This document shows positions 1 to 44,715 of a stretch of DNA of 44,715 nucleotides, in pieces. The stretch spans positions 1 through 44,715 of the forward strand of contig LCHW01000004.1 of NCBI GenBank assembly GCA_001000675.1, written 5' to 3'. The stretch comes from Candidatus Wolfebacteria bacterium GW2011_GWE2_44_13 (GTDB lineage Bacteria > Patescibacteriota > Minisyncoccia > UBA6257 > UBA9933). The notes under the pieces are model-generated. The model was not told the DNA's origin. It saw only the letters and a list, made by a program, of their open reading frames with translations, and did not search any database. Numbering within the stretch: the first letter of the stretch is position 1; every line of letters starts with the position of its first letter. Made by a program: the position numbers and the translations under genes.

Positions 1-153
1 TAATAGTGAAAATAAGAATATCTTGCGTCTTATTTCTCAGACTAAATGGCTATTGACACCCCGTATTACCTTTTTAACAATAGTATAATGCGTATAATTT
101 ATATAATTTAGCTTTAAACTGCCATGGACCTTTCACTAAGTTCACAAAAATTT

Positions 154-288
154 CTAAATAGTTTTTTTGATTACCTTTTTATCGGCTTTTTTTGTTGCTG
201 CTTTTTTCGGTGCAGCTTTCCCCTTGACCGCCTTTGGAGCGGCTTTTTTGACTGTATTTAATTTTTTACCAACGACTTTTTTTACCAT
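154..288 (-). CDS. Short lysine/alanine-rich basic peptide (44 aa), unrecognised
   Basis: This ORF is absent from the supplied track. The minus strand reads from an ATG at 288 (or a GTG at 303, adding five residues) to a TAG at 154. The peptide is almost entirely Lys, Ala, Val and Pro, with stretches such as 'KKAAPKAVKGKAAPKK', resembling histone H1-like tails in composition only. It lies downstream of dnaG, separated by a palindromic repeat, and may share the dnaG transcript. No SD is visible. It could be a real small nucleic-acid-binding protein, or a remnant of the lysine-rich N-terminus of a neighbour such as rpoD, which often follows dnaG. The remaining 153 bases at the window edge are AT-rich and show nothing I can assign. 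Confidence 0.4.
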   Translation of the reverse strand: MVKKVVGKKLNTVKKAAPKAVKGKAAPKKAATKKADKKVIKKTI

Positions 289-312
289 AGTATTTTTGGT
301 CACACTAGCACT

Positions 313-340
313 CTGGATTCCCGCCTTCGCGGGAATGACA
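313..340. repeat. dRS3-like palindromic repeat, single copy
   Basis: Core ATTCCCGCCTTCGCGGGAAT flanked by CTGG and GACA. It lies between dnaG and the small basic ORF. One of 12 loci of the same family in the window. Confidence 0.9.
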
Positions 341-356
341 CACGACTCAATTAACT

Positions 357-2105
357 TTAATTTTGCAATAATTTTGATACCTCGTCAAATAGCTTCAGGT
401 AATGCAAGGCTTTTTCTGTATCTCCTTGCCTCTCCGCTTGGCGAATAGCTCTCATAACCACCATTTGCTTCTCTTTTAGTGCTTCTGTGCGCAATTGCCG
501 CAACAGCTCCCCAAACTCTTTTTCTACCTTATCGGGGTCTATATCTTCCACGTCCGTGCCTGCACGCATCCTAAACGTGTGCAAATCGTCCATGAGTTTC
601 GGATCGTCTACTGTTTCCTTATTTACTGATGCATCGTATATTCTGCGATACCGAGCTGGAAGATATTTTGCATATTCTTCGAGCCCCTTCATAAAGCTCT
701 CCTTTATCATTGCCATTCGCAGTACGCGCTCTGCGATCAAATCAATGCGCATCTTTTCTGCTTCCACTTCTTGCAGCGTTGCTTCTTCGCGCTTTGGGCG
801 CATTTCTAGCGGCACAACCACTTCCACCTTACTCATATCTTCTTGCAGTATATGCTCACTGATATTTACCAACTGCGCGAGCTGACGAATCCAATGTTCT
901 CGTTCTACTGCACTTGGCAGTGCCTTTATCTTTTCCAATACGATGTGTAGATTTTTTTTAAAGAGCGGTGCATTGTTTTTAAACGATTCACCGTGCGAGA
1001 GATAGCGTGCGAAGTAAAACTCCATTGCCTCTTTTGCTTCCTTTGCATATACCCGCATGATGCCGGGTTTATCTTTGATGGCATCTGCGGGGTCTTTATA
1101 ATCCGTTACGGATAAAATCTTTACGTTGAAGTCGAGATTCTTTGCAAGGTCGATGCTTCGTTCTGCAGCCTTTTGTCCTGCTTCGTCATTATCGAACGAG
1201 AACATGATGTTGTCGGTCTGTTTCTTGAGCGTTTTTAAATGATCTGCGGTTAATGCGGTGCCGGATGTTGCCACCACGTTTTTCAGGCCATCCTGTACAC
1301 ACATAAGCAGGTCCATCTGCCCTTCTACGAGCAATGCAAATTTCATTTCGCGTATGTGATTCTTTGCTTTGTGAAACCCGTAGAGTACGCGCGATTTGTT
1401 AAAGATTGCCGTTTCTGGGCTGTTAATGTACTTCCCTGTTTCGCCCGTATCATATTCGGGTAATATGCGCCCTGTGAAACCGATTACTTTCCCCGTATGG
1501 TTTGAAATGGGAAACATAATGCGTCCACGGAATCGATCAGTGTATGTCCCCCTCTCTGTGCGAAAGTTTAACCCTGCACGCTCGATATCTTGAATATCGA
1601 ACTTGCCCACGTTCACGAGTTCTCGCGTAATCGCTTCGTATTCTTGTGGTGCGAACCCTAATTCGAAATCACTTATCGTTTCTTCGGTTAATCCGCGACT
1701 CTTTATGTATTCGAGTACCTTTGGATTTTTTTGTAGCTGCTTTTTGTAAAATTCTTTCGCCGCGTCGTTGATGTCGTACAAGATGCCAAATTGTTTTTGA
1801 TCTTCTGGGCTTAGCTTTTTCAATTCAACACCCGCTTTTTCTGCGAGAATTTTTAATGCTTCATAGAACTCGATGTTCTCGTACTTCATAAGAAACGAAA
1901 ACACATCGCCTCCCTCATTACACGATCCAAAACAATGCCATGTCTGCCTATCTTGCGATATCATAAAAGACGCTGTTTTTTCACCATGAAATGGGCAGCG
2001 CGCTTTAAAGTTTCTCCCCGCAGGTTTCACTTCGATATACGAACCGATGACCTGTACGATGTCTATGCGATTTTTTATTTCCTCAATAGGATTTTCGATT
2101 GACAT
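357..2105 (-). CDS. dnaG: DNA primase DnaG
   Basis: Synthesises RNA primers for DNA replication. The N-terminal zinc-binding domain (about residues 35-70) shows C37, H40, C58 and C62, with 'HCFGSCNEGGD' giving a C-x3-C second pair rather than the usual C-x2-C of bacterial primases. The catalytic core follows, with the TOPRIM domain marked by 'LLVEGQMDLL' and 'FSFDNDEAGQKAAE'. The C-terminal helicase-interacting region (about 430-582) is helical and poorly conserved. The length of 582 aa is normal for the family. The start at 2105 gives the expected 'IEEIKNRIDIVQVIGSYIEV' opening; no SD is present. It is followed by a repeat and the small basic ORF. Confidence 0.97.
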   Translation of the reverse strand: MSIENPIEEIKNRIDIVQVIGSYIEVKPAGRNFKARCPFHGEKTASFMISQDRQTWHCFGSCNEGGDVFSFLMKYENIEFYEALKILAEKAGVELKKLSPEDQKQFGILYDINDAAKEFYKKQLQKNPKVLEYIKSRGLTEETISDFELGFAPQEYEAITRELVNVGKFDIQDIERAGLNFRTERGTYTDRFRGRIMFPISNHTGKVIGFTGRILPEYDTGETGKYINSPETAIFNKSRVLYGFHKAKNHIREMKFALLVEGQMDLLMCVQDGLKNVVATSGTALTADHLKTLKKQTDNIMFSFDNDEAGQKAAERSIDLAKNLDFNVKILSVTDYKDPADAIKDKPGIMRVYAKEAKEAMEFYFARYLSHGESFKNNAPLFKKNLHIVLEKIKALPSAVEREHWIRQLAQLVNISEHILQEDMSKVEVVVPLEMRPKREEATLQEVEAEKMRIDLIAERVLRMAMIKESFMKGLEEYAKYLPARYRRIYDASVNKETVDDPKLMDDLHTFRMRAGTDVEDIDPDKVEKEFGELLRQLRTEALKEKQMVVMRAIRQAERQGDTEKALHYLKLFDEVSKLLQN

Positions 2106-2126
2106 GTATAAATATATAAACCTCTC

Positions 2127-2885
2127 TTACTCACTTTTTGGAAATACAACCCATGTTGTTCTTAACATGAAGTTTTTATCCCCGAGTGTTGCGCGTACGC
2201 GTTCACATTTTCCCGCATCCAATGTATATCGTTCACAGTACACGTCGGCTAAATTTTCTATTACCTTCTCATCGACTCGTTCAAACCGCACCCCCATCTT
2301 CTTCATCCTATCTTCCAACTCATCCCGAGATGAGAAAAATATTTCTACCCGCTTTAACTCTGGTAATTCCTCATCATTAAATATCCGTTGCACTTTCCCT
2401 CTCCATCCTTGCGGATCTTCATTTTCCGATCCTGCGTGCTGAATAATGGCAAATTTCTTTATTATTCGACTAACTTCTTCGATAATTTTTTCTTGTTTTT
2501 CTAGTGTATTCCATTGCAACGCATATCGCATCATTGCAATATCAACGGATTTATCCTTAAGTGGCAACTCTGTCAAATTTGCCGTTATTTTTTTATCAGC
2601 CGCCTTATTTTGTTCCAATGCGTCCGGATTAACATCGATGGCTATTACTTCAAGATCAAGTTCTGGTATATATTTTAAGATGCTTTGCGCTAATTCGCCT
2701 TTAAATGCTCCTAAGTCTGCCAACGTATATTGGGTATCTTCTTCCAGCTTTTCCTTTAAAATCCCTGCAAATAATCCAGCTGTCTCGCCGTACACTTCTT
2801 TAAGTGCTTTTAGTTCGCTCTCCCCTTTGAAAATTTCGGTTGCATTTTTCCCCTGATTATATTTTTCTTCGATGGAGTTTTTCAT
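2127..2885 (-). CDS. Class I SAM-dependent methyltransferase
   Basis: Predicted Rossmann-fold methyltransferase of 252 aa. The SAM-binding motif I is 'YTLADLGAFKGELAQSIL', with the acidic end of strand 2 in 'EVIAIDVNPDAL' and a motif IV-like 'DIAMMRYALQW' after 'LPLKDKSVD'. This is the Methyltransf_11/25 pattern. The substrate cannot be told from the sequence. It lies 21 nt upstream of dnaG on the same strand and probably shares its transcript, although a functional link is not implied. No SD is seen; the ATG at 2885 is the first in the frame. Confidence 0.85.
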   Translation of the reverse strand: MKNSIEEKYNQGKNATEIFKGESELKALKEVYGETAGLFAGILKEKLEEDTQYTLADLGAFKGELAQSILKYIPELDLEVIAIDVNPDALEQNKAADKKITANLTELPLKDKSVDIAMMRYALQWNTLEKQEKIIEEVSRIIKKFAIIQHAGSENEDPQGWRGKVQRIFNDEELPELKRVEIFFSSRDELEDRMKKMGVRFERVDEKVIENLADVYCERYTLDAGKCERVRATLGDKNFMLRTTWVVFPKSE

Positions 2886-2900
2886 AATTTACTAGAGATA

Positions 2901-2928
2901 CTGGATTCCCGCCTGCGCGGGAATGACA
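2901..2928. repeat. dRS3-like palindromic repeat, single copy
   Basis: CTGG-ATTCCCGCCTGCGCGGGAAT-GACA in the short gap between lysS and the methyltransferase gene. Confidence 0.9.
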
Positions 2929-2948
2929 GAAAATAAAATGCTTCTTTT

Positions 2949-4844
2949 TTACTTATACAACTCAAACTCTTTGGTTAGGGATTCAACTTTTCCTTTTTCT
3001 CCGAAAACTAATGCGCCGAGAAATTCCACATCGTCGATGTCTTTTGCTTTTGTTTCTTCGATAATTTTTTTATCGTTTGTTGTTTTTAGCATCTCGCGTG
3101 TAAATTCCGCAACGTCAAGCTTTTGTACTTTGCTTTCTTTTATCAACTTCTGAATCACTTCGCTTGAACCTGCCTCTTTTATCAATATTGCGTGTTGAAT
3201 ATTGAGCTTAATTGCCTGATTGTCTTTTGTTTGTATCTCGTCTTGCATTAACAGTCCTTTTCCTCCTCGCGCAGCAAATGCTGCATTCAAGTGCCCGACG
3301 GTATTCATTTCTTCCCATCGTTCCATACTTGCTCCTTTGTTTAATACCACAACGGCAATTTTTGTTTCTTTTGCCTTTCCTGTTTTTACTTCGCCTTCTT
3401 CTTTCATCGGAGGAAACACTACTGTTTCGCGAATAGACCGGTTCATCAAAAATGAGAACAGTCGTTCGCTCAAGCCAAAGCCAACCGCTGGCGGCATGCC
3501 GTATTCGAGTGCTTCGATGAAGTCTTCATCGAGCATTTGTGCCTCTTCGTCGCCTGCTTCGCGGAGCTTTGCCTGCTCTTCGAATCGCTGGCGCTGGTCT
3601 TGTGGATCGTTTAACTCAGAAAAACCGTTCCCAAGCTCTGATTTACATGCAATCGGCTGGAATCGCAATACGCGCTTTGTGTCATTTGGATCTTTCTTAG
3701 CCAATGGCGAAACTTCGAGCGGATGCCCCATGAGGAAACAAGGTTGAATAAGCCTTTGTCTTACTGTTTTTTTATAAATAGTGTCGATCATGCGGCCTTT
3801 GCCGTCGGCTGTGTCGTATTTAATACCGAGCTCATCTGCCTTTTTCTTCAACTCCTCTACCGATACTTCTCCAGACAAATCGATGCCTGTTTCTTTTTTA
3901 AACTCCACAAAATAATCGACACGTGGCCATGTGCCTGACCAGTCAATTTCTACATCATCGTATTGTGTTTTCATATCCTCTCCTACGACATTTTTAACAA
4001 TCTCTTTGTACATGCGCTCTACGGCGTCCATACCCTTTTCCATATCGCCGTATGCCCAATAAAATTCCATTGCCAAATAATCTTGCAAGTGCTCTGCGTC
4101 GATGCCCTCGTTGCGAAATACCTTTCCTATTTCATAAATTTTCTCAAATCCACCAACGAGCATTTTCTTTAATGGTAATTCAAGTGAAATGCGTAAAAAG
4201 AAATCACGATCAAGTGCGTTATGGTGCGTAATAAAAGGACGAGCATCTGCACCTCCTGCAATTCCTTCTAATGCTGGTGTGTCTACCTCAGAAAAACCTT
4301 CGTTATTTAAAAAGGTTCGAATTGTTTTCCAAAATATTGTTTTCTTCAAAAATAGCTCGCGCGTTTCTTGATTCATCATTAAGTCGAGATACCGCTTGCG
4401 CAACAATGCTTCAATATCTTTTAATCCATAAAATTCACTTGGGATTGGCAACAATGTTTTGGCAAGCAATTTCCATGCGTCTGCTTGCAATGTTTTTTCT
4501 CCGGTCTTGGTAACAAACAACGTTCCGGTTGCCTGTATAAAATCACCCATGTCGATATTGTTTGCAAACAAATCAAATCGCTCGTCACCTACGATATCAC
4601 GCTTTACTAATATCTGAATTTTCCCTGATTCATCTTCGATGTGCACAAATGCAAGCGCACCCATGACGCGCATGGACTTAATACGTCCTGCGAGGGTGAG
4701 AGGTTTTTCTGTAAGTTCATCAAAATGCTCCACCACGTACTGGTTTGTATACTCTTTTTTACTTTCTTGCGGATACGCCTCCTCTCCTGCGGCAACAAGC
4801 CGGTTGAGTTTTTCTATTTTTGCTTCTCTAATATTATCAAGCAT
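2949..4844 (-). CDS. lysS: Lysyl-tRNA synthetase (class II) with C-terminal DUF2000-like domain
   Basis: Charges tRNA-Lys. Residues about 55-150 form the OB-fold anticodon-binding domain ('LAGRIKSMRVMGALAFVHIED'). The class II catalytic domain follows, with motif 2 'FRNEGIDAEHLQDYLAMEF', the family signature 'EVSPLAKKDPNDTKRVLRF' and 'ELNDPQDQRQRFEEQ', and motif 3 'VGFGLSERLFSFL'. The synthetase ends near residue 480 ('RETVVFPPMK'). Residues about 495-631 are extra: 'KIAVVVLNKGASMERWEEMN', then 'GHLNAAFAARGGKG', 'DVAEFTREM' and 'VEFLGALVFGEK'. This resembles DUF2000, a peptidyl-tRNA hydrolase 2-like fold, so the gene seems to be a fusion. The family is normally about 500 aa; this protein has 631. 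No SD. Confidence 0.95.
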   Translation of the reverse strand: MLDNIREAKIEKLNRLVAAGEEAYPQESKKEYTNQYVVEHFDELTEKPLTLAGRIKSMRVMGALAFVHIEDESGKIQILVKRDIVGDERFDLFANNIDMGDFIQATGTLFVTKTGEKTLQADAWKLLAKTLLPIPSEFYGLKDIEALLRKRYLDLMMNQETRELFLKKTIFWKTIRTFLNNEGFSEVDTPALEGIAGGADARPFITHHNALDRDFFLRISLELPLKKMLVGGFEKIYEIGKVFRNEGIDAEHLQDYLAMEFYWAYGDMEKGMDAVERMYKEIVKNVVGEDMKTQYDDVEIDWSGTWPRVDYFVEFKKETGIDLSGEVSVEELKKKADELGIKYDTADGKGRMIDTIYKKTVRQRLIQPCFLMGHPLEVSPLAKKDPNDTKRVLRFQPIACKSELGNGFSELNDPQDQRQRFEEQAKLREAGDEEAQMLDEDFIEALEYGMPPAVGFGLSERLFSFLMNRSIRETVVFPPMKEEGEVKTGKAKETKIAVVVLNKGASMERWEEMNTVGHLNAAFAARGGKGLLMQDEIQTKDNQAIKLNIQHAILIKEAGSSEVIQKLIKESKVQKLDVAEFTREMLKTTNDKKIIEETKAKDIDDVEFLGALVFGEKGKVESLTKEFELYK

Positions 4845-4960
4845 GGTTTTAATTATGGAAATAGATACCTTCGGATTGGTATCTTTGTTCCTGTATTTTA
4901 GGCTTATTTATGGGCAATGTAAATAGAGAATTAAACCCTCTCGCCCCACGCACACAGCAT

Positions 4961-5020
4961 GTCATTCCCGCGCAGGCGGGAATCTATGTAATACTGGATT
5001 CCCGCCTGCGCGGGAATGAC
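4961..5020. repeat. dRS3-like repeat, inverted pair
   Basis: Two palindromic units in inverted orientation around a short spacer (TCTATGTAATACTGGA). The 24-nt arms are exact reverse complements of each other, including the loop bases. Located between greA and lysS. Confidence 0.92.
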
Positions 5021-5042
5021 AACACACACGGACAATATAGCA

Positions 5043-5066
5043 AAATACTGCCAAATGGCAGTATTT
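5043..5066. terminator. Bidirectional stem-loop after greA
   Basis: AAATACTGCCA/TGGCAGTATTT, 11-bp stem with a 2-nt centre, seven bases past the greA stop. The T-run is short, so termination strength is uncertain. Confidence 0.6.
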
Positions 5067-5072
5067 ATCGCA

Positions 5073-5528
5073 TTATTCTATCTCGAGAATCTTGTATTTT
5101 GCCATTCCGCGTGGGGTTTCCACGTCTATTACATCTCCCTCCTTTTTGCCCATGAATGCTGCACCGAGCGGCGATTCATTTGAAATAAGCCGTTTCTCTG
5201 GATTTGCCTCGTTTGACCCAACAATTGTGTATTCAAACGTCTTTTTATCCTTTTCTACCTTTACGGTTGCGCCCAAATCGATTGTCTTTTTCCCGTGAGT
5301 CTTTTTGATGAGCACCGAGTTGCGAATAATGTTTTCCAATTCGATAATATGCGCTTCGAGCTTTGCCTGCGCTTCCTTTGCTTCGGAATATTCAGCATTC
5401 TCAGACAAGTCGCCAAATTCTTTTGCGCGCTTTAGCCGGTCGGCAATCTCATTGCGACCTTCTTTTTTCTCGGTCTCTAATTCTCCTTTTAGCTCCTCTA
5501 ATCGTTCCTTGGTGATATGAAATTCCAT
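5073..5528 (-). CDS. greA: Transcription elongation factor GreA
   Basis: Rescues backtracked RNA polymerase by stimulating transcript cleavage. The 151 aa divide into an N-terminal antiparallel coiled coil (1-75) with the acidic tip 'GDLSENAEYSEAKEAQ', which carries the residues that reach the polymerase active site, and a C-terminal FKBP-like domain (80-151) with 'ISNESPLGAAFMGKKEGD'. The length is slightly short of the usual 155-160. The ATG at 5528 has no SD; the upstream sequence is TTTTTAAATAAAAC. It lies between lysS and a glycosyltransferase, separated by intergenic repeats on both sides. Confidence 0.96.
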   Translation of the reverse strand: MEFHITKERLEELKGELETEKKEGRNEIADRLKRAKEFGDLSENAEYSEAKEAQAKLEAHIIELENIIRNSVLIKKTHGKKTIDLGATVKVEKDKKTFEYTIVGSNEANPEKRLISNESPLGAAFMGKKEGDVIDVETPRGMAKYKILEIE

Positions 5529-5544
5529 GTTTTATTTAAAAACG

Positions 5545-5655
5545 TATGCATTTGGCGTCCTACTGCGTTACCTCCTCGTTCGCTCCCGCAAAGGAGCTTA
5601 ACTCCATTTTAGTCGCAAGCCTCGTCGGCGCCTTGTATCCCATCCAAATTCCTAC
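5545..5655. repeat. Structured intergenic element with TTTGG/CCAAA ends (copy A)
   Basis: About 100 bp from ATTTGGCGTCC to CATCCAAAT, with internal CTCGTTCG, a small hairpin (GGAGCTTAACTCC) and GGCGCCTTG. Its layout and several words match the element at 17250-17345. No ORF covers it. I infer a non-coding repeat, perhaps MITE-like; other copies would have to be found elsewhere in the genome. Confidence 0.45.
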
Positions 5656-5690
5656 GTTTTCTATTTTCTTCTTTTACTTAATTTTCTATC

Positions 5691-6425
5691 TTACTTTTTC
5701 GACTTAATTTTATATGCATTAATCCATAGCCACCAGCGAACTTTTGCTACTTCGAGCAAAACTTTTATGTAAAGCTTTATGGTCATCCGTGAATTCGGAT
5801 CGTCGATGAAATTTGCAGGTACTTCTTTTATTTTATAACCAAACTTCTTTGCAAGTGCGAGCACTTCTACATCAAAGCCCCAATGCTTAATCTTCATAAC
5901 GGGAAAGATATCCTCGGCAGCGCGTTCACTAAAAATCTTTAATGGGCACTGTGTGTCCTGTAATCCTGGCAATACCAACGTTTGAATATACAAGTTTCCC
6001 ATTTTCCCTGGAATCGTTCGGTACCATGGCTGGGTTCGCTTCCCTCCCTCGATGTTTCGTGATCCAATAATGACATCGTATCCATCTTCGGCATAGTGCA
6101 TTGCGTGTATGACCTGATCAATGGAAATGGAGTTATCTGCGTCAACGAATGCACGGAGGTCTCCCTTTGCTTCCAACATACCCTTACGCACCGCTGCGCC
6201 CTTGCCTGCAGTCTTACATTCAGTAAGCCTCAATTCGGGCCATAGGTGTTCGAATCGAAGCACGATGTCTCTTGTGCTATCTTTTGAATTATTATCCACT
6301 ACGATTACCTCGTAAGAAATATCGACACCCTCAAGGTGCTTTTTAATGTCGACCAATGTCAACGGTAAGCGCTTCGCCTCGTTATAGGCGGGTATAATTA
6401 TCGAAAGGCGGGGTTTTTTATCCAT
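5691..6425 (-). CDS. Family 2 glycosyltransferase, dolichyl-phosphate glucosyltransferase-like
   Basis: Predicted cytoplasmic GT-A fold sugar transferase. It starts 'MDKKPRLSIIIPAYNEAKRL', followed by 'EVIVVDNNSKDST' and the metal-binding acidic motif 'FVDADNS'; the later 'GSRNIEGGKR' and 'DTQCPLKIF' are typical of the DPM1/Alg5-like branch of GT2. There is no membrane anchor. It probably moves a sugar to a polyprenyl phosphate for surface glycans. The track ORF begins at 6482 (a TTG), but that reading starts inside a leader hairpin, so I take the ATG at 6425 (244 aa). A promoter and a strong leader hairpin precede it. Confidence 0.88.
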   Translation of the reverse strand: MDKKPRLSIIIPAYNEAKRLPLTLVDIKKHLEGVDISYEVIVVDNNSKDSTRDIVLRFEHLWPELRLTECKTAGKGAAVRKGMLEAKGDLRAFVDADNSISIDQVIHAMHYAEDGYDVIIGSRNIEGGKRTQPWYRTIPGKMGNLYIQTLVLPGLQDTQCPLKIFSERAAEDIFPVMKIKHWGFDVEVLALAKKFGYKIKEVPANFIDDPNSRMTIKLYIKVLLEVAKVRWWLWINAYKIKSKK

Positions 6426-6443
6426 ATATGCTTTATTTGTAAA

Positions 6444-6493
6444 TTCCGTGCCCGCTGCCCCCGTCAAAACGGTTAGCAGCAATTGGCACGGAA
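6444..6493 (-). other. Strong 5' leader hairpin of the glycosyltransferase mRNA
   Basis: Nested stem: TTCCGTGCC pairs with GGCACGGAA, inside it GCTGC with GCAGC, and inside that CCGTC-AAAA-CGG. It spans nearly the whole leader between the predicted transcription start (about 6487) and the ATG at 6425. Confidence 0.6.
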
Positions 6494-6521
6494 TAATGAA
6501 TGCTTATATTTCGATTGCCAA
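6493..6521 (-). promoter_or_regulatory. Sigma70-type promoter of the glycosyltransferase gene
   Basis: On the minus strand, TTGGCA, 17 bp, CATTAT. The predicted start lies at the base of the leader hairpin. Confidence 0.55.
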
Positions 6522-6552
6522 AATTATACATGATTGTTCCCTCATTTGCAAT

Positions 6553-6576
6553 AAAAAAGACGCGATTGCTCGCGCC
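6553..6576 (-). terminator. Intrinsic terminator of the small membrane protein operon
   Basis: Minus strand GGCGCGA-GCAA-TCGCGTC followed by TTTTTT, directly abutting the stop codon at 6577. Confidence 0.8.
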
Positions 6577-6831
6577 TCATGACCCGCCTTTCTTGGGTCG
6601 AAGAATCGACAGGATTACGCCTGCCGCGATTGCGACGAATGCGCCGATCTGGATCCACGGCCACAACTTGGTTACAAGCGTGCCCAGCGTCCAGTTCAGT
6701 TCATCGGCTGCCCTTTCGGTAAACCAATGAAACGCACCCGGGGCGAAGATAGCGACCAACATCGCCACGCCCGCCAGCGTACCCGCAAGCCGCCGCGGGT
6801 TCCCGAAAAACAGGCAGATGAATGGGTTCAT
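6577..6831 (-). CDS. Small two-helix membrane protein, unknown (84 aa)
   Basis: I do not recognise this protein. It has two predicted membrane segments, about residues 14-37 ('LAGTLAGVAMLVAIFAPGAF') and 55-78 ('LWPWIQIGAFVAIAAGVILS'), joined by a charged stretch, with a positive tail 'RPKKGGS'. The track starts at 6837, but GGAG abuts that ATG; the second ATG at 6831 has AAAGGAG at the correct distance, so I prefer it. It follows a 56-aa membrane protein by 32 nt and shares its promoter and terminator. GC content is visibly above the neighbouring core genes. The architecture (short, two hydrophobic helices) is shared with pilin or holin-like proteins, but no motif supports either. Confidence 0.75.
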   Translation of the reverse strand: MNPFICLFFGNPRRLAGTLAGVAMLVAIFAPGAFHWFTERAADELNWTLGTLVTKLWPWIQIGAFVAIAAGVILSILRPKKGGS

Positions 6832-6863
6832 ACCCATCTCCTTTCTTCCGCCAAAGCGGACGG

Positions 6864-7034
6864 TTAGAGTTTGCCAAAAAGAAATAGCACGACGGCGATC
6901 ATAATTGCCAACGGCATGCCAGCTTCTACCACAGGATATACCGCGCTAATCAGATTCTTCCCAACCATTACAAACTGGGTCGGAGAAATCATCGCCAGCA
7001 ACACTAGCAAAATGAAGAACGTTGCGAAGTTCAC
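6864..7034 (-). CDS. Very small membrane protein, unknown (56 aa)
   Basis: Not in the ORF track because it starts with GTG. Minus-strand GTG at 7034 to TAA at 6864, preceded by AAAAGGAGGTGTTGGA, a near-perfect SD with 7-nt spacing. The product starts 'NFATFFILLVLLAMISP', has a short polar turn 'VGKNLISAVYPVVEAG' and a second hydrophobic helix 'PLAIMIAVVLFLFG' ending in KL. Two membrane helices fill almost the whole protein. The size and shape recall TrbC/VirB2-type pilin cores or small phage-type membrane proteins, but this is only resemblance. It is first in a two-gene unit with its own consensus promoter. Confidence 0.8.
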   Translation of the reverse strand: MNFATFFILLVLLAMISPTQFVMVGKNLISAVYPVVEAGMPLAIMIAVVLFLFGKL

Positions 7035-7114
7035 TCCAACACCTCCTTTTATCTATTTAATAATGTGCGTTTGAGCATTTAATCAACCCGATGTCGATTA
7101 CTATGCTTATTTAT

Positions 7115-7143
7115 TTTATACACTTTATTATAATTTATGTCAA
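7115..7143 (-). promoter_or_regulatory. Consensus promoter of the 56-aa/84-aa membrane protein operon
   Basis: Minus strand TTGACA, 17 bp, TATAAA. It lies about 80 nt upstream of the GTG start. Confidence 0.8.
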
Positions 7144-7160
7144 TACCTCTTGTGAAACAA

Positions 7161-7185
7161 AAAGAGCAGTTTCCTGCTCTTTTTT
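7161..7185. terminator. Terminator of the peptidoglycan-binding protein gene
   Basis: AAAGAGCAG-TTTC-CTGCTCTTTTTT; works on paper in either direction. It lies 20 nt past the stop at 7205. Confidence 0.85.
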
Positions 7186-7204
7186 AGTAACCATTTTCCT
7201 TATT

Positions 7205-8125
7205 TTAGTAATCGCTACTGGTAGTAGCTGTGCTTATTGTTGTGGTCGCACTTACCGGATACACACATGTCGCTGGGACGGCACACCCATGTTCATCCTT
7301 TGGCCTTGGAACCATCGTTCCTCCTGCACAATAGCCAGGCGCTGGTGGGCTGTATTGTGGGCATGCATATGTCGATGCTGTTGGCACACAGACTCCGCCT
7401 GCGTCAGGATATGACCCATCTAGTTTACACGTTGTTCCTGTAGGACATATCTTTCCCTGTATTCCTCCACAGAACGCTTGTGCAATATTAATTTTTGGCT
7501 TGCATACTGGAGCAGGACGATAGCACGGATCTCCTATTTTGTTTGGATCCTTTGGGCCAGCAACCACCTCTTCGCCATCTTTGCAGACTGGTATAGCAAT
7601 AGCAATTTGTGGACAGTTAGCTATCGGCTTAGTAACAACGCTTCCTTGTCCACATCCGTAGACGCGGTCAATAACGCTTCGTGTTTGTGGTCCGAATATT
7701 CCTCGCGCAGTTGGGTCGCTGAAGCCAGCGATACTGCTTTTATTTATTTCTTGAAACTTCTCTACCGCAGATGCAGTAGATACTCCAAAGACTGCCTGTT
7801 TTTTATCTACTTCTGAAATAGCTATTCCTTCTTTTTCAAGCGTTGTTTGTAACGCAGTTACATCTGCACCTTTCGCACCTACCTTAAGCGATTTATTAAA
7901 GTTATAGCACCAACGATTGTCGGCGATTGGCTTATTATTCTCTATTGCGCTTGTGCTTGTTGCATTTCCTTTTTGCTGCTTAATCTGTTCTTGCAAAACC
8001 GTTATTTGCTTTATCAATGCGTTGAGCTGTGCCTGCAACTCTTCGATTGTTGCGGCTGAGGTGAATGCAGGTGATAGTAATATACCCGCAAAGGCTATTA
8101 CTCCTAATAATTTTATTTTATGCAT
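7205..8125 (-). CDS. Secreted Cys-rich protein with peptidoglycan-binding domain
   Basis: 306 aa. The signal peptide is at residues 1-24 ('LLGVIAFAGILLSPAFTSAA', cleavage probably after TSA). Next comes a short coiled coil (25-52, 'IEELQAQLNALIKQITVLQE'), a Ser/Thr linker, and a PG_binding_1-type domain (about 72-150: 'LKVGAKGADVTALQTTLEKE' and 'IFGPQTRSVIDRV'). The C-terminal half holds about 14 cysteines in repeats such as 'CPTGTTCKLDG' and 'CAGGTMVPRPKDEHGC', likely disulphide-bonded, ending in a low-complexity 'TTTISTATTSS' tail. It probably acts at the cell wall or surface. I know similar architectures from CPR genomes. No SD; the GC content is ordinary. Confidence 0.85.
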   Translation of the reverse strand: MHKIKLLGVIAFAGILLSPAFTSAATIEELQAQLNALIKQITVLQEQIKQQKGNATSTSAIENNKPIADNRWCYNFNKSLKVGAKGADVTALQTTLEKEGIAISEVDKKQAVFGVSTASAVEKFQEINKSSIAGFSDPTARGIFGPQTRSVIDRVYGCGQGSVVTKPIANCPQIAIAIPVCKDGEEVVAGPKDPNKIGDPCYRPAPVCKPKINIAQAFCGGIQGKICPTGTTCKLDGSYPDAGGVCVPTASTYACPQYSPPAPGYCAGGTMVPRPKDEHGCAVPATCVYPVSATTTISTATTSSDY

Positions 8126-8186
8126 ATGATTGTTTTTATTTACCTTTTATTAGTCTACCATATTTCTCTTATATATAGGAAACGTA

Positions 8187-9203
8187 TTAATTTAATTCAA
8201 TATCAATATGCACTACCTCAGGAAATTCTTTTTGGATATTTTTCTCCAATCGGTCAATGTGCGTTCCTACGAGTCGGGGCACGCGGTCGATAGAATCAAC
8301 TGAGAATTTAATGAATGCTTGATAATCGTCTTTTATTTCTTCGTATTCTTCTTTTAACACTCCTTGCGCAAACATTTCTTTCGCTAATGCGTTGCCGTTG
8401 AACTCTGCGTCGCATTTGATGCGATACTTCCCCACGTCCATAATCGCTGATTTAAACTCAAGCACTTTTTCTATTACAGGATCTGATTCTAATATCTCGA
8501 TAATGCGTTCTTTTATTTCTTCTGGGATCGCTTTTTCTAATAATAGTCCCCTGTTTTTATTAATTAATACGATAGCCATTACGCCGAGCATTATTCCGAT
8601 TGTTATTGAACCGATTGCATCCCAATAATAATTACCCGTGAGCTTGGTCAATAAAATACTGATAAATGCGACCACCACACCAAGTACAGCGATACTATCT
8701 TCGTATAGCACGGCTATTGTTGCTGGATCGCCATATTCAAGCGCCTTCTTTAATCGCATGCCTTTTGTTGTTGCGCGCAATTCTCGATATGCGAGCCAAA
8801 GGGTAAACAGCTCAACAACAAATGAAATGCCTAAAATAGCGAATACTATCCAGCTTACTGCCACATGTTCGTTTTCAAACAATGCGTTTATTCCCTGATA
8901 TACTGTAGCGCCTGCGCCAACGAAAAATATTCCGCATGCGGAAATAAGCGCCCACAGAAAACGTTCTTTTCCATATCCGTATGAAAACTCTTTCGTTGCC
9001 TTCTTCTTTGATCGCTTGATGCCCACCATCAACAGCGCTTGGTTCGCCGTGTCGGCAAAACTATGAATTGACTCGGAAAGCATCGCTCCTGAACCGGATA
9101 GTAAAAACCCGATAAACTTAAGTACCATGATGAGCGCATTCCCTGAAAGGGCTGCGATAACTGGGACTGTTCCGTGATTGTTGTTTATGTTGCTACTACT
9201 CAT
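8187..9203 (-). CDS. Cation diffusion facilitator (CDF) metal transporter
   Basis: Proton-coupled efflux of Zn2+, Fe2+ or Mn2+ across the membrane. It has six predicted helices; helix 2 carries 'MLSESIHSFADTANQ', the H-x3-D metal site of the family, and helix 5 carries 'VLYEDSIAVLGVVVAF', where the usual H-x3-D has E-D instead, as in the SLC30A9-like branch. The cytoplasmic C-terminal domain (about 215-338) has the expected fold pattern, ending 'PEVVHIDIELN'. Length 338 aa is typical or slightly long. It is a single gene with no visible regulator next to it. No useful SD (the nearest AGGA is about 14 nt away). Confidence 0.93.
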   Translation of the reverse strand: MSSSNINNNHGTVPVIAALSGNALIMVLKFIGFLLSGSGAMLSESIHSFADTANQALLMVGIKRSKKKATKEFSYGYGKERFLWALISACGIFFVGAGATVYQGINALFENEHVAVSWIVFAILGISFVVELFTLWLAYRELRATTKGMRLKKALEYGDPATIAVLYEDSIAVLGVVVAFISILLTKLTGNYYWDAIGSITIGIMLGVMAIVLINKNRGLLLEKAIPEEIKERIIEILESDPVIEKVLEFKSAIMDVGKYRIKCDAEFNGNALAKEMFAQGVLKEEYEEIKDDYQAFIKFSVDSIDRVPRLVGTHIDRLEKNIQKEFPEVVHIDIELN

Positions 9204-9244
9204 ATTGTAATAATTATCCTACGCCTTTTCTGTAAAAATAAAAG

Positions 9245-9266
9245 GGGCTCGCGCAAGCGCGAGCCC
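9245..9266 (-). terminator. Intrinsic terminator of the 245-aa unknown gene
   Basis: GGGCTCGCG-CAAG-CGCGAGCCC; the minus strand continues CTTTTATTTTT. Confidence 0.9.
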
Positions 9267-9274
9267 TATATTCC

Positions 9275-10012
9275 CTACCGTAAGTTTGCCGGAAGTCGCT
9301 TACCTACGGCAATGCTTTTTATGTTTGGTAATCCTGAAACGGGAACGTCCTCGACATATAAGTCGGTCAGTAGAATCGCCATTATCACCGAATCTTTTTC
9401 CCGATACAGGACTCGATATTCGGCGAATGTCTTCTCACCTAATCCTCTTCGCCCAGGGGCCTCATTCCACCCCTCAATAAGCACCTCAAACGTTTCTTCA
9501 CCATTCGAGTCGCTGCGCAACTCATACCACACACGAATACACCCCATTCGAGCCTTTTCGTACGCAGCTATGTACACTAGCGCATCATCTCGTTTGATAA
9601 CCCACCCAGACACGGAATTGTGTGGAACAACAATTTCGTCATCGTAGATAAGTGCGTTAATCGCTCCAGCCTCAATTGGCCGAGCGCCTACCTTAAAAAA
9701 ATAGAGTGCTGCGGCAAGCCGTCGCCAAGGTGCTATATCCATATTAAACCGAACACCTCCTGCTCCCTTGCGCCCTGCCCGTAAAAACAATACGTGATCC
9801 ACTCCCGTAGGAATATCCCAGATGCCACTCACCACCGCAAGCAGATCTTTCTTCGCACGCAAGCGCAGTATGCCGCTGGGAAGATTTTCTATAGTTACTA
9901 GCATATCTCCCCACTCGTCACGCATCACTTTCTTCGCATAAAAAAGATCTCCCGCTCCAACAAATACGACCATTGGAGAATGCTTATCTTCCTCTTTCAC
10001 GATTTCGAGCAT
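9275..10012 (-). CDS. Hypothetical protein (245 aa), self-contained transcription unit
   Basis: I do not recognise this family. The protein is soluble, with alternating beta-strand-like segments ('MVVFVGAGDLFYAKKV', 'LVTIENLPSGILRLRAKKD', 'HVLFLRAGRKGAGGVRF', 'EETFEVLIEGW'), no signal peptide, no membrane helix and no cysteine cluster. The start at 10012 is backed by GGGAGG at 5-nt spacing. It has its own promoter (TTGACA, 18 bp, CATACT) and a perfect terminator hairpin 8 nt past the stop, so it is a one-gene unit. GC content is higher than that of the CDF gene beside it. I infer an acquired gene; nothing suggests a function. Confidence 0.8.
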   Translation of the reverse strand: MLEIVKEEDKHSPMVVFVGAGDLFYAKKVMRDEWGDMLVTIENLPSGILRLRAKKDLLAVVSGIWDIPTGVDHVLFLRAGRKGAGGVRFNMDIAPWRRLAAALYFFKVGARPIEAGAINALIYDDEIVVPHNSVSGWVIKRDDALVYIAAYEKARMGCIRVWYELRSDSNGEETFEVLIEGWNEAPGRRGLGEKTFAEYRVLYREKDSVIMAILLTDLYVEDVPVSGLPNIKSIAVGKRLPANLR

Positions 10013-10055
10013 ACAGGCCTCCCGTAGGATTATGATTTCGAAAACTGCTATCCGT

Positions 10056-10085
10056 AGTATGCGTATTTTATACTCTTTTTGTCAA
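10056..10085 (-). promoter_or_regulatory. Promoter of the 245-aa unknown gene
   Basis: Minus strand TTGACA, 18 bp, CATACT. It starts immediately after the previous unit's terminator. Confidence 0.6.
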
Positions 10086-10102
10086 CCTTATTATAAAAAA
10101 TC

Positions 10103-10123
10103 GGGGCACCATGATGGTGCCCC
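10103..10123 (-). terminator. Intrinsic terminator of the second small membrane protein operon
   Basis: GGGGCACC-ATGAT-GGTGCCCC; minus strand continues GATTTTTTA. It lies 175 nt beyond the last ORF I can support, so the mRNA has a long 3' region. Confidence 0.9.
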
Positions 10124-10298
10124 AATTGCAAGCCTTCGTCTCGAGAAATATGTGTTGTGGGGGTCGGCCCCACATTATCGATATTTCATCTTGCCCGTTC
10201 CCTTCGGTTAGTTGGTTGACGTTGTACTACTGGTCCGGATCGACCGCATCGTTGCCTCAGTTATCCTTTCTCCGCGGATTAAGCTGCGCTACGCAGCC

Positions 10299-10445
10299 TT
10301 ACTTCAGGATGCTCAAGGCGTCCGTAATCGCCTGCAGCGGTGTCATCGCCTGTGATACTGCGTACGCGACGACCGCTACTGCAACTCCCGCCAGCACGAA
10401 ACCGATAATTGTGCCAGCCTTCCTGTTCTGCGAATAGCTCAACAT
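10299..10445 (-). CDS. Very small single-helix membrane protein (48 aa), unknown
   Basis: Not in the ORF track. ATG at 10445, TAA at 10299, preceded by GGAAAGGAGGATAGCC, a full SD at good spacing. The product has a basic N-terminus 'MLSYSQNRKAGT', one membrane helix 'IIGFVLAGVAVAVVAYAVS' and a short amphipathic end 'MTPLQAITDALSILK'. Positive-inside topology would put the N-terminus in the cytoplasm. It resembles in size and shape a class III signal/pilin-like or phage coat-like peptide, but no diagnostic motif is present. It lies 32 nt after the 80-aa membrane protein and is co-transcribed with it. Confidence 0.8.
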   Translation of the reverse strand: MLSYSQNRKAGTIIGFVLAGVAVAVVAYAVSQAMTPLQAITDALSILK

Positions 10446-10477
10446 GGCTATCCTCCTTTCCTTCTATGGGTTATAAG

Positions 10478-10720
10478 TTATGTCCTTCTCTCAGCTATTT
10501 TCCTTGCCCCCGCGAAGCTTAGCCTTGCTCCGAAGGCCAGCCCACCTGCGCTGGCCAATCTCTCTATTCCTAGGTCTATCACCGCGCCTGTTGACATGCC
10601 TCCAGAAGGACTGATTAGCGTAAGCACCCCCGCTACCCCGTAGCCAATCGCGGTAAACGTTGCTACGATGCCTACCAACACCAGTGTGCAGCCGGCACAC
10701 CACCATAGAAATCCCTTCAT
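10478..10720 (-). CDS. Small two-helix membrane protein (80 aa), unknown
   Basis: Unrecognised. The first helix is 'CTLVLVGIVATFTAIGYGVA' (residues about 11-35); a second hydrophobic stretch, 'ASAGGLAFGARLSFAGARK', is weaker, and the tail 'KIAERRT' is basic. The ATG at 10720 has GGCAAAGGAG before it at correct spacing. A competing ORF in another frame (10491-10706) is rejected because it has no SD and a random-looking composition. It is the first gene of a two-gene unit with a consensus promoter and a very structured leader. The GC content is clearly higher than that of map, next to it. It has the same general organisation as the 6577-7034 locus. Confidence 0.75.
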   Translation of the reverse strand: MKGFLWWCAGCTLVLVGIVATFTAIGYGVAGVLTLISPSGGMSTGAVIDLGIERLASAGGLAFGARLSFAGARKIAERRT

Positions 10721-10736
10721 TTTTTTTCTCCTTTGC

Positions 10737-10789
10737 CAGCTCTTAGTTTATTTAGCAAGAGTCTGCGCTATTGTTTTGTCTAAGAGCTG
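10737..10789 (-). other. Nested hairpin in the 5' leader of the 80-aa protein mRNA
   Basis: CAGCTCTTAG (10737-10746) is the exact reverse complement of CTAAGAGCTG (10780-10789); inside it TAGC/GCTA forms a second stem. It starts about 6 nt from the predicted 5' end and stops just before the SD, as an mRNA-stabilising leader would. Confidence 0.65.
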
Positions 10790-10801
10790 TATTATTTTTA
10801 T

Positions 10802-10830
10802 ATAATACATCTTTTCTCTTACTTTGTCAA
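10802..10830 (-). promoter_or_regulatory. Promoter of the 80-aa/48-aa membrane protein operon
   Basis: Minus strand TTGACA, 17 bp, TATTAT. The -35 box lies inside the last codons of map, so the unit abuts the map gene. Confidence 0.8.
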
Positions 10831-11577
10831 TACCCTTGCTCCCTTCTCGGTAATGGCTATTGTGTGCTCAAACTGAGCGGATAATCCCCCGTCTTCCATA
10901 GCCCAACTTTCGTCTCGGAGTTGTCTTACTTGTCCTCTTCCTGTGCAGAGCATTGGCTCAACGGCAAAAACCATACCTGCTTTTAATACAATGCCTTCTC
11001 CTTTGTTTCCGTAATTATATACATACGGATCTTCATGCAATCCATAACCGACACCATGACCGGTCAATCCCTGTACAACATGTACCCCATATCGTTTTGC
11101 AGTCTTCTCTACAGCACACCCAATATCCCCGATATGATTACCGGGCTTTATCTCCTTTATCGCCTCTTCTAGCGCCTTATGCGTCGCTTTAACAAGGTTT
11201 TGTGCCTTTACTGTGCTCTTTCCAACAATAATCGTAAACGCTGAATCGGAATACATACCGTCGAGTAATACGCCACAGTCTATCTTTAGTATGTCCCCTG
11301 ATTTTAATTTATATTCCGTCGGAAACCCATGTACAATAACTTCGTTAATTGATGCGCAAATGGATGCCATGTATGGATGCTCCGCACCATGCGGTTGATA
11401 ATTTAAAAACGCAGGCTCTCCTCCCTCTTTGCGAATGAACTCACGCGCGATATCGTCGAGCTGCTTTAGCGTTACACCAATGGCAATCTTTTCTTTTACC
11501 GCTGCCAGTGCGCGTGCCAAAATAGCCCCGGATCGGGCTATTTTATCTATTTCTTCTGGGGTGTAGATGCGGACCAT
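10819..11577 (-). CDS. map: Methionine aminopeptidase, type I
   Basis: Removes the initiator methionine from nascent proteins. 252 aa without an N-terminal extension. The two-metal site residues are visible: Asp in 'KIDCGVLLDGMYSDSAFT' (both Asp), His in 'GLTGHGVGYGLHEDP', Glu in 'FAVEPML' and Glu in 'AQFEHTIAI'. It lies downstream of adk, the usual spc/alpha operon neighbour, separated by an inverted pair of repeats. No SD. infA, rpmJ and rpsM, which often follow map, are not here: the operon ends and an unrelated small membrane protein unit begins. Confidence 0.97.
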   Translation of the reverse strand: MVRIYTPEEIDKIARSGAILARALAAVKEKIAIGVTLKQLDDIAREFIRKEGGEPAFLNYQPHGAEHPYMASICASINEVIVHGFPTEYKLKSGDILKIDCGVLLDGMYSDSAFTIIVGKSTVKAQNLVKATHKALEEAIKEIKPGNHIGDIGCAVEKTAKRYGVHVVQGLTGHGVGYGLHEDPYVYNYGNKGEGIVLKAGMVFAVEPMLCTGRGQVRQLRDESWAMEDGGLSAQFEHTIAITEKGARVLTK

Positions 11578-11613
11578 GGGGGTGAAATTGGAGATGTGAG
11601 GCTAGAGATGAGG

Positions 11614-11675
11614 TGTCATTCCCGCGAAGGCGGGAATCTATAAAATACTGGATTCCCGCCTTCGCGGGAATGACA
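11614..11675. repeat. dRS3-like repeat, inverted pair
   Basis: Two units with CTTC/GAAG loops, exact reverse complements, with spacer TCTATAAAATACTGGA, between adk and map. Confidence 0.92.
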
Positions 11676-11685
11676 GATTACGCTT

Positions 11686-12384
11686 TTATTTATTAAAATA
11701 CGAGGTTATCATTTCGTGCACCTTATACGGCGCTGGTGAGCCATCCATCTTTATAACGTTATAGCCTCTTTTTATTGATTCGGCAATAACTGGCTCTGTT
11801 CGCATATGATACTCCTTCAATCGCTGTGTAATAATCTTAGTCTTATCATCGATACGATGATCTACTTTCCCTCCGCAAAACGGACACGATGATGACTTGT
11901 GCTTTATATCGAGCAGTGGTGTTTTGCACACAGAACAAATCGTTCGATGCGTATTTCTTCTGATGGTTGTTTCGTCGGGGATTTGTAAAAAGAAAATATG
12001 CACGTTCTTTTTTCCATATTTCTTTACCAAAAAGTCGAGGAGGCCGATGTGGTGCTCGTCGCCAAATGCTTCATATGTGTTACGCGGTGAACCACTAAAT
12101 ACAACCGACTGGCCGAGCTTTGCAAGCTCGGTTACCTGCTTAATCATAACGTTCAATACCCATGACGGCGTATTAAGCTTTCCTGATTCATTCAACTTAC
12201 GCTCCCTTTGAATTGTCTTGTCTCCATTTAGCTTTGGATTATGGAGGAGCTTTCGCAAATAATCACCCGTATCAAAATGGAATAGATGCAGCTTGCCTGC
12301 TAATAGTTGCGCCTGTGTTCCCTTTCCCGATCCTGGAGGTCCGTAAAAAACAACTGCCATGTGGTCTACATTCGTTTTTGTCAT
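11686..12384 (-). CDS. adk: Adenylate kinase (zinc-type lid), divergent
   Basis: Interconverts ATP+AMP and 2 ADP. The P-loop is 'GPPGSGKGTQAQ'. The lid has a four-cysteine zinc site: 'CSVCKTPLL' and 'CPFCGGKVD'. The NMP-binding region 'FDTGDYLRKLL' is recognisable, but the usual 'DGFPRT' is 'SGSPRN' and the Arg-rich stretch after it is altered ('RRNTHRTICSVC'), so the enzyme is a divergent member (232 aa). Position after secY supports the name. The ATG at 12384 is preceded by TATAAT 6 nt upstream, so the mRNA may be leaderless and independent of the secY transcript. Confidence 0.9.
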   Translation of the reverse strand: MTKTNVDHMAVVFYGPPGSGKGTQAQLLAGKLHLFHFDTGDYLRKLLHNPKLNGDKTIQRERKLNESGKLNTPSWVLNVMIKQVTELAKLGQSVVFSGSPRNTYEAFGDEHHIGLLDFLVKKYGKKNVHIFFLQIPDETTIRRNTHRTICSVCKTPLLDIKHKSSSCPFCGGKVDHRIDDKTKIITQRLKEYHMRTEPVIAESIKRGYNVIKMDGSPAPYKVHEMITSYFNK

Positions 12385-12390
12385 GGCTTT

Positions 12391-12420
12391 ATTATAGCAA
12401 TATTTTATTGTTCAGTACAA
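12391..12420 (-). promoter_or_regulatory. Promoter of adk, probable leaderless start
   Basis: Minus strand TTGTAC, 18 bp, TATAAT, then only 6 nt (AAAGCC) to the ATG. Transcription would begin at or next to the start codon. Confidence 0.65.
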
Positions 12421-12431
12421 AAATGGGGGCT

Positions 12432-12459
12432 CTGGATTCCCGTTTTCACGGGAATGACA
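12432..12459. repeat. dRS3-like repeat with compensated stem change
   Basis: CTGG-ATTCCCGTTTTCACGGGAAT-GACA. The GC/GC pair of the usual stem is GT/AC here, with both arms changed. Confidence 0.85.
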
Positions 12460-12475
12460 CTGCGAAATATATTGA

Positions 12476-12550
12476 CCCTGTAGTGAATTTTGGCATTGCA
12501 TTCTGCCTGCAGGCAGAATGCGCTTCGCCCTGCCAAAATCTACTACGGGG
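12476..12550. repeat. Nested inverted repeat (cruciform-like) upstream of the 178-aa gene
   Basis: Outer arms CCCTGTAGTGAATTTTGGCA and TGCCAAAATCTACTACGGGG match at 17 of 20 positions. Inside is a perfect 24-bp palindrome (12498-12521) centred on CTGCAG. The right arm directly abuts the -35 box at 12551. Confidence 0.8.
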
Positions 12551-12579
12551 TTGACAAAATGGTTATATAAGTACATAAT
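12551..12579 (+). promoter_or_regulatory. Promoter of the 178-aa gene
   Basis: TTGACA, 17 bp, CATAAT. The following leader of about 90 nt has two small hairpins (TCCGCC/GGCGGA and TAGCA/TGCTA) before the SD. Confidence 0.75.
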
Positions 12580-12677
12580 TTTTATGTACTTTAAGAATCC
12601 GCCTCGGCGGAACATATGGGTGGCGACCATCGCTAGCACGCCTGAATGCTAAATTCGGGACGAAAGAGGAGAATGGT

Positions 12678-13214
12678 ATGGGAATTAAGCGAATTGATGG
12701 AATTGCAACAATCCGGTTGAACGGATCGAGTGACGTTTGGGAACTCACTAACAGCAAAGGAGTAACAACTAGAATATCCCGAAAGCACTTATTTTTTCTC
12801 ATGAAACATCTTATCGGAAAACTTCTCCTTGAGCTTACGCCGGCAGAGTTTATCGATATCGCCGAGTGGAAGGAACAAACCATCAAGCAAACAGTGGAGG
12901 AGGAATTTATTCGCAATGGTTTCTCGTGGCCTGAAATGGAGCAGTGGATTAAAAACTGTTATAAGATGCAGAATAACCCCATGCCGGCACTCCGCCGCCT
13001 TTTCGATGGAGACCTGTCCGATGCCGTTTACTTCATCGACGTTTTGAGATGTCGGGAGTACCCAAAATCTTTCCGCGCAGGTCTGAGCTGTATCTACGAT
13101 CGGCGCAATCTATCGCAGCCGTCAATCAAACTCGTAGCCCACGGAACGTTCGAGGAGTTGGCGCAAACTAAAGCCAATCTCGAGCGTATGCTCAAGGTCG
13201 CTGGCATTCTCTAA
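12678..13214 (+). CDS. Hypothetical protein (178 aa) inserted between secY and adk
   Basis: Unrecognised soluble protein. The N-terminal 30 residues look like a small beta domain ('IDGIATIRLNGSSDVWELTN'), followed by helical segments ('HLFFLMKHLIGKLLLELTPAEF', 'WPEMEQWIKNCYKMQN'). No catalytic motif is evident. GAGGAG precedes the ATG at good spacing. It is on the opposite strand to the ribosomal operon that it splits, and has its own promoter, structured leader and terminator. The composition is slightly richer in GC than adk and secY. I infer an acquired single-gene unit; a role linked to secretion or translation cannot be argued from position alone. Confidence 0.8.
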   Translation: MGIKRIDGIATIRLNGSSDVWELTNSKGVTTRISRKHLFFLMKHLIGKLLLELTPAEFIDIAEWKEQTIKQTVEEEFIRNGFSWPEMEQWIKNCYKMQNNPMPALRRLFDGDLSDAVYFIDVLRCREYPKSFRAGLSCIYDRRNLSQPSIKLVAHGTFEELAQTKANLERMLKVAGIL

Positions 13215-13221
13215 CCATCTC

Positions 13222-13250
13222 AGGCCCCGCACTTTTGCGGGGCCTTTTTT
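13222..13250 (+). terminator. Terminator of the 178-aa gene
   Basis: AGGCCCCGC-ACTTTT-GCGGGGCCTTTTTT, 7 nt past the stop. Confidence 0.92.
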
Positions 13251-13288
13251 ACTACAGATTCTTCAACAAGTTCGAAATGACAAGAACT

Positions 13289-13316
13289 CTGGATACCGGC
13301 CTCCGCCGGTATGACA
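13289..13316. repeat. dRS3-like repeat, variant stem
   Basis: CTGG-ATACCGGCCTCCGCCGGTAT-GACA. Relative to ATTCCCGC/GCGGGAAT, two positions in each arm have changed in a way that keeps pairing. Confidence 0.85.
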
Positions 13317-13337
13317 ATGCAAAAAAATGAAGGCGCT

Positions 13338-13365
13338 CTGGATTCCCGTGTTCACGGGAATGACA
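13338..13365. repeat. dRS3-like repeat with compensated stem change
   Basis: CTGG-ATTCCCGTGTTCACGGGAAT-GACA, between the 178-aa gene and the end of secY. Confidence 0.85.
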
Positions 13366-13370
13366 CATAC

Positions 13371-13399
13371 AAAAATCCCCGCTCATGCGGGGATTTTTT
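13371..13399. terminator. Terminator after secY
   Basis: AAAAATCCCCGC-TCAT-GCGGGGATTTTTT, 11 nt past the secY stop; usable in both directions. Confidence 0.9.
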
Positions 13400-13409
13400 A
13401 AAATTATTC

Positions 13410-14672
13410 TTATTCGTAATCGCGGACCATCAACTGTGAGTTGATCTGGCGCAATGTTTCCAATGCTACAGAAACCACAATCAAGATTGCGGTACCTCCG
13501 ATAGTAAGAATTGCGATGCCCGTAAACATACTTACTACGTTTGGCAAAATAGCAATCAAACCAAGGAAGACAGCTCCCCAAAGGGTGATGCGGCTGATAA
13601 CCTTGCTCAAGAATGTCGTCGTTGACTCTCCTGGTCGGATACCGGCAACGAAACCACCTGCGCGCTGAAGATTCTTTGAGATTTCCTTTGGATCGAATGT
13701 TACCGATGTGTAGAAATACGTAAAAATAACTACAAGCAAGAAGTATGCTGCGCTGTAGTAATATTGGTTATTCATGAACTGATTCACAAAATCAGTAAGC
13801 TTCAATGATAGACTCTTAGAAAAGAGTACACTTGCCTGTGCAAGAAACTGTGGGAACAATAAGATAGAGATTGCGAAGATGATTGGAATAACACCTGCTT
13901 GGTTTACCTTGATAGGCAAATAGCTTGAAACTCCACCGTACATCTTGTTACCGCGAACCTGCTTTGCATAGGATACTGGAATCTTTCGCTCTCCTTCGTT
14001 GATGAATACAACGCCGGCGATAACTGCGAGTGCAATAATGACGAACCCAATATAGGTAAGTAATTCGGTCGGATTGTAGCTCTGGATCATGTTTACAATC
14101 GTCTGTGGCAAACTGCTCACGATACCTGCAAAGATGATTAAGGAAATACCATTTCCCATCTTTTGCTCAGAAATCATTTCACCAATCCACATGACCAACA
14201 TTGAACCTGCCATGATAATGATAATGTTCTTTACCATATCCATTAACCCAAGACTTCCAACGATACCTTGTGATCCTAATAGATTAAGGAATGCATATGC
14301 CTGCAATCCTGCTAGCGGAACAGTTAAGTAACGTGCATATCGATTGAACTTTGCACGTCCAGCTGCGCCTTCTTCGTAATATGCTTCCTTTAACTTTGGG
14401 AAAAGCATTGTCGAAATCTGCATGATGATTGTTGCCGTGATATACGGACCAACGCCCAACATGATGATGGACAAATTGCTCATTGTTCCTCCGGCCATAA
14501 TACCTACCATGCTAAATAGTTGGCTTGAACCAAAAAACTCTTCGAGTCTTAATTTGTCGACTCCTGGAATCGGTATTGCCGATAGAATTCTGAAACATAC
14601 GAGAAGAAATGCGACGGTCATGACCTTGATTCGCAAATCTCTTACCTTGAATATTTTGAGATATTTTTCCAT
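13410..14672 (-). CDS. secY: Preprotein translocase subunit SecY
   Basis: Forms the Sec protein-conducting channel. 420 aa with ten hydrophobic segments. Family landmarks are the plug/helix 2 region 'GGTMSNLSIIMLGVGPYITA', 'GNGISLIIFAGIVSSLP' and the cytoplasmic loop 'EGERKIPVSYAKQVRGNK'; the C-terminus is 'ETLRQINSQLMVRDYE'. In most bacteria it directly follows rplO. Here two opposite-strand genes and a long non-coding stretch lie in between, and secY has a promoter of its own (TTGCAT, 17 bp, TATACT). A GAGGGAG SD occurs 10 nt before the ATG, but it is partly in a hairpin. Confidence 0.97.
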   Translation of the reverse strand: MEKYLKIFKVRDLRIKVMTVAFLLVCFRILSAIPIPGVDKLRLEEFFGSSQLFSMVGIMAGGTMSNLSIIMLGVGPYITATIIMQISTMLFPKLKEAYYEEGAAGRAKFNRYARYLTVPLAGLQAYAFLNLLGSQGIVGSLGLMDMVKNIIIIMAGSMLVMWIGEMISEQKMGNGISLIIFAGIVSSLPQTIVNMIQSYNPTELLTYIGFVIIALAVIAGVVFINEGERKIPVSYAKQVRGNKMYGGVSSYLPIKVNQAGVIPIIFAISILLFPQFLAQASVLFSKSLSLKLTDFVNQFMNNQYYYSAAYFLLVVIFTYFYTSVTFDPKEISKNLQRAGGFVAGIRPGESTTTFLSKVISRITLWGAVFLGLIAILPNVVSMFTGIAILTIGGTAILIVVSVALETLRQINSQLMVRDYE

Positions 14673-14683
14673 GAATTAATGCT

Positions 14684-14699
14684 CCCTCAAATGCGAGGG
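14684..14699 (-). promoter_or_regulatory. Hairpin covering the secY Shine-Dalgarno
   Basis: Minus strand CCCTC-GCATTT-GAGGG, whose right arm is the presumed SD (GAGGGAG). It may limit secY translation. Confidence 0.4.
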
Positions 14700-14716
14700 G
14701 TTCTGTTAGTGGATTT

Positions 14717-14745
14717 AGTATAGGGCAAAAAGGGGGCGGATGCAA
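14717..14745 (-). promoter_or_regulatory. Promoter of secY
   Basis: Minus strand TTGCAT, 17 bp, TATACT, giving a leader of about 38 nt. Confidence 0.7.
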
Positions 14746-14844
14746 GTTAAATCTTAGTATAATACTTGCTATTCCCGCCGATGACGGAAATCCATCTCCT
14801 TCCACTTTTTTTATAAAAAGTGGAGTAAAAAATCGCGAGCGAAT

Positions 14845-14953
14845 AAAAATAGCGGAATGTTCTCAGAAATTGCTTACGAACTCGAGAACTCGCTTTGCTC
14901 AAACAGCTCGATTTCTGGTGCAATTTCTCTTCGACCATTTTATCCGCTATTTT
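14845..14953. repeat. About 110-bp imperfect palindrome
   Basis: Outer arms AAAATAGCGGA/TCCGCTATTTT, inner arms AGAAATTGC/GCAATTTCT, and a centre with CTCGAGAACTCGC. Resembles a folded non-autonomous repeat. Confidence 0.6.
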
Positions 14954-15057
14954 CACAGGCTCGCACACACAAAATACGAAATGCCTGCGTAAAATAGCCC
15001 ATTTTCTAACGGACTACTACGGGGCAAGGCATTCGACCCGCTTCTCTGCCCCACCCC

Positions 15058-15086
15058 TTGACATAATTTATATAATGTGCTAGAGT
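15058..15086 (+). promoter_or_regulatory. Promoter of paralogue 1
   Basis: TTGACA, 17 bp, TAGAGT. The leader of about 75 nt contains CTCG/CGAG pairing before the SD. Confidence 0.7.
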
Positions 15087-15167
15087 TATTTCAGTTTTTA
15101 TTGCTCTTTAACTTGGACTGCGCTCGTGTTTCGCGAGTGTGGCCCCCACTACCCAAGGAGGCTCCAG

Positions 15168-15812
15168 ATGAGTCAGCAAGTCGGCCCAGACCAAATCGTT
15201 ATCCAGATGAAGCTCCAGGCAAAATACCCGCTCTCGGCGTCTATGCGTCGAGCAGTAAAAAAGGCGGAGGCACCGAAAGTTGCGCCCACGAGGCCGGCCG
15301 GAAAACTGATTTTGGAGGAGAAGGTTGTTAGCTTCTCTCCCCTTCCCCTGATTGCCGACTTCAAGAAAAGCGGCTACCGGATGATCGCTCTTTCCGTTGA
15401 AGAGCGCGGCACGAGGAACAGCACGCACTATATGGTGCGGGCCACCTTCGGCCTGATGAGCGAAGGTGCGGTCGTCTCCGCAAGCTTCCTCGCTCTCCGA
15501 GATGTGTACGAGCGGGATTTCACCGAACTGCTTAAGCGTTCGATCTGGAGCCAACTGCAGGCCTTCGAAAACCCGGTCTTCGAACAGGGCGCGGTTGTGG
15601 AAAGGCGGTACTGGGTCAGCGTCGTTCTCGAAGGTCGCAAGGCTCTTTGGCAGCCCGACGGCACGCTCGTTACCGTGTGGGCGAAAGACGCCAACGACGA
15701 GCGCATCGGAGACGCGCCGCTGCCCCTGAAGCCGAGCTATTGGCTCCGCCTCCGCGGAGACTACCTCGAATTCGAGGAGGCATTCCAGCCGAAAGAATCG
15801 GTTGCCGCATAG
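15168..15812 (+). CDS. Hypothetical protein, paralogue 1 of a tandem pair (214 aa)
   Basis: Unrecognised. The track start (GTG at 15126) lacks an SD; the ATG at 15168 follows AAGGAGGCTCCAG, so I choose it. The N-terminus is basic ('YPLSASMRRAVKKAEAPK'), the rest is a mixed alpha/beta soluble domain with 'SIWSQLQAFENPVFEQGAVV' and 'WLRLRGDYLEFEEAF'. These segments align with the next gene ('AIWRRIRVFSNPIIEDGEEV', 'LFRFTASTLHFEDAV'), so the two are paralogues. GC is clearly higher than in any neighbouring gene. It has its own promoter and terminator and splits the rplO-secY junction on the opposite strand. Function unknown. Confidence 0.82.
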   Translation: MSQQVGPDQIVIQMKLQAKYPLSASMRRAVKKAEAPKVAPTRPAGKLILEEKVVSFSPLPLIADFKKSGYRMIALSVEERGTRNSTHYMVRATFGLMSEGAVVSASFLALRDVYERDFTELLKRSIWSQLQAFENPVFEQGAVVERRYWVSVVLEGRKALWQPDGTLVTVWAKDANDERIGDAPLPLKPSYWLRLRGDYLEFEEAFQPKESVAA

Positions 15813-15835
15813 CAACTACTGCCCCATTGACCTGG

Positions 15836-15865
15836 GCCGACACGCAAGTGTCGGCTCTTTTTTTT
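15836..15865 (+). terminator. Terminator of paralogue 1
   Basis: GCCGACAC-GCAA-GTGTCGGC followed by TCTTTTTTTT. Confidence 0.93.
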
Positions 15866-15878
15866 ACTCATAAAATCC

Positions 15879-15907
15879 TTGACTTCCCACGCTTAATCTG
15901 ACATTGT
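15879..15907 (+). promoter_or_regulatory. Promoter of paralogue 2
   Basis: TTGACT, 17 bp, CATTGT, right after the paralogue 1 terminator. The leader has the hairpin GTCTCA-CAC-TGAGAC before the SD. Confidence 0.6.
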
Positions 15908-15981
15908 TTTATTGTAATTTATTCAGCTCTTTTTCATGTCTCACACTGAGACAAACTTCTACCCCCCTTAAGGAGGCCCCA

Positions 15982-16596
15982 ATGGAACAATCGTACTATC
16001 CAACGATTGGCGTTCGTGTGTTACTTCCGAGCGCTGGTGAGTTTTTGAAGCGAATGACTCATAGGCCGTATAAGGGAACATTCGACTTGCCCGCTCAAGA
16101 ACCACTCCTTGAAGAGTTTGGGAATTTTTCGCCTGCCACACTCCTCACTGACTTAACTACAGCTGAGTACGAGCTCGTTAATGTCGTTTCCGAGTATTGG
16201 CAAACGGGGAAGAAACATCGCTATGCAGCGCAATTCATTTTTTCGCATCGGAATGCGCAAGTTGCTGTTTTACCCTGGTTCGCAAGAATGCGCAGAGGGC
16301 TCGAAATCGAGCTCGAAGAAATACTGCAAGATGCGATATGGCGACGTATCCGCGTATTCTCCAACCCAATCATCGAGGACGGCGAAGAGGTCGAAAAAAT
16401 GTTCGCTGCGAGTATTATACTCGATCAGCGTCACCCATTTTATTCCTACGACGGCGAGCCGGGAATAATGCCAATCATCGACGAGACGGGAAATAAAGTT
16501 GGTGGCGAAATTGCAGTTGAAGCTGAGCACTTGTTTCGCTTTACTGCGAGCACACTTCACTTCGAAGACGCTGTCGTTGGGCAACACAATCCTTAA
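15982..16596 (+). CDS. Hypothetical protein, paralogue 2 of a tandem pair (204 aa)
   Basis: Unrecognised family, homologous to the preceding gene by eye over most of its length: 'FSPATLLTDLTTAEYELVNV' aligns with 'FSPLPLIADFKKSGYRMIAL', and the core IW-x4-F-x-NP and FE(D/E)A motifs are shared. The ATG at 15982 follows TTAAGGAGGCCCCA; the track start at 15904 lies at the -10 box, so it is rejected. The protein is more acidic and the DNA poorer in GC than paralogue 1, which suggests an old duplication or separate acquisition rather than a recent copy. It has its own promoter, leader hairpin and terminator. Confidence 0.82.
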   Translation: MEQSYYPTIGVRVLLPSAGEFLKRMTHRPYKGTFDLPAQEPLLEEFGNFSPATLLTDLTTAEYELVNVVSEYWQTGKKHRYAAQFIFSHRNAQVAVLPWFARMRRGLEIELEEILQDAIWRRIRVFSNPIIEDGEEVEKMFAASIILDQRHPFYSYDGEPGIMPIIDETGNKVGGEIAVEAEHLFRFTASTLHFEDAVVGQHNP

Positions 16597-16602
16597 GCAA
16601 CA

Positions 16603-16628
16603 GCCGCCCTCATGGGGCGGCCTTTTTG
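16603..16628 (+). terminator. Terminator of paralogue 2
   Basis: GCCGCCC-TCAT-GGGGCGGC followed by CTTTTTG. Confidence 0.88.
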
Positions 16629-16636
16629 TTAGGGCT

Positions 16637-16663
16637 CTGGATTCCCGCGTTCGCGGGAATGAC
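16637..16663. repeat. dRS3-like palindromic repeat, single copy
   Basis: CTGG-ATTCCCGCGTTCGCGGGAAT-GAC, between the paralogue pair and the end of rplO. Confidence 0.88.
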
Positions 16664-16705
16664 CCCGTAAAGTCCACCTTAAGCGGACCACGGGGCAAGC
16701 AATAC

Positions 16706-16732
16706 AAAAAAAGGAGCTTGCGCTCCTTTTTT
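16706..16732. terminator. Terminator at the rplO end of the ribosomal operon
   Basis: AAAAAAGGAGC-TTGC-GCTCCTTTTTT. The r-protein transcript therefore ends after rplO instead of reading into secY. Confidence 0.88.
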
Positions 16733-16741
16733 CTCATTCGC

Positions 16742-17224
16742 TTATTTAGCTGCTCTTGGCTTTTTAGCAACTACTGCTTTTCGAACTACTGGTGGCTTTA
16801 CAGTCAATTCTTCAACTGTTCCCCCTTTTGCTTCGATCTTTTCTTTCGCGGTTTTTGATACTGCAAGTCCAGTTACGGTAAATGCTTTTGACACTTCTCC
16901 GTTACCTAGTACTTTGATATCAGTCTGCGACTTTCGGATCAAACCTGCAGTTACTAATGTTTCCAATGAAATTACAGAACCAACTACTTTCGCATCGATT
17001 GCAGTAAGATTGACGCCCATTGATTTTCCAAAGAGTGGCTTGTTCTTAAAACCACGCAACTTCGGAATACGGATAAGCATTTCATGTAAAGCCGGATTCA
17101 TCTTGTGACCAGCACGAGATTTCTGACCTTTGTGTCCGGTGCCGGAGTTATCTCCACGCTTTCCTCCACGGCCTACTCGCTTTTTAGATTTTCCCGGGTG
17201 TTGGGGTTTTATTTCATGCAACAT
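16742..17224 (-). CDS. rplO: Ribosomal protein uL15
   Basis: Large-subunit protein bound to 23S rRNA domain II. The N-terminus has the Gly/Arg/Lys-rich rRNA-binding stretch 'KSKKRVGRGGKRGDNSGTGH', followed by 'GHKMNPALHEMLIRIPKLRG' and the globular domain. The end has an extra basic tail ('VVRKAVVAKKPRAAK'), giving 160 aa against a usual 145-150. It is separated from rpsE by 134 nt where rpmD (L30) would normally lie. No SD. It is the last gene of the r-protein transcript. Confidence 0.96.
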   Translation of the reverse strand: MLHEIKPQHPGKSKKRVGRGGKRGDNSGTGHKGQKSRAGHKMNPALHEMLIRIPKLRGFKNKPLFGKSMGVNLTAIDAKVVGSVISLETLVTAGLIRKSQTDIKVLGNGEVSKAFTVTGLAVSKTAKEKIEAKGGTVEELTVKPPVVRKAVVAKKPRAAK

Positions 17225-17249
17225 ATGCGTAGATATAAAACAGTTTATT

Positions 17250-17345
17250 TTGGCGAACTCCTTCGTTGCGGGTCCTGTTATCTCGTTCGTCGTACCGCTT
17301 TGGTACGCCTCCCTCGCTAACTTCCCGCGCCTCGCACTTCATCCA
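17250..17345. repeat. Structured intergenic element (copy B) in the place of rpmD
   Basis: From ATTTTGGCGAACTCC to CATCCAAAAT, with CTCGTTCG, a GTACC/GGTAC hairpin and GCGCCTCGC. Arrangement matches the element at 5545-5655. It fills the rpsE-rplO gap; no L30-like reading frame is present. Confidence 0.45.
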
Positions 17346-17358
17346 AAATAAATTTGTT

Positions 17359-17925
17359 TTATTGGTTTTCTTCCGGTACTTCCGGCTGTTCCTTTACTGC
17401 TTCGGCCTTTATTCCTCCAGTCTTCACAACAACTTTCAGCTTTTTCAATGCTTCAATCGTTGCCATTCCGTTTGTAAGCTTGTTCTTTGTTGTTCCTAAT
17501 GTCTTTGAGGTAGCATCTTTGATACCTGCTAACAAGAGTACGTCGCGAACTGAACCTCCTGCCTTCAAACCATGCCCGAGCTTTGCTGGCTTGATAACAA
17601 CCTGTGCGGCGCTATATTTTGCCAACACTTCGTGCGGGATGCTTCGTCCTTTCAAAGGGATGGTAATCAAGTTCTTCTTTGCCTTGAGCTTACCCTTGTC
17701 CACTGCCTGTGCGACATCGAGTCCCTTGCCGACTCCGATACCTACCTGGCCTTTTTCATTTCCGATGACAACTGTCGCGCGGAAACTCATTCGCTTACCT
17801 CCCGCAACAACACGCGTAACGCGGCGCAAGTCGAGTATCTTATCCTTATATTCAGATTTTGGCTTCATTTCCCGTGAATCCCTGCGGGGTCCCCGATTTG
17901 AATCTCGATTTGGTGTGTTCATCAT
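17359..17925 (-). CDS. rpsE: Ribosomal protein uS5
   Basis: Small-subunit protein important for decoding fidelity. The double-stranded RNA-binding-like N-terminal domain starts 'KILDLRRVTRVVAGGKRMSF' and continues 'ATVVIGNEKGQVGIGVGKGL'; the C-terminal domain contains 'VVIKPAKLGHGLKAGGSVRD', and a slightly long acidic tail 'EQPEVPEENQ' follows. 188 aa is within the family range. An N-terminal basic extension 'NRDSNRGPRRDSREM' precedes the domain. It lies between rplR and rplO; no SD. Confidence 0.97.
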   Translation of the reverse strand: MMNTPNRDSNRGPRRDSREMKPKSEYKDKILDLRRVTRVVAGGKRMSFRATVVIGNEKGQVGIGVGKGLDVAQAVDKGKLKAKKNLITIPLKGRSIPHEVLAKYSAAQVVIKPAKLGHGLKAGGSVRDVLLLAGIKDATSKTLGTTKNKLTNGMATIEALKKLKVVVKTGGIKAEAVKEQPEVPEENQ

Positions 17926-17934
17926 ACCTGTTGT

Positions 17935-18288
17935 TTATATTTGCAATCCGCCCTTTCGTGCGCCTTCTGCTACTGCCTTTACTCGACCGTGATAGTTATA
18001 TCCTCCGCGGTCAAATACCGCTGCAACAACCTTCAAATCCAATGCCTTCTTTGCGATCATCTCGCCAAGGGCCTCTGCTTTGACGATCTTTGCCTCCTTC
18101 CCCTTCATTTCGCGGGTTGAAGCACTTACCAATGTCTTACCGATTGTATCATCGATCAACTGCACTGAAGTGAATTGATTGGTGCGCAATACGGAAAGTC
18201 TTGGTCGAGCTGGAGTTCCTGAAATCTTTGCTCGAGTTCGAATCTGTCGGCGTTTCTTTATTTGATTGAGTTCCTTTGTTTTGTTCAT
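17935..18288 (-). CDS. rplR: Ribosomal protein uL18
   Basis: Binds 5S rRNA together with uL5 in the central protuberance. 117 aa: basic N-terminus 'KKRRQIRTRAKISGTPARPR', then 'LSVLRTNQFTSVQLIDDTIG' and the conserved end 'VVAAVFDRGGYNYHGRVKAV'. It is of normal length and sits in normal spc order between rplF and rpsE. The 9-nt gap to rpsE implies shared transcription. No SD. Confidence 0.97.
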   Translation of the reverse strand: MNKTKELNQIKKRRQIRTRAKISGTPARPRLSVLRTNQFTSVQLIDDTIGKTLVSASTREMKGKEAKIVKAEALGEMIAKKALDLKVVAAVFDRGGYNYHGRVKAVAEGARKGGLQI

Positions 18289-18308
18289 AGCTTTGTTTCA
18301 ACAAATCA

Positions 18309-18872
18309 TTACTTGCCGACCTTCTTACCCTGCTTGCGTCGTACGACTTCGCCTCTGTATCGAATACCTTTTCCTTTATATGGTTCCGGCTTTCGAATCT
18401 TTCTGATTTCAGCTGCAGTCTGTCCGACCATTGCCTTATCGATTCCTGTGATTGTAATAGTGTTCTTTTCAGTAGAAAGTTTGATGCCTTTTCGTGCCTC
18501 ATACTTTACTGGATGAGAGAAACCGATATTGAGAACGATGTTCTCTCCGTCCATCGCAACGCGATAGCCGACTCCTTCAATTTCTAAAACTTTTGTAAAA
18601 CCTCCTAGTACTCCCTGGATTGCATTTGCGGTCAATGCACGCATTGTTCCCCAGTTTGATTTCGCCTGCTTCGTGGTATCGTCAATCGTGAATGTGATTG
18701 CATTCTTCATGACACCCTCTGCATCTGCAGCATCACCTATTTCAGTTTTTACAAACGGAAGTACGTCCATTGTTACGACGTTATCCCCTTTCTTCAATTC
18801 CAAAGCAGTTCCGTTGAATGTAACGGCTACTCCTTCAGGAATTATTATCGGTTTTTTTCCAACTTTTGACAT
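18309..18872 (-). CDS. rplF: Ribosomal protein uL6
   Basis: Large-subunit protein near the factor-binding site. Opens 'MSKVGKKPIIIPEGVAVTF' and has the conserved C-terminal signature 'PEPYKGKGIRYRGEVVRRKQ', both repeats of the L6 fold being present. 187 aa, slightly over the usual 178, because of an insertion near residues 45-60. Between rpsH and rplR in standard order; no SD. Confidence 0.97.
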   Translation of the reverse strand: MSKVGKKPIIIPEGVAVTFNGTALELKKGDNVVTMDVLPFVKTEIGDAADAEGVMKNAITFTIDDTTKQAKSNWGTMRALTANAIQGVLGGFTKVLEIEGVGYRVAMDGENIVLNIGFSHPVKYEARKGIKLSTEKNTITITGIDKAMVGQTAAEIRKIRKPEPYKGKGIRYRGEVVRRKQGKKVGK

Positions 18873-18892
18873 AAATGTAGTTTATTTTACGG

Positions 18893-19276
18893 TTACCAGA
18901 TCTCAAAGAAGATCTCTCCACCAACTTTTTCCTTACGAGCTTGTCCGCCAGTCATAATACCCTTTGGTGTTGATATTACTGCAAGACCAAAGCCACTCTT
19001 TACTGGGCGAATTTCGTCACATCCTTTGTAGATATGAAGACTTGGGCGGCTCACAAAACGAATTCCTTCGATTGCTCCCTTTCCATCCTCTCCATACTTC
19101 AAGTCAATGCTCAATACGCGCTTCGGAGCTCTTCCTTTCTTGTCATACGCAGCAATGTACTTGCGGCTTGCAAGAATCTCCAAGATCCGTTCATCGTTCT
19201 TCGTGTACGGAACTTTAATAGACTCCTTTTTTACTGCCTGCGCGTTTTTAATTTGTGTCAATAGGTCGATATACAT
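18893..19276 (-). CDS. rpsH: Ribosomal protein uS8
   Basis: Small-subunit assembly protein that binds the central domain of 16S rRNA; in E. coli it also represses the spc operon. 127 aa. The C-terminal rRNA-binding signature is 'GFGLAVISTPKGIMTGGQAR', ending 'VGGEIFFEIW'. Follows rpsN with a short gap. No SD and no sign of an S8-binding mRNA mimic that I could identify. Confidence 0.97.
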   Translation of the reverse strand: MYIDLLTQIKNAQAVKKESIKVPYTKNDERILEILASRKYIAAYDKKGRAPKRVLSIDLKYGEDGKGAIEGIRFVSRPSLHIYKGCDEIRPVKSGFGLAVISTPKGIMTGGQARKEKVGGEIFFEIW

Positions 19277-19294
19277 AATTCAAATTCGTATTAT

Positions 19295-19480
19295 TTACCA
19301 AGATGCTTTCTTTACTCCCGGGATTTCACCCTTTGATGCCATTTCCCTGAAGCAGATCCTGCAAAGACCAAAGTCGCGCATATATGCCCGTCCTCGACCG
19401 CACTTAAAACACCGGTTTGTTGCACGGGACTGAAACTTAGGTTCTTTTTGTGATCTTACGACAACTGATTTTTTAGCCAT
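19295..19480 (-). CDS. rpsN: Ribosomal protein uS14, zinc-binding (type Z)
   Basis: 61 aa. The zinc-ribbon cysteines are complete: '[20 protein letters not shown]', i.e. C-x2-C...C-x2-C. The usual start is the ATG at 19480 ('[16 protein letters not shown]'); the track's 70-aa version adds nine unlikely residues. The zinc form is the ancestral short type. Sits between rplE and rpsH; no SD. Confidence 0.96.
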
Positions 19481-19511
19481 GATAATAGAAGTAAATAATA
19501 CACTCAACTGG

Positions 19512-20069
19512 TTAACTCTTCAAGGGCACACCCATTAATCGATACATTTCGACCGCCTCTTCTCGTGTATTTGCACGAGTAACGACTGTGAACTGCACTC
19601 CGAAATCTGCTTTCGCCTGCTCCGGGTTTATTTCAGGAAACACGGTGTGTTCCTTGAATCCGATAGATAGGTTTCCAACTGAATCGATACCTGTTGTTTC
19701 AAGACCTTTAAAGTCTCGGACGCGAGGGAAAACGATCTTGTTCACTTTTTCCAAAAATGCATACATACGCTCTCCGCGCAAGGTAACTGAAACACCAACA
19801 ACGGCACCCTCTCGCATCTTGAATCCTGCAATGGATTTCTTTGACTGATTGGTTCGTGGCTTTTGTCCGGTCATTGCTGCGAGTTCACTAACTACTGCTG
19901 GCAATAATTTATCGGTAAAGCTTGCCTGTTGGCTCATGCGTCCCGTACCTACATTTACTACGATCTTTTGGATCTTTGGCGCAGCCATTTCGTTCTTGTA
20001 TCCGAATTTGGCCTTCAATGCAGGAACTACCTCCTTTATGTATTTTTCTTTTAGGCTTAGATCTTTCAT
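19512..20069 (-). CDS. rplE: Ribosomal protein uL5
   Basis: Binds 5S rRNA and contacts P-site tRNA and the small subunit. 185 aa with '[20 protein letters not shown]', '[20 protein letters not shown]', '[20 protein letters not shown]' and '[10 protein letters not shown]', ending '[18 protein letters not shown]'. Standard length and order after rplX; no SD. Confidence 0.97.
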
Positions 20070-20102
20070 AATCGCTCGTAAATTACTTAACGCTTGCGCA
20101 TC

Positions 20103-20411
20103 TTAGCTGATGCGTGCTTTGCACTTTTTGCAGACGCGAACTTTTTTATCATTCTCGACCGCTACTCCGACACGGGTTGCCTTTCCGCATGCTGGGCATA
20201 CCAACATAGCGTTTGAAGCATTGAGTGAACGTGGGATCGTTACGATCTGTCCTTTTTCTCCCTGCTTCTTTGGCTTAACGTTCTTCTTATATAAATTAAG
20301 GCCTTCGACAAGAATACGTCCTTTTAGCGGCATGATGCTCAACACTTTTCCAGTATTTCCCTTCTCCTTGCCCTGCATTATTTTTACTGTATCACCTTTT
20401 TTGATTCGCAT
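20103..20411 (-). CDS. rplX: Ribosomal protein uL24
   Basis: Assembly-initiator protein of the large subunit. The 102 aa begin with the KOW motif 'MRIKKGDTVKIMQGKEKGNT' and 'GKVLSIMPLKGRILVEGLNL', followed by a four-cysteine zinc-ribbon-like end: 'CPACGKATR' and 'CKKCKARIS'. Standard order after rplN; no SD. Confidence 0.97.
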   Translation of the reverse strand: MRIKKGDTVKIMQGKEKGNTGKVLSIMPLKGRILVEGLNLYKKNVKPKKQGEKGQIVTIPRSLNASNAMLVCPACGKATRVGVAVENDKKVRVCKKCKARIS

Positions 20412-20423
20412 GTTTGTGTTGAA

Positions 20424-20792
20424 TTATACAATATCTTCCGCCATCGTAACGATTTTCTCAAATCCTTTTTCCTTTAATTCACGTGGAATTGGTCCAAAGA
20501 TACGAGTTGCGTTTGGTTCCATCTTTGCGTTGAGAATAACTGCTGCATTCTCATCGAATCGGATGTATGAACCATCGGCTCGCTTCATCGCTTTGCACTG
20601 TCGTACCACAACTGCCTTTACAACATCCTTCTTCTTTACCGACTTGCGAGGTTCCGCGGTCTGTACGGAAGCGACAAAAATATCGCCAATACGTGCATAC
20701 CTTCTTCGGGTTCCTCCCAAGATGCGGAAACAACGGATGGTTTTTGCTCCAGAGTTGTCAGCAACTTTTAAAATTGATCGTTCTTGTATCAT
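20424..20792 (-). CDS. rplN: Ribosomal protein uL14
   Basis: Forms an inter-subunit bridge with 16S rRNA. The genuine start is the ATG at 20792 ('[20 protein letters not shown]'); the track adds 27 residues that the family lacks. Conserved '[20 protein letters not shown]' and '[19 protein letters not shown]' are present; 122 aa, standard length. The 90-nt gap to rpsQ has GGGTTGC/GCAAC pairings but no gene. Confidence 0.97.
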
Positions 20793-20882
20793 ATGCTTGG
20801 ATTCGGTAACGGTTACGAGTTTGCGGGTTACGGGTTGCTTTTGCAACTCATAACTCGCCAACCCGCAACACATTTCCTGTAC

Positions 20883-21116
20883 TTAGATCTTTCCGACAAT
20901 ACGGAAGTACTTGTCTTTGCTCATCGGCCTTGTCTCTTCGATGACAACTACGTCACCTTGTTTGTACTCGTTTTGCTCATCGTGCGCTTTAAAACGTGCG
21001 GTGACTTTGTACATTTTCTGATAGGTCGGGTGCTTTGCAAGTCGCGTAACCGCTACCACTCGTGTTTTGTCCATTTTATCGGAAACAACTGTTCCCTGTA
21101 ATTTTCTTGCTGACAT
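20883..21116 (-). CDS. rpsQ: Ribosomal protein uS17
   Basis: Primary 16S rRNA-binding protein with an OB fold. 77 aa: '[20 protein letters not shown]', '[20 protein letters not shown]', '[20 protein letters not shown]'. Slightly short but complete. Between rpmC and rplN; no SD. Confidence 0.97.
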
Positions 21117-21136
21117 AATATAAAATAGTAGATAGA

Positions 21137-21337
21137 TTACGCTTCTTTCTTGGCAGTTATCATCGTTGACAACCGTGCTACGACCTTTTTGAGCTTTTTG
21201 ATTTGAGAAACGTTCTTTACTTTACCAGCTGCAAGGTCAAACTTCAAGTCCCTCAACTTCGTCTGGCTCTCGCTCAGCTCTTTTTGCATTTCTGCATGCG
21301 ATTTGCTTTTTAATTGTTGGAGGTCTTGCTTTTTCAT
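21137..21337 (-). CDS. rpmC: Ribosomal protein uL29
   Basis: Small helical protein next to the exit tunnel, where signal recognition particle and trigger factor dock. 66 aa, two helices, with '[20 protein letters not shown]' and '[20 protein letters not shown]'. The ATG overlaps the rplP stop by 4 nt (ATGA), implying translational coupling. Confidence 0.96.
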
Positions 21338-21744
21338 TTTGTTACAACTCTTGTTTTAACTGGTAATTTGTGTCCTGCTAGGCGGAATGCCTCGCGAGCG
21401 ACTTCTTCTTTCACACCATCGATTTCGAATAACATTCTGCCCGGTTTGACGGGGAACACATAGTGATCCACGTTACCTTTACCTCCTCCGAGGGTAACCT
21501 CAGGCGGCATCTTGGTGACCGGCTTGTCTGGGAATACCCGGATCCAAATCTTTCCTCCGCGCTTTGTGAAGTGCGTGATTGATTTTCGGGCAGCCTCAAT
21601 CTGACGGGAGTTTAGCCAAACGCTTTCGAGCGACTGTATTCCAAAGGATCCGAACTCTAGTCCAATTCCTCGGGTTTCAACCGTTCGCTTTCGGCTTCTA
21701 CCTTTGTGCCATTTCCTGTGTTTTACTTTTTTCGGGATAAGCAT
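21334..21744 (-). CDS. rplP: Ribosomal protein uL16
   Basis: Organises the A-site tRNA pocket in the large subunit. 136 aa: 'MLIPKKVKHRKWHKGRSRKR', 'GIQSLESVWLNSRQIEAARK', 'GGKIWIRVFPDKPVTKMPPE', 'GGGKGNVDHYVFPVKPGRML'. Standard length. Overlaps rpmC by 4 nt. Confidence 0.97.
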   Translation of the reverse strand: MLIPKKVKHRKWHKGRSRKRTVETRGIGLEFGSFGIQSLESVWLNSRQIEAARKSITHFTKRGGKIWIRVFPDKPVTKMPPEVTLGGGKGNVDHYVFPVKPGRMLFEIDGVKEEVAREAFRLAGHKLPVKTRVVTK

Positions 21745-21756
21745 ACTTGTACGTTA

Positions 21757-22485
21757 TTAGTTTCTTCGCTGTGGGCGATTCTCGGAATAAGATTGGCGCT
21801 TTACTGGCTCCTTTTCTTTTTCCTTAAACACCTCGCCCTTATTGATCCACACCTTTATACCAATGGTTCCATAGGTTGTATAGGCGGTTGCTTCTGCGTA
21901 ATCGATATCTGCGCGAATTGTCTGCAACGGAATAGTTCCTTTTGCAAGCTGTTCAGTTCGTGCGATTTCTGCACCGTTCAAACGACCAGAAACGCGAATC
22001 TTTGCTCCTTTTACTTCTCTGGACTGCATCAAGCTTTCCAGTGTCTTTTTCATAATGCGACGAAACGGCATACGTCGTTCCAAATCGCGAGCAATGTTGT
22101 ATCCGGTTACTGCGGAAGATACGTCAAATCGTTTCAGCTCTTCGATGTTCATGCTGATTCCAGTAAGCTTCTTGCTTCCGTTTTTCTTTCGGATGGCTGA
22201 AACTTTCTTATCGAGCAATTTCGAGAGATCTTCGATCCCCTTTCCTCCACGGCCGATGATCAAACCTGGCTTTGCGGCTTTGATGTGGATGCGAATCGAA
22301 TCGCCAAAGCGTTCAATTGCAACATAATCAATTCCGGCAGCACCGATTTTATCGGCGATGATCTTTCGGAGTGTGACGTCTTCTTCCAAGTATTCCTTGA
22401 AATTGACTCTCTTCGGGAACCAGCGAGCTGTCCAGTCTTTGATCACGCCTACCCTAAATGCAGTTGGTTTTATTTTGTGACCCAT
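21757..22485 (-). CDS. rpsC: Ribosomal protein uS3
   Basis: Lines the mRNA entry tunnel. 242 aa with an N-terminal KH type II domain ('[20 protein letters not shown]') and the C-terminal S3 domain ('[20 protein letters not shown]', '[20 protein letters not shown]'). The end is a basic tail '[13 protein letters not shown]', a modest extension. In standard order between rplV and rplP; a small GCATCG/CGATGC hairpin lies in the 60-nt gap upstream. Confidence 0.97.
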
Positions 22486-22545
22486 AGTGATTAATAGTAG
22501 TAGAGTGTGTGCATCGTATTCCGATGCGCGAACCCTTATTTCAGT

Positions 22546-23094
22546 TTAGATAGATTTTCTCTGGAAAAGCTTGCGCTTTGTTCCTTCTTGAGTAGCTTTG
22601 GTTGTCTTCTCGGCCTTTTCAGTCTTTGTCTTTGGCTTCTCTTCAACCTTTTCGGTCTTTTCAGCCTTCTTTACAGCAACTTTCTTAACCTTTTCTGCCT
22701 TTACCTTAGTTGCCTTTTCCGACTGCTTTACCATAGTAAAGCGCGGTGCCTTTGTCTTATCAGATTCTTCGAGAACAATCGTGATATGGCTAGTCTTCTT
22801 TTGGATTGGCGTAGCGCGTCCTTGTGCTCTTGGTAACCAGCGCTTCAGCATCGGTCCACCATCAACTCGGATCTCCTTGACGAAAAGCTTTGATGCATCC
22901 ATTTTTGCGTTGTTGACCGCATTTGCGATCGCTGACTGCAACAATTTCAACACCGGCTCACTTGCTCGCTTTGCATTGATAGACAACTGTGCTTGCGCAT
23001 CATTGACTGACAATCCTTTGATAACCGTAGCCATCAAACGAGTCTTTCTCGGAGCCATTCGAAGATTATTTAATTTTGCTGTTTGCTGTTTCAT
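22546..23094 (-). CDS. rplV: Ribosomal protein uL22 with long lysine-rich tail
   Basis: Core uL22 (residues about 1-112) lines the exit tunnel: 'NNLRMAPRKTRLMATVIKGL' and the tunnel hairpin 'DGGPMLKRWLPRAQGRATPI'. It is followed by about 70 extra residues, mostly Lys, Glu, Thr and Ala ('KVKAEKVKKVAVKKAEKTEK'), so the protein has 182 aa rather than 110-120. The tail is likely disordered and exposed. In standard order after rpsS; no SD. Confidence 0.96.
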   Translation of the reverse strand: MKQQTAKLNNLRMAPRKTRLMATVIKGLSVNDAQAQLSINAKRASEPVLKLLQSAIANAVNNAKMDASKLFVKEIRVDGGPMLKRWLPRAQGRATPIQKKTSHITIVLEESDKTKAPRFTMVKQSEKATKVKAEKVKKVAVKKAEKTEKVEEKPKTKTEKAEKTTKATQEGTKRKLFQRKSI

Positions 23095-23116
23095 AAAATA
23101 TGATCTCGTTTACCCG

Positions 23117-23413
23117 TTATTTCTTCTGTGCTACTTTGCGATCTGCTTCCTTCGCCAACTTACCACCGTGTCTGATAAACTTCTTTGTTGGTGAGAATTC
23201 TCCCAATCGATGACCGACCATCTCTTCTGTCACTCGAACTGGAATAAAATCTTTTCCATTATGTACGCCAAACGTATGTCCGATCATTTCCGGAGCGATT
23301 TCGGAACTACGTGCCCACGTCTTGGTTACTGTTTTATCGCCAAGCGTTAAAACAGACACTTTTTTCATGAGTTTCTCGTCTACGTATGGACCTTTTTTTG
23401 CTGATCGTGACAT
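23117..23413 (-). CDS. rpsS: Ribosomal protein uS19
   Basis: Small-subunit head protein near the A-site finger bridge. True start at 23413 ('[19 protein letters not shown]'), nine residues inside the track ORF. Conserved 'TVFGVHNG'-type region appears as '[20 protein letters not shown]' and '[20 protein letters not shown]'. 98 aa. Between rplB and rplV; no SD. Confidence 0.97.
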
Positions 23414-23481
23414 ATTGTGTATTGGATAACTCGTGAGCATTGCTGCTCGTGAGCTCGTAAGTAAATTAGTTTATTCGTTCC

Positions 23482-24324
23482 TTATTTAGTCTTATTTCGA
23501 ACTGTCGGCCTTCGCTTAACAATAAGTGAAGTTGACGCTTTCTTCTTATTTCGTGTCTTGCGTCCACCAGTGACCTTACCCCATGCAGTCTTCGGTCGCT
23601 TGGTTCCGCGTGGCTGACTTCCTTCTCCTCCACCGTATGGGTGATCGCACGGGTTCATAGCAGAGCCACGAACTGTCGGTCGGATTCCCAAGTGTCGAGA
23701 GCGTCCTGCCTTTCCAAGGTTAACCAAGTTATGTTCATGATTGGAACACTGTCCCATCGTTGCATATCCTTCGGTCAATACCTTTCGTACTTCTCCTGAT
23801 GGAAGCTTAAGGCTTGTATATTTTCCTTCGTGTGCCAATACCTGTGCATAGGAACCTGCAGATTTTACCATCTGTCCTCCTTTGCCTGGTTGTAATTCTA
23901 TATTGTAGACCATGTAGCTGGTCGGGATGTTCTTCAACTTTGAGCGGTTGCCGTTTTTTACAACTGCATTTTCCGCTGTGATGATTTCATCGCCAACTTT
24001 CATGTCCTTGCCAGCCAAAATATACCGTCTTTCGCCGTCATTGTAAAGCGCACGTGCGATAAACGCAGAGCGATACGGATCATATTCAATAGCTTCGATG
24101 CGTGCCGGAATATCAAACTTATTGTGTTTGAAATCCACCATACGGTAGAGCTGCTTTACACCTCCTCCCTGATGGCGGGTCGTGATACGGCCCTGGTTAT
24201 TGCGACCACCCCGCTTTGCGATTCGAATAAGCGCGCTTTTCATCGGCTCAATCTTAGTCAAAACGCTATAGTCAACCACAGTCATGTGGCGTCGTGATGG
24301 AGTTGTTGGTGAATATTTTTTCAT
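23482..24324 (-). CDS. rplB: Ribosomal protein uL2
   Basis: Needed for subunit joining and peptidyl-transferase activity. 280 aa, with 'KRGGRNNQGRITTRHQGGGV' at the N-terminal side and the peptidyl-transferase centre loop 'RGSAMNPCDHPYGGGEGSQP' with the conserved histidine. Standard length and position; no SD. Confidence 0.98.
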   Translation of the reverse strand: MKKYSPTTPSRRHMTVVDYSVLTKIEPMKSALIRIAKRGGRNNQGRITTRHQGGGVKQLYRMVDFKHNKFDIPARIEAIEYDPYRSAFIARALYNDGERRYILAGKDMKVGDEIITAENAVVKNGNRSKLKNIPTSYMVYNIELQPGKGGQMVKSAGSYAQVLAHEGKYTSLKLPSGEVRKVLTEGYATMGQCSNHEHNLVNLGKAGRSRHLGIRPTVRGSAMNPCDHPYGGGEGSQPRGTKRPKTAWGKVTGGRKTRNKKKASTSLIVKRRPTVRNKTK

Positions 24325-24362
24325 AAAATGGTCATCTTAGTTTCTCGCGTTCATCCAGTACC

Positions 24363-24728
24363 TTAGGAAGGCATGATGTCGAGCTTCTGTCCTTTCTTGA
24401 GCGTCACAATGGCTTTCTTGGTGGTCTTTTTCTTACCATCAACGCCCTTGTACTTTTGTCGTTCTCCCCGGATAGTAACCGTGTTTACGGAAATCGGGTC
24501 GACGTTGTAAATCTTTTGGATCGCCTTTTTGATTTCAGCCTTGTTCGTATGTTTATCAACAACGAACACGTACTGACCGGCGGCACTCATATGATACGCC
24601 TTCTCGGTGATCAACGGGTGTTTTATTATAAACTCGTTGGCCGGATTTCGCAAAGCGCCCTTCTTCACCGCAGTTTTCTTTTCAGCAACTACGCCGTCTT
24701 CAGTTTTTATTTTCTTTGCAATAGCCAT
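24363..24728 (-). CDS. rplW: Ribosomal protein uL23 with N-terminal extension
   Basis: Located at the tunnel exit; docks trigger factor and SRP. The domain is at residues about 30-121 ('FIIKHPLITEKAYHMSAAGQ', 'YVFVVDKHTNKAEIKKAIQK'). The first 28 residues ('KIKTEDGVVAEKKTAVKKG') are an extra basic leader not found in most L23 proteins. Follows rplD by 3 nt; no SD. Confidence 0.96.
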   Translation of the reverse strand: MAIAKKIKTEDGVVAEKKTAVKKGALRNPANEFIIKHPLITEKAYHMSAAGQYVFVVDKHTNKAEIKKAIQKIYNVDPISVNTVTIRGERQKYKGVDGKKKTTKKAIVTLKKGQKLDIMPS

Positions 24729-24731
24729 GGT

Positions 24732-25361
24732 TTATATTTTGTAATGCTCTTCGATTTCTGCGATAGCGCCCTGTTCGATGATGAGGTTTTTATACTTCAT
24801 CAAGTCATAGACGTTTATTGATGCAGGGTTCAATGTATCAACATTCTTTATGTTGCCGAGTGCCTGAGCCAATTGGCGATTCTCTGTTGAGAGGATAACC
24901 ACTGTCTTAGAGCGTAGATCGACAAAGTTTCGCAATGCGTCAGCCCATTCCTTCGTCTTTGTTCCCACTTTTGCAAATGAGTCAACTACGGTAACGTTGT
25001 TGTCTGCGAATCTCTTAGAAAGAACTGAGTAGACAGCGACTCGCTTCATCTTCTTGTTAATCTTCTTTGAGAAATCACGATCCTTGCTTGGACCATGCGT
25101 TACGCCTCCTCCCTTCCATAATGGAGATCGGATAGAACCATGTCGTGCGCGACCAGTTCCCTTTTGCTTCCACGGCTTCTTACCTCCGCCGCGTACTTCG
25201 CTGCGTCCTTTGGCATGTGCCCAAGGATCACGTCGGTTCGCAAGATGCGTTACGAGCGCCTGGTGTACCAAATCTGGGTTCCATCGCGTGGCAACCATCA
25301 GCTCTGGCATTTCCATCGTTCCTGCCTTTTCGTTTTTATAGTTTAAGATATCAACTTTCAT
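24732..25361 (-). CDS. rplD: Ribosomal protein uL4
   Basis: Large-subunit protein whose extended loop reaches the exit tunnel ('RSEVRGGGKKPWKQKGTGRA' and 'ARHGSIRSPLWKGGGVTHGP'). 209 aa. In E. coli uL4 represses the S10 operon by attenuation in its leader; the candidate attenuator upstream of rplC here makes the same idea worth testing. No SD. Confidence 0.97.
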   Translation of the reverse strand: MKVDILNYKNEKAGTMEMPELMVATRWNPDLVHQALVTHLANRRDPWAHAKGRSEVRGGGKKPWKQKGTGRARHGSIRSPLWKGGGVTHGPSKDRDFSKKINKKMKRVAVYSVLSKRFADNNVTVVDSFAKVGTKTKEWADALRNFVDLRSKTVVILSTENRQLAQALGNIKNVDTLNPASINVYDLMKYKNLIIEQGAIAEIEEHYKI

Positions 25362-25395
25362 ACAATAGGTATCGATTTATTGTTTCGCTTTCGCG

Positions 25396-25995
25396 TTAGC
25401 TTCGTACTTCGATAATAGTTCCTCTCATTCCTGGAACTGCACCGTGAATCATCAAGAGGTTATTTTCTTTGTCGATTGCAGCAACCTTAAGGTTCTTAAT
25501 CGAGAAGCGCTCCAGACCCATGTGCCCAGCCATCTTTCTTCCTGGTACAACGCGCTGCGTTGCGGTAGATCCGATAGATCCTGGTGCACGATGTCGGTTC
25601 TTCTGACCGTGTGTCTTAGGTCCTCCATGAAATCCATGTCGCTTTACAACGCCCTGGAAACCACGTCCCTTTGACAAACCACTAATCTTTACCACATCAC
25701 CTTCGGTGAATTGTGCGACATCGATGATATCTCCAACCTTCAACTCGGAACCTTCAACCCGGAATTCTTTTAGGGTTTTGAAATTTCCTAGATCCTTCAG
25801 ATGTCCTGCAAGAGGCTTGTTCGCTTTCTTGTCAGATTTATCGAATCCAACTTGAACCGCTTCATAACCATCCTTTTCAGTGCCACGCAATTGCGTCACT
25901 GTTATTGGACCAGCTTGCAGAATCGTTACCGGGATCTGCTTATCGCCTTGCCAAATCTGAGTCATTTTTACTTTTTTGCCGAGTATGAATTTCAT
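25396..25995 (-). CDS. rplC: Ribosomal protein uL3
   Basis: First gene of this r-protein operon; a primary 23S rRNA-binding protein near the peptidyl-transferase centre. 199 aa: 'MKFILGKKVKMTQIWQGDKQ', 'GLSKGRGFQGVVKRHGFHGG', 'SIGSTATQRVVPGRKMAGHM'. rpsJ (S10), which usually comes before it, is not in the window. The ATG has no SD (upstream AAACATACT). A 140-nt leader with alternative structures lies upstream. Confidence 0.97.
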   Translation of the reverse strand: MKFILGKKVKMTQIWQGDKQIPVTILQAGPITVTQLRGTEKDGYEAVQVGFDKSDKKANKPLAGHLKDLGNFKTLKEFRVEGSELKVGDIIDVAQFTEGDVVKISGLSKGRGFQGVVKRHGFHGGPKTHGQKNRHRAPGSIGSTATQRVVPGRKMAGHMGLERFSIKNLKVAAIDKENNLLMIHGAVPGMRGTIIEVRS

Positions 25996-26143
25996 AGTAT
26001 GTTTATCTATCGAAAAAAACGAGCGGATTTAGTAATCCACCCGTCCCTTTGGTGTTTTGACTAAATCTTTCGTAAAAGATTATTTGCTACGCTATTTTCT
26101 TTTTCAATCGATACCAACATTCCTGTTGATATTTGACTTAGTG
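25996..26143 (-). other. Untranslated leader of the rplC operon
   Basis: No gene on either strand in the roughly 315 bases between rplC and the next small gene. The first 140 or so are the mRNA leader, holding an upstream hairpin (26064-26081), a terminator hairpin (26013-26043) and an alternative pairing between them. The rest is the promoter, AT-mixed sequence without visible function, one repeat and a terminator. Confidence 0.6.
26013..26081 (-). promoter_or_regulatory. Candidate attenuator: terminator and competing antiterminator
   Basis: Minus strand: hairpin AATCTTT-TACG-AAAGATT; then terminator stem CGGGTGGATT-ACTA-AATCCGCTCG (10 bp, two G-U) followed by TTTTTTT. The 8-mer GATTTAGT, whose first bases are the 3' arm of hairpin 1, is exactly complementary to ACTAAATC in the terminator loop and 3' arm. 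The two structures exclude each other, as in classical attenuators. Confidence 0.6.
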
Positions 26144-26172
26144 AGAATAACAGATAGCTCGAGCCATGTCAA
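26144..26172 (-). promoter_or_regulatory. Promoter of the rplC operon
   Basis: Minus strand TTGACA, 17 bp, TATTCT; start predicted near 26137. Confidence 0.75.
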
Positions 26173-26242
26173 CACCTTTTGGAGCTCTTAAGCTCGATAG
26201 CCAGGGTAAGCTCGTAAGCGATACGGGACACGGGAGCTTTTC

Positions 26243-26266
26243 ATTCCCGCCTACGCGGGAATGACA
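26243..26266. repeat. dRS3-like palindromic repeat, single copy
   Basis: TC-ATTCCCGCCTACGCGGGAAT-GACA upstream of the ribosomal promoter. Confidence 0.85.
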
Positions 26267-26277
26267 CCTAGAAAAAC

Positions 26278-26302
26278 AAAGGCCCCGCACAGCGGGGCCT
26301 TT
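26278..26302 (-). terminator. Terminator of the 43-aa gene
   Basis: AAAGGCCCCGC-ACA-GCGGGGCCTTT; minus strand continues TTTGTTTTTC. 12 nt past the stop. Confidence 0.85.
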
Positions 26303-26313
26303 AAGCAGGAGAC

Positions 26314-26445
26314 TCAATCTTCAAATGCTTCGTTCATTGCTTTGGCGAGAAGGTATAAATCCTTCGACGAGAGGCTCACCCCAATAAAAGATCTTTTTTC
26401 ACCTTCCGCCCCAGCATACCCTTCTTCCATCTTTGGCTTTTCCAT
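26314..26445 (-). CDS. Small acidic protein (43 aa), unknown
   Basis: Not in the ORF track. ATG at 26445 to TGA at 26314, preceded by AAAGGAAAGAGGTGACTGCA, an SD at fitting distance. The product 'MEKPKMEEGYAGAEGEKRSF' then 'IGVSLSSKDLYLLAKAMNEA' is acidic at the start and ends in an amphipathic helix. The second half resembles a small helical regulator or anti-sigma peptide only in size. It has its own terminator. I do not recognise a family. Confidence 0.7.
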   Translation of the reverse strand: MEKPKMEEGYAGAEGEKRSFIGVSLSSKDLYLLAKAMNEAFED

Positions 26446-26532
26446 TGCAGTCACCTCTTTCCTTTTAAGCTTTGGGCACTAATCCAATTAGTACAACATA
26501 TCATAACTGCCAAGCTCTACCAAAGACCCTGC

Positions 26533-26889
26533 CTACTCCTTCGCGCAAGGAAGATCGTACGTATCTGCGTTGAATCTGCATTGCACCTCTTCCGGACCAC
26601 GCAAAAGCGCATCTAGTATCTTCGCTTCTGCCTCCGTAGGCGGGGCGTCCAGCCTGTGTATGGGTGGAATCAATGCCTTTTCCTCATCCGACATCGTGCT
26701 GACGTCTACCTGTGGAATCTGAGCAGCGGATCGCATGCCGAATTCTCCACCAATGTTTGCCCCGGTACAGAAGCAACCAAATCTGCCATGATCATCAATG
26801 GGAAACTTTTCCCTGCCGCAAAATCCACATGGTGGCCCCTTGCCTCCGTTTTCACGCAAAACTCGGTCTGTTGCATCCCAATACGACAT
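26533..26889 (-). CDS. Small cysteine-motif protein (118 aa), unknown
   Basis: Unrecognised. The N-terminal half has 'CGFCGREKFPIDDHGRFGCF' and a nearby Cys ('CFCTGANIGG'), which together look like a small metal-binding (zinc-ribbon-like) site; the C-terminal half is helical ('PPTEAEAKILDALLRGPEEV') and ends with two more cysteines. AAAGGAG precedes the ATG. Promoter TTGACT, 17 bp, TATGGT lies 50 nt upstream. I see no strong terminator directly after it. Single-gene unit on the same strand as the dut region. Confidence 0.75.
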   Translation of the reverse strand: MSYWDATDRVLRENGGKGPPCGFCGREKFPIDDHGRFGCFCTGANIGGEFGMRSAAQIPQVDVSTMSDEEKALIPPIHRLDAPPTEAEAKILDALLRGPEEVQCRFNADTYDLPCAKE

Positions 26890-26937
26890 CTCAGAGTCTC
26901 CTTTCTTTCCTCGTTTAGTTGGTTAATTACTGTTCGA

Positions 26938-26966
26938 ACCATACCTATTTTTGCAGAGCAAGTCAA
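26938..26966 (-). promoter_or_regulatory. Promoter of the 118-aa Cys-motif gene
   Basis: Minus strand TTGACT, 17 bp, TATGGT. Confidence 0.7.
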
Positions 26967-26972
26967 TCAATT

Positions 26973-27392
26973 TTACACCCCCGTACTACCAAAGCTCCCC
27001 TCTCCTCGTGCGGTTTCTGACAGCTCTTCAACTATTTCGATTTCGGCTTGATCTACTCGCTGAAATAGCATTTGTGCTATACGCATATGCTTTTCTATAG
27101 TAAAGGCCTCTTGGCCGAGATTAATAAGGGCAACTTTAATTTCTCCTCGATATCCGGAGTCAATAACGCCTGCGAGCGTATTAACGCCATGCTTTGTAGA
27201 TATACCGCTTCTTGGCCAAATAAGCCCAGCATAGCCATCGGGCCATTCCATCTTTAATCCTGTTCCTATTAATGCGCGCTGCCCTGGCTCGATAACATGC
27301 GCTTCATTTGCATACAGGTCTAGACCAGCATCATTTGGATTCGCATAGATCGGTGTTGGCACATCGGAGAGCTTTACTATTTTTAGCTTCAT
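26973..27392 (-). CDS. dut: dUTP diphosphatase (trimeric dUTPase)
   Basis: Hydrolyses dUTP to dUMP, keeping uracil out of DNA and feeding thymidylate synthesis. All five motifs are visible: I 'NPNDAGLDLYA', II 'WPRSGIST', III 'GVIDSGYRGEIKVALIN', IV 'RIAQMLFQ', V 'RGEGSFGSTG'. The start at 27392 ('MKLKIVKLSD') gives 139 aa; the track start is 12 residues further up and overlaps the -10 box. TATACT lies 6 nt before the ATG, so the mRNA is probably leaderless. The dCTP deaminase gene 0.8 kb upstream produces its substrate. Confidence 0.95.
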   Translation of the reverse strand: MKLKIVKLSDVPTPIYANPNDAGLDLYANEAHVIEPGQRALIGTGLKMEWPDGYAGLIWPRSGISTKHGVNTLAGVIDSGYRGEIKVALINLGQEAFTIEKHMRIAQMLFQRVDQAEIEIVEELSETARGEGSFGSTGV

Positions 27393-27398
27393 GATTTT

Positions 27399-27428
27399 AG
27401 TATACACCGGCTTGCTCTTGTCTGTCAT
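27399..27428 (-). promoter_or_regulatory. Promoter of dut, probable leaderless start, -35 from the repeat
   Basis: Minus strand ATGACA, 18 bp, TATACT, 6 nt, ATG. The ATGACA is the outer end of the adjacent palindromic repeat. Confidence 0.55.
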
Positions 27429-27484
27429 TCCCGCAGAGGCGGGAATCTACACAATACTGGATTCCCGCCTCTGCGGGAATGACA
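27423..27484. repeat. dRS3-like repeat, inverted pair
   Basis: Two units with CTCTGC/GCAGAG loops, exact reverse complements, spacer TCTACACAATACTGGA. Confidence 0.92.
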
Positions 27485-27563
27485 ATGCTAAGCAATATAA
27501 TACAAAAAAGTTCGGCATCTCTGCCGAACTTATTTATTCGGCAATGATTGCCGAACTGCCGAA

Positions 27564-28121
27564 TTATTTCAGCTTCCATACGATTACATCGCTCTGGCTC
27601 ACCAGTTTCCCCGGCGCTCCATCGTTTAAAACAACGTAATCCGCCATCGCAATCGGCCCTCCTTGGTGCAGATTTTCGATTTGCGAATAGTCGCGGCTTC
27701 GCGCCTCTTCCATTGTTAGCGGACGTTCTCGCCTGTTACTAAGTCGATCATACCGCAACCCTGGAGCAGCGTGCACTGCCACCGTTTTAAACATGTCACC
27801 AAAAACCTCTTTAAAGCGCAGGTACTCCTGCCAAGAATAGAGGCTCTCCACTAATACCGGCTTATCGCCCTTGAGTGCATGTATCTTTTCAATTACCCGC
27901 TCGGCGTAGACCAGCATTCCGAATTCCGCTCGTAATCCTTCGCGAACAAGCCGTTCGTTTGCCTCGTTTACTTCGAGCCCCCTTCTCTTTACTTCATCAA
28001 ACGTCACATCACCGAAGTACACCCTCGGCCATCCGTACACACGCATGATGTAGTTAATAACAACGGACTTCCCCGATCCGGGCAACCCCAGGACCGCAAT
28101 GATGCGTCTTTTTTTCTCCAC
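27564..28121 (-). CDS. P-loop kinase-like protein of the UPF0200 type
   Basis: Predicted nucleotide-dependent phosphotransferase related to dephospho-CoA kinase. The Walker A is 'GLPGSGKSVVINYIM'. Family features follow in order: 'YFGDVTFDEVKRRGLEVNE', 'REGLRAEFGMLVYAERVIEK', 'PVLVESLYSWQEYLRFKEVF', 'VAVHAAPGLRYDRLSNRRER' and 'ADYVVLNDG'. This order matches UPF0200, a family I know mainly from archaea. 185 aa. The start is a GTG with GGGGAG at correct spacing. Its substrate is unknown; nearness to dCTP deaminase and dUTPase suggests, but does not show, a nucleotide role. I cannot see a clean terminator. Confidence 0.8.
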   Translation of the reverse strand: MEKKRRIIAVLGLPGSGKSVVINYIMRVYGWPRVYFGDVTFDEVKRRGLEVNEANERLVREGLRAEFGMLVYAERVIEKIHALKGDKPVLVESLYSWQEYLRFKEVFGDMFKTVAVHAAPGLRYDRLSNRRERPLTMEEARSRDYSQIENLHQGGPIAMADYVVLNDGAPGKLVSQSDVIVWKLK

Positions 28122-28194
28122 GATAGCTCCCCTTTCTCGAGTTAATGGTCTACCGACAGCATACTCTTTCTTTTATTATATTTCCATACAAAAA

Positions 28195-28216
28195 AGCGGG
28201 GCATTGCTACCCCGCT
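28195..28216 (-). terminator. Terminator of the dCTP deaminase gene
   Basis: AGCGGGG-CATTGCTA-CCCCGCT; minus strand continues TTTTTTG. Right after the stop at 28221. Confidence 0.85.
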
Positions 28217-28220
28217 CGTC

Positions 28221-29333
28221 TTACGATTTAAAGTGCTTTGAAAGACGCGGACCATTTTGATCCACATAGTTCGATGTTCCCATCTCGTCGTACAACTTCT
28301 GAGGGCACTCGACCAAGCGTTCGAATCCAATCTTTCCGATCGGCTGCCCATGTCGGACAATCAGGTTCTCGAATGGTCTCACTTCCAGCGTCAGCGTCCT
28401 GCCAACACCTTTCCCATCACGCCCCCAACCCCAGCCCGGATCAATAAATCCGGCATAATGGGACCGCATTTCCCCTGTCTTTGCATCAACCGGTTGCATC
28501 TCGCATGCAAGTTGCGGAGTGATACGAACTGCTTCGAGCGTCGACAGTATATAGAAGTCGCCTCTCTGCAAGGTCAGGTACCCATTTCGAGAAATCTCTT
28601 CCCGCGTTATCTTCTCGAAGAAGGCGTCCGCTTCATAGAAGTTTCTCTTCGCAAACTCGAATACCCTGTTCACACCCACGCACTTGTAGCCGATCGGATC
28701 ACACTCCATGTCGAGTGTCAGGATTATAGAGCCATCATTATCTGTTATCTTCAGATCCCGATGCTCTATCTGTTTTCCGGTGTGTTGGTCAAATAACAAC
28801 CCCCAGAGGCCCATTCGCAACTGCAGTTCGAGTTCATTGAACCGTGTATCGAAGTTGAAAAATCTGACTTGCGACAACTTTTCACCTGGTTCCAGTAATA
28901 CCGGGAACGATTTTGGACTCATCGCTATCCAGACTTCCCCCGAATAACCCGCAGGTGCCAACGTGTCATACCTTGGCGAACCGTCGGCAAGAACCCGCAC
29001 ATGTAGATCGATTCTGCCGGTACTCGATTTCGGATTACAATATGCGTAAATCGAGCTCGGCAAGTTAAATACCTCGTTCAGCCTGGCCAAATAAGTGACC
29101 CCTCTTTCAAGCGGGTAGAGAAAATCGTGTTTTCTTGCCCCGACTCTTTTGAGTAGCTTCCTTATTTTTTCCCCAAACATTGGCTGGAAAATACCGTCCA
29201 CCCGATAGATCTCACTCGTGAGTGTTAAGTCCATCGAACTCGGGTTAATATTCTCCAATAAAGCGTTTTTAATAAACCCTCCTTCGATCAACTGCGCCAT
29301 TAGCCTGTCGGTTAGTGCTCCGTATTCTCGCAT
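28221..29333 (-). CDS. dcd: Two-domain dCTP deaminase (long DCD family)
   Basis: Predicted to convert dCTP to dUTP. The 370 aa hold two dUTPase-fold repeats, unlike the single-domain 190-aa Dcd of E. coli. The N-terminal repeat has 'YCNPKSSTGRIDLHVRVLAD' and 'YSGEVWIAMSPKSFPVLLEP'; the C-terminal repeat has 'HYAGFIDPGWGWGRDGKGVG' and 'EVRPFENLIVRHGQPIGKIG'. This is the DCD_N/DCD_C arrangement known mainly from alphaproteobacteria. GGAGGTACGCG precedes the ATG. Own promoter and terminator. It and dut together form a dCTP to dUMP route. Confidence 0.9.
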   Translation of the reverse strand: MREYGALTDRLMAQLIEGGFIKNALLENINPSSMDLTLTSEIYRVDGIFQPMFGEKIRKLLKRVGARKHDFLYPLERGVTYLARLNEVFNLPSSIYAYCNPKSSTGRIDLHVRVLADGSPRYDTLAPAGYSGEVWIAMSPKSFPVLLEPGEKLSQVRFFNFDTRFNELELQLRMGLWGLLFDQHTGKQIEHRDLKITDNDGSIILTLDMECDPIGYKCVGVNRVFEFAKRNFYEADAFFEKITREEISRNGYLTLQRGDFYILSTLEAVRITPQLACEMQPVDAKTGEMRSHYAGFIDPGWGWGRDGKGVGRTLTLEVRPFENLIVRHGQPIGKIGFERLVECPQKLYDEMGTSNYVDQNGPRLSKHFKS

Positions 29334-29380
29334 CGCGTACCTCCATTCATTATGTAATTTTAAAATCTATTTCTACTTAT

Positions 29381-29409
29381 TTAATACCACTAACTACTAT
29401 AATTTGCAA
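29381..29409 (-). promoter_or_regulatory. Promoter of the dCTP deaminase gene
   Basis: Minus strand TTGCAA, 17 bp, TATTAA, about 40 nt before the SD. Confidence 0.65.
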
Positions 29410-29411
29410 AC

Positions 29412-29435
29412 AAAAAGGGCGGCTCATGGCCGCCC
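29412..29435 (-). terminator. Terminator of the 100-aa gene
   Basis: GGGCGGC-TCATG-GCCGCCC; minus strand continues TTTTTG. 6 nt past the stop. Confidence 0.88.
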
Positions 29436-29441
29436 GTTGCT

Positions 29442-29744
29442 TCACTTCTCTTCCCGCACATACAGCAGTAGGGATACCCCCACAGCTAGACCGCAGGTGA
29501 ACCTCATTTCGCCGGAACGATCAACCCCCGAAACCGCAAACCCTGGAGGGCAGTCAAAGGCATTATCATCTTTCTCAGAGTAAGAGAATAAATTCTGTCT
29601 CGCCAACGGAAATCCCTCTGCCGCGGGAGTGAACAGTAACTGCCCCTTCTCCGCAACACAACCCCCCTTGCATGGCACAAAAGGCACGTTTTCTCCTCCC
29701 TGCACCTGAACACCCATACCAAATACTTCATACTTTTCCCCCAT
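29442..29744 (-). CDS. Small cysteine-containing protein (100 aa), unknown
   Basis: Unrecognised. It has four cysteines ('PCKGGCVAEKG', 'DCPPGFAV', 'FTCGLAVG') and a hydrophobic C-terminal strand 'GLAVGVSLLLYV' before a charged end. No signal peptide. AAAGGGGAAGCCTC precedes the ATG at good spacing, and TATAGAAT upstream may be a -10 box. It is a one-gene unit placed between groEL and the dCTP deaminase gene, transcribed in the same direction. The predicted groEL terminator separates it from groEL. Confidence 0.7.
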   Translation of the reverse strand: MGEKYEVFGMGVQVQGGENVPFVPCKGGCVAEKGQLLFTPAAEGFPLARQNLFSYSEKDDNAFDCPPGFAVSGVDRSGEMRFTCGLAVGVSLLLYVREEK

Positions 29745-29836
29745 GAGGCTTCCCCTTTCCGCGGTTGGATTTACTTTTTTATTTATTTTTCTCCTGTTCT
29801 ACGTATTCTATACCATAACCCGCCCTTTTTTACCAG

Positions 29837-29866
29837 AAAAGCCACTCGCTTTCGCGGGTGGCTTTT
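29837..29866 (-). terminator. Terminator after groEL
   Basis: AAAAGCCACTCG-CTTT-CGCGGGTGGCTTTT, near 90 nt past the groEL stop. Confidence 0.75.
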
Positions 29867-29958
29867 GAAATTTAAGAGCTCACTTTAATACCCATCTCCC
29901 ATTCCTTCGACGAGTTTTACCCTGAGCCTGCCGAATGGGCTCAGGACTGGTCGGCGGC

Positions 29959-31690
<1,732 letters not shown>

Positions 31691-31701
31691 ACACACACTC
31701 T

Positions 31702-32004
31702 TTACTCTAAAACTGCAAGTATATCATCCTCGTCTCCAACCATGTACTTTTTACCATCGATCTCAACCTCTGACAACCCATACTTTTTATATAATACTGT
31801 ATCGCCAATTTTTACCGACATTGGAGTGCGCTCTCCTTTTTCGTTTATCTTTCCCTCTCCAACTGCAACAACCTTTCCTGTTGTTGGTTTATTTTCTGCA
31901 CTTTCTGGAATATAAATTCCGCTTTTTGTCATTGTTTCTGCTTCTATCTGTTCAATAAACAAATGGTTTGCTAATGGTTTTATATTCACATACGTAGGAA
32001 GCAT
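31702..32004 (-). CDS. groES: Co-chaperonin GroES (Hsp10)
   Basis: Caps the GroEL cavity. The mobile loop is 'EAETMTKSGIYIPESAENKP', followed by 'GKVVAVGEGKINEKG' and 'VKIGDTVLYKKYGLSEVEID', ending 'GDEDDILAVLE'. The track start (GTG at 32064) adds 20 residues; the ATG at 32004 ('MLPTYVNIKPLANHLF') gives 100 aa, near the usual 95-97. No CIRCE (HrcA) element is seen upstream, so heat-shock control by HrcA is not supported. TATACT at 32116-32121 may be the -10, giving a leader of about 105 nt. Confidence 0.93.
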   Translation of the reverse strand: MLPTYVNIKPLANHLFIEQIEAETMTKSGIYIPESAENKPTTGKVVAVGEGKINEKGERTPMSVKIGDTVLYKKYGLSEVEIDGKKYMVGDEDDILAVLE

Positions 32005-32143
32005 GCGGTACACGGTATGAGGTAGAGAGAAAATCCCTCTTAATTCATACGCTTTCCGCCACACCTCTCAATCTTAGAGTTTATTCGGATAGCCAATCAA
32101 TGACTATATATAGCTAGTATAGCACACCATGGGAGTGAAAAAA

Positions 32144-32163
32144 GAGGCCGGAAAACCGGCCTC
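32144..32163 (-). terminator. Terminator of the DUF5678-like pair
   Basis: GAGGCCGG-AAAA-CCGGCCTC; minus strand continues TTTTTTCAC. Confidence 0.88.
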
Positions 32164-32185
32164 CAATATTTACTTTGCGCTCCAC

Positions 32186-32422
32186 TCATGCGGTCGCAGG
32201 AAAACAGAACCTGTCTTCGAGCGTCACAATTTGCACAATCACATTGTCAAACGATCGGCCGATTGCTCGCAGTGCAGTTCCAAGCTCCTCTGTGGTGGCG
32301 CCTGAGGCAATCACTGGCGACGGATTTCCGTCTTTTGGCCAGCCATCCATGGCAACAATCTTGCCGCGATACATCTCCCAATCTTCCGGAGACATAATCT
32401 GCATTTTTCGGTCAACCATCAT
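32186..32422 (-). CDS. DUF5678-like small protein (78 aa), second of a coupled pair
   Basis: Function unknown. The segment 'WEMYRGKIVAMDGWPKDGN' then 'VIASGATTEELGTALRAIG' resembles DUF5678, a small domain of unknown role. The track ORF (139 aa) reads far into the upstream gene; the ATG at 32422 (or 32419) overlaps the upstream stop as ATGATG and has GGGAG before it, so the two genes are translationally coupled. The pattern WP...AS...A...GR is also present in the upstream gene, so they are probably paralogues. Soluble, no membrane segment. Confidence 0.7.
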   Translation of the reverse strand: MMVDRKMQIMSPEDWEMYRGKIVAMDGWPKDGNPSPVIASGATTEELGTALRAIGRSFDNVIVQIVTLEDRFCFPATA

Positions 32423-32712
32423 CGACGACGCTCCCTTCGTTCGGCAGGTTTGCAAATCTTGAGGATCCACGGGATACGGCTTTCGGGCATGCTGTGTGCG
32501 ACAATACCTATATCGCGCCCGAATTTTATCTTTGCCTGCTGAATCGCGTACCGGGGGTCTTCGTCGGACGCAACTACGGATGCCGATTTTTTCCCAATCG
32601 GCCACTCCTTAATCACAACAACATCACCTTCGTGCTGCCTCGTAGTTTTCTCCGACAATACATGCCACCGGTCTCGAGGGTCTACCTCCGAAGCCTTCAT
32701 TTTTTGCGCCAT
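32419..32712 (-). CDS. DUF5678-like small protein (97 aa), first of a coupled pair
   Basis: Function unknown. The start at 32712 ('MAQKMKASEVDPRDRWHVL') has GGAGGTG at good spacing; the track's start at 32760 does not. Residues 30-80 ('GDVVVIKEWPIGKKSASVVA' and 'AIQQAKIKFGRDIGIVAHSM') align with the downstream protein, implying duplication. The C-terminus is strongly basic ('KPAERRERRR'). Promoter-like TAGACA, 17 bp, CAGAAT is just upstream. Unit placed between rmuC and groES. Confidence 0.7.
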   Translation of the reverse strand: MAQKMKASEVDPRDRWHVLSEKTTRQHEGDVVVIKEWPIGKKSASVVASDEDPRYAIQQAKIKFGRDIGIVAHSMPESRIPWILKICKPAERRERRR

Positions 32713-32788
32713 GACGCACCTCCGCCAATAGAATAGTGTACTAGGCGCATTCTGCCACATTCATTTTTATTTGTCTATACAATAAAAA

Positions 32789-32804
32789 ACTGGCTTTCGC
32801 CAGT
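32789..32804 (-). terminator. Terminator of rmuC
   Basis: ACTGGC-TTTC-GCCAGT; minus strand continues TTTTTTATT. 5 nt past the stop. Confidence 0.85.
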
Positions 32805-32808
32805 GTTT

Positions 32809-33906
32809 TTACTCCCCCGTTTGAGGCTTGTTGATTGCCAACGGCTCAATACCGAGTGACTCTCCCTCGGTTATTTTTACCACATCCTTATCAATCTTTT
32901 TGAGCTCTTTATATGCTGCGTCGTAATGGTTTACCGTTGTACCCAACGTTGTACCAAGCTTTTGCATATACATATCATAGCTCGCAATATGTTTTCCTAA
33001 ATCTTCCACACGCTTGCGAATTTCTTTTGCGCTTTCTTCTATCTTGAATGCACGGAACCCATAGAGCACTGACTGTAAATAGGCAGCGAAGGTTGTCGGG
33101 GAAACAATAATGACGTTCTTTTCCTTATATGCATAATCGATTAAGCTACGGGTGTTTACCTTTACCGCACCCACTTCGTTAATCAGCAGATCATAATAGA
33201 TTCCTTCGGCAGGAATGTACATAAAGGCAAATGGCAACGTTCCTTCACTTGGGCGAATATACTTCGCCGTCTCATCAATGCGCTTCTTTAAATCATTCTT
33301 AAATTCCTTTTCCAACTCTTCCTTTTTTGTTTCATCCGTTTCGTCGATAATGCGAATGTAGTTATCGAGCGAGAATTTTGCGTCCACAGGAATCATACCG
33401 TCCTTAGTTATGATCGCGGCATCCACCTTTTCCTTGTTTGCAAACTCATATTGTATTTTGTAGGCAGTGGGCGGAAGAATATTACTCATCACAAGCTCCA
33501 AACTTGCCTCGCCTAAGTTTCCTCGCTGTTTTTGATTCTTCAAAACCTTTTCAAGGTTCTTCAACTGATCTGCGATCGTAAATACCTGCTTATTCGATTC
33601 TTGCACTTGTGCAATTTGCTCGGTGATATCCTTTACCAGCTTTTGCGATTCTGTAAATTGTGTTCGTACTGCGGCCTGCATTTCATCGCGCGATCGTGCA
33701 AACGTTGTTTGCATCTCTTCTCGAGAATGCGACAGCTTCGTATCAAGCATTTTTGCAATATCGTTGATTTGCGACTGTAGCATCATCATTGATTGGTCAT
33801 CTTTCTTTTCTGACTGTGGAGCAAACTTTTTTAGTAAAAAATACACCGCGCTGATAACAACGCCGGCAAAGACAACTAAGGAAAGAATTAGAATCGTACT
33901 ATTCAT
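32809..33906 (-). CDS. rmuC: DNA recombination protein RmuC
   Basis: Family implicated in limiting inverted-repeat-mediated rearrangement; predicted nuclease-like fold. 365 aa: one N-terminal membrane anchor ('ILILSLVVFAGVVISAVYFL'), a long coiled coil (35-120), then the conserved domain 'NQKQRGNLGEASLELVMSNI', 'VDAAIITKDGMIPVDAKFSL', 'PFAFMYIPAEGIYYDLLINE' and 'VIIVSPTTFAAYLQSVLYGF'. A TATAAT box lies about 10 nt before the ATG. Divergent from the metal ABC transporter. Interesting in a genome full of inverted repeats. Confidence 0.95.
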   Translation of the reverse strand: MNSTILILSLVVFAGVVISAVYFLLKKFAPQSEKKDDQSMMMLQSQINDIAKMLDTKLSHSREEMQTTFARSRDEMQAAVRTQFTESQKLVKDITEQIAQVQESNKQVFTIADQLKNLEKVLKNQKQRGNLGEASLELVMSNILPPTAYKIQYEFANKEKVDAAIITKDGMIPVDAKFSLDNYIRIIDETDETKKEELEKEFKNDLKKRIDETAKYIRPSEGTLPFAFMYIPAEGIYYDLLINEVGAVKVNTRSLIDYAYKEKNVIIVSPTTFAAYLQSVLYGFRAFKIEESAKEIRKRVEDLGKHIASYDMYMQKLGTTLGTTVNHYDAAYKELKKIDKDVVKITEGESLGIEPLAINKPQTGE

Positions 33907-33946
33907 GTGTTTTGAAATTATACCTGTTTCACGCCTCTATTTATGC

Positions 33947-33952
33947 TATACT
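33947..33952 (+). promoter_or_regulatory. -10 box of the metal ABC transporter operon, near-leaderless
   Basis: TATACT 9 nt before the ATG at 33962, with CTGTTT 17 bp upstream as a weak -35. Confidence 0.5.
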
Positions 33953-33961
33953 ACCATATAT

Positions 33962-34681
33962 ATGGATATCCTTACAGTTCGCGACCTGACCGTCGGGAAA
34001 AAATCATCTCCTGTTATTGAGAAACTCGATTTCTCTGTTGCTCAGGGAGAAACACTTGCTATTATTGGCCCAAATGGCGCCGGCAAAACAACATTATTCA
34101 AGGCTCTTCTTGGCCTTACTCCTTATTCCGGTTCAGTTACGTGGGCGCCCAATGTAAAAATTGGCTATGTCCCTCAGCGCATGGAAATCGAAACAGATAT
34201 CCCCCTTACGGTTGAGGAATTTTTTAAACTCCATGGCTCAGTAGCAACGCCTGAAAAAATTCGCGAGATACTTAACTATGTACAGCTTGATACTCCGATT
34301 CTCAAATCAGGCTTCGGAGAAATATCCGTTGGCCAACGTCAGCGTATTTTAGTGGGGTGGTCTATTATGGATAATCCAAACGTCCTTCTTTTTGATGAGC
34401 CAACCGCTGATGTTGATATCTTTGGACAAGAATCAATCTACAAAATGATTTCGCATTTACATAAAACATTAGGACTTACGGTTATTCTTATTTCCCATGA
34501 TCTTTCGATTGTGTACCAATACGCAAACAACGTCCTCTGTCTTAACCATCAAAAGCTTTGTTATGGCATCCCCGATGAAATGCTGCAAGCAGAACATTTG
34601 CAGTCGCTCTACGGCGGTGAACGAGGACTCTATAAGCACGACCATGGCAACGAAAAAGCTCATAACCATACTTCATCATGA
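33962..34681 (+). CDS. Metal ABC transporter ATPase (ZnuC/MntB-like)
   Basis: Drives import of Zn2+ or Mn2+. 239 aa from the ATG at 33962 ('MDILTVRDLTVGKKSSPVIE'); the 352-aa track ORF reads through the rmuC promoter region, so its start is rejected. Walker A 'GPNGAGKTTLFKAL', signature 'EISVGQRQRILVGWSIM', Walker B 'VLLFDEPTADVDIF' and switch His 'VILISHDLS' are all present. The His-containing tail 'LYKHDHGNEKAHNHTSS' could bind metal. The stop overlaps the permease start by 4 nt. No solute-binding protein (ZnuA) gene is nearby. Confidence 0.93.
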   Translation: MDILTVRDLTVGKKSSPVIEKLDFSVAQGETLAIIGPNGAGKTTLFKALLGLTPYSGSVTWAPNVKIGYVPQRMEIETDIPLTVEEFFKLHGSVATPEKIREILNYVQLDTPILKSGFGEISVGQRQRILVGWSIMDNPNVLLFDEPTADVDIFGQESIYKMISHLHKTLGLTVILISHDLSIVYQYANNVLCLNHQKLCYGIPDEMLQAEHLQSLYGGERGLYKHDHGNEKAHNHTSS

Positions 34682-35457
34682 CCTTTGACGCACCCTTTTT
34701 CCAAATACTCATTACTGCGGTTTTTGTAGCTGCAAGCGCAGGACTACTCGGAAGCTTTGTGATTCTCAAGCGCATGGCGCTTGTCGGTGACGCACTCTCG
34801 CATGTTGCTCTCCCTGGTATCGCGCTTGGATTAACCTTCCATATTAACCCATTCATCGGGGCATTCACAACACTATTTATTGCTGTTGTCGGTATCTGGC
34901 TCCTTAAATATGAAACCGAGCTGCCAGTCGACACTTTAGTCGGTATTCTTTTCACCTCCAGCCTTGCGCTCGGTATTCTCTTTATTCCTGAGCAAGAACT
35001 ACTCGAAGCGCTCTTTGGTGATATTAGTGCGCTCGGCACGATAGAATCTATTAGCTCTGTTCTTTTATCGATTGGCATCATCACTGCATTACTCGCCATT
35101 CATAAAAAGCTTGCCCTCAGTATGCTTTCCGAAGAACTGGCGCATTCGGTCGGTATCAAAAACCGTGCACTCGATTTTATCTATCTATTCATCTTCGCGT
35201 TGTCCATCGCGCTCGGTATTAAATTTGTTGGGGCACTCCTTATGGGATCGCTCGTTATCATCCCTGCGGCGGCGGCGAAAAATATCAGCCGCAGCTTACA
35301 TGGATTTATGCTCGCGAGTGTTTCGTTTGGCGTGATTTCTGCAATCGGTGGAGTCCTTCTCTCTGAATTTCTCGCTGTTGCTCCTGGACCACTCTTTATT
35401 CTTTCCAGTGCTATTCTGTTTATTATTTCGCTCATCGTACGAAAAATAAGACAATAA
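34678..35457 (+). CDS. Metal ABC transporter permease (ABC-3 family)
   Basis: Membrane partner of the ATPase. 259 aa with about eight to nine helices. Conserved ABC-3 features: 'GSFVILKRMALVGDALSHVA', 'LPVDTLVGILFTSSLALG', 'LGIKFVGALLMGSLVIIPAA'. The ATG overlaps the ATPase gene (ATGA). The operon ends at the terminator at 35471. The binding protein must be encoded elsewhere. Confidence 0.94.
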   Translation: MTFDAPFFQILITAVFVAASAGLLGSFVILKRMALVGDALSHVALPGIALGLTFHINPFIGAFTTLFIAVVGIWLLKYETELPVDTLVGILFTSSLALGILFIPEQELLEALFGDISALGTIESISSVLLSIGIITALLAIHKKLALSMLSEELAHSVGIKNRALDFIYLFIFALSIALGIKFVGALLMGSLVIIPAAAAKNISRSLHGFMLASVSFGVISAIGGVLLSEFLAVAPGPLFILSSAILFIISLIVRKIRQ

Positions 35458-35470
35458 AGACCTCCAATTT

Positions 35471-35504
35471 AAAAAACGCTCATCGACATCGATGAGCGTT
35501 TTTT
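35471..35504. terminator. Bidirectional terminator between convergent operons
   Basis: AAAAAACGCTCATCG-ACAT-CGATGAGCGTTTTTT; serves the permease gene and yggU-like gene. Confidence 0.95.
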
Positions 35505-35730
35505 AATTCCATCCAATTTCAACAATTTTCTTCTTTCCAAAATAGCCGCCCGTGATGCTCACTTCGGACTTCGTTACATTAAAATATTCTGCGAGTGCGT
35601 TTACAACCGCAATGTTTGCCTTTCCTTGAATAGGCGTCGCTTTTACACTTACCTTATATTCGGTTTCGCTTATTTTTTCCACCCCTTGCTCTTTGGCGTT
35701 CGTTTTTACTGTGATATATATTTTTATCAT
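35503..35730 (-). CDS. DUF167/YggU family protein
   Basis: Small conserved protein of unknown function. 75 aa: 'KIYITVKTNAKEQGVEKISE', 'KVSVKATPIQGKANIAVVNA' and 'VTKSEVSITGGYFGKKKIVE', the family's usual regions (T-P-x-x-GKAN). The start overlaps the DUF5654 stop by 4 nt, so translation is coupled. Confidence 0.93.
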   Translation of the reverse strand: MIKIYITVKTNAKEQGVEKISETEYKVSVKATPIQGKANIAVVNALAEYFNVTKSEVSITGGYFGKKKIVEIGWN

Positions 35731-36038
35731 TTTACCGCTTCCTCTTTTTTACTTATCTCTTCTTCGCTCTTAAAGAATTTTTCGAACTTAACCATGATTA
35801 CAACCACGATTGCGGTAATAATAACCGCGTACCAAACCTTTGCCCATGTGGAATCGCTTGATATTGGGAAATAGTGATCTATCAATCCTTTAATTGCATC
35901 GTTCCATGCAAGACCAGCAACCAACCCAAGTGCAGCGGCGATATAGCCCCATACCTTTTCCCGCGCTGTTTTTCGCATTGCTTCCACATCATTGCCTACC
36001 ATTTTTTGTACGTTTCGTATTTGATCCATTGGTTCCAT
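35727..36038 (-). CDS. DUF5654 family membrane protein
   Basis: Unknown function. 103 aa from ATG 36038 (or 36029); the track ORF begins inside the kinase terminator and is rejected. Two membrane segments: 'VWGYIAAALGLVAGLAWNDA' and 'VWYAVIITAIVVVIMVKFEK'; the cytoplasmic tail is charged. TATACT lies 8 nt before the ATG at 36038, so the mRNA is probably leaderless. I associate DUF5654 with CPR bacteria and archaea. Confidence 0.85.
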   Translation of the reverse strand: MEPMDQIRNVQKMVGNDVEAMRKTAREKVWGYIAAALGLVAGLAWNDAIKGLIDHYFPISSDSTWAKVWYAVIITAIVVVIMVKFEKFFKSEEEISKKEEAVK

Positions 36039-36046
36039 ATAGATAT

Positions 36047-36052
36047 AGTATA
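36047..36052 (-). promoter_or_regulatory. -10 box of the DUF5654 operon, near-leaderless
   Basis: Minus strand TATACT, 8 nt before the ATG at 36038. Confidence 0.5.
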
Positions 36053-36074
36053 TATCTTTTTTTTCGCATAACAA

Positions 36075-36103
36075 AAGCCCCACATCATGATGATGCGGGG
36101 CTT
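36075..36103 (-). terminator. Terminator of the histidine kinase gene
   Basis: AAGCCCCACATCAT-G-ATGATGCGGGGCTT type hairpin; minus strand continues TTGTTATGC. T-run is modest. Confidence 0.75.
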
Positions 36104-36112
36104 GACCCTCTT

Positions 36113-37315
36113 TTATAACGGAAGGGTGATTTCGAAAACCGTTTGCTCTGTCGTACTCATCACAACCCGAGCAGTACCTCCGTGTAGCTCGGCGGATTGC
36201 CGTACGTTCGGAAGCCCCAGCCCTGTTCCACCCGACTTCGTCGTGTAAAACGGGGAAAAGATTGTCTCCCAATCATTCGGCGGGATTATCTTTCCGTTAT
36301 TTGCGCATGTTATGACCGCGCATTTTTTCCTGCGCATTAGCTTTGTGGTCACAACGATACGTCTGTCTTCCAGAGCTACCTCCTCTGTTTCCTGCTCTGC
36401 ATTGCGAACAAGATCAATAGTAGCAAACCCGATGCGCACTGGGTCGACCATAACGAAAATTTCGCTGAGCGCTGGGTCTAAAATTATCTCAACGCCCTGC
36501 ATATCCCCTACCGTTGATAGCACTCGCTCCTCAATAAGAGCGTTTAGACGCACTGGTTCAGGATACACTTCTTTCGGGTTTGCAAACCGAAGCAGGTCAT
36601 TCGTAAAAACCTCGAGCTCCTCAGCTCCCCGTAGCGACGCTTCAATATTTTCACGCGTCGCTCTGTATTTTTTCGCTTTATGTGCTTTCTCCGCCCTTCG
36701 CGCATACCCCACAACAATAGTAAGTGCATTGCGAAATTTATGTGCAAGGTCTGCCTCGTTCCTCCCGAGCACACAGGCTCGCTCTGCTTGCATTGTCTTT
36801 GCTTCATTGCGGCGGCGCTCATACTCGCTTCCTATTGCTCCTGCTGCAAGATTTGCCAGCATCCCCACTAAGTCAGCGGGTAGCTGCACTTCTTCATGCC
36901 CTCGAGAAAAGTCGAGGGCGAGAATACCTATCGTATCCCCGTGATACGTGAGCGGAATGAATAGAATCTTTGCTAGGTCGTAGGTATAAGCCAACCCTCT
37001 CATATATTCGACTCGCTCATCCTCTCTCGGGTTGTCTATAACAACCATTTCTCCGTTTTTGATAACGCTCCTCAAGAAGTTTTCACCAATTGCAGGTGTC
37101 ACTACCATATTAACACCATGCCCCCCTGTAGGACACCCCGCCTTGATAACAAACTCCCCTTTCTGATTCTCGATCATAATACATGACCGAGCAGCCCCTG
37201 TTAGTTGGCTGAGGCTATTCACAATAATCTCAAGCGACTTCCTGTAATCCCGTGAAGTAATGAGTTGCTCAGCTATCGCAACGACAGCTTTAATGAGGTC
37301 AAGCTCCTTGTTCAT
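36113..37315 (-). CDS. Soluble GAF-domain histidine kinase, orphan
   Basis: Predicted sensor kinase with no membrane segment. An N-terminal GAF domain (about 20-175: 'LEIIVNSLSQLTGAARSCIM', 'KILFIPLTYHGDTIGILALD') is followed by a helical region with the phospho-acceptor His in 'LAHKFRNALTIVVGYARRAE', N box 'DLVRNAEQETEEV' and G boxes 'FSPFYTTKSGGTGLGLPNVR'. The track start (37375) falls on the -10 box; the ATG at 37315 with AAGGTGG is best, 37351 is possible. 400 aa. No response regulator is near. Own promoter and terminator; GC higher than neighbours. Confidence 0.88.
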   Translation of the reverse strand: MNKELDLIKAVVAIAEQLITSRDYRKSLEIIVNSLSQLTGAARSCIMIENQKGEFVIKAGCPTGGHGVNMVVTPAIGENFLRSVIKNGEMVVIDNPREDERVEYMRGLAYTYDLAKILFIPLTYHGDTIGILALDFSRGHEEVQLPADLVGMLANLAAGAIGSEYERRRNEAKTMQAERACVLGRNEADLAHKFRNALTIVVGYARRAEKAHKAKKYRATRENIEASLRGAEELEVFTNDLLRFANPKEVYPEPVRLNALIEERVLSTVGDMQGVEIILDPALSEIFVMVDPVRIGFATIDLVRNAEQETEEVALEDRRIVVTTKLMRRKKCAVITCANNGKIIPPNDWETIFSPFYTTKSGGTGLGLPNVRQSAELHGGTARVVMSTTEQTVFEITLPL

Positions 37316-37370
37316 ATAATCCACCTTTTCCTTATGAGTTGTTAATGTCATGGCTACTGCCTCTAACCCA

Positions 37371-37399
37371 CTCATACACCATTTCGTCTATATACGCAA
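37371..37399 (-). promoter_or_regulatory. Promoter of the histidine kinase gene
   Basis: Minus strand TTGCGT, 17 bp, TATGAG. Confidence 0.55.
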
Positions 37400-37419
37400 G
37401 CCCCGCTTTTTTCGTACTA

Positions 37420-37452
37420 AAAACCGCCTTCTTTTTAAGATTAGGCGGTTTT
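37420..37452 (-). terminator. Terminator after the PAP2 gene
   Basis: AAAACCGCCT/AGGCGGTTTT with a 13-nt loop, at the end of the tpiA/PAP2 operon. Confidence 0.8.
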
Positions 37453-37456
37453 CATT

Positions 37457-38014
37457 TTATTCTCCTTCTTTGTCTAATTCCTCTACTAATTCACTTTCTT
37501 CCTTAAATAGAAAGTGCTTTACGATGTATGATACACCCACTCCGAGGATAATTCCTGCGATAATATCAGTCGGCCAATGTACTGCTCCATACACGCGTGC
37601 AGCGCCTACGGCGATGACCGAACATAAATATATCCATCCCCACTTTTTATTTAGATACCACACTGGCAATATAAGGGTTGCTAGCAGTGCCATATGTCCC
37701 GAAGGGAATGCTGTAGTTGCGGTATGATTAAACACTGGTTCGATTTCTAACGCAACAAACGGTCTTGTTCGCTGATAAAAGAAGTGGATTGCTTGTGCAA
37801 TAATACCGCGCGAAACAATCGTTGCGAGCACAACCCATGCAAATGCATACGCTCGCTTTTTTCGATCTTTTTCGTTAAACAATAATACGACTAAAAACGC
37901 GCAGAGTAAGTATGCAACATAGATTGCAAAAAATATCACAAGCCAGTCGAGCAAAAACCACTTCCCTGCCGGAATATGTATGAAGTTGAATATCGTTAAA
38001 TCAAACGAGTTCAT
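37457..38014 (-). CDS. PAP2 superfamily phosphatase (undecaprenyl-diphosphatase-like)
   Basis: Integral membrane phosphatase, probably recycling undecaprenyl diphosphate for wall synthesis. 185 aa, about five helices. The three PAP2 motifs are present: 'YQRTRPF' (with the acidic lead-in reduced), 'FPSGHMALLATLI' and 'ARVYGAVHWPTDIIAG' (R-x5-H-x3-D). An acidic tail ends the protein. Its ATG overlaps the tpiA stop by 4 nt. Confidence 0.9.
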   Translation of the reverse strand: MNSFDLTIFNFIHIPAGKWFLLDWLVIFFAIYVAYLLCAFLVVLLFNEKDRKKRAYAFAWVVLATIVSRGIIAQAIHFFYQRTRPFVALEIEPVFNHTATTAFPSGHMALLATLILPVWYLNKKWGWIYLCSVIAVGAARVYGAVHWPTDIIAGIILGVGVSYIVKHFLFKEESELVEELDKEGE

Positions 38015-38787
38015 AGATTTGATACTATTGCTACTATTTTTTTAAATTCCTTTTTATCGACACTTGCTCCACCTACAAGTGCTCCGTCAATCGCTTCTTG
38101 CTCAACAAATCCAGTTATGTTCTTGCTATTTACCGACCCTCCATACAATACCCGGACGGTTGGCACAGCATAATCCGCAGCGAGAATTGATTTTATATAG
38201 GAAATTACTTCAACTGCGTCTTCTGGTGTTTCTTCATGATTTTTTTCGCCGCTCGTGCTAATTGCCCAAATCGGCTCATAGGCAATGACAATCTTTTTTG
38301 ATTGTAGTAATGGCGCTCTCATATCGCGAAACGCACCATCAAGCTGCTTGCGAATATATTGTTTTACCGCTGCTTTTCCTTTTGATCGAATTGTCATCGG
38401 TTCTCCAACACAAAGCACCCCCACAAGCCCTGCCTTTATCGCAGTTGCTAATTTCGCTCCGATCATTGCATCGGTTTCTTGCAGATACTGTCTTCGCTCA
38501 GAATGTCCTACGATGACATACGTGACGCCGAGCTTTTTAAGCATTGACGCTGAGATTTCTCCCGTATATGCTCCTCCCTTGCTCGGATCTTCCCAGTATA
38601 CATCCTGCGCGCCAATTTTAATTTCCGGAGATGTGAGGCATGCAACATGCTCAATAAATACAAACGGAGGTGCAAGTACGATATCAATATTGCTTTGAGC
38701 ATCTTCTACCACGTCAACTAATACGCCCGCTTCCCGCAGGGTTAATGGATGCATTTTCCAGTTTGCAATGATGAGTTTTTTTGCCAT
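38011..38787 (-). CDS. tpiA: Triosephosphate isomerase
   Basis: Glycolysis: interconverts dihydroxyacetone phosphate and glyceraldehyde 3-phosphate. 258 aa. Catalytic residues: 'IIANWKMHPLTL' (Asn, Lys), 'VIVGHSERRQYL' (His) and 'VIAYEPIWAI' (Glu); phosphate-binding loop 'VRVLYGGSVNSKN' and 'GALVGGAS'. In an operon with the Nudix gene (1-nt gap) and the PAP2 gene (4-nt overlap). No SD. Confidence 0.98.
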   Translation of the reverse strand: MAKKLIIANWKMHPLTLREAGVLVDVVEDAQSNIDIVLAPPFVFIEHVACLTSPEIKIGAQDVYWEDPSKGGAYTGEISASMLKKLGVTYVIVGHSERRQYLQETDAMIGAKLATAIKAGLVGVLCVGEPMTIRSKGKAAVKQYIRKQLDGAFRDMRAPLLQSKKIVIAYEPIWAISTSGEKNHEETPEDAVEVISYIKSILAADYAVPTVRVLYGGSVNSKNITGFVEQEAIDGALVGGASVDKKEFKKIVAIVSNL

Positions 38788-38788
38788 A

Positions 38789-39220
38789 TTATTTCAATTC
38801 ATTAAAAACATCTATAATTTGCTTCGATGGGAAATACATCGGCTCTGGTAGATGGTCGAGATCGAACCACTTCCACTCCACTATCTCGTCCGGCTCTCTA
38901 ACCTCTGCCTCCCCTATAAAATCGCCACAGGTAAAGCCGAGTGTTACAAAGTGGGCTGTCTCAACAATATTATTTGTCGTACTGATGTGTTTTAGCTCTT
39001 CTTTATTAATAGTAATACCTGTTTCTTCCATGACCTCACGATACGCCCCATCTTCAAATGTTTCCTGAAAATGTAGCTTCCCGCCCGGCATTGTCCACTT
39101 TCCCGCTCCATCGAGTTCACTCTGCGCTTTCTCAGGGTCATCATGGCGCTTCCCTAATAAAATTTTATCGCCTTTCATTAGCATAATGCCAAATCCAACG
39201 CCTGGTTTTTTATTTTCCAT
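38789..39220 (-). CDS. Nudix hydrolase
   Basis: Hydrolyses a nucleoside diphosphate linked to another moiety. 143 aa. The Nudix box 'GGKLHFQETFEDGAYREVME' continues ETGI and fits G-x5-E-x7-RE-U-x-EE-x-G-U. 'GKWTMPGGKLHF' and 'EWKWFDLDHLPEPMYFPSKQ' recall the MutT/NUDT15-like group. First gene of the Nudix-tpiA-PAP2 operon; no SD. Confidence 0.93.
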   Translation of the reverse strand: MENKKPGVGFGIMLMKGDKILLGKRHDDPEKAQSELDGAGKWTMPGGKLHFQETFEDGAYREVMEETGITINKEELKHISTTNNIVETAHFVTLGFTCGDFIGEAEVREPDEIVEWKWFDLDHLPEPMYFPSKQIIDVFNELK

Positions 39221-39240
39221 ATGTTTATTTACATAAAGTT

Positions 39241-39266
39241 GGATTCCCGCCTCCGCGGGAATGACA
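39241..39266. repeat. dRS3-like palindromic repeat, single copy
   Basis: GG-ATTCCCGCCTCCGCGGGAAT-GACA in the short gap between valS and the Nudix gene. Confidence 0.88.
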
Positions 39267-39277
39267 ACTAATAGATT

Positions 39278-41434
39278 TTACCACTCCTCTACCATCAATA
39301 TTTTACCATCATTCCCTGGGAGATTGCCATAAATCTCTTCGGTGATAAACGGCATAAGCGGATGCAACATTTTGATCGATGTTCTTAATATTTCATTCAA
39401 TACATACTGTGCTGCATATTTATCTACTTCATCTTCACCTTTCAAACGTCCCTTGTTCTCTTCAATAATTTTGTCTGCAAATGTATGCCAGAAATAATGA
39501 TACAAATTTTCTGCAGCAAGATGAATAAGAAAATTATCCAATTCCTTTGTTGTTTGTTCCTTTACGACGCGCAATTCTTCCAACACCTCTTTGTCTCTAT
39601 CTGTTAACGTAGGTGTTTTTGTAAAGTCTACGCCCTCAGAATTCATTAGTACAAACCGAGTCGCTTGCCATATTTTATTGGCAAAGTTGCGATAGCCTTT
39701 AATTTTATTTTCATCAAGCGCTGTGTCATTGCCGGGCGTATTACCGATAATCAAGCCCATGCGTAATGCATCGGTTCCGAACTTATCAATGAGGTCTATT
39801 GGGTTAATAACATTCCCTTTGCTCTTACTCATCTTCTTTCCTTTTGCGTCGTTAACCAAACCGTGCATGTACACTGTCTTAAACGGCACTTCGTTTGCAA
39901 GATACAATCCAAAAATAACCATCCGTGGGATCCATTTAAAAATAAGATCGTGCCCTGTTTCCATAACATCGGTTGGATAGTATGTTTTAAAATCCTTTCC
40001 GTCTGGAAAATCCAAGGTTAATAACGGCCACTGACCAGAGGAAAACCATGTGTCGAATGTGTCAGCATCTTTGCGGACTTCCCCACCACACTTTGGGCAT
40101 GCGCTTATCTCATCTTCTAAGTCGGGTGCCGCAAAATCACACTCATTACAAAGCTTTGCCGGAATTGGAATACCCCATACGATTTGTCGAGAAATATTCC
40201 AGTCGATTGTATTGTTCATCCAGTACAAAAATATTTTACGATAATTGTCTGGAATAAATTCTATACGTCCATCATCAACAGCCTTTGCAGCCATTTCTGC
40301 GAGTGATTGTCCGCCCGAGGCGGATCCGCCTTGGGAGGACATCTTTACAAACCACTGCGGCAATAAACGCGGTTCAATTGTCGTACTGCACTTATAACAC
40401 GTCGGTACTTGGTGCTTGTAGTCTTCGATTTTTTCAATCAACCCCATTACCTCTAAATCTGCAACGACTTTTTCGCGTGCTTCTGCAATTTTCATTCCTG
40501 CGTACTTACCCGCCTTTTCATTTAATTTACCAAATTGATCGATGGTAATGATATGCTCAAGCCCATGCTTTTGCGCAAGCGCAAAATCGTTATTATCATG
40601 CGCTGGCGTTACTTTTAATGCGCCTGTTCCGAATTCAATATCAACTGAATCATCGCCAATAACTTTTAATATCAGCTTACCATTTGGATTTTCAACCTCA
40701 ATCACGCTTCCTATATATTGCTTATATCGATCGTCGTTTGGGTTGACTGCAACTGCCACATCGCCAAAGATGGTTTCTGGGCGCACCGTAGCTACCACAA
40801 ATGGACCGTATTTTATATAATACAGCTTATCCATCTTCTCCACTGATTCTGTTTCTACATCAGAGAGCGATGTTTGATGCTTTGTACACCAGTTCACGGT
40901 TCGTAATCCGCGATATACCAAGCCGTCCTCGTACATTTTTGCAAATGTTCCCTGGACCTTCTTCATAATATCTGCGTCTAGCGTAAACCGTTCACGAGAC
41001 CAATCACATGATGCCCCCATGCGTTTTACCTCTTGCTCCATGTACTGCTTATTCTCCAGCGTAAACGCCATAATCTCATCAAAAAGCTCTTGTGGATCCA
41101 TTTTGAATCGTGATCTCCCCTCTTTCTCGAGCTTTTTCTCATATACTACCTGCGTTTCAAACCCTGCATGATCAGCGCCCGGAATCCATAACGCCTTATA
41201 CCCACGCATGCGCTTGTAGCGCGTAATAATATCCTCAAGCGTTATAAAAAGTGCATGCCCCGCATGTAAATGCCCGTTAGCATTCGGTGGTGGCATGATG
41301 ATCGTAAACGGCCCTTTATCATCTTTTCGCTCTGGCAAATTATCTGGATTAAAATAACCAGATTCTTCCCATTGTTTGTATATTGCTTCTTCGAATTCTT
41401 TTGCTTCGTATGGCTTATTAAATAGTTCGTTCAT
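39278..41434 (-). CDS. valS: Valyl-tRNA synthetase, shortened, with an in-frame insertion
   Basis: Class I synthetase for tRNA-Val. HIGH motif 'NANGHLHAGHALF', KMSKS motif 'GKKMSKSKGNVINP', editing domain with 'TVRPETIFGDVAVAV' and 'FGTGALKVTPAHDNNDFALA', and zinc-type cysteines 'CNECDFAAPDLEDEISACPK'. From the ATG at 41434 (718 aa; the track adds eight residues) it is much shorter than the usual 880-950, lacking the C-terminal coiled-coil arm. 'WFVKM' is followed by 'SSQGGSASGGQS', encoded by a palindromic element, before the family text resumes at 'LAEMAAKAV'. No SD. Confidence 0.95.
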   Translation of the reverse strand: MNELFNKPYEAKEFEEAIYKQWEESGYFNPDNLPERKDDKGPFTIIMPPPNANGHLHAGHALFITLEDIITRYKRMRGYKALWIPGADHAGFETQVVYEKKLEKEGRSRFKMDPQELFDEIMAFTLENKQYMEQEVKRMGASCDWSRERFTLDADIMKKVQGTFAKMYEDGLVYRGLRTVNWCTKHQTSLSDVETESVEKMDKLYYIKYGPFVVATVRPETIFGDVAVAVNPNDDRYKQYIGSVIEVENPNGKLILKVIGDDSVDIEFGTGALKVTPAHDNNDFALAQKHGLEHIITIDQFGKLNEKAGKYAGMKIAEAREKVVADLEVMGLIEKIEDYKHQVPTCYKCSTTIEPRLLPQWFVKMSSQGGSASGGQSLAEMAAKAVDDGRIEFIPDNYRKIFLYWMNNTIDWNISRQIVWGIPIPAKLCNECDFAAPDLEDEISACPKCGGEVRKDADTFDTWFSSGQWPLLTLDFPDGKDFKTYYPTDVMETGHDLIFKWIPRMVIFGLYLANEVPFKTVYMHGLVNDAKGKKMSKSKGNVINPIDLIDKFGTDALRMGLIIGNTPGNDTALDENKIKGYRNFANKIWQATRFVLMNSEGVDFTKTPTLTDRDKEVLEELRVVKEQTTKELDNFLIHLAAENLYHYFWHTFADKIIEENKGRLKGEDEVDKYAAQYVLNEILRTSIKMLHPLMPFITEEIYGNLPGNDGKILMVEEW
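40308..40341. repeat. 34-bp near-palindrome inserted in frame in valS
   Basis: Arms TGTCCGCCCGAGGCGGA and TCCGCCTTGGGAGGACA, centred on GGATCC, differ at two paired positions. They encode the Gly/Ser-rich insertion. Unrelated to the ATTCCC-type repeats. Confidence 0.85.
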
Positions 41435-41480
41435 AAATCTGGTTACTGTTAACTGCAACGTGCCCGGAAGAACAATGGGT

Positions 41481-42518
41481 TTACTTAATTGAATCTATGA
41501 ACACCCTTGTCTTTGTGCCGTCTACCTTATCAAGAGGAATATCTTTTGCAAACACAATCTTAAAATCTTCCTCAGCCGCGGCTTCAAGATTATTTATTTC
41601 TGTTTTTGAACCTCCTAATTGAATACCAAGGGCATCGTAGAGAAATCCCGTGATTATTATTTTTGATGCCGGAAGTAAGTCGTCGTTTTTAACATTGCCG
41701 CTAATTGAAACCGATGCATTCGGGTCGATGACAATTTTTGCAACTCGATCCGCTTCTGCATTTATACTCGTACGCGTTCGTGTGTCCAATACTCCACTTG
41801 TCGGCAGCTTTTTGCTTTTTTGATATGCTTTCAAGGCTATTACTGCGTCGGCATCGAACGTACCATCGGGAAATTTCTTAAGTAATTGCTTCTTATATAA
41901 GAAATCTTCAAGGTTCTTGACGTCATCCCCCGTCATCCCAACTTTGATCTCTCGCGAAAATACGTATGCTGGCTCTATCACCTTTCTCAAGCCAACAACA
42001 TCGGTAGAAGAGCGCTTTATACTAACGAAGGGCTCGGTAAACTCCTTACTGGAGACAATTTCTGGTGCGGAAAATTCTACCTTCAGCGCAAATATGTCTT
42101 TTGCAGGCACATCAAGAAGATCGACAATATATCGACTTCCTTTTGTTTTCCCATCATATATAAAAGTGTGGTTACTCGTCGAACCCAGCACACTGCCAGT
42201 TTCATCTTCTGCAATCATTGTATATACAACATCGCGAAACCCGTAATCTTCATTATCGTTTCGTAGGTCGGCAATAACAACAACCCGTCCATTTGCTGGA
42301 AATTTTATAATACTTTCAACGGTAATATCTTGCGCATATCGCTGAGCGCATGGTGCACAGACTCCACCACAGTCAACCCCCGTCTCCTGCGCATTTTGCT
42401 TATTATCAAAACACGTTGGCTTTGCCTTGAATACAACTGTATATATACCAAAAATAACTCCCGCAAAAAATAGCAGAAATCCAATTCCGTATACAAACTT
42501 TTTTATTCCTCTACTCAT
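41481..42518 (-). CDS. Membrane-anchored peptidoglycan-binding protein
   Basis: 345 aa from the ATG at 42518 ('MSRGIKKFVYGIGFLLFFAG'); the 410-aa track ORF reads through a promoter. One N-terminal membrane helix, then a cysteine motif 'TGVDCGGVCAPCA' just outside the membrane, a beta-rich domain (60-180), and a PG_binding_1 domain (about 185-250: 'VGMTGDDVKNLEDFLYKKQL', 'FDADAVIALKAYQKSKKLPT'). The rest is beta-rich. It likely sits on the outer face of the membrane and binds the wall. TATACT is 8 nt before the ATG, implying a leaderless mRNA. Confidence 0.85.
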   Translation of the reverse strand: MSRGIKKFVYGIGFLLFFAGVIFGIYTVVFKAKPTCFDNKQNAQETGVDCGGVCAPCAQRYAQDITVESIIKFPANGRVVVIADLRNDNEDYGFRDVVYTMIAEDETGSVLGSTSNHTFIYDGKTKGSRYIVDLLDVPAKDIFALKVEFSAPEIVSSKEFTEPFVSIKRSSTDVVGLRKVIEPAYVFSREIKVGMTGDDVKNLEDFLYKKQLLKKFPDGTFDADAVIALKAYQKSKKLPTSGVLDTRTRTSINAEADRVAKIVIDPNASVSISGNVKNDDLLPASKIIITGFLYDALGIQLGGSKTEINNLEAAAEEDFKIVFAKDIPLDKVDGTKTRVFIDSIK

Positions 42519-42526
42519 TACCGTAT

Positions 42527-42532
42527 AGTATA
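42527..42532 (-). promoter_or_regulatory. -10 box of the peptidoglycan-binding protein gene, near-leaderless
   Basis: Minus strand TATACT, 8 nt before the ATG at 42518. Confidence 0.5.
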
Positions 42533-42550
42533 CCCTTAATTCCGCCAACA

Positions 42551-42574
42551 AAAAAGGGCCGCTACTATGCGGCC
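42551..42574 (-). terminator. Terminator of the 160-aa gene
   Basis: GGGCCGC-TACTAT-GCGGCCC; minus strand continues TTTTTTG. Confidence 0.88.
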
Positions 42575-42582
42575 CACTCTCT

Positions 42583-43065
42583 TTACTTATCGCACTTTTC
42601 CATTCGTTGTACCCATTTGCACCGATAGACCTGCGCCCAAACCCCTTTTCGCCGTTCCATACTAAAGCATCCGCCGTTCTGCCCGTCTCCCGCAAGACGA
42701 ATTGCCTCATCAAGGCCTCTGCGCATCTGCCTTTGTGCCTCGGCGATATCAGCCTTTGGGTCTAACACCATTCGCATGATCGACCCTTCGAGAAACTGGC
42801 TGTATTCGGGGATGCCAAAACATAAATATCTGCCATGCGCATGCACCGGCAGAAAATGTTGCGCAAACCCTTCCTGGTATTGCGTCCCACCTTCAATAAT
42901 ATCGGTAATTAGATACGCGTTGTTTGCCGGATGCACCAGAAGTCCACACGTTTCGCAAAAATTATACATCATCGGAATCTTTGGCCCAGGGACACCTTGC
43001 ATGTCCCAAGCGATATCCTGCGGATCTCCTGGCAACAGCCATCCAAAATATTCTGTTACACTCAT
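42583..43065 (-). CDS. Hypothetical protein (160 aa) with Cys pairs
   Basis: Unrecognised soluble protein. 'NFCETCGLLVHPANNAYLI' contains a C-x2-C pair; other cysteines are 'YLCFGIPEYS', 'GGCFSME' and 'YRCKW'. Central 'GFAQHFLPVHAHGRYLCFGI' has three histidines, so a metal site is possible but unproven. GAGGAGGCGCGT precedes the ATG. Own terminator; the promoter spacer matches that of the next gene upstream (43185-43802), suggesting joint control. GC higher than valS. Confidence 0.75.
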   Translation of the reverse strand: MSVTEYFGWLLPGDPQDIAWDMQGVPGPKIPMMYNFCETCGLLVHPANNAYLITDIIEGGTQYQEGFAQHFLPVHAHGRYLCFGIPEYSQFLEGSIMRMVLDPKADIAEAQRQMRRGLDEAIRLAGDGQNGGCFSMERRKGVWAQVYRCKWVQRMEKCDK

Positions 43066-43103
43066 ACGCGCCTCCTCGACAACAGCGTTGCCTGCGATTG
43101 ATT

Positions 43104-43132
43104 TATTAATAACTACTTCACTTGTATATCAA
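43104..43132 (-). promoter_or_regulatory. Promoter of the 160-aa gene, with shared spacer
   Basis: Minus strand TTGATA, 17 bp, TTAATA; the spacer begins TACAAGTGAAGTAG. Confidence 0.6.
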
Positions 43133-43160
43133 AAGTTGATTGTTTGCAAGCTCAAAAAAA

Positions 43161-43178
43161 GGCCGCTGTTACGCGGCC
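43161..43178 (-). terminator. Terminator of the DUF218 gene
   Basis: GGCCGC-TGTTAC-GCGGCC; minus strand continues TTTTTTTGAG. Confidence 0.88.
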
Positions 43179-43184
43179 CTCGAA

Positions 43185-43802
43185 TTATACAGTGCAATAC
43201 TGCCTCACTATCTGCGTTGCGTGAAGCACTTGGTCTGGGATATCAACTACTTCAATATCCCCCTTTCCCGCATACTCCTTAAGTCGGTCGATCTCACCCA
43301 CAAGCCTCCTTAGGCGAGCCCAGGAATCCCACTCATCGGGAGACATCTTAAATGCACTTCCGTGCACGGTAACCCCCGGACATTGTTTGCGCAATGTCGC
43401 ACATGATCGACGCAATAGCGGCGGAATCGCGCATGCAATTATAATTCTTGGCTCAAGCCCCGCCTTTTTCCACACCCCTCTTCCTTGTTGGACATTCTCA
43501 AGCGAATTCATCGATTCCTTCTCGAGTAGAATCGCTTCTGCAGGTATGCCACGCTGGATAATTAATGAAACGTAATGATCCGCCTCCGTCTCGTATCCAG
43601 TGGGGAGTCCTTTTCCTCCTTTGCCTGCTATAACAATGCGAGGCGCCTTGCCCATATGCCACAGCCATGCAGCCTGTTGTGCGACACATTCGTCGCAATG
43701 CCCAAACACGAAAATAATATCTGCGTCAGGTAATTGTTCGAACGATGTATGCTCCGACAAAAAGGCGAAGAGTATTTCCACGGCATGTTCAATACGGTCC
43801 AT
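43185..43802 (-). CDS. DUF218 family protein (YdcF/SanA/ElyC-like)
   Basis: 205 aa. DUF218 pattern: 'ADIIFVFGHCDECVAQQAAW', 'PRIVIAGKGGKG', 'ETEADHYVSLIIQRGIPAEA', 'LLEKESMNSLENVQQGRGVW' and 'PRIIIACAIPPLLRRSCATL'. Members are linked to envelope processes in E. coli, but those carry a membrane anchor and this one has none, so it looks cytoplasmic. The exact role is unknown. GGGG precedes the ATG at spacing 7. Single-gene unit with its own promoter and terminator. Confidence 0.85.
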   Translation of the reverse strand: MDRIEHAVEILFAFLSEHTSFEQLPDADIIFVFGHCDECVAQQAAWLWHMGKAPRIVIAGKGGKGLPTGYETEADHYVSLIIQRGIPAEAILLEKESMNSLENVQQGRGVWKKAGLEPRIIIACAIPPLLRRSCATLRKQCPGVTVHGSAFKMSPDEWDSWARLRRLVGEIDRLKEYAGKGDIEVVDIPDQVLHATQIVRQYCTV

Positions 43803-43830
43803 TCTTAAACCCCTTTTTTTATTTATTTTT

Positions 43831-43859
43831 TACAAATTCCTACTTCACTTGTATACCAA
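43831..43859 (-). promoter_or_regulatory. Promoter of the DUF218 gene, with shared spacer
   Basis: Minus strand TTGGTA, 17 bp, TTTGTA; the spacer begins TACAAGTGAAGTAG, identical over 14 nt to the promoter at 43104-43132. Confidence 0.6.
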
Positions 43860-43896
43860 AAAGGCCGCTTTTGCAATACATATTACTTGTATTTAT

Positions 43897-43935
43897 AAAA
43901 ACAGAGCACCTCGCTTACAGAGTGCCCTGTTTTTA
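43897..43935. terminator. Terminator of the 71-aa gene
   Basis: AAAACAG-A-GCAC with GTGC-C-CTGTTTTT around a 12-nt loop; bidirectional. Confidence 0.75.
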
Positions 43936-43955
43936 TACCTATTACTTAATCATTA

Positions 43956-44171
43956 TTATAAATATTTTTTACCAAGTATCTTCCCAATGTTTTCTAATTC
44001 ATCCTCAGATAATTCAGTTTCCACAGCCCCTCCCTGTTCATTGACAATAAACTTTTTTGGAGCTTCTGATTTTGGAGTTAATATACGCCTTGTCTTAGCT
44101 TGCTCCAGACTAACCCCCTCATGCTGCTCCGAAAATCCAACATCACGATGACTTCTTTCAAAATTTTGCAT
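43956..44171 (-). CDS. Small hydrophilic protein (71 aa), unknown
   Basis: Unrecognised. Highly charged: 'EQAKTRRILTPKSEAPKKFI' then 'VETELSEDELENIGKILGKK'. Probably partly disordered with a C-terminal helix. Promoter TCGACA, 17 bp, TAGAAT upstream; terminator downstream. No SD before the ATG at 44171. It lies directly after the rRNA operon terminator. Could be a small regulator; nothing in the sequence says so. Confidence 0.6.
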   Translation of the reverse strand: MQNFERSHRDVGFSEQHEGVSLEQAKTRRILTPKSEAPKKFIVNEQGGAVETELSEDELENIGKILGKKYL

Positions 44172-44210
44172 AGCGAAGTTATATATTTACTATTAATTTT
44201 CTTTACTGTC

Positions 44211-44239
44211 ATTCTAACATGCGGTATATTATTTGTCGA
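44211..44239 (-). promoter_or_regulatory. Promoter of the 71-aa gene
   Basis: Minus strand TCGACA, 17 bp, TAGAAT. Confidence 0.6.
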
Positions 44240-44258
44240 AATGAAATATTAGAAAATC

Positions 44259-44282
44259 AAAAACCGCCCGAAGGCGGTTTTT
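44259..44282 (-). terminator. Terminator of the rRNA operon
   Basis: AAAAACCGCC-CGAA-GGCGGTTTTT about 40 nt past the 5S 3' end. Confidence 0.9.
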
Positions 44283-44321
44283 GAGTATTGCTGATAGTCG
44301 CGAACGATTATTGGCAATGAA

Positions 44322-44440
44322 TTCCAGGCGAAACCTACTTTCCCCACCGGCGAACCAGTTAGTATCATCGGCACTTATCGCTTTTACATCCGAGTTCGGA
44401 ATGGGATCGAGTAGATCACGATAAGCTAAATCACCAGGAA
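44322..44440 (-). rRNA. rrf: 5S ribosomal RNA
   Basis: About 119 nt on the minus strand. Shows the conserved CCCATTCCGAACTCGG loop region and the GCCGATGATACT / GGTGGGGAAAGTAGG segment; the ends TTCCTGG and CCTGGAA pair as helix I. The ends are placed by that pairing and may be off by a few bases. Confidence 0.92.
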
Positions 44441-44508
44441 ATCATTGACAACAATCGAAACGCATAAACTATCACCAACCATTTTATTTTTTGGGTTACT
44501 TTGCCCAA

Positions 44509-44715
44509 TAGACGAACAAATCGACATATTAGTACTTCTCAGCTAAACCATCAAACGCTTGTGTCAAAGTTCCAAACTTGTGACCGAAGTCACTCATTCT
44601 TCACTTATCAACTCACATTCAACAGTAAACACATGTTACCATGCTTACACTTGAAGCCTATCAACCTGGTAGTCTTCCAGGAGTCTCAAACGATGTCTAA
44701 TCTTAGGAGAGGCTT
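44509..44715 (-). rRNA. rrl: 23S ribosomal RNA, 3' end (partial; runs off the window)
   Basis: The minus strand reads GACTACCAGGTTGATAGGCT, then GTAAGCATGGTAACATGT and finally AGCTGAGAAGTACTAAT, the known 3' end of 23S rRNA. Compared with Bacillus from memory, about 84 extra bases lie between CATGTG and AGCTGA. The gene is truncated by the window edge; the 16S gene should lie beyond it. The 23S 3' end is placed approximately. Confidence 0.9.
44545..44629 (-). other. Insertion in the 3' terminal domain of 23S rRNA
   Basis: About 85 nt not expected in a standard 23S gene at this position. Contains a TTCG-capped stem GTGAC-TTCG-GTCAC. Probably an expanded helix near H98-H101 or an excised intervening sequence. 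Confidence 0.6.

Follow-up and report, generated by a model that had tools for sequence, protein, structure and literature searches.

Self-contained single-gene cassettes, predicted from sequence, of a previously unnamed Patescibacteria protein family at the rplO–secY junction and elsewhere

Why should two genes on the opposite strand lie between rplO and secY, two conserved ribosomal-operon genes, in the small genome of a member of the Patescibacteria? We addressed this question for a 44,715-nucleotide contig (the window; contig C4 of the 922,656-base genome G000, congeneric with Candidatus Wolfebacteria GWB1_47_1, CP011209.1), in which the two ORFs W1 and W2 lie head to tail on the plus strand of the rplO–secY gap, with rplO and secY both on the minus strand. 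A first-pass annotation had described two such genes, each with its own promoter, leader hairpin, Shine–Dalgarno (SD) sequence and terminator, and both ORFs were found where it had placed them. The locus is composed as follows.

14700..15057, no strand: secY-side intergenic sequence with the secY promoter (minus strand, TTGCAT-17-TATACT) and a palindromic repeat that recurs near the rRNA genes
15058..15086, plus: W1 promoter, TTGACA-17-TAGAGT with extended -10 (TG-N-TAGAGT), strong by its sequence and of the type common to almost all family members
15103..15112, plus: W1 boxA-like element GCTCTTTAAC, 16 nt past the -10
15118..15142, plus: W1 leader hairpin of 11 bp, weak against shuffles (z -1.4)
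15155..15161, plus: W1 SD sequence AAGGAGG, by inspection
15168..15812, plus: W1 ORF, ATG at 15168, stop at 15812, 214 aa, a member of the new family; GC 58.9%
15834..15866, plus: W1 intrinsic terminator, 10-bp stem and T8
15882..15910, plus: W2 promoter, TTGACT-17-CATTGT with TG upstream, weaker and missed by a stricter consensus scan
15926..15932, plus: W2 boxA-like element GCTCTTT, 18 nt past the -10
15937..15953, plus: W2 leader hairpin of 7 pairs, not significant (z -0.9)
15982..16596, plus: W2 ORF, ATG at 15982 preceded by the SD sequence AAGGAGG, stop at 16596, 204 aa, the W1 paralogue; GC 48.3%
16603..16628, plus: W2 intrinsic terminator
16637..16665, plus: REP-like repeat GGATTCCCGCGTTCGCGGGAATGAC in the stretch that separates the cassettes from the rplO terminator, with more than 10 further copies in the window
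16706..16733, minus: rplO terminator, present also in relatives without the insertion

The SD sequences, terminators and promoters of both genes thus held up, the W2 promoter as a weak match, while the leader hairpins fold but do not differ significantly from shuffled sequences. The noted difference in GC content was likewise confirmed, the flanks standing at about 44%. W1 and W2, the sole two family copies in this genome, are indeed paralogues, since BLASTP aligned them at 26% identity over 163 aa (E=1e-17). Their shared motif exists but had been given with the wrong spacing, as it reads IW-x5-F-x-NP and not IW-x4-F-x-NP; the FE(D/E)A end is common to W1 and W2, but is no feature of the family at large. 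An insertion sequence or transposon was rejected because each cassette holds a single ORF with no Pfam match and no terminal repeats were found around either W1 or W2. A toxin–antitoxin module was also dismissed, given that W1 and W2 are paralogous and each has its own promoter, with a terminator in between, and that other members are single genes.

Some repeats at or near this locus were recorded in passing. The palindromic intergenic repeat on the secY side (14800-14980 of the window) recurs at 67-89% identity past the 16S rRNA gene (L028, 2524-2756), and the 27-nt REP-like palindrome is found at many places in the genome. Also in L028 (~1380-1550, contig C5), the 16S rRNA gene seems to have its 3' end duplicated in tandem (GTCGTAACAAGGCACGCGTAGCGG...GGTTTTAA twice), which may be genuine or an assembly artefact.

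We then compared the rplO–secY junction among related genomes, the check that the first-pass annotation had proposed, and obtained two empty congeners and one with a single cassette. In two species of the same genus (G002 and G003) the gap is uninterrupted and spans 93 bp, which supports the proposed insertion, and in most of the remaining surveyed relatives it measures about -5 to 170 bp. A third Wolfebacteria genome, G001, carries one cassette there in the same orientation as W1 and W2. The rplO terminator and secY promoter were located on the minus strand as the annotation had claimed; however, its suggestion that the operon had adjusted to the split fails, because the empty 93-bp gap already holds the same rplO terminator and a secY promoter (TTGCGT-17-TATACT). 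The cassettes thus entered a pre-existing transcription boundary, so that the insertion between two conserved ribosomal-operon genes exploited what was there without forcing the operon to adapt. In the protein tree, W1, W2 and the G001 copy cluster together (support 94/84), as do W1 and W2 (96/91), whereas other arrangements of the rplO–secY copies were not rejected (AU p 0.18 and 0.30). A single arrival at rplO–secY followed by duplication into W1 and W2 is thus moderately supported, with independent arrivals as the other possibility.

The family itself has no tie to this operon, as its members occupy many unrelated loci across Patescibacteria. We gathered 26 members of about 200-250 aa, every one from this phylum and usually one copy per genome, excluding the weak hits L007 (a glycosyltransferase), L025 and L053 and omitting the fragments L037 and L057 from the alignment. 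Of the 244 genomes of the order, 12 gave hits in profile searches, as did 13 of 384 in a class sample and 5 of 380 in a phylum sample (samples that overlap and include a few weak hits), so that carriage is about 1-5% of genomes. When the contigs of 84,980 species were scanned with the closer subgroup as query, matches came solely from Patescibacteria, and no relative was detected in IMG/VR, 50,697 phage records or the plasmids scanned. A single position of the alignment, W127 of W1, is invariant, and six more (G, Y, R, N, R and L) are nearly so. Since close pairs of homologues show dN/dS of 0.17-0.33, W1/W2-type ORFs are real genes, and the substitution pattern establishes purifying selection on the family. 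The annotation had known no family for the two proteins, and the searches agree: against Pfam, NCBIfam, PHROGs and PADLOC the 26 members gave at most isolated weak hits in single members, the best E in a profile search of the PDB was 1.4 with no solved chain matched, and literature searches found no paper on the family. By these comparisons W1 and W2 belong to a previously unnamed family, so far found only in Patescibacteria among the genomes searched.

We next consider how the genes are packaged. Almost every copy is self-contained, with a TTGACA-like -35, a spacer usually of 17 nt, a -10 that is good or extended, some 35-125 nt of leader across the 26 members, an SD sequence, the ORF and a terminator, and in most members GC is above that of the flanks. 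An alignment of four loci from different families placed the onset of similar DNA, for most pairs, 0-9 bp before the -35; the best pairs lost similarity at stop+70, just beyond the terminator. In the closest case (G056 and Athens, 87% over 856 bp), the block runs from start-153 in G056 and start-156 in Athens to stop+70 in both, with the -35 at -152 and -155; in G123, similarity ends at stop+22, ahead of a terminator. These promoter and terminator boundaries could partly reflect selection on those parts. The identified flanks are housekeeping genes (glycogen synthase, a TrmH-type methyltransferase, tsaD, uracil-DNA glycosylase, murD/tpiA, CCA-adding enzyme and rpsA; assigned partly by eye and partly by Pfam), and neither a recombinase among the flanking genes scanned nor, by repeat comparison in the window, a repeat or target duplication marks the cassettes.

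Furthermore, module identity exceeds SecY identity across families (75% against 54% for G056/G085, and 64 against 56 for G056/G319, which have only their class in common), which argues that the units moved laterally. At the level of sequence comparison, this establishes for one, Liptonbacteria-like, subgroup a lateral transfer as a whole promoter-to-terminator unit. Our preferred explanation, in which we place moderate confidence, is that W1 and W2 are two members of a new, Patescibacteria-restricted family carried in autonomous one-gene cassettes that are laterally mobile in part of the family. What functions and evolves as a unit would be a self-contained cassette comprising a sigma-70-type promoter, a short leader (often with a boxA-like GYTCTTT and a hairpin), a strong SD sequence, the ORF and an intrinsic terminator. 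Such cassettes would take up positions at the borders of transcription units, in this case between the rplO terminator and the opposite-strand secY promoter, and for this reason they would need no host signals and leave the host operon unbroken. Once settled at a site, the protein would diverge far faster than its neighbours.

The same divergence admits another reading, namely that these are long-resident, vertically inherited and fast-evolving lineage genes whose patchiness reflects loss. Indeed, a site is retained in two groups and divergence there is steep. W1 and the G001 module share 33% identity, compared with 87% for SecY and 81% for RplO; at a second fixed site, which follows rpsA in five f33-family genomes, the module retains 35-46% and S1 71-89% identity among the four genomes compared, and in the fifth, G437, rpsA lies ~580 bp upstream of the module. 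Vertical inheritance does not readily accommodate the Liptonbacteria-like subgroup, in which the module is more conserved than SecY across families and even orders and the flanks are unrelated, nor carriage of ~5% of genomes or less with two empty congeners. It is therefore largely refuted for that subgroup, and we consider it rather unlikely for the family.

Several further observations concern these sites. Members L117-L121, L126 and L127 are associated with rpsA, downstream of it in the five f33 genomes, convergent to it in G335 and near it in G483, and a tRNA gene stands no more than about 300 nt upstream of five other members. In G478, a second, unrelated orphan cassette (L118, 4423-5151) stands between rpsA and the family member, with a leader that looks alike (CGTTCATTACCAAC compared with CGTTCGTTTCCAACC). 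At L117, L118 and L119 the module terminator abuts the -35 of the following promoter (GGGGCTTGAC...GAGTATAATG), and cassettes may be chained there.

We also analysed the leaders. GYTCTTT, which equals the boxA core, occurs 15-18 nt past the -10 in 10 of the 26 leaders (0.46 in shuffles), and the looser GYTCNTT in 17 (0.9 in shuffles), counts that are not independent because the members are related; both W1 and W2 carry GCTCTTT. The hairpin after the element is strong in four relatives, with four pairs changed on both sides, and its stability is clearly significant against shuffles only in some relatives (z -2.4 to -7). In those four relatives and W1, GCUCUUU is predicted to pair with AAGGAG. 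Rfam searches of the window and six related loci revealed neither a riboswitch nor another type of leader RNA. Through the boxA-like element, cassette expression, which is predicted to be strong, may be connected to Nus factors.

These leaders raise the possibility that the proteins are RNA-binding regulators acting on their own leaders, through a nut-like boxA and hairpin or through an anti-SD helix masking the SD sequence, perhaps with a tie to translation genes. The near-fixed distance of the motif, the conserved hairpin and the predicted pairing would fit such autoregulation, as would the frequent neighbours (tRNA genes, rpsA and rplO/secY), but this neighbour bias is uncorrected for sites that tolerate insertion. 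Against it, GYTCTTT hides the SD sequence no more than expected from shuffled leaders (sum 8.78, against 8.93 in the shuffles), so that sequestration was rejected as a general feature, though some single structures show it. The proteins have no consistent charge (pI 5.1 to 9.8), and the boxA-like motif is absent from the 16S rRNA leaders of the three Wolfebacteria G001, G002 and G003, the G000 leader lying off its contig, which led us to discard an rRNA-type boxA in the genus. On balance, we regard an RNA-binding regulator as unlikely.

The predicted structure offers a different, tentative indication of the role. An AlphaFold2 model of the member from Athens0714_12, built with 26 sequences, reached pLDDT 93.2 and pTM 0.87, superseding an earlier 6-sequence model (pLDDT 65) that gave no usable match. 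The model has, in order, one strand, two helix-strand units, another strand, a long helix and lastly a series of strands, and the proteins are probably single-domain and cytosolic. Foldseek of this model against the PDB and BFVD returned no match at E<=0.001; the fold, as confidently predicted, matches no solved structure. Given the mixed alpha/beta scaffold and the lack of invariant catalytic residues, our best guess, a tentative one, is an accessory cytosolic binding protein. Such a protein would be autonomously expressed and kept only in some conditions, for example in conflict with phages, competitors or a host cell, in a moron-like manner.

The architecture extends beyond this family. The same promoter type was found at 15 sites in G000 and 19 in G001 (controls 2 and 0), and about half of the inspected sites precede different and unrelated orphan ORFs that come with a leader and an SD sequence, so that the layout is broader than the family. 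As a separate observation, at G000 C2:80812 and 83562 (L107 and L109), and at L108 and L114 in G001, the promoter spacer and -10 themselves form a terminator-like hairpin (TTGACAAAGTAGCACCCACGGTGCTACTTTGTTTTTAG), identical before two unrelated orphan ORFs. It is conceivable, albeit speculative, that the W1/W2 family is one example of a whole class of autonomous single-gene cassettes in Patescibacteria. These would move between chromosomes as units bounded exactly by promoter and terminator, with no recombinase of their own, would have a nut-like leader (boxA and hairpin) in common and would encode proteins of new folds that diversify rapidly. These very small genomes nonetheless retain strongly signalled single genes of unknown function, and the delimited cassettes provide a handle on this accessory gene pool, as they can be excised, expressed and tested as they stand.

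Finally, we compared the cassettes with known systems. Phage morons are autonomous promoter-gene-terminator inserts, and the layout of the W1/W2-type units, together with GC above the flanks in most members, might suggest that they are morons or prophage remnants. Like morons, each is a single gene with its own promoter and terminator, as read from the sequence, set between host transcription units, patchily distributed and often unlike its flanks in GC. However, no relative was found in the IMG/VR scan, the 50,697 phage records or the BFVD structures, the flanks are housekeeping genes with no phage genes seen among them, and the units are chromosomal, confined so far to one bacterial phylum and marked by a common leader element; we thus judge a phage origin improbable. 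Integron gene cassettes, which have an attC site and an associated integrase and are usually promoterless, also are one-gene mobile units that code for new folds and can stand in tandem, as W1 and W2 do, but an integron origin is highly improbable, since each unit here has its own promoter and terminator, no integrase was seen among the flanking genes scanned, and repeat comparison detected neither a repeat between or beside the units in the window nor an attC site. As for the leader, suhB provides a known case of a boxA in an mRNA leader, where it is a Nus-factor target (PMC5725501). The family leaders similarly carry GYTCTTT in the 5' UTR of a protein-coding gene, upstream of the SD sequence, whereas several of them, like the 16S rRNA leaders of the genus, are without the motif. 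The family as such is of the conserved, taxon-restricted kind collected in FESNov, a catalogue of unknown gene families of uncultivated taxa (PMC10849945); the putative mobility unit and its leader are characterised here from sequence.
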